A DNA stretch of 21,268 bases from a virus, in IMG/VR virus record IMGVR_UViG_3300012960_000004, positions 1-21,268 of that record, one strand, 5' to 3'. The notes under the pieces were generated by a model. That model was given only the letters and a program-made list of their open reading frames with translations, was not told where the DNA came from and ran no database searches. Both the position numbers and the translations under genes were made by a program. The stretch's first letter is position 1, and every line of letters begins with the position of its first letter. Shown piece by piece: positions 1 through 21,268 of the stretch.

Positions 1-31
1 GATATCTTTGCTTGCCTGTCAGCGGGGTCAT
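1..31 (-). CDS. Start of a minus-strand gene cut by the window edge
   Basis: Only the first ten codons are inside the window (MTPLTGKQRY). The start is supported by an ATGA overlap with the stop of the 54-aa gene upstream and by a purine-rich ribosome site (GGAGGGGAAGCC directly before ATG). It continues the leftward operon of small overlapping genes. Too little is present to assign a function. Confidence 0.6.
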   Translation of the reverse strand, partial: MTPLTGKQRY

Positions 32-192
32 GGCTTCCCCTCCAGGGCGGCACGGGCTTTCGGTGGTCCGAAGCGGATACCAATGCAATTCCCTACCCAG
101 TAGAGCAGGCTTGGTAGTAAGCCGTCCGGTGGCACATAGCCGCCACAAGCGCCCTCAAAACGCCCATACCAGAACCAAGGTGCTGGTTTCAT
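28..192 (-). CDS. Hypothetical 54-aa protein
   Basis: This small reading frame starts at ATG 192 on the minus strand and ends at TGA 30-28. It encodes a 54-aa protein rich in Trp, Gly and Pro that begins MKPAPWFWYGRFEG and ends ARAALEGKP. An AAGG ribosome site lies about seven bases before the start, the start is two bases past the stop of the 61-aa gene, and its stop overlaps the next start as ATGA. This spacing is the main evidence that it is real. Residues 25-41 (LLPSLLYWVGNCIGIRF) are hydrophobic and could touch membrane, but this is not a clean transmembrane helix. I do not recognise a family. Confidence 0.6.
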   Translation of the reverse strand: MKPAPWFWYGRFEGACGGYVPPDGLLPSLLYWVGNCIGIRFGPPKARAALEGKP

Positions 193-194
193 GA

Positions 195-380
195 CTAAGC
201 CTTTGCAAGACGCTGCCGGTGAACCCGATTGACGTTCTCGATCAGGTGCTCGACTTGTGCTCGTGTCTCCATGGGGAATGTCGCAACGGCTCTATCACCG
301 ATATAGACATTGATACCGTCGGAGACCTCATCTTCCCAGAGGAGGTCAGGGTTTCTTGCGGGGGCTGCGGCTGGCGTCAT
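195..380 (-). CDS. Hypothetical 61-aa protein
   Basis: A longer open frame exists upstream, but its N-terminal part is the shadow of the DUF7694-like gene. The true start is ATG 380, preceded by a very good ribosome site (GGAGGAGACGTC-ATG) and overlapping the stop of the 30-aa gene as ATGA. The 61-aa product is soluble. It has a disordered Ala/Pro N-terminus, an acidic middle (LLWEDEVSDGINVYIGD, residues 13-29) that looks like a short beta hairpin, and a charged helical C-terminus (residues 38-61). It lies in the leftward operon between a tiny membrane protein and the 54-aa gene. No family is recognised. Confidence 0.7.
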   Translation of the reverse strand: MTPAAAPARNPDLLWEDEVSDGINVYIGDRAVATFPMETRAQVEHLIENVNRVHRQRLAKA

Positions 381-469
381 GACGTCTCCTCCTTGTCGAC
401 AACGTGCGCGATACCGACAGCGATCGCGAGGATGATCAGACCCAACAGGACGGTGGCGATCGTGGTCAT
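377..469 (-). CDS. 30-aa single-pass membrane peptide
   Basis: Short gene of 30 codons from ATG 469 to TGA 377. Both ends overlap neighbours as ATGA (with the DUF7694-like gene before and the 61-aa gene after), which is strong evidence for translation. The peptide starts MTTIATVLLGL; residues 4-24 form one hydrophobic helix of Ile, Leu, Val and Ala, followed by a charged tail (VVDKEETS). It should be an integral inner-membrane peptide. A second peptide of this kind (36 aa) lies in the same operon. The role is unknown; a small holin-like or host-membrane-modulating role is possible but unsupported. Confidence 0.65.
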   Translation of the reverse strand: MTTIATVLLGLIILAIAVGIAHVVDKEETS

Positions 470-846
470 GCCAGCGTCCCCAGTTCCTTGAAGCCCACGA
501 GAACGTCGGGCGGCATCGGAAACTCCTGCTTGGTGCAGCGCCACAGATGCAGCACCACGCTGTAGTTGTTGACGTAGCGTGATGCCGGTGGATGGAACTG
601 CACCACGCACACCTCCGGTGCCCAGAACAGGTCCTTGACGAAACACATCTCCTGCCAGTTCGGGATGCGGCGCTTGGTCGAGACGCTGACGTGCTCCCAG
701 GACGAATCCCGTCCATCATCGGCCACGATCAGCAGTCGCTCGCCGCACGGCCCCTGTAGCTCGAACACGCCGTAGGGAGCGCCCGGACAACTGCCGTACG
801 CGCCTTTGCGCAACCGATGCTCTTCCAGCTTGGGCGAGAACTTCAC
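466..846 (-). CDS. DUF7694-like phage protein (126 aa)
   Basis: The product contains the block PNWQEMCFVKDLFW (residues 62-75), then VVQFHPP (81-87), YVNN (91-94) and LHLW (99-102). I recognise this order from the DUF7694 family, found in many phages and prophages with no established biochemical role. I choose GTG 846 as start because it overlaps the stop of the 36-aa gene as GTGA, matching the 4-base overlaps elsewhere in the operon; an upstream ATG at 876 would overlap by 34 bases. The protein looks soluble and globular. Family recognition is from memory of the motif, not a search. Confidence 0.75.
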   Translation of the reverse strand: MKFSPKLEEHRLRKGAYGSCPGAPYGVFELQGPCGERLLIVADDGRDSSWEHVSVSTKRRIPNWQEMCFVKDLFWAPEVCVVQFHPPASRYVNNYSVVLHLWRCTKQEFPMPPDVLVGFKELGTLA

Positions 847-953
847 GGCTTGTTTCTCAGCTTGTCGAATTCCCACGGCCAGAAGCCGACCAGGAACTTG
901 ATCCCGAGCGTGTAGATCACCACGCCGAGCGCCATCCCGATGACGGTGTCCAT
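843..953 (-). CDS. 36-aa single-pass membrane peptide
   Basis: ATG 953 overlaps the TGA of the Acb2-like gene by one base (TGATG), and its own TGA overlaps the GTG of the DUF7694-like gene. The 36-aa product begins MDTVIGMALGVVIYTLG. Residues 4-25 form a hydrophobic helix ending in an aromatic belt (FWPWEF) and a basic tail (KLRNKP), as expected for a peptide with its C-terminus on the cytoplasmic side. It is translationally coupled to a candidate anti-CBASS gene, so a linked role at the membrane is conceivable, since many CBASS effectors act there. This link is speculation. Confidence 0.65.
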   Translation of the reverse strand: MDTVIGMALGVVIYTLGIKFLVGFWPWEFDKLRNKP

Positions 954-1240
954 CACAGCGGCACCGACCCGAGATCGCCCTTCACCGGGTGATCGGCGGG
1001 ATAGTCCCTGGGCGACACCTGCGTTTCCGTCCGGGGTGAGCCATCGGCATGCCGGGTGATGGCGACGTTGGCCCACATCGCGACGGTGCGCAGCGCCCGC
1101 AGCACATAGGTCTTGTCGGGACCGTCGGGCAGCTGCGCGATCAGCACGTCGGCATAGTCGGCCGCCGCTGTTCGCACGATGGTCATCTGCTCTTTCTGCT
1201 CCTCGGTCGGCGCCACATATCCGAAGGTCGAAGCGTGCAT
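953..1240 (-). CDS. Acb2/Tad1 hairpin-domain protein, candidate anti-CBASS sponge (95 aa)
   Basis: The core reads as two helices: residues 13-36 (EEQKEQM to VLIAQ), a short turn PDGPDK (38-43), and residues 45-64 ending VAMWANVAITRH. The pattern F-x-Y near the N-terminus, then a helix, a Pro-Asp turn, and [AV]MWAN-x-[AS]I-x-R is what I know from phage proteins annotated as Acb2/Tad1 hairpin domain. Acb2 proteins form hexamers that bind cyclic di- and trinucleotides and so block CBASS, and Tad1 sponges Thoeris signals. The C-terminal 30 residues look disordered. A ribosome site GGGAGA lies before ATG 1240. The anti-defence activity itself is inferred; the family contains members of unproven function. 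Confidence 0.8.
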   Translation of the reverse strand: MHASTFGYVAPTEEQKEQMTIVRTAAADYADVLIAQLPDGPDKTYVLRALRTVAMWANVAITRHADGSPRTETQVSPRDYPADHPVKGDLGSVPL

Positions 1241-1241
1241 G

Positions 1242-1514
1242 TCAGTCTCCCTCGCGTTGTCCCAGCAGCTTGCGCATGCCCTGGTCGAAACCGGCCTTGA
1301 AGGCGATGATCTGCGGCGACGGCGTCACGTTCTGCTCGCGCATCTCCGCCAGCAGCCGGTCGATCAGCATCAACGCGCCGTCGAGCGCATTGGCCAGCTT
1401 GCTGCGCTGCTCGCCCAGCTCGGCGAGGTTCAGGCAGGCGATCTGGTAGGCGCGCTTGATGCGGGCGAGGTCACCACTCTGCTCGATCGGGTCCCCGGGA
1501 TCATGATCGGTCAT
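1242..1514 (-). CDS. Coiled-coil protein, paralogue of the upstream gene (90 aa)
   Basis: The start ATG 1514 overlaps the preceding stop as ATGA and has a good site (GGAGG nine bases upstream); longer upstream starts would run through the neighbour's coding region. The product is a helical, Leu-rich 90-aa protein. Residues 43-85 (starting ALDGALMLIDRLLAEM and ending in MRKLLG) align with residues 53-94 of the next gene upstream (starting ALDCALQTVDALLAWM), sharing ALD-x-AL, D-x-LLA-x-M, a Ser-Pro and a terminal Met/Leu-Gly. The two are therefore tandem paralogues. No named family is recognised; small helical oligomers or DNA-associated proteins are possible. Confidence 0.75.
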   Translation of the reverse strand: MTDHDPGDPIEQSGDLARIKRAYQIACLNLAELGEQRSKLANALDGALMLIDRLLAEMREQNVTPSPQIIAFKAGFDQGMRKLLGQREGD

Positions 1515-1807
1515 CGGTGAATTCCTCCGATCATCGCGTCCATGGCGGCGTTCAGGCGCTGCTTGCAGCCGCTCACCTCGGGCGAAAGCGTGAGCCCCTC
1601 GGGCATCCAGGCCAGCAGCGCATCCACCGTCTGCAGCGCACAGTCGAGCGCCTGCATCACCTTGGCGCTGTCGATGCGGGCCTGTTCCAGGGCGTGGGCG
1701 CAATGCTGCAGCGTTGCCTGTGCTTCGGCGCGGACCTGCGCCAGCTCGACCTGGAGCTTGGCGATCTCCGCTTCCGCCTCGATAAGCTCTTCATGGACGC
1801 CGTTCAT
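1511..1807 (-). CDS. Coiled-coil protein, first gene of the leftward operon (98 aa)
   Basis: The start ATG 1807 has a GAGG site ten bases upstream and a promoter-like pair just beyond it. Residues 3-52 are a strongly predicted coiled coil (HEELIEAEAEIAKLQVELAQ and on). Residues 53-94 are the paralogous module shared with the 90-aa gene. The duplicated C-terminal half with a different N-terminal half suggests duplication and divergence, or a pair that forms hetero-oligomers. Being first in an operon that faces away from the virion genes, it could be an early gene. No DNA-binding helix-turn-helix is evident. Confidence 0.75.
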   Translation of the reverse strand: MNGVHEELIEAEAEIAKLQVELAQVRAEAQATLQHCAHALEQARIDSAKVMQALDCALQTVDALLAWMPEGLTLSPEVSGCKQRLNAAMDAMIGGIHR

Positions 1808-1826
1808 CCCCGTACCTCATATGTAT

Positions 1827-1854
1827 TTGCAATGATATACATGTTGTGTATGTT
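1827..1854 (+). promoter_or_regulatory. Candidate rightward promoter for the terminase operon
   Basis: TTGCAA (1827-1832) is followed after 16 bases by TATGTT (1849-1854), a weaker -10 with four of six matches. The expected start near 1861 gives a 27-base leader to ATG 1888 and would exclude the upstream in-frame ATG 1846 as the terminase start. TTGCAA is its own reverse complement, so the same box type serves as -35 in both directions and the two promoters overlap face to face, which would make their use mutually exclusive. Confidence 0.35.
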
Positions 1855-1859
1855 TGCAA
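1832..1859 (-). promoter_or_regulatory. Candidate leftward promoter for the small-gene operon
   Basis: Reading the minus strand, TTGCAA (1859-1854) is followed after 16 bases by TATCAT (1837-1832), five of six matches to the sigma70 -10 box. The expected transcript start near 1825 gives a leader of about 17 bases to ATG 1807. The region is an AT-rich island in GC-rich DNA. An inverted repeat, ATGTAT (1821-1826) and ATACAT (1837-1842), overlaps the -10 and could be an operator. Confidence 0.4.
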
Positions 1860-1887
1860 GCAGGGCGAATCGGGTTCAGATCAGGGC

Positions 1888-3639
1888 ATGAGCAGGAAAG
1901 CCAAGAAATCTGAGGCGCCAGCGAAGCTGGAAGATGCCGCCCCGATTGATGACGCCCTGGCCGAGGCCACGCTTATTGCGATGCGAACAGAGTTCGCTCT
2001 GCGCCGCGAGCGCAAGAAGCAGAGCCGCGAAGGCGGGCTGATCGAGTTCGTTAGATATTTTTGGCAGGTGGTCGAGCCCGAGACCAAGCTGGTGGAAGGC
2101 TGGGTGCTGTACGCGATCTGCGATCACCTGGAAGCGGTCAGCTTCGGTAAGATCACCAGACTGCTCATCAATGTCCCGCCCGGCAGCATGAAGTCGTTGA
2201 TGGTCAACGTTTTTTGGCCAGCTTTTGAGTGGGGCGCGCTCGGCATGGCGTCGACGCGCTATGTCAGCTTCTCCTACAGCTCGGGCCTGACCGAAAGAGA
2301 CAATCTCAAGTTCAAAAAACTGATCGTGTCCGAGCGCTATCAGGAGATGTGGGGCGACAAGTTCAAGATCGAGAAGGAAGGCGAGATCAAGATCACCAAC
2401 AACAAGACCGGCTCCAAGTTTGCCTCCTCGGTCAAGGGCATCGGAACCGGCGAGCGCGGCGACCGGGTGGTGATCGATGACCCGCACGACGTGCATCGAT
2501 CAGAATCAGAGATCGTGCGAACCGACACCGTGCGCTGGTTTAGGGAGACTATTACCGACCGGCTCAATAGCCTCACTGACTCAGCGATCATCATCATCAT
2601 GCAGCGGGTGCACCAGCTCGATATCTCTGGATTTATTCTCGAACAGGGCTGGCAGTACTGCCACCTGATGGTGCCGATGGAATACGAGGCTGGGCGCGAG
2701 CCCTACAACACCATCGGCTGGGTCGATCCGCGCACCGAGGACGGAGATTTGGCATGGCCCGAGCGGTTCCCGCCGGAAGCGGTCGCCAGGATCGAGATCG
2801 AGAAGGGCTCCTTCGCGTATGCCGGACAGTATCAGCAGCGACCTGCCCCGCGTGGCGGTGGAATCATCAAACGCGAACACTGGAGGCCGTATACCCCGGA
2901 CGATTGTGGAAAATTCGGTGTGCCGTGGCCGAAATTCCCTGTGATGAGCTACACGGTCTTGAGCCTGGACACCGCCCAGACCGAAAAAAAGCAAAATGAC
3001 CCGAGCGCGGGCGTCGTCCTCGGCGTTTGTAGGGATATCTGGGAGAACCGACGAATAATCACGATGTGGGGCTGGGCGGAACGGCTCGAACTCTACGAAT
3101 TGGTGAAAAAAGTCGAGGAAACCTGCAAAAAGTTCAAAGTGGATCGGGTTTTGATCGAGGACAAAGCCTCCGGGTACCCAGTCGCCCAGGAGCTACGCCG
3201 CCGGGCGCGCACCATCGCTGATAGTTTGTCCCATAATCCCAAGACCGCCGATCGTGCCGACTTCGGAGTGACCTTGATTCCGCCGGAAGGAGACAAACTC
3301 GCCCGCGGCTATGCGGTGCAGAACCTCTTTGAGTGTGGGTTGATCTATGCGCCTGCTGAACCTACCGGCAACGGGGATTTCCTGTTCAAGGATTGGGCCG
3401 AGAAGATCATTGATGAATGCGCCACCGCGCCCAAGGGGCAGTTCGATGATCGCTTTGATGCCATGACCCAGGCGCTTTTACATTTACGTAACATCGGCCT
3501 GATCACGCTGCCTGACGAGGACGAGATCGACCGCATCGAGGAGAGCAAGTACCAGCGCGAGCCGCAGCCGCTCTATCCCGCCTATGGCGGAAGCGCCTAT
3601 CCGCTGCCCACGGTCACCACCGGCAGCTGGAGCCGCTAA
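1888..3639 (+). CDS. terL: Phage terminase large subunit (583 aa)
   Basis: The packaging motor that cuts concatemeric DNA and pumps it through the portal. The N-terminal ATPase has a Walker A-type loop VPPGSMKS (residues 96-103), a Walker B strand VVIDDPHD (194-201) and the coupling motif IIMQRVHQLD (236-245). The C-terminal RNase H-like nuclease has LSLDTAQ with D361, LIEDKASG with E425, and FDDRFDAMTQALL with D520/D521. The order fits the psiM2-type terminase family, and the length is normal for it. I choose ATG 1888 (MSRKAKK) over ATG 1846 because it lies downstream of the likely transcript start. No small terminase gene is recognisable next to it. Confidence 0.95.
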   Translation: MSRKAKKSEAPAKLEDAAPIDDALAEATLIAMRTEFALRRERKKQSREGGLIEFVRYFWQVVEPETKLVEGWVLYAICDHLEAVSFGKITRLLINVPPGSMKSLMVNVFWPAFEWGALGMASTRYVSFSYSSGLTERDNLKFKKLIVSERYQEMWGDKFKIEKEGEIKITNNKTGSKFASSVKGIGTGERGDRVVIDDPHDVHRSESEIVRTDTVRWFRETITDRLNSLTDSAIIIIMQRVHQLDISGFILEQGWQYCHLMVPMEYEAGREPYNTIGWVDPRTEDGDLAWPERFPPEAVARIEIEKGSFAYAGQYQQRPAPRGGGIIKREHWRPYTPDDCGKFGVPWPKFPVMSYTVLSLDTAQTEKKQNDPSAGVVLGVCRDIWENRRIITMWGWAERLELYELVKKVEETCKKFKVDRVLIEDKASGYPVAQELRRRARTIADSLSHNPKTADRADFGVTLIPPEGDKLARGYAVQNLFECGLIYAPAEPTGNGDFLFKDWAEKIIDECATAPKGQFDDRFDAMTQALLHLRNIGLITLPDEDEIDRIEESKYQREPQPLYPAYGGSAYPLPTVTTGSWSR

Positions 3640-3677
3640 ACATGACCTCCCCTCCCAGCAAAAAGGAAAGTGCAGCC

Positions 3678-3983
3678 ATGATCCTGAACATCCAGGATAC
3701 CGACGAGGACAGCTTCCTGCGGCATTGGGCGGAGCGGGTCTGGGATCACACTCAGATTGCCCAGATGAGGGAGCTTGAGAAGTGCCTGATCGAGTACGCC
3801 ACCACGGCGTGGCGGCCGATGAGTGTTCTTCCGCCCACCGACGTGCCCTTGCTCTGCAGCTGCGAGGAGGGCGTGGTGGCGATCCTGAGCCAGAACCAGC
3901 TCGGCGAATGGCGCAGCGCGGGCAACGTTCCGCACAAGCCGCCGCGTGCCTGGATGCCGTGCCCGCAGCCGGAATCACGCTAG
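3678..3983 (+). CDS. DUF551-like small protein (101 aa)
   Basis: Residues 44-98 follow the DUF551 pattern: a Trp-x-Pro opening (AWRPMSVLPPTDVPLL), a strand pair around EEGVVAILSQNQLGEW, and the closing WMPCPQP, which resembles the W-M-P-x-P-x-P ending of that family. DUF551 proteins are common small phage proteins of unknown function. I choose ATG 3678 because AAGGA lies ten bases upstream; ATG 3642 in the same frame would add twelve residues but has no ribosome site. It sits between terminase and a virion-protein pair. Assignment is from the pattern only. Confidence 0.7.
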   Translation: MILNIQDTDEDSFLRHWAERVWDHTQIAQMRELEKCLIEYATTAWRPMSVLPPTDVPLLCSCEEGVVAILSQNQLGEWRSAGNVPHKPPRAWMPCPQPESR

Positions 3984-4048
3984 ACCCTGGCGAATCATAG
4001 GGATTGCGTTAAGCTGGCTCGATTCCCCACCAGGGCTTGGGCCGGGCC

Positions 4049-5200
4049 ATGCTGATTCTCGCCTCCACCACCGATAAGCTGCAGGTTGTTTGCGGCAATG
4101 CAGGCACCGTCAACGTCCACGCCAGCTACCTCGACAACGTCTCGGGCGCGGTGCAGCCGGGACGCAAGAACACCACTATCATCAACACCGCTGTCACCGA
4201 TGTGGTGAACCCGCCCGGCGCCAGCACCCAGCGCACGCTTAAGACACTGCATGTGCATAATCATGGCGCCAGCTCCAACACCGTGACGGTGCTGATCACC
4301 GACGGCACCACCACCTGTTCATTGCACAGCGTGGGGCTGCCACCCAATGCGACCCTGCAGTACATCGATGAGCTGGGATTTGTGATCTCTGATTTGTTCA
4401 ATCGCATCGTTATTCAGAACATTACTGCGAACTACACCGTCTCGGTGCTCGACAACAACGGTACCATCAACTGCAACGGCAGCTTCACGCTGAGCCTGCC
4501 AGCGGCGGCGGTGGTCGGCTCCGGGTTCCAGTTCAGAATACGCAACAACGGAGCGCTCACCGTCACCATCGATCCCGCGGGCGCTGAAACCATCAACGGG
4601 CTGGCTACCCTAAAGTGCTGCGCCAAGGAGCAGTTCACCGTGGTTTGCGACGGCGCCACGTGGTTCACCATCGGCCGTTCATCGGTGGTGCGGCTCGATT
4701 ACCAACAAATCACCAATGCCCAGCGTGTCGATCTGCTGTTCCCGCCGGATTACAATATTTTCGATGTTATTTTCCATAGCGTCACTTTCAAGCCGCCGGG
4801 CACCGTGGTCATGCAGCTGGATAATTCCAGCGGCGATCTTTGGAGCGGCAGCTACCAGAACCAGCTGACCTACAGCTGGGGAAATCAGCTCGTGCCGTAT
4901 CCGACCCTGAATTACGGTTACGCGCCGATCAGCGTGGTGACCCAGCTTTCGGCCGGGGGCGATTCCGACATGTCCGGCAATCTGCGCATCTTTCCCGATA
5001 TGGTGGGCTTCCGGGGGCCGACTTGGTTCGGACAGGCGCGCTACACCTGGGACGATACTCATACCCAGGTCAGCGGGACCTATGTCGGTGAGATCATTGG
5101 CGTGCTGCATAATCGCGCCACCAAGGTGCTCATTGGCAATGTTGGCTCCACCATGAGCGGACTTTTCTTTCTGAGTGGGCACATTCCGGGCAATGCATGA
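4049..5200 (+). CDS. Putative virion protein with tail-fibre-like domains (383 aa)
   Basis: Three parts can be seen. Residues 1-110 are a module shared with the next gene: ML-x-L opening, VHAS-[YW] near residue 23, NT-x-I near 41, and ASTQR-x-[LV]K-x-LHV at 58-69. Residues 115-210 resemble a beta-rich phage fibre domain (SFTLSLPAAA, FQFRIRNNGALTVTIDP, then VVCDGATWF). Residues 211-383 form a third Tyr/Trp-rich beta domain of unknown type, a possible binding head. I choose ATG 4049, matching the paralogue's MLLLTS start; a TTG at 4037 is less likely. It lies between terminase and portal, an uncommon place for a fibre-like protein. The adsorption role is inference. Confidence 0.75.
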   Translation: MLILASTTDKLQVVCGNAGTVNVHASYLDNVSGAVQPGRKNTTIINTAVTDVVNPPGASTQRTLKTLHVHNHGASSNTVTVLITDGTTTCSLHSVGLPPNATLQYIDELGFVISDLFNRIVIQNITANYTVSVLDNNGTINCNGSFTLSLPAAAVVGSGFQFRIRNNGALTVTIDPAGAETINGLATLKCCAKEQFTVVCDGATWFTIGRSSVVRLDYQQITNAQRVDLLFPPDYNIFDVIFHSVTFKPPGTVVMQLDNSSGDLWSGSYQNQLTYSWGNQLVPYPTLNYGYAPISVVTQLSAGGDSDMSGNLRIFPDMVGFRGPTWFGQARYTWDDTHTQVSGTYVGEIIGVLHNRATKVLIGNVGSTMSGLFFLSGHIPGNA

Positions 5201-5212
5201 GAGGACGCCAAG

Positions 5213-5566
5213 ATGCTGTTGCTGACCTCTCCCAGCGATCAGGTCCAGATCATCACCGACACGGCAGCGTCCATCGACGTGCACGCCTCGTGGGTGGATA
5301 TCACGCCTTCCACCAGCGCGATCGCCGCCTCCCGGCTCAACACTATTATCACCACGGCAGCCACCACCTCGGTGGCGGGCTCGCCCCCGGCCTCGACCCA
5401 GCGTAACGTCAAGGCGCTGCACGTTCGCAACAAGCACGCCACCCAGACCTGTCAGGTCACCATCCAGCTGTTTGACGGCTCGGTGGTCACCCCGCTTTAC
5501 GTGGCGCCGCTGGCACCAGGAAACATGCTCGAAATGACTGATTTTGGCGGCATACGCCGGGCATAA
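5213..5566 (+). CDS. Short paralogue of the preceding virion protein (117 aa)
   Basis: This protein is essentially the N-terminal module of the 383-aa protein on its own. Shared features in the same order are the ML-x-L opening, VHAS-W at residue 23, NTIIT-x-A, ASTQRNVKALHV, a DG turn and a late L-x-PG/PN-x-L segment. A GAGG site lies eight bases upstream of ATG 5213. The C-terminus ends shortly after the module (DFGGIRRA), so it lacks the two extra domains. Related short proteins occur near portal genes in other phages as presumed virion components. A head or neck decoration role is plausible but not shown. Confidence 0.75.
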   Translation: MLLLTSPSDQVQIITDTAASIDVHASWVDITPSTSAIAASRLNTIITTAATTSVAGSPPASTQRNVKALHVRNKHATQTCQVTIQLFDGSVVTPLYVAPLAPGNMLEMTDFGGIRRA

Positions 5567-5597
5567 CTAAAAGATGGCACATAACTAAAAGATGGCA
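5562..5597 (+). repeat. 18-bp perfect tandem duplication at the portal start
   Basis: CATAACTAAAAGATGGCA occurs at 5562-5579 and again at 5580-5597 with no gap. Each copy holds a TAA and an ATGGCA. The first copy contains the stop of the 117-aa gene and an ATG (5574) that opens only a four-codon frame (M-A-H-N-stop). The second copy holds the portal ATG at 5592. No strong Shine-Dalgarno is present before either. Confidence 0.95.
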
Positions 5598-7904
5598 GAT
5601 GTCTCGCCCAGCAAGCAGCTTAATGGCGCGCGGTCGAGCGGGGTCGCTGCGACCGAGCATTATCGTAATCTCGATGACCCCGCCGGGGGGATTCCCGCTT
5701 CTTCCGCTTCTTCGTTAGAAGACTCGCTCGACCCGGTGACGGTGGTCATCCAGGAGGATGCTGATCTGCCGGTCAAGCAGGTCGGGATCGAGCGCGCCGA
5801 TGGCGCCCTGATTATACGTTTGGACGGGTATCTTCCGCGCAAAGAGAGCACCTCCAGCGCCAAGCAGCACGATGCCAACCTCGCCGAGCACATCGATGAG
5901 CGCGAGCTGGCCCGCATCTGCGACGAACTGCTCAACGGGATAGATTCTGACCGTCAGTCCCGCCAGGAATGGCTGGAACGCCGCGCCGCCGGGATCAAGC
6001 ACCTTGGGCTGAAGATCGAGAACCCGAGGTCACCCTCGGCTGACGCCGACACCGCGGTCGAGGGTCAGGCCACGGTTCGCACGCCCCTTCTGCTGGACGC
6101 GGTGATGCGCTTCCAGGCCAACGCCCGCGGCGAGCTGCTCCCGGCGGGCGGGCCGGTGAAGATGCAGAGCGAGACCACCATCAAGACCCCCCACAGGAGT
6201 TTCCTGGAGCAGCAGATGCAGGTCCCGCGCGAGGAGCGCGGCGAGGATCGGGACATCTACGCCGAGCAGCTGGAGCGGATGTTCAATCGCTACCTGACGG
6301 TCGTGGACAAGGAATATTATCCCGACACGACCCGCATGTTCTTCATGCAGGGCTTCGGCGGCTGCGCCTTCAAGAAGGTCTACCGCGACCCCATCAAAAG
6401 ACGTCCTGTTTCGCGCGCGATCGACGCGGCCGATATTATTGTTTCCGACAACGAGGTCTCACTCCATGAGTGCGGCCGGGTCACGCATTGTATCTTAATG
6501 CGACAGAGCGTGTTGCGGCGGATGCAGCTCGCCGGGACCTATCTGGACGTGGATATCACCAATCCGGTGCCGCCCGAGATCGATGCACTGGATCAAGCCG
6601 AGGCCGACGTGGCCGGGCTGAGCACCTGGAGCCAGCGCCCCGAGGATTACAAGCACACGATCTACGAGTGCTACTGCGAGCTGGACATCGCGGGCTACGA
6701 GCACACCGAGGATGGGCATATCACAGGATTACCCCTTCCCTATCGCGTGACCATCGACAAGGATGCCCAGATCATCCTGGAGGTGCGCAGGAACTGGGCC
6801 GAGGACGACGATAGATACATAAAACACATGCCGATCGTGAAGTACCCGTTCGTGGACGGCCTCGGCTTCTACGGCATCGGGCTTTTACAGATTATGGGCA
6901 ATTCCACCGCGGCGATCACCACGGCGTGGCGGCTGGCGCTGGATAGTGCTTCGTTCAGCTCCTGGCCCGGGTTTTTGTATTCCGACACGGTCTCCCGACA
7001 AGACACCATGACGTTCCGCGTTGGCTTGGGCGCCGGGGTGAAGGTCAATACCGGCGGCCAGCCGATCAGCAACCACATCTATGATTTGCCCTACAAGGAC
7101 GTGACCGCGGGATTGGTCCAGGTCACCCAGCACATCGAGGAGGAGGCACGTCGTGTCGGCGGGACGCCGGAATTGATGGTCGGGGAGGGACGGCAGGACG
7201 TTCCTGTCGGCACGACGCTTGCCATGATCGATCAGGCGGTGAAGGTGCTGGACAGCGTGCACAAGGGCATGCACACGGCGCAGGCCGAGGAGTTCTCGCT
7301 TCTTCGTGATCTGTTCAAGGAGGACCCGGATGCGCTGCTGTGTGCGGCGCCCAGCACTCCCGGCTTCCAGTGGGAGCGCGAGGACCTGATCAAGGCGCTG
7401 GAGGACTGTAATCTCTCGCCCCAGGCCGACCCCAACACGCCATCACATACGATCAGGATCATGAAGGCGGTGGCTCTCGTTCAGCTGGTGCAGCTCAATC
7501 CGAGCATGTGGGACCTGCACGCCGTGGTACGGCGGGTGGCGACCATGGTCGGGCTCGGCAACGTGGACGAGCTGTTCGCGCCGCCGCAGGCGCAGATGGA
7601 CGGCAAGCAGGCGGGCGAGATGCAGAAAGCTCAGCTCAAGATGGCGGAGCTGGCGCAGAAGAGCAAAGATTCCCAGGAGAAGGCGCAGCTGGAGCTGATC
7701 TCACAGAGGATGAAGATGTTCATCGAGGGCGCCAAGATTCAGGGCATGGACCGCCAGAACGCCTCGCGCGAGCGCATCGCCGCCGCCCAGCTCGAACAGA
7801 AGAAGACCGAGCTGGTAGCAGGCGCGATGGTTCACCCCCTTGCGGCCCCTGTAGCTCAGCAGTTTGCGGAGTTGTATCCCCCAAATCCGGGAAGGTTGAT
7901 CTGA
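5592..7904 (+). CDS. Portal protein (770 aa)
   Basis: The dodecameric DNA-entry ring at one capsid vertex, contacted by terminase during packaging and by the connector afterwards. The segment ATVRTPLLLDAVMRFQANAR (160-179), followed by ELLPAGGPVK, and the block FFMQGFGGCAFKKVYRDP (250-267) are the signatures I use. Residues 1-95 are disordered and Ser/Asp-rich; residues 650-745 are a long Gln/Lys/Glu-rich helical region, like the helical barrel of large podovirus portals. The length is typical of that large class. Position after terminase and before scaffold and coat agrees. The start at ATG 5592 has no clear ribosome site and lies within a tandem duplication. Confidence 0.9.
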   Translation: MADVSPSKQLNGARSSGVAATEHYRNLDDPAGGIPASSASSLEDSLDPVTVVIQEDADLPVKQVGIERADGALIIRLDGYLPRKESTSSAKQHDANLAEHIDERELARICDELLNGIDSDRQSRQEWLERRAAGIKHLGLKIENPRSPSADADTAVEGQATVRTPLLLDAVMRFQANARGELLPAGGPVKMQSETTIKTPHRSFLEQQMQVPREERGEDRDIYAEQLERMFNRYLTVVDKEYYPDTTRMFFMQGFGGCAFKKVYRDPIKRRPVSRAIDAADIIVSDNEVSLHECGRVTHCILMRQSVLRRMQLAGTYLDVDITNPVPPEIDALDQAEADVAGLSTWSQRPEDYKHTIYECYCELDIAGYEHTEDGHITGLPLPYRVTIDKDAQIILEVRRNWAEDDDRYIKHMPIVKYPFVDGLGFYGIGLLQIMGNSTAAITTAWRLALDSASFSSWPGFLYSDTVSRQDTMTFRVGLGAGVKVNTGGQPISNHIYDLPYKDVTAGLVQVTQHIEEEARRVGGTPELMVGEGRQDVPVGTTLAMIDQAVKVLDSVHKGMHTAQAEEFSLLRDLFKEDPDALLCAAPSTPGFQWEREDLIKALEDCNLSPQADPNTPSHTIRIMKAVALVQLVQLNPSMWDLHAVVRRVATMVGLGNVDELFAPPQAQMDGKQAGEMQKAQLKMAELAQKSKDSQEKAQLELISQRMKMFIEGAKIQGMDRQNASRERIAAAQLEQKKTELVAGAMVHPLAAPVAQQFAELYPPNPGRLI

Positions 7905-7941
7905 TTCTGGTGTAAAGAGACCACACGCAAGGAGAATCACC

Positions 7942-9243
7942 ATGGCACACCCGATGGCGTCTCAGGCGAAGTCCTCGCAGCAGGCCCGGCTCAAGCGTCT
8001 GGGTGCCACCGCTGGCAAGAGCTTCGGCTCGTCCAGCATGTACAAGAAAACCAGCTACCCGAAGAAGGGTGCTGGTAGCTCGACGCCGATGACGATCTCG
8101 GGCGGCTCCTCGAAGAAGCGCCCCGATCGGATGGCAGCTGGCGGCAGCGTTGGCGGCAAGAAGCGCCGCCCGCATGCGACAACTAACATCATCATATCGC
8201 ATGCAGGCGGTCGCGGCGGTTCCGGCGGCGGCGGTGGTGCCGGTCCCAATCCTGCGCAGCCAGTGCCAGTCCCTCGTCCGGTGCCGGTGCCGGTCAATCG
8301 CCCGGTTCCGGTCCCGGTGGGTGCTGGGCCTGGAGCTGGACCTCCCCCAGGTCCAGGTCTGGCGGCGGCGCCGCCCCGTCCTCCGATGGCGCCACCGGCT
8401 GGCCCTCCCCCGGGCGCTGGTCTTCCGGTGCGTCCACCGGGAATGAAGACCGGCGGCGCGGTGAAGAAGGCGGCCAAAGGCGGTTTTTTGAAGGACGCCA
8501 ACAGCCCAAAAGCGGGTGACGCCTACCCCGGCTTTCCGCATTCGCCCACCACCAAGGCCAAGAGTGCGGTGTCTGCAAAGGCCGACGGCGGCGTCGTCAA
8601 GAAGGCTGGCGGCGGTGGGGTTACGCTCACCAAGAAGCTTGAGTTCGGTGGTGGCACCGGCCTGGGCATGGGTGTCGGTGCCGGGCCGACCGGTGGCGGC
8701 GGCGGCCCCGGTCAAGCCGGTCCCGCGGGCGCTGCCAATGCTGCGCTCGGCGCCGGGCCGGGACGAGTGCCGCTGCCGCCGCAGCAGGGCGCCCCCAATG
8801 TGTCTGGTCGGCAGGCGATTCCGTTCTCGCAGCCCAACGTGGTGCCATTGTCTGGATTTGGCGCCAGGAATTTCTCGACCCGCCCTGCGCCGGGGACGAC
8901 GACGACTTTCGCCAAGAAGGGCGGCGCGATCTACAAGAAGGGCGGCGCCGTGCACGACGACGAGGCGCAGGACAAGCAGCTGATCAAGAAGATGATCGGC
9001 GCGGAGGAGAAGGCCGAGAAGAAGGCTTCCGGTGGCGGCGTCGGCCCCGGGCTGGTCGGCTACAAGTATCGCACCCACGGCCCGAACGGCGGCAAGGGCA
9101 AGGGGCTCAGCCCCTATTCCGATGCCCAGGCCTACCACAACGAGGGCAAGGGCTATGCCGATGGCGGCAACGTCCACGGCGCCGGGTCCGCCGCCGGGCG
9201 GATGGCGCGCAACACCAAGGTTCCGGCCAAGACCGAGCTGTAA
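7942..9243 (+). CDS. Gly/Pro/Lys-rich low-complexity protein with GGxV motifs (433 aa)
   Basis: ATG 7942 has an excellent AAGGAG site eight bases upstream. The protein is basic and mostly disordered. It has a Pro-Val run (residues 107-126, PVPVPRPVPVPVNRPVPVPV), a Gly/Pro-rich centre (127-170) and a conserved-looking C-terminus (366-433, with YKYRTHG and YSDAQAYHNEGKGYADGG). A short motif of the form [KA]-x-GG-x-[VI] recurs at about residues 67-70, 171-174, 216-219, 327-330, 334-337 and 408-411. The 204-aa protein after the coat gene carries the same motif. Its place between portal and scaffold suggests a head-associated or DNA-binding role. No named family recognised. Confidence 0.8.
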   Translation: MAHPMASQAKSSQQARLKRLGATAGKSFGSSSMYKKTSYPKKGAGSSTPMTISGGSSKKRPDRMAAGGSVGGKKRRPHATTNIIISHAGGRGGSGGGGGAGPNPAQPVPVPRPVPVPVNRPVPVPVGAGPGAGPPPGPGLAAAPPRPPMAPPAGPPPGAGLPVRPPGMKTGGAVKKAAKGGFLKDANSPKAGDAYPGFPHSPTTKAKSAVSAKADGGVVKKAGGGGVTLTKKLEFGGGTGLGMGVGAGPTGGGGGPGQAGPAGAANAALGAGPGRVPLPPQQGAPNVSGRQAIPFSQPNVVPLSGFGARNFSTRPAPGTTTTFAKKGGAIYKKGGAVHDDEAQDKQLIKKMIGAEEKAEKKASGGGVGPGLVGYKYRTHGPNGGKGKGLSPYSDAQAYHNEGKGYADGGNVHGAGSAAGRMARNTKVPAKTEL

Positions 9244-9492
9244 ATGCTCGAACGCCTCGACCTGGAATTCAAGTTCGTCATGGAGCGCGAGCTGCGAAGG
9301 CTCTTGCATGGCGATGACGGCGAGGGTGGGCTCTACCGCGGGCTGCTCTCGTGCGAGGACTGGGACAGTGTGAACCGCACCAAAGGCTCGATTATCGCCT
9401 ACGAGAACGTGCTGAAGACGATGCAGGAGGTCGCCAAGCGCATGAACGAGAACGAAGAGCCGGTGCGCTACGCCAGAGGGTTTCCCCGATGA
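9244..9492 (+). CDS. Hypothetical 82-aa helical protein
   Basis: The ATG directly follows the TAA of the preceding gene and the stop overlaps the GroES-like start as ATGA, so translation is likely coupled. The product is charged and helical: residues 1-25 (LERLDLEFKFVMERELRRLL) and 47-72 (GSIIAYENVLKTMQEVAKRM). A helix pair separated by a Gly/Asp loop is likely. Small helical proteins at this position are common in related phages, but I do not recognise a family. Confidence 0.75.
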   Translation: MLERLDLEFKFVMERELRRLLHGDDGEGGLYRGLLSCEDWDSVNRTKGSIIAYENVLKTMQEVAKRMNENEEPVRYARGFPR

Positions 9493-9989
9493 GCGTGATC
9501 GATCCGCTGGGAAACATCTCGCGCGCGTCCCTGGCTGGCAATCAGCTGCACACGCTGCATCAGGCGCCCATGCCGCCCTGGGGCAGGGATAAAGAGCTGG
9601 CCGAGGACTATGCCGCCGACCCCAGGCAGTTTCTGCTCGATCGCACCGAGATATGGCGCAAGCAGTGCACCGTGTTCCACAACTGGGTGATCACGGCGAC
9701 GTATTTCCTGCCGCACAAGATCGGCAAGGGGCAGGGTCTTATTCTGCCCGACGTCGTGCATGACGAGGCGCTCTACCAGGGCAAGGTCGGCTTGGTGATC
9801 GCCAAGGGGCCGCTGGCGTTCAAGGACGACGAGCACGTCAAGTTCCAGGGCCAGGACGTCGAGGTCGGGGAATGGGTGCAGTACGACGTCATGGAGGGGC
9901 GACAGTTCACGATGGACAACATCCACTGTCGGCGGCTGAAGGACACGCAGATTGTGATGCGGATACCCGATCCAAGATTGATCTACTGA
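9489..9989 (+). CDS. GroES-like phage co-chaperonin (166 aa)
   Basis: Residues 66-160 follow the chaperonin-10 fold. There is an opening strand (VITATYFLP), a mobile-loop-like segment KIGKGQGLILPD (77-88) whose GLIL is at the place of the GroEL-binding tripeptide of GroES, the block YQGKVGLVIAKGPLAF (96-111), then VKFQGQDVEVGEWVQYD (117-133) and a final HCRRLKDTQIVMRI. GroES-like phage proteins such as T4 gp31 cap host GroEL so that it can fold coat protein. Here an extra N-terminal 60 residues are present. The ATGA start at 9489 is preferred over upstream starts. Its place before scaffold and coat supports a head-folding job. Confidence 0.8.
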   Translation: MSVIDPLGNISRASLAGNQLHTLHQAPMPPWGRDKELAEDYAADPRQFLLDRTEIWRKQCTVFHNWVITATYFLPHKIGKGQGLILPDVVHDEALYQGKVGLVIAKGPLAFKDDEHVKFQGQDVEVGEWVQYDVMEGRQFTMDNIHCRRLKDTQIVMRIPDPRLIY

Positions 9990-10004
9990 TGTGCGGAGAG
10001 AGCC

Positions 10005-10991
10005 ATGGCTAACCAGGACTTCAATCCCCCAGAGGAGGGCGAAAGCGTCGTCATCGACCTCAACGAGGCGCCGGAAGGCGAGAAGGTAACCGCAGCTGGA
10101 GCCAAGCCGCCGCCCGTTCCCGGGCCATCGTCCTCGGCTTCTCCGCCGCCGCAGGCGGGACTGGAGGAGCTGCAGAAGCAGATCAATGCTGAGCGTGCCG
10201 AGCGGACGCGCGTCACCCAGGTGGCGCAGCAGATCGCACGCGAGCGCGATCAGGCGATGGCGGTTGCCCAGGAGGCCGAGCGCAGGGGCGTCTCGACCTA
10301 CGAGCTGTACAACGAGAACCAGATCAAAGCGACCCAGGACAAGATGGAGGCGCTGGCTGCGCAGGCTGAGCAAGCCATGCAGGATGGCGACTTCAAGCGG
10401 GCAACGACGTTCAACCTGCAGATCGGGCGCCTGGGTGGCGCGCTGGCAGTGCTGGAGCGCGATCAGGCGGTGTTGCAGCAGCAGCGCGAGCAGCAAGGGC
10501 AGCAAAGGCCCGCGCAGCAGCCACAGCAGCCACGGCAGCAGCAGCAGCTTCCGGCTGATCCGTTCGAGCGCGCCCTGGTCGGCCGCAGCGAGCCAACGAA
10601 GGCGTTTTTACGCAAGCACCCGGAGCTGGTGCGCGGCGACGGCACCCTGAAGCGCTCGGTGATTGATGCCCATGACCGGGCGCTGGACGAGGGCTTCCAG
10701 ATCGATACCCCCGGCTACTTCGAGTATGTGGAGAAATCTCTGATGGCACAGGTGCCGAGTCGAGACGGTGGCGGTCCTGCGGTGCCCGTCACGCGCGCTT
10801 CCCAGGGCTATTCCGCGCCGGTCGCGCGCAACGGCGGCCCGGGCAATTCTGCCGGTGGCGCCAGCGGCGGCAGCTTCGTGATGACCCCGAAGATGCGGAG
10901 ATTGGCCTCCGAGCAGGGCGTCCCGGAGAAGGAGTGGGCGCAGAACTATGTGCGGCTGCTGGCAGAGGGGCGGATCACGCCGATCACGTAA
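10005..10991 (+). CDS. Scaffold-like capsid assembly protein (328 aa)
   Basis: A good GGAGAG site precedes ATG 10005. The N-terminus is acidic and Pro-rich (1-50), followed by a long coiled coil (52-165), a Gln-rich run (157-182), a compact helical part (183-250), a Gly/Ser/Pro linker (251-292) and a C-terminal helical segment starting MTPKMRRLASEQGVPEKEW (293-311). A helical, charged protein with a short conserved C-terminal end, upstream of the coat gene, is the usual look of phage scaffolding proteins, whose C-terminus contacts coat subunits. No protease is seen. Assignment rests on architecture and position rather than on sequence family. Confidence 0.75.
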   Translation: MANQDFNPPEEGESVVIDLNEAPEGEKVTAAGAKPPPVPGPSSSASPPPQAGLEELQKQINAERAERTRVTQVAQQIARERDQAMAVAQEAERRGVSTYELYNENQIKATQDKMEALAAQAEQAMQDGDFKRATTFNLQIGRLGGALAVLERDQAVLQQQREQQGQQRPAQQPQQPRQQQQLPADPFERALVGRSEPTKAFLRKHPELVRGDGTLKRSVIDAHDRALDEGFQIDTPGYFEYVEKSLMAQVPSRDGGGPAVPVTRASQGYSAPVARNGGPGNSAGGASGGSFVMTPKMRRLASEQGVPEKEWAQNYVRLLAEGRITPIT

Positions 10992-11019
10992 GCATGTACA
11001 CATAACATGCATCATGCAT
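10992..11019. repeat. Small inverted and direct repeats after the scaffold gene
   Basis: GCATGT (10992-10997) and ACATGC (11005-11010) are a perfect 6-bp inverted repeat with a 7-base loop. CATGCAT then occurs twice head to tail (11006-11012 and 11013-11019). The stretch is AT-richer than its surroundings. It could be a weak RNA hairpin or a protein-binding site; there is no T-run for a terminator. Confidence 0.35.
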
Positions 11020-11043
11020 ACGATCTTCTTCCAGGCCCTGGCT

Positions 11044-11067
11044 AACAGGAACGTCAACAGGAACGTC
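11044..11067 (+). repeat. 12-bp tandem duplication of a ribosome-binding region
   Basis: AACAGGAACGTC is present twice in tandem (11044-11055 and 11056-11067), three bases before ATG 11070. Each copy carries an AGGA Shine-Dalgarno core; the downstream core (11059-11062) is at a suitable distance from the start and the upstream one is a spare copy. Confidence 0.9.
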
Positions 11068-11069
11068 AT

Positions 11070-11639
11070 ATGGAAAACCTCTCACCCTGGCGTGAAAGCC
11101 CGCACGAAGACGTGCCTTTCGGCATTCCTGGCGCGTCTGCGGAGGCGCTTAGGCCGCTGGTTCACGAGGAGCTGAGGCTCGACCTTACCCGGCAGCGACT
11201 GCACTCTGGCAATCAGAACATCGATCCCTATGACATCTCCGACATCTACGCCAAGTATGCCCCGACCCGAGGCGATCCGCGGCGCGGCAATATCGCCAAC
11301 GAGATCGACTTCAACTGGAAGCGTTACGAGACCTATGGCAAGCCGGATTATTCCGAGCAGCGCGCCTATCACGCCCAGGGCTGGCGGCCGGTGATGCACC
11401 ATCATTTCCCCGGAAGGTTCGCGCCGGAAGGCACGCAGGGACCGGTGATCGTCAAGGACATGATTCTGATGGAACGGCCGATGACCTTGACACTGAAGGC
11501 CCGAAATGAGGAAATAGCCCAAGCGACTGAGTCTATGCGGATCAATCGCGAGAAGGTAAGAGACACGCCAGACGGAAGCATGCCGCGGGTTGTTTACGCG
11601 GATCGTGTCTCGCGTGAAGCCATAGAGATACCAGATTAA
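11070..11639 (+). CDS. Hypothetical head-module protein (189 aa)
   Basis: The gene lies between the scaffold-like gene and a small structural gene, in the same direction. The product is charged and rich in Arg, Tyr and Pro (for example YDISDIYAKYAPTRGDP at 53-69 and EIDFNWKRYETYG at 77-89) with a mixed alpha/beta look. Residues 98-140 (AYHAQGWRPVMHHHFPGRF and the following segment to LMERPM) read as a compact domain, and the C-terminus is helical (145-165). No signal peptide or membrane segment. The position suggests a capsid-associated role, but I do not recognise a family. Confidence 0.75.
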   Translation: MENLSPWRESPHEDVPFGIPGASAEALRPLVHEELRLDLTRQRLHSGNQNIDPYDISDIYAKYAPTRGDPRRGNIANEIDFNWKRYETYGKPDYSEQRAYHAQGWRPVMHHHFPGRFAPEGTQGPVIVKDMILMERPMTLTLKARNEEIAQATESMRINREKVRDTPDGSMPRVVYADRVSREAIEIPD

Positions 11640-11641
11640 AT

Positions 11642-11658
11642 CCCCGACTAGGTCGGGG
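11642..11658 (+). other. Stem-loop between head genes
   Basis: CCCCGAC (11642-11648) and GTCGGGG (11652-11658) form a perfect 7-bp stem with a 3-base loop, starting two bases after the previous stop. No T-run follows, so it is not a standard Rho-independent terminator. It could pause polymerase or protect an mRNA end upstream of the structural genes. Confidence 0.6.
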
Positions 11659-11751
11659 TCGCGTTCACTGCCTGGACGCGCAACATAGATCACCGCTCGG
11701 ACGGAGGCGCTGCTCGCCAAGGCCCGGCACCCTAGAAAGGGGAGCCAGCCT

Positions 11752-12345
11752 ATGGCCAACACGAACTCGCCTTTCGGCTTTAAGCCCATCCGCCGTCTCG
11801 ATGGCGCGGCGTGGTCCAGCAATCACACCACCAAGAAGATGCAGATCACTGCAGGCGCCTGCAATCGCGGCGATGTGGTGAAGCAGCTTGCCGACGGCAC
11901 GGTGGCGGTGTCTACCGTTGCCGCTGGCGCCGCCAATCTCGGCATCTATGTCGGCTGCCACTATCTGCTGGCGTCGCTCGGCTATCCGATCTGGTCGAAC
12001 TATTGGCCAGGAGCTGGCGCTGCCGCGGGCACCCTGGTCGACGCCTTCATCATCGATGATCCGCTGGTGGTGTACGAGGTCATGGCTTCGACCGGGCCGA
12101 TCACCGCGGCCAATGTCGGCGAGAACGCGGACTTCGTGGTCACCGCCTCCACCACCGGCTTCTCCAAGTGGGCGCTGGCAACCCCTGCCGTTGCAGCAGG
12201 CAGCGACGTGCTGCCGTTCAAGGTCGTCGGCGTCGGCAATGCCGGGGTCAACATCCAGGACGGCTACGACGTCGCCTCCGCGAACAACATCGTGGAGGTT
12301 GCCTGGAACGTCCAGAACTACAAGACCGTCTCGCTCAACGCCTAA
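11752..12345 (+). CDS. Small capsid-associated structural protein (197 aa)
   Basis: The opening MANTNSPFGFKPIRRLDG is typical of a group of phage structural proteins encoded just before the major capsid gene. The rest is beta-rich with small residues (Ala, Gly, Val, Thr) and no long helices: a GDVVKQLADGTVAV hairpin near 40-53 and an ending with IVEVAWNVQNYKTV. An AAAGGGGA site precedes ATG 11752. A head decoration or capsid-stabilising protein is the likely role, inferred from position, size and beta content. There is no signal peptide. A 112-base gap with a stem-loop precedes it. Confidence 0.75.
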   Translation: MANTNSPFGFKPIRRLDGAAWSSNHTTKKMQITAGACNRGDVVKQLADGTVAVSTVAAGAANLGIYVGCHYLLASLGYPIWSNYWPGAGAAAGTLVDAFIIDDPLVVYEVMASTGPITAANVGENADFVVTASTTGFSKWALATPAVAAGSDVLPFKVVGVGNAGVNIQDGYDVASANNIVEVAWNVQNYKTVSLNA

Positions 12346-12372
12346 GGGCGGGCACTGGGAAAGGGCTAAGCC

Positions 12373-13284
12373 ATGGCTATTGATCTTGCATCGATCAAGA
12401 ACGAGCTTTTCCCCGGCCTCGCCGCGGTCGAAGGTCGTTACAAGAAGATCGAGACCAAGTGGTCTCGGCTGTTTGAAAAGCGCACATCCAAGATGGCGCT
12501 CGAACGCCGTACGCAGATGGCGTACCTGCCGCTCGCCCGCGAGAAGGGCGAGGGCCAGAGCACCTACTTCGATGACCGGGCCGGTGAGCGCTGGCTCTAT
12601 TCGGCGGAGATGAAGGAGCTGAGCTTAGGGTATATTATTACCAGGAAGGCCGTTGAAGACAACCAATACCGTGCAGAGTTCAATCCTTCCAACCTCGGGT
12701 TGCAGGACGTGTTTGCGACCACGAAGGAAATCTACGCCGCTAACATCTTCAACATGGGCACTGTGCTCGATCCCACCGTCGGCGGCGATCAGAAACCGTT
12801 GTTCGATGTCGCTCATCCACTCGACACCGGCAGCGTCGCCAATAAACCGGCGGTGGACATCGATCTCAACGAGAGCACGCTGCTCACCTCGATGACCACC
12901 ATCAGGAACAACTGGGTCGATGAGCGGAATATTAAAATCTCTGCCCGCGCCGAGCTGGTGGTCGTTCCCACCGCGCTGGAGCCAGTGATCGTAAGGCTGC
13001 TTCGCACGACGTTGCGCCCAGGCACCAACGACAACGACGTCAACGCCATCCAGCACGTCGGTGGCGGCCTGCGTGATTACGTGGTGAACGAGTTCCTCAC
13101 CTCGAACTTTGCGTGGTTCGTGAAGACCGACAAGCGTGGCCTGATCTATTACGATCGCGTGCCGTTCGAGATGGACATGTACGTGGACTTCGACACCGAC
13201 AACCTCAAGGTCAAGGGCCGCGAGCGCTATGCGTTCTCGTACTTCGACTGGCGCTCGGTGTACGGGAGCTTCCCGACGAGCTGA
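12373..13284 (+). CDS. Major capsid protein (303 aa)
   Basis: Forms the icosahedral shell. The N-terminus (IDLASIKNELFPGLAAVEGRY within residues 3-23) leads to an arm, followed by a region with REKGEGQSTYFDDRAGERW (57-75), then ITRKAVEDNQYR, IYAANIFNMG (120-129), KPLFDVAHPL, LVVVPTALEPVIVRLLR and a C-terminal beta part (LIYYDRVPFEMDMYVDFDTD and RYAFSYFDWRSVYG). The KPLF-H-P block, the VVVPTALE strand-helix turn and the ending resemble Mu gpT-like HK97-fold coat proteins. A GGG/AAGGG region precedes ATG 12373. Size and place after scaffold support it. Confidence 0.85.
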   Translation: MAIDLASIKNELFPGLAAVEGRYKKIETKWSRLFEKRTSKMALERRTQMAYLPLAREKGEGQSTYFDDRAGERWLYSAEMKELSLGYIITRKAVEDNQYRAEFNPSNLGLQDVFATTKEIYAANIFNMGTVLDPTVGGDQKPLFDVAHPLDTGSVANKPAVDIDLNESTLLTSMTTIRNNWVDERNIKISARAELVVVPTALEPVIVRLLRTTLRPGTNDNDVNAIQHVGGGLRDYVVNEFLTSNFAWFVKTDKRGLIYYDRVPFEMDMYVDFDTDNLKVKGRERYAFSYFDWRSVYGSFPTS

Positions 13285-13308
13285 AGGCCATGCAGAGAGG
13301 AGAAATCA

Positions 13309-13923
13309 ATGGCGCGTCCTCCTGCTGGCCCAATGGGCAACAGCCCGCGCGACGTGCGTGACGACGCTGTCGGCGTTCCCGCCGAGAACGTCAATGCACC
13401 CGAGCCGCCGCGCTGGCCGCCTAAGCCGAAGAAGATCACCAAGAACACCTTCCACGCCAAGGTGAGCGGCAGTGGGGCGCCCAAGCGCGCTGATCGTGCG
13501 CCGCACTTCCGCAAGGGCGGCTGGGTCTCGGGCTATGCCGCGGGCGGTTCGGTCGAGAAGAAGCGCGACGAGCTGCCGGGCGAGAACAAGAACGATCCCT
13601 TCGCCAAGCAAAACCTCAAGGGAGGCGGCGGCGTAAAAAAAAAGGCTAGCGGCGGCGCCGTGAAGCGCCAGGAAGGCGGCTCCATCGGTGCCGGTCTGCA
13701 GGCGGCCAGGGATCGCGGCACGGTCGAGGCTCGCAAGATCATGCGCGGCGCACCACTGCGCTCGGAGAGCACCGAGCGCGCCAGGGCGCTATCCAGGGCA
13801 GATCAAGACCTAACGAACAGAGCGGCCGGTGGTCGTGGGATGCCGCGTGAGGAACGCGACGCGACGATCCAAACCTTCAATGAGACCGGCGAGTACAAGC
13901 GTGGCGGCAAGGTATCAAAGTGA
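13309..13923 (+). CDS. Basic GGxV-motif protein with possible frameshift site (204 aa)
   Basis: ATG 13309 has a GAGGAG site six bases upstream. The protein is very basic, low in hydrophobics and probably disordered. The [KA]-x-GG-x-[VI] motif occurs at about residues 70-73 (KGGWV), 79-82 (AGGSV), 115-118 (SGGAV), 123-126 (EGGSI) and 199-202 (RGGKV, near the C-terminus), as in the 433-aa protein before the scaffold. Codons 109-112 (V-K-K-K) contain a run of nine A ending in the slippery heptamer A AAA AAG; a -1 shift there would stop after one more codon and give a 113-residue product. No named family recognised; a head-associated or nucleic-acid-binding role is possible. Confidence 0.8.
   Translation: MARPPAGPMGNSPRDVRDDAVGVPAENVNAPEPPRWPPKPKKITKNTFHAKVSGSGAPKRADRAPHFRKGGWVSGYAAGGSVEKKRDELPGENKNDPFAKQNLKGGGGVKKKASGGAVKRQEGGSIGAGLQAARDRGTVEARKIMRGAPLRSESTERARALSRADQDLTNRAAGGRGMPREERDATIQTFNETGEYKRGGKVSK
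13619..13669 (+). promoter_or_regulatory. Candidate dnaX-like -1 frameshift cassette
   Basis: In order: an internal Shine-Dalgarno-like AGGGAGG (13619-13625), a run of nine A (13635-13643) whose last part with the following G is the in-frame slippery heptamer A AAA AAG (13638-13644), nine bases of spacer, and a hairpin GGCGC (13654-13658) / GCGCC (13665-13669) with a 6-base loop. After a -1 slip the next codons are GGC and TAG (13647-13649). This is the arrangement known from dnaX. Transcriptional slippage on A9 is an alternative. Confidence 0.5.
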
Positions 13924-13925
13924 CA

Positions 13926-13957
13926 CCTGCGTGCTGACCCGCACAGACGCACGCAGG
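13926..13957 (+). other. Hairpin after the head module
   Basis: CCTGCGTG (13926-13933) and CACGCAGG (13950-13957) form a perfect 8-bp stem with a 16-base loop, three bases after the stop of the 204-aa gene. No T-run follows. It lies directly upstream of a second, longer hairpin. Confidence 0.55.
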
Positions 13958-13960
13958 CTA

Positions 13961-14025
13961 GGAGAGACTGGGCCACGGCAGACCAAGCCCCCTCCCCCGG
14001 GCGTAACGGCAGGTCCAGTCTCTCC
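13961..14025 (+). other. Long 14-bp hairpin before the beta-helix gene
   Basis: GGAGAGACTGGGCC (13961-13974) pairs with GGTCCAGTCTCTCC (14012-14025): fourteen pairs with one G-U, closing a 37-base C/G-rich loop. It fills the gap between head and tail modules and ends 11 bases before the ribosome site (GAGG at 14037) of the next gene. The lack of a T-run argues against a simple intrinsic terminator; an RNase III-type processing site or pause is possible. Confidence 0.6.
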
Positions 14026-14050
14026 GCACTAATGACGAGGAAAGGTGGCT

Positions 14051-15088
14051 ATGGCGGTGAGCTTTGCCCAAGTCGGCGCGATGTCGGTGGTGACCGGCAG
14101 CGGCAAGCTTGCCCCGGTCAGCGCTATTCCTGTCGTTGTTATCAGTGACGGCTCGGTTCCTGTCAGCCCCGATGCCGCGCAGCTGATTGTTGATGTCACT
14201 GCCAATGCCACGTTTCCGCGCGCCGATGTTCAGCCGATCCCCATTGTCTATGCGACTGGCACGCCGCCGATTGCACCGACTGATCCGATTCCTGTCTTTG
14301 TCGTTGGTGGTGGTTTTCCCAATGCTGGGAATACCGGACCCGCGGCAGGCACGGTGTTCACTGTTTCGACCGGAAACTTCAACACCTCGTCGGACGGGCA
14401 GATTGTCGAGAACAGACAGGTCGACAACGGACAGATCATTATCCGGCATCCCAACGTCACCGTGCGAAACTGCATCGTCAACAGTCAGGACAGCTCCGCC
14501 ATCAGCACGGTTGGTGCGGCGTTGTCAGGGTGTCTGATTGAGCGCTGCCGGTTGACCGGGATTGGTGGGGCCAATGGTATCTCGCCGGACTTCGCCACCA
14601 ATATCGAGATCAGGTTTTGCGACATCAGCGGCTACACCAACGGCATCGTCATCGGCGATACCGGGATGAACATTCACGACAACTACATTCACGGACTGTT
14701 TTCCATCACCGGCCCTGGAGCACATGTTGACGGCATTCAAGGCTCGGGCGGGTTCACGTCCTTGATCATCCGCAACAACACGATCGTGAGCTGGGACACC
14801 AGCTGCATCATCATGCAGACCGAGGGTGCCGGTTTCTCTGGCCTCGTGATCGATGGCAATCGGCTGCTGTTCGATGCCGCGCACGCGGGCTCGGAGCTGG
14901 CCTATGGCATCTTGTGCCAGAGCATCAACGCCAACGTTGCGCAGAACATTACCATCACCAACAACCGCATTCAGAAATCACAACCCGCGCAGAACTACAT
15001 CTTCATTCATAACCTGACCAATCCGGTAACCATCAGCGGGAATGTGGACGACACGACTGGTGCTCCAGTGACGGCGGACGTGGGGTAG
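14051..15088 (+). CDS. Right-handed beta-helix protein, tailspike-like (345 aa)
   Basis: Residues 115-335 are regular beta-helix rungs of the pectate-lyase-like type: IIIRHPNVTVRNCIVNS (129-145), GCLIERCRLTG (160-170), NIEIRFCDISGYTNGIVIGD (184-203), NIHDNYIHG (207-215), SLIIRNNTIVS (237-247), LVIDGNRLLF (265-274), NITITNNRI (299-307). The segment GAHVDGIQGSGG (223-234) resembles the H-x-DG-x-Q loop of many such phage proteins. The N-terminal 100 residues are Pro/Val-rich and may anchor it to the virion. Proteins of this fold often bind or cleave surface polysaccharide. ATG 14051 is chosen because AAAGG lies six bases upstream; GTG 14045 is an alternative. Enzyme activity is not shown. Confidence 0.8.
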   Translation: MAVSFAQVGAMSVVTGSGKLAPVSAIPVVVISDGSVPVSPDAAQLIVDVTANATFPRADVQPIPIVYATGTPPIAPTDPIPVFVVGGGFPNAGNTGPAAGTVFTVSTGNFNTSSDGQIVENRQVDNGQIIIRHPNVTVRNCIVNSQDSSAISTVGAALSGCLIERCRLTGIGGANGISPDFATNIEIRFCDISGYTNGIVIGDTGMNIHDNYIHGLFSITGPGAHVDGIQGSGGFTSLIIRNNTIVSWDTSCIIMQTEGAGFSGLVIDGNRLLFDAAHAGSELAYGILCQSINANVAQNITITNNRIQKSQPAQNYIFIHNLTNPVTISGNVDDTTGAPVTADVG

Positions 15089-15799
15089 ATGATGACGGCT
15101 GGGCAGAACAGCAGCCAGACTTACAACTTTGCACCGTCGCTGGCGGACGTCTTCATTGCAGCCTACGGGCGCCTCCAGATACGGCGCAGCGCGCTGACGC
15201 CCGATCACCTGCACGACGCGGCCATGGCTGCCAACCTGCTGCAGGTTGAGTGGGCCAACGAGCAAGTCAATCTCTGGACGGTGGAGCTGGCGAGCACGCC
15301 GCTGACGCCTGGGCGGGCGGTGTACGACGTCGATCCGACCACGGTGATGATCCTGGCGGCCTGGATATCGACCGGCAACGCACCGGAGAAAGACCGGATT
15401 ATCACCTCGCTCGATCGCGACACCTACGCCGCTTTCCCTGACAAGGACACGCCGGGCTCGCCGTCGCAGTACTGGTTCGATCAGAAAATCCTGCCCACCA
15501 TCACGATGTGGCAGCCGCCTGACGACAACGGTCCCTATACGCTGCGCTACTATCGCGCGCGGCAGATACAGGATGCGGTGCTGCCCGACGGCATCGAGCC
15601 CGAGGTGCCCTACCGGTTCCTGGAGGCCTACGTCGCCGGGCTGGCGCACAAGCTCTCGCTCACCTGGAACCCGGCGCGCACGGCAGCGCTCAAGCCCGAG
15701 GCGCAGGCGACGTTCGACGCCGCCAAGAAGCGTGACGTCGAGAAGACGTCCTGGAGGATCGTGCCCGCGATGAGCATCTACACCAACAGTGTGTACTAG
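15089..15799 (+). CDS. Head-tail connector (adaptor) candidate (236 aa)
   Basis: The start ATG ATG follows the previous stop directly. The N-terminal half is helical (SLADVFIAAYGRLQIRRSAL at 17-36, then LHDAAMAANLLQVEWANE at 41-58), the middle is beta (YDVDPTTVMILAAWIS at 78-93), and the C-terminal half is helical (EVPYRFLEAYVAGLAHKLSL, near 171-190, and LKPEAQATFDAAKKRDVE). Helical ends around a beta insert with the P-x-R-[FY]-x-EA-x-AG-LA-x-KL block are what I know from podovirus gp4-type adaptors that bind under the portal. Position after coat supports this. Assignment is moderate, from pattern and place. Confidence 0.65.
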   Translation: MMTAGQNSSQTYNFAPSLADVFIAAYGRLQIRRSALTPDHLHDAAMAANLLQVEWANEQVNLWTVELASTPLTPGRAVYDVDPTTVMILAAWISTGNAPEKDRIITSLDRDTYAAFPDKDTPGSPSQYWFDQKILPTITMWQPPDDNGPYTLRYYRARQIQDAVLPDGIEPEVPYRFLEAYVAGLAHKLSLTWNPARTAALKPEAQATFDAAKKRDVEKTSWRIVPAMSIYTNSVY

Positions 15800-15801
15800 C
15801 C

Positions 15802-16110
15802 ATGGGCAGCTTTGCACCCAAAGGCCACGCCAAGCTGGACCCACAACGCCCAGCAGCCTTCGCAATATGTGAGATGTGCGGCTTCCAGTACAATCACCGC
15901 GAGCTGAAGTGGGAGGTGCAGTGGACCGGCATGGAGGTGCGCAGGACCGGGCATCTGGTGTGTCCGACCTGCTGGGATGCGCCCAACTACAGCGTGCGCT
16001 CCAAGTCGCTTCCGCCCGACCCGGTGCCGATCCTCAACCCGCGTACTGAATCCGATGGCCCGGCGGGGATTACGACCAACCCCGACTTCGTGCCGCCGAA
16101 GATACCGTAG
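15802..16110 (+). CDS. Zinc-ribbon phage protein (102 aa)
   Basis: Two Cys-x2-Cys knuckles, C23/C26 (ICEMCGFQY) and C54/C57 (LVCPTCWDAPN), about 28 residues apart, form a likely zinc ribbon. The spacing, with a basic/Trp-rich middle (LKWEVQWTGMEVRRTG, 35-50) and a Pro-rich tail (LPPDPVPILNPR), matches a group of small phage proteins encoded near tail genes. Their role is not established; structural zinc binding in a connector or tail part is likely. The start follows the previous stop by two bases with no clear ribosome site, so translation is probably coupled. No membrane or signal sequence. Confidence 0.75.
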   Translation: MGSFAPKGHAKLDPQRPAAFAICEMCGFQYNHRELKWEVQWTGMEVRRTGHLVCPTCWDAPNYSVRSKSLPPDPVPILNPRTESDGPAGITTNPDFVPPKIP

Positions 16111-16119
16111 GAGAGAGAT

Positions 16120-16545
16120 GTGGCAAACGCCATCTATCCGCTGTGGAAGCAGGCTCTGATGCGGGAGCTTGATCTCAACAAGTCGCTCGATCAGGGCAGC
16201 ATCGACGTGCTCAAGGGCGTCTATGTCTCGATGGTCGACACCGATACCTACACCTATTCCGACGGGCAGCAGTTCTACAGCGATATCGTTGCGGTGCAGG
16301 GTGTGCCGTCGATGATCGGCAATGCGACGGTGAACGGGCGGGTATTTGCAGGCGACACCGTGCTCTTCACCAATGTCACCGGCACCAGGATTGGCGGGCT
16401 GGTGCTGTTCCGCAAGAACGGCGGGGCGAACACCACTTGGCGAATGGTGCTCTACGAGGACACCGGCATTGTCGGACTGCCCATGATTCCTTCGGGCGGG
16501 AACATCATCGTGAGCTGGAACATTCAGGGTATCTTCGGGCTATGA
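16120..16545 (+). CDS. Conserved phage structural protein (141 aa)
   Basis: GTG 16120 is the start (AGGAGAG eight bases upstream and opening V-ANAIYPLWKQALM); an ATG at 16118 is out of frame. The pattern of the opening (MAN-x-IYP-x-[WY]K), the TYTYSDGQQFYSDI segment (45-58) and the ending (GLPMIPSGGNIIVSWNIQGIFGL) is known from many phage proteins of about 120-150 aa in tail gene clusters. The fold looks beta-rich. A virion role is probable; the exact place is unknown. Its stop overlaps the next start as ATGA. Confidence 0.75.
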   Translation: MANAIYPLWKQALMRELDLNKSLDQGSIDVLKGVYVSMVDTDTYTYSDGQQFYSDIVAVQGVPSMIGNATVNGRVFAGDTVLFTNVTGTRIGGLVLFRKNGGANTTWRMVLYEDTGIVGLPMIPSGGNIIVSWNIQGIFGL

Positions 16546-16859
16546 GCAACGATCCGTTGGAGGTTCGCGGTAGCGAGCGCGCACTCTTTGAAGAGGTGTG
16601 GCGGATGATGCTCGGCCAGGAGCGGAGCACGGTGTGCGAGATCGGGCTGAATCTGATCGTGAACGTCATCCGGCAGAGCGTCGGCAAGCGCAAGGACGCC
16701 GAGGCGCTGTTCAACGAGCTGTTCGGCAAGGCCAAGAGCACGTTGCTGGATGAGCACTACGACCCCGTGACAGGGCTGCGCAGAAGCGTGTTTCCGTTCA
16801 CGCAGGTGATCCAGGCGCCGTTCCACGACGAGGGGAATGTTATCTTCCATGGGAAGTGA
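16542..16859 (+). CDS. Hypothetical 105-aa helical protein
   Basis: The start ATG 16542 overlaps the preceding stop as ATGA; longer upstream starts run inside that gene. The protein is helical and charged: residues 9-30 (SERALFEEVWRMML), 36-50 (VCEIGLNLIVNVIRQ), and 56-75 (KDAEALFNELFGKAKSTLLD), then a beta-like tail with FPFTQVIQAPFHDEGNVIFHG. No membrane helix or metal motif. It is one of a series of small tail-region genes spaced by a few bases. I do not recognise a family. Confidence 0.7.
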   Translation: MSNDPLEVRGSERALFEEVWRMMLGQERSTVCEIGLNLIVNVIRQSVGKRKDAEALFNELFGKAKSTLLDEHYDPVTGLRRSVFPFTQVIQAPFHDEGNVIFHGK

Positions 16860-16862
16860 CGG

Positions 16863-17225
16863 ATGCAGCCTGCGAACCTCGACCTGGACCTTTACCGCGG
16901 CGACAGCGCACGCATGCAGGTCACGCTATGGGACAAGGACCATCAGCCGCTTGACCTGACCGATGTCAGCGCCAGGGCCGAGATACGCGATCGTCCGGCG
17001 GGGACCATCCTCATTCCGCTGACGTGTGTGGTTACGCTTCCCAACATCATTGACGTGACGCTGGCGGCCAAGGATAGCCGGGATTTGCCCCCAGCCGGGG
17101 TGTGGGACCTGCAGCTGACCTATGCCTCGGGCGAGGTGAATACGCCGCTTGCCGGTCAGGTCAGGGTCACACCGGATGTGACCGACAGCTCGCTGATCCC
17201 CGTGGTCAACCCATTGACCCGATGA
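16863..17225 (+). CDS. Small beta-sandwich phage protein (120 aa)
   Basis: The ribosome site GGAAG lies before ATG 16863. The sequence has an Ig-like arrangement of strands: [19 protein letters not shown] (6-24), [15 protein letters not shown] (29-43), [19 protein letters not shown] (49-67), then [10 protein letters not shown] (81-90) and a final [12 protein letters not shown] (96-107). The opening YRGD, the DLT-x-x-x-x-A-x-IR block and the closing G-x-V-x-VTPDVT are a pattern I know from phage proteins next to fibre genes, related in style to baseplate or fibre-anchoring proteins. The function is not established. The next gene is collagen-like. Confidence 0.7.
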
Positions 17226-17235
17226 GGCGCATGCC

Positions 17236-17892
17236 ATGGCAAGCGCCGAGATCATCAACATCGAAGTGACGGAGCTGCTGGTCGCGGTCGACCTTCTTCT
17301 CAGTCCCGGTCCCGATTCGATCGAGATTACCGACCTCGATCTTGGCCTCCAATCGATCGAGGCCGATGTCAACATTGGTGCGCAGGGGCCTCCTGGTACA
17401 CCCGGCGCTCCTGGTGAGCCCGGTGAGCCCGGTGCGCCCGGTGTACCCGGCCCGCAGGGGCCGCCCGGTGCCGCCAGCACTGTGCCCGGCCCAGTTGGAC
17501 CGGGTGGCCCACCCGGTGTGCAAGGCCCGCCTGGGGCGGATAGCACGGTTCCTGGTCCGCAAGGCCCATCGGGCGCAACCGGCGCCACCGGTCCACAGGG
17601 TGCAACCGGCTCACAGGGTCCGCAGGGTGTCCCCGGCACACCGGGAGCCACTGGTCCGCAGGGACCGCAGGGTGATCCTGGCCCGCAGGGGCCGGTTGGT
17701 CCGCAAGGGCCAGCGGGTGTGGGCGCAGACGAGGTCGCAATCGGCTCATCCGACCCCGGCTCGACCTTCGAGCTTTGGTACGACACCGATGCGACGGCAC
17801 CAACACCAGCTGTGTGGTTGTCGATGACGCAAGCAGCTTACGATGCGTTGGCGGTCAAAGACCCAAACACGCTCTACGTGATCGTGGGGTGA
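17236..17892 (+). CDS. Collagen-like phage protein (218 aa)
   Basis: A soluble N-terminus with a beta/helical domain (1-47) leads to Gly-x-y collagen triplets (about 48-162). Two interruptions carry almost the same segment (AASTVPGP at 79-86 and ADSTVPGP at 101-108). A short C-terminal domain (163-218) ends with [20 protein letters not shown] followed by YVIVG, a segment common to phage fibre or capsid-fibre proteins. Collagen-like parts form trimeric rods, so this should be a trimeric fibre or stalk. It precedes two fibre-related genes. Start ATG 17236 (MASAEI) is preferred over ATG 17231, which is in another frame. Confidence 0.85.
17377..17721 (+). repeat. Collagen-type Gly-x-y coding repeat
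   Basis: About 38 triplets of the Gly-x-y type with many Pro, encoded by 9-base repeats such as GGTGAGCCC, GGTGCGCCC and GGTCCGCAG. Two breaks carry the related STVPGP segment. Such repeats readily shrink or grow by recombination. Confidence 0.85.
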
Positions 17893-17893
17893 G

Positions 17894-18469
17894 ATGCCTG
17901 TTCTTAACGAAGCCGACAACTTGCATCTGGGGACCGCAACCGCGGCTGCGGTTTATCTCGGCGGCACGAAAGTGTGGCCTCCGCCACCAGTGGTGATCGC
18001 TGCGCCAGCTCACTCGCTCATCACGTCCTACACGCCGGGCGGCGACCGCAACGATATCGGCGGCGAAGTTGGTGTCCGGCTCGGTATAGGTCCAGCGCCG
18101 CTTACTATTAGCTGGATGGGAATGCGATGTCATACCGGCAACTCTGGTCCGCGCACTCTCAACCTTTATGAGTTCTTCGCCGATGCCAAGGTTGCAACGG
18201 CAACAGTCGATCTCACCGGCAAGACGGCGGGCGAATGGGTATGGGCAGCGATCACTCCGGTTACGTTGGGGGCAGGCGGCTACTACACATTGATGATGGT
18301 GGTGACAGGACCAACCATGCAGCCGTGGAATGATGTCGGTCCAGCGACGATGAGAAGTCCTGAGATCGCCAACATCTACTATTGCTACCGTCCGGCCGGT
18401 GGTTCGGTATCAACCGGATCGCCAAACCAAATCTTTGGCGGTGGCTTCGATCTTGGCTGGAATACTTGA
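17894..18469 (+). CDS. Fibre-associated beta-rich protein (191 aa)
   Basis: The opening contains LHLGTATAAAVYLGGTKVWP (10-29), a repeated LHLG/YLGG pattern that many phage proteins carry at the N-terminus before a variable domain. The rest (35-190) is a beta-rich domain with Trp, Tyr and Gly (SYTPGGDRNDIGGEVG, WMGMRCHTGNSGPRT, YYTLMMVVTG, IYYCYRPAGG), resembling a carbohydrate-binding jelly roll. Its TGA overlaps the ATG of the long fibre by one base (TGATG). A role as a tip or partner of the fibre is plausible. No enzyme motif seen. Confidence 0.65.
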   Translation: MPVLNEADNLHLGTATAAAVYLGGTKVWPPPPVVIAAPAHSLITSYTPGGDRNDIGGEVGVRLGIGPAPLTISWMGMRCHTGNSGPRTLNLYEFFADAKVATATVDLTGKTAGEWVWAAITPVTLGAGGYYTLMMVVTGPTMQPWNDVGPATMRSPEIANIYYCYRPAGGSVSTGSPNQIFGGGFDLGWNT

Positions 18470-20628
18470 TGACCGGTGTATTGCGCGCACGGGTGGGAGG
18501 TGCCTGGGTCGACATCCCAACGGTCGGCCCGCAGGGGCCTATTGGTGCGACTGGCGCGACCGGTGCGAATGGTGCGACCGGCGCGCAGGGTCCAGCGGGC
18601 CCTGGCGTGGCGACCGGTGGCACCAACGGACAGGTGCTGGCGAAGAACTCCGCCACTGATTTCGACACCGGGTGGATAACCCCCAGCGGGGGTGGTGGCG
18701 GCAACGTCTCCACCAGCGGCACGATCACGGTTGGGCAGTACGCCAAGTGGGCGACTGTCACTACGATCCAGAGTGTCACGCCTGCCACGGTGTTGTCCGA
18801 CATCGGCGCGGCTCCGTTGGCCTCGCCGACGTTCACTGGCGACCCGAAAGCGCCGACCCCGACAACGGCCGATAACGACACCAGCGTTGCCACCACGGCT
18901 TACGTCAAGAACAACCTTGCCACTTATTACAACGCGGCAACGAGCGACGGCCGCTTTCAGCCGCTCGATGCCGATCTGACTTCGCTTGCAGCCGCCAGCG
19001 CGACCAACGCGATCTATTACCGCAGCGCAGCCAATACCTGGGCCACGGTTACGATGGGTGCTGGCATAAGCTTCACAGCTGGCACGCTGGCGACGGGCGC
19101 TACGATAACCACCGGGTCGGTGACCAGTGCGATGCTCACTGGTTACGCCGACGCCAGCGGCACCGTGGTTCAAGGCGTTTCGCTTCCATCGCAAGGATTG
19201 ACGCTTACGGGCGCCAATCTGACGCTGGCCAATGATCTTGCCGCGCTCGAAGCGCTGGCGGGCACCGACACGATCTACTATCGCTCGGGTATTGATACTT
19301 GGAGCGCAGTCAGTATCAGCACTGGGCTGACGTTCACTGGCGGCACGCTGGCGGCGAGCGCAGGCGCGGGACCGTTTCAGCCGCTCGATGCTGATCTGAC
19401 CTCGCTGGCGGCGGCCAGTGCGACCAACGCTCTGTACTACCGGTCGGCGGCCAACACCTGGGCGACCGTGACGATCGGCACCGGCCTGACTTTCACCACA
19501 GGCACACTGGCGGCCAGCGCAGGCGCTGGGCCATTCCAGCCTCTCGACGGTGATTTGACTTCGCTGGCGGCGGCTAGTGCGATCGGAGCGATCTACTACC
19601 GATCAGCAACTGATACCTGGGCCACAGTCGCGATCGGTACCGGTCTGTCGTTCGCGGGCGGCACGTTGACAAATACTGTTAGCGGCGGCGGCAATGTCTC
19701 GAACAGCGGCACGCCGGTTGCCGGTCAGGTGGCAGAATGGACCGATGCGACGCACGTTCAGGGTGTCAGCACTTACGCCAAGCTGGCCTCGCCGGTCTTT
19801 ACCGGTGATCCGCAGGCGCCGACGCCAGCGACCAGTGACAATGACACGTCGATAGCGACCACGGCTTACGTCAAGGCTAATTTAGCGGCTGCCTTGAGCA
19901 ATGTTGCTGGTGTGCGCGGGTTGAATGGTTTGACCAACCCGACGGTTGCGTCCTTTACCTTCTCTGATTGTGCCCTGCGGGACAATTCGGGGAAGACGGT
20001 TTTAGTTACCAACGGAAACCTCGTTATCAGCACGGTTGCCGGTGCCGGTGCCAACGGCCCAGATGCCACCCTTCCCGCCAGCGGCGACATCCACTTCTAT
20101 GCGATCTGGGGTGCGACGCCGGGTATCGCTGGTCTTTGTTCAACGTCGGCGCCGCCGGGAGGACCTGCGGCGACTATGCCAAGTGGCTATACCCACTACT
20201 GCTATCTCACCACCGTCAAGCGAGTCTCTAGTAACCTTTACGCCACCGTCATTCGTGGCGATTGGGTCACCTTCTCGCAATCTGTGAATGTCTTGAATGG
20301 CGGCAATTCCGGCGGCTCATGGACATCGCAGAGCATGGCTGCTGCTCTTCCGGCTATCGCCCTCAATGTCCAGTTGATGATTTTTGCAACAGCGACGGCG
20401 ACCGGGGCCGCTACGCTTAATCATCTGCTGGGGCACACTTCCGGTCTAATTACTTACACCATCGCTTGTAACCCCCAGGTTGCAGGAACCGCGGCCACTA
20501 CAGGGATGTTCATGCTTCCGAATGTAAGCCAGCTCTTTTGGTATACCTTTTCTATAGGCGGCGGAACATTCAGCGGCAGTAGCTTTGGCGTGAATGTTGC
20601 AAGCTATCAAGTACCTAATTCAAGCTAA
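18469..20628 (+). CDS. Tail fibre protein with repeats (719 aa)
   Basis: Residues 1-18 (MTGVLRARVGGAWVDIPT) resemble an anchoring tip; 20-46 are eight or nine Gly-x-y triplets (GPQGPIGATGATGANGATGA). At 51-73 is the fibre pattern GGTNGQVLAKNSATDFDTGW. A block with GGGNVS-x-SGT, W, QGV/QSV, LASP-x-FTGDP, APTP and ATTAYVK-x-NLA occurs at 76-151 and again at 407-473. Between lie four repeats with FQPLDADLTSLAAASATNA and YYRSAANTWATV (163-209, 256-300, 303-352, 356-402), the last three with a period of 53. Residues 480-719 are a distinct C-terminal domain, probably receptor-binding. Upstream longer starts lie in the previous gene. Confidence 0.85.
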   Translation: MTGVLRARVGGAWVDIPTVGPQGPIGATGATGANGATGAQGPAGPGVATGGTNGQVLAKNSATDFDTGWITPSGGGGGNVSTSGTITVGQYAKWATVTTIQSVTPATVLSDIGAAPLASPTFTGDPKAPTPTTADNDTSVATTAYVKNNLATYYNAATSDGRFQPLDADLTSLAAASATNAIYYRSAANTWATVTMGAGISFTAGTLATGATITTGSVTSAMLTGYADASGTVVQGVSLPSQGLTLTGANLTLANDLAALEALAGTDTIYYRSGIDTWSAVSISTGLTFTGGTLAASAGAGPFQPLDADLTSLAAASATNALYYRSAANTWATVTIGTGLTFTTGTLAASAGAGPFQPLDGDLTSLAAASAIGAIYYRSATDTWATVAIGTGLSFAGGTLTNTVSGGGNVSNSGTPVAGQVAEWTDATHVQGVSTYAKLASPVFTGDPQAPTPATSDNDTSIATTAYVKANLAAALSNVAGVRGLNGLTNPTVASFTFSDCALRDNSGKTVLVTNGNLVISTVAGAGANGPDATLPASGDIHFYAIWGATPGIAGLCSTSAPPGGPAATMPSGYTHYCYLTTVKRVSSNLYATVIRGDWVTFSQSVNVLNGGNSGGSWTSQSMAAALPAIALNVQLMIFATATATGAATLNHLLGHTSGLITYTIACNPQVAGTAATTGMFMLPNVSQLFWYTFSIGGGTFSGSSFGVNVASYQVPNSS
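18973..19680 (+). repeat. Tandem repeats in the tail fibre gene
   Basis: One copy at 18973-19095 and three contiguous copies starting near 19234, 19393 and 19552 with a period of exactly 159 bases (53 codons). The second and third copies of FQPLD start at TTTCAG 19375 and TTCCAG 19534. The copies differ by synonymous changes as well as by codons, so the duplication is not very recent. Confidence 0.8.
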
Positions 20629-20640
20629 TGGAGAAAGCTA

Positions 20641-20934
20641 ATGGCGCTAACCTACGAGGAATCTGCCGCGCTGATGGGGGATGCTGGCTTTCGTGGCCGG
20701 GTGAAAGTCGCGTGCCTCAAATACGCCGACTACATCTCGAACGAGGCGACCGGGACCCCCGCGCATGTCACCCGACTGAGGTGGTCGGGCAACACCATGG
20801 CCAATCCCGACGCTGCCGCTGCGTTAGTCACACCGGCCGTCGTCATGGATACCAACGTGCAAGAGGATGGCGCGGCGATCGATGATGTGACGCTGCAAAG
20901 CGCAGTGGAGACCACCATCAACAAGATGATGTGA
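20641..20934 (+). CDS. Conserved small phage protein (97 aa)
   Basis: A GGAGAAAGCTA-ATG site supports the start. The opening MALTYEESAALMGDAGFRGR, the segment VKVACLKYADYI (21-32), PAH-x-TR and the ending LQSAVETTINKMM form a pattern I know from many small phage proteins encoded among tail genes; their function is not established. The product is helical at both ends with a polar middle. No metal site or membrane helix is seen. The next gene follows by six bases. Confidence 0.75.
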   Translation: MALTYEESAALMGDAGFRGRVKVACLKYADYISNEATGTPAHVTRLRWSGNTMANPDAAAALVTPAVVMDTNVQEDGAAIDDVTLQSAVETTINKMM

Positions 20935-20940
20935 GGAACG

Positions 20941-21234
20941 ATGACAATTGTCTACGAGCCGCAATACGCCATCACCGGCTGGCTGGACAATAGCGGCTAT
21001 CGGGAGCTGTCCTGGTTTTGGCGTGATCTGACCAACGATGTGCCGAAGACGCTGGCCTTTCTGGAGCCGATCTTTGTCGATGATCCCGATGTTATCTTCG
21101 TGCCGCCACCGATCACGGTGGAGCTGCTGGCGGGCTTCTACGATGACCCGGATACGCTCTTCACGCCGATTGCGATCAGGGCGCTCAAGCAGTCCGATAC
21201 CATGCTCAAGAACGAGGTGCGGAGGATTCGCTGA
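20941..21234 (+). CDS. Hypothetical tail-region protein with DDPD repeat (97 aa)
   Basis: A GAGGAACG site precedes ATG 20941. An internal repeat is visible: FVDDPDVIFVPP (45-56) and FYDDPDTLFTP (67-77), each followed by an I/V-rich strand. This F-x-DDPD-x-[IL]F-x-P pattern resembles repeats in phage tail proteins with several copies; here there are two. The N-terminus (MTIVYEPQYAITGWLDNSG) is a short beta-like part. The TGA overlaps the next ATG by one base (TGATG). No family assigned. Confidence 0.7.
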   Translation: MTIVYEPQYAITGWLDNSGYRELSWFWRDLTNDVPKTLAFLEPIFVDDPDVIFVPPPITVELLAGFYDDPDTLFTPIAIRALKQSDTMLKNEVRRIR

Positions 21235-21268
21235 TGTATATGGGCCGCGACTTCAGCCCGCAGGAGCA
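21234..21268 (+). CDS. Start of a rightward gene cut by the window edge
   Basis: ATG 21234 overlaps the previous TGA (TGATG) and has a good GGAGG site at 21221-21225. The visible N-terminus is MYMGRDFSPQE. Eleven residues are too few to name a family; the position suggests another tail or fibre-adaptor gene. Confidence 0.55.
   Translation, partial: MYMGRDFSPQE

Follow-up and report, generated by a model that had tools for sequence, protein, structure and literature searches.

To our knowledge, slippage that yields a shorter product from a single open reading frame is known for very few genes, chiefly dnaX. In Thermus dnaX, transcriptional slippage on nine consecutive A's (A9) leads to about 50% short product, and many bacterial genomes begin to show selection against slippage at runs of nine A's (PMC1088944). 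Frameshifting is also described as a means of adding C-terminal domains to phage structural proteins (Ig-like domains, the T3 major coat protein, Listeria phages), and these modules are mobile between phages (PMC5009743). Here we describe an A9 run at a module junction in a gene of a soil phage. From comparison with related sequences, we lean towards reading this run as a selected homopolymer slip site through which a module-free short form would be made beside the long form.

An A9 run in the gene next to the major capsid gene

The window, by which we mean the whole stretch of DNA that was analysed, is a 21,268-base virus record from a soil phage with a GC content of 62%, and its genes include those for a terminase, a portal protein, a major capsid protein and a tail fibre. 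The major capsid protein has matches of 87-99% amino acid identity in the records of five other loci (L001, L002, L029, L018 and L030). An open reading frame for a 204-aa protein with GGxV motifs starts 25 bases past the capsid gene (Table 1). No Pfam or PHROG family matched this protein, and its AlphaFold2 model was mostly disordered (mean pLDDT 53, pTM 0.15). Since the gene adjoins the capsid gene, a head-related role for the protein is suggested. The elements named in a first-pass annotation of this DNA, AGGGAGG included, were all found in their reported places, although its mention of three C-terminal GGxV motifs was loose, the actual motifs being GGAV, GGSI and GGKV.

Table 1. Positions of the A9 run and neighbouring features in the window
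Feature	Position	Strand	Basis or remark
Major capsid protein gene	12373..13284	+	phrog_371 major head protein, E 2.2e-8; directly upstream of the GGxV-motif gene
204-aa GGxV-motif protein (full-length product)	13309..13923	+	Open reading frame; homologues in 25 viral loci
Conserved core through GGGGVKK	13309..13641	+	Homologue alignment; corresponds to full-length L002, a natural short homologue (111 aa, ending ...KKGGPVKK)
AGGGAGG, Shine-Dalgarno-like	13619..13625	+	Probably a by-product of Gly codons
Putative A9 slip site GTA AAA AAA AAG, codons 109-112	13633..13644	+	Sequence; retained in L001, L018 and unrelated GGxV proteins
GCT AGC after A9; the Ala codon GCT sets TAG (13647-13649) in the -1 frame	13645..13650	+	Sequence, codon census
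Variable C-terminal module, ending KRGGKVSK before the stop	13645..13920	+	Alignments; missing from L002, swapped for another in L001

The A run spans 13635-13643, and the in-frame heptamer A AAA AAG occupies 13638-13644. The run had been described as very rare for so GC-rich a sequence, and this was borne out: it is the sole A/T run longer than seven in the window, where the dinucleotide content would predict about 0.009 runs so long. In this phage GTA accounts for 3.4% of Val codons and AAA for 17.6% of Lys codons, and the probability of the string GTA AAA AAA AAG, given the peptide VKKK and this codon usage, is about 0.0009, or about 1 in 1,200. Reading of the -1 frame confirmed the predicted outcome of a slip, in which GGC (13644-13646) would be followed directly by the TAG, giving a 113-residue form that ends in KKKG. 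Stops are close in both other frames, lying one codon (-1) and five codons (+1) downstream in the window, two and zero codons in L001, and two and five in L018. When these three sequences were combined with the unrelated GGxV proteins L134, L137, L101 and L089, the nearby-stop test gave p values of 0.003 (-1) and 0.03 (+1), which, as with the p value below, are optimistic because the sequences are related and not independent.

Two inverted repeats, CCTGCGTGC/GCACGCAGG and GGAGAGACTGG/CCAGTCTCTCC, lie in the intergenic stretch after the gene (13921-14030). Both persist in L001, L002 and L029, and the second is also found in L053 and L059. The repeats show apparent paired changes, for example from GAGAC/GTCTC to GAGGC/GCCTC, and judged by these features the stretch is likely to be a structured RNA element, although Rfam gave no match.

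Distribution of the run among phage proteins

An N-terminal alignment of ten homologues of the 204-aa protein was scanned against IMG/VR and identified 25 loci. At most of these the protein is short (75-115 aa) and reaches no further than a GGxV-like motif or just past it, with the C-termini RRGGFVRR, RKGGWVRK, KKGGPVKK and VVKGGIKKIGGKA, each directly before the stop. Longer homologues bear an extra C-terminal part that varies between relatives. The short homologue in L002, a record that shares a 99% identical capsid protein with the window, has a natural stop at the junction (GTC AAG AAG TGA, 111 aa), and L053-L056 and L059 likewise end exactly there (L053 at 115 aa); none of these short forms carries the A run. 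Three long lineages, represented by the window, L001 and L018/L023, all carry the A9 run in the same place within GGxVKKK, and have kept it even though the fourfold-degenerate sites of their major capsid genes differ from those of the window by 34% (L001) and 46% (L018). The -1 slip products would be 113, 114 and 117 aa long in the window, L001 and L018, respectively. Thus, slippage would recreate the natural short form.

The long forms L029, L039 and L183 are without A9, so the run is not essential for having a module. The first-pass annotation had held that homologues with synonymous AAG substitutions in the run would speak against its reading, and one such homologue was found: L183 is near-identical to L018 up to VKKK, yet it writes GTT AAG AAG AAG and has no early -1 stop. 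The run was nevertheless kept in L001 and L018. An A/T run of at least nine is conserved beyond coding need in part of the soil family, with three long lineages having it and three long forms lacking it. In isolate phages, tblastn with the window protein, L182 and L101 found no recognisable relative; all examples are uncultivated virus contigs, and there is accordingly no cultured model. Scanning of cellular-genome contigs with the N-terminal alignment found no homologue.

Pattern scans detected the A9 cassette in further GGxV-motif phage proteins, and the arrangement GGxV-A9-x-GCT with a stop in the -1 frame is also present in the unrelated proteins L134, L137, L101 and L089. A codon-neutral census of V-K-K-K-x-A-(codon starting with A or G)-G-G recovered 62 coding sites. 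The full A9 was present at 19 of these, all of which (19/19) wrote Ala as GCT and had an immediate -1 stop, after two codons; the same combination was seen at 19 of the 43 sites without A9 (Fisher p 1e-5, kinship between sites ignored). Because GCT before a codon starting with A or G gives the stop at so many sites without A9, the immediate -1 stop counts as supporting and not as decisive.

Most of the A9 sites in the census come from one marine family, which was re-collected by its N-terminal domain, blind to the codons at the A9 site. All 17 distinct sequences carried exactly GTA AAA AAA AAG, whereas elsewhere just 3 of the 77 codons for conserved residues showed no variation; the conservation of Ala as GCT was unexceptional by itself. 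The +1 stop is more distant in some members, up to 18 codons away. The natural short members L236, L246 and L254 are without A9. Across the marine relatives L229-L252, one N-terminal domain is joined to several unrelated groups of C-terminal modules, many of which hold a zinc-peptidase-like HExxH motif (YHELLHKGH, AHEVVHAAL, THELMHKG). In L241-L243 and L250, an extra module precedes A9 and displaces it by about 240 residues downstream, and its usual place is taken by GGFIANNED or GGFIANEDS.

The arrangement is reversed in L026 and possibly in L019, neither of which is orthologous to the window gene. In L026 (24-628), the 0 frame reads just one more codon past KKK before its stop (KKKR), and the -1 frame leads into a DUF6582-like domain (Pfam match below the curated cut-off) that is in frame in L001 and L029. 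This -1 frame has no evident start codon and is a candidate for slippage that makes the long form. In L019 (3260-3500), an MRHGG-repeat protein runs up to A9, and a lipase-like module (GHSLG) is encoded in the -1 frame; an ATG lies soon after A9, so separate initiation is possible. Relatives with differing shift directions are a criterion for transcriptional slippage (PMC3711429).

A search of 257 billion bases of cellular-genome sequence for a similar A9 pattern gave nine matches. Only one of the nine (L255) has an in-frame GGxV before A9, and its frame ends within six codons, with no module. No description of the GGxV/A9 cassette was found in the open-access literature.

Readings of the A9 run

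Both -1 ribosomal frameshifting and transcriptional slippage are compatible with A9 and its nearby stops. The first-pass annotation had proposed a programmed -1 ribosomal frameshift of the Escherichia coli dnaX type at A AAA AAG, with a Shine-Dalgarno (SD) sequence upstream and a stem-loop downstream acting as stimulators. This is consistent with the in-frame heptamer, with AGGGAGG nine to twelve bases upstream, with a stable 60-nt fold downstream in the window, with the -1 stop that always lies next to A9 in the census, and with the G-rich stretch that also precedes A9 in L001 (dG -15.2) and L018. When the flanks were recoded synonymously and SD pairing and the downstream fold were compared, however, the anti-SD pairing was matched by 25%, 22% and 4% of the synonymous versions in the window, L018 and L001, respectively, and by 53-100% of those in L101, L089 and the marine relatives. 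With 25% of versions pairing equally well, AGGGAGG largely follows from the Gly codons, and it is not conserved as sequence among relatives. A 5-bp stem, GGCGC/GCGCC (13654-13658/13665-13669), can be drawn but is absent from the local 36-nt minimum free energy structure (z -0.1). A different, larger 60-nt downstream fold is stronger than its shuffles in the window (z -2.4) and is unusual there only (1.8% of synonymous versions); under the same recoding, the downstream fold was ordinary in eight relatives, including L001, L018, L101, L089 and marine relatives. The dnaX-type stimulators were therefore rejected by the recoding test. The earlier comparison with dnaX holds for the slip site and its outcome, and its stimulators were wrong or unproven; where it had called for conservation of all three elements, the A run was conserved (L001, L018 and the whole marine set), GC-rich phages included, but AGGGAGG and the stem were not. 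Frameshifting of this stimulated kind thus appears unlikely, although it merits continued consideration. Conservation takes in the whole A9, the A of GTA outside the ribosomal heptamer included, and this points to transcriptional slippage. Since the stimulators are not conserved and stops are near in both other frames, slippage of the polymerase would be favoured over stimulated slippage of the ribosome.

The run and its flanks might instead be a short DNA stretch for the exchange of C-terminal modules by recombination, conserved through that exchange and playing no part in decoding, and the module boundary at A9 is real: the window and L001 are alike only up to A9, L018 and L183 share their N-terminal part and diverge from GGV on, with A9 and module changing together, and the marine N-terminal domain has several unrelated partners. 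Yet the codons beside the invariant A9 vary synonymously (GGC/GGT, GGA/GGG/GGC/GGT, GAC/GAT), which would make a poor seam, A9 coincides with the immediate -1 stop, and the long frame of L026, being the -1 frame, would require slippage; we consider a pure recombination seam distinctly improbable. Phase variation, in which the length of the A run would change during DNA replication and toggle the C-terminal module between genomes, could draw on the mutability of nine-A runs and on L026 as an off-by-one variant. It is hard to reconcile with the lack of any A8 or A10 in the unbiased marine set (17/17 A9) and with the presence of exactly A9, in frame, in several phage lineages, and we give it very little weight. 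Least credible is that the run arose by chance from the codons of a Lys-rich linker, or that it is an assembly error. Such linkers often contain KKK, which L183 writes with AAG codons, but the codon string is improbable under the codon usage of this phage, and independent contigs and samples show the run again, in frame and in the same position.

The reading that we prefer, a selected slip site at the module junction, would operate as follows. A swappable C-terminal module would have been added behind a C-terminal GGxVKK motif, with A9 placed at the joint. Faithful decoding would give the 204-aa long form, and misreading of the run, at some level, the short form. The likeliest route would be the addition or loss of an A in the run by RNA polymerase, with ribosomal slipping on A AAA AAG possibly contributing. 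The shifted mRNA would stop after one codon (-1) or five codons (+1), and the product, ...KGGGGVKKKG, would match the natural module-free ends ...KKGGPVKK and ...RRGGFVRR. From one gene the phage would in this way obtain, at a set ratio, both the module-bearing form and the ancestral short protein, whose GGxVKK end is exposed, and the two forms would probably be used in or near the head. Since the GGxVKK terminus is common to slip products and natural short forms, it is suggested to be a C-terminal recognition signal, which is a testable idea; the full-length form also ends in KRGGKVSK. On the simplest reading, modules would be inserted behind this signal and the slip site would maintain the module-free protein.

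The recurrence of the cassette at module junctions across phages makes the finding broader than the first-pass annotation had stated. More tentatively, and short of even confidence, we propose that GGxV-A9-x-GCT-R may be a portable, virus-specific decoding cassette by which many unrelated tailed phages add swappable C-terminal cargo modules, HExxH peptidase-like ones included, in a set ratio to proteins of the virion region and go on producing the module-free GGxVKK form. If this is true, a phage version of such slippage would recur at module junctions, and many annotated phage structural proteins would be two products. A9 after GGxV would then offer a simple sequence signature for finding such proteins, and the stoichiometry of module-bearing virion proteins would become testable.

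Comparison with known slip systems

The tail assembly chaperone pair G/GT resembles the present case in having a slippery A-run in a phage, and tail-assembly-chaperone-like gene pairs appear to use A9 itself as their -1 shift site in L016, L070 and L130, as well as in L141, L090 and L110. Gene position and protein are different, however, and the slip there extends the protein. The C-terminal domains that frameshifting adds to phage structural proteins are alike in that one gene gives two C-terminal variants of a virion-region protein, but in those systems the slip makes the long form, whereas here the short form would be the slip product, with the module in frame (except in L026 and L019).

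Escherichia coli dnaX likewise carries the heptamer A AAA AAG in frame, and a slip on it meets a -1 stop after one codon and gives a shorter product. It differs from the window gene, to which it is unrelated, in that here the SD sequence and stem are not conserved and the longer A run is. In Thermus thermophilus dnaX, as in the window gene, a single open reading frame encodes the long product, the sense strand carries nine A's, both other frames soon reach a stop, and the short form, predicted in our case, is the N-terminal part of the long one (PMC1088944; PMC5009743). The gene is a different one, and the comparison sets dnaX against a phage head-region protein with swappable C-terminal modules, in which slippage is predicted.
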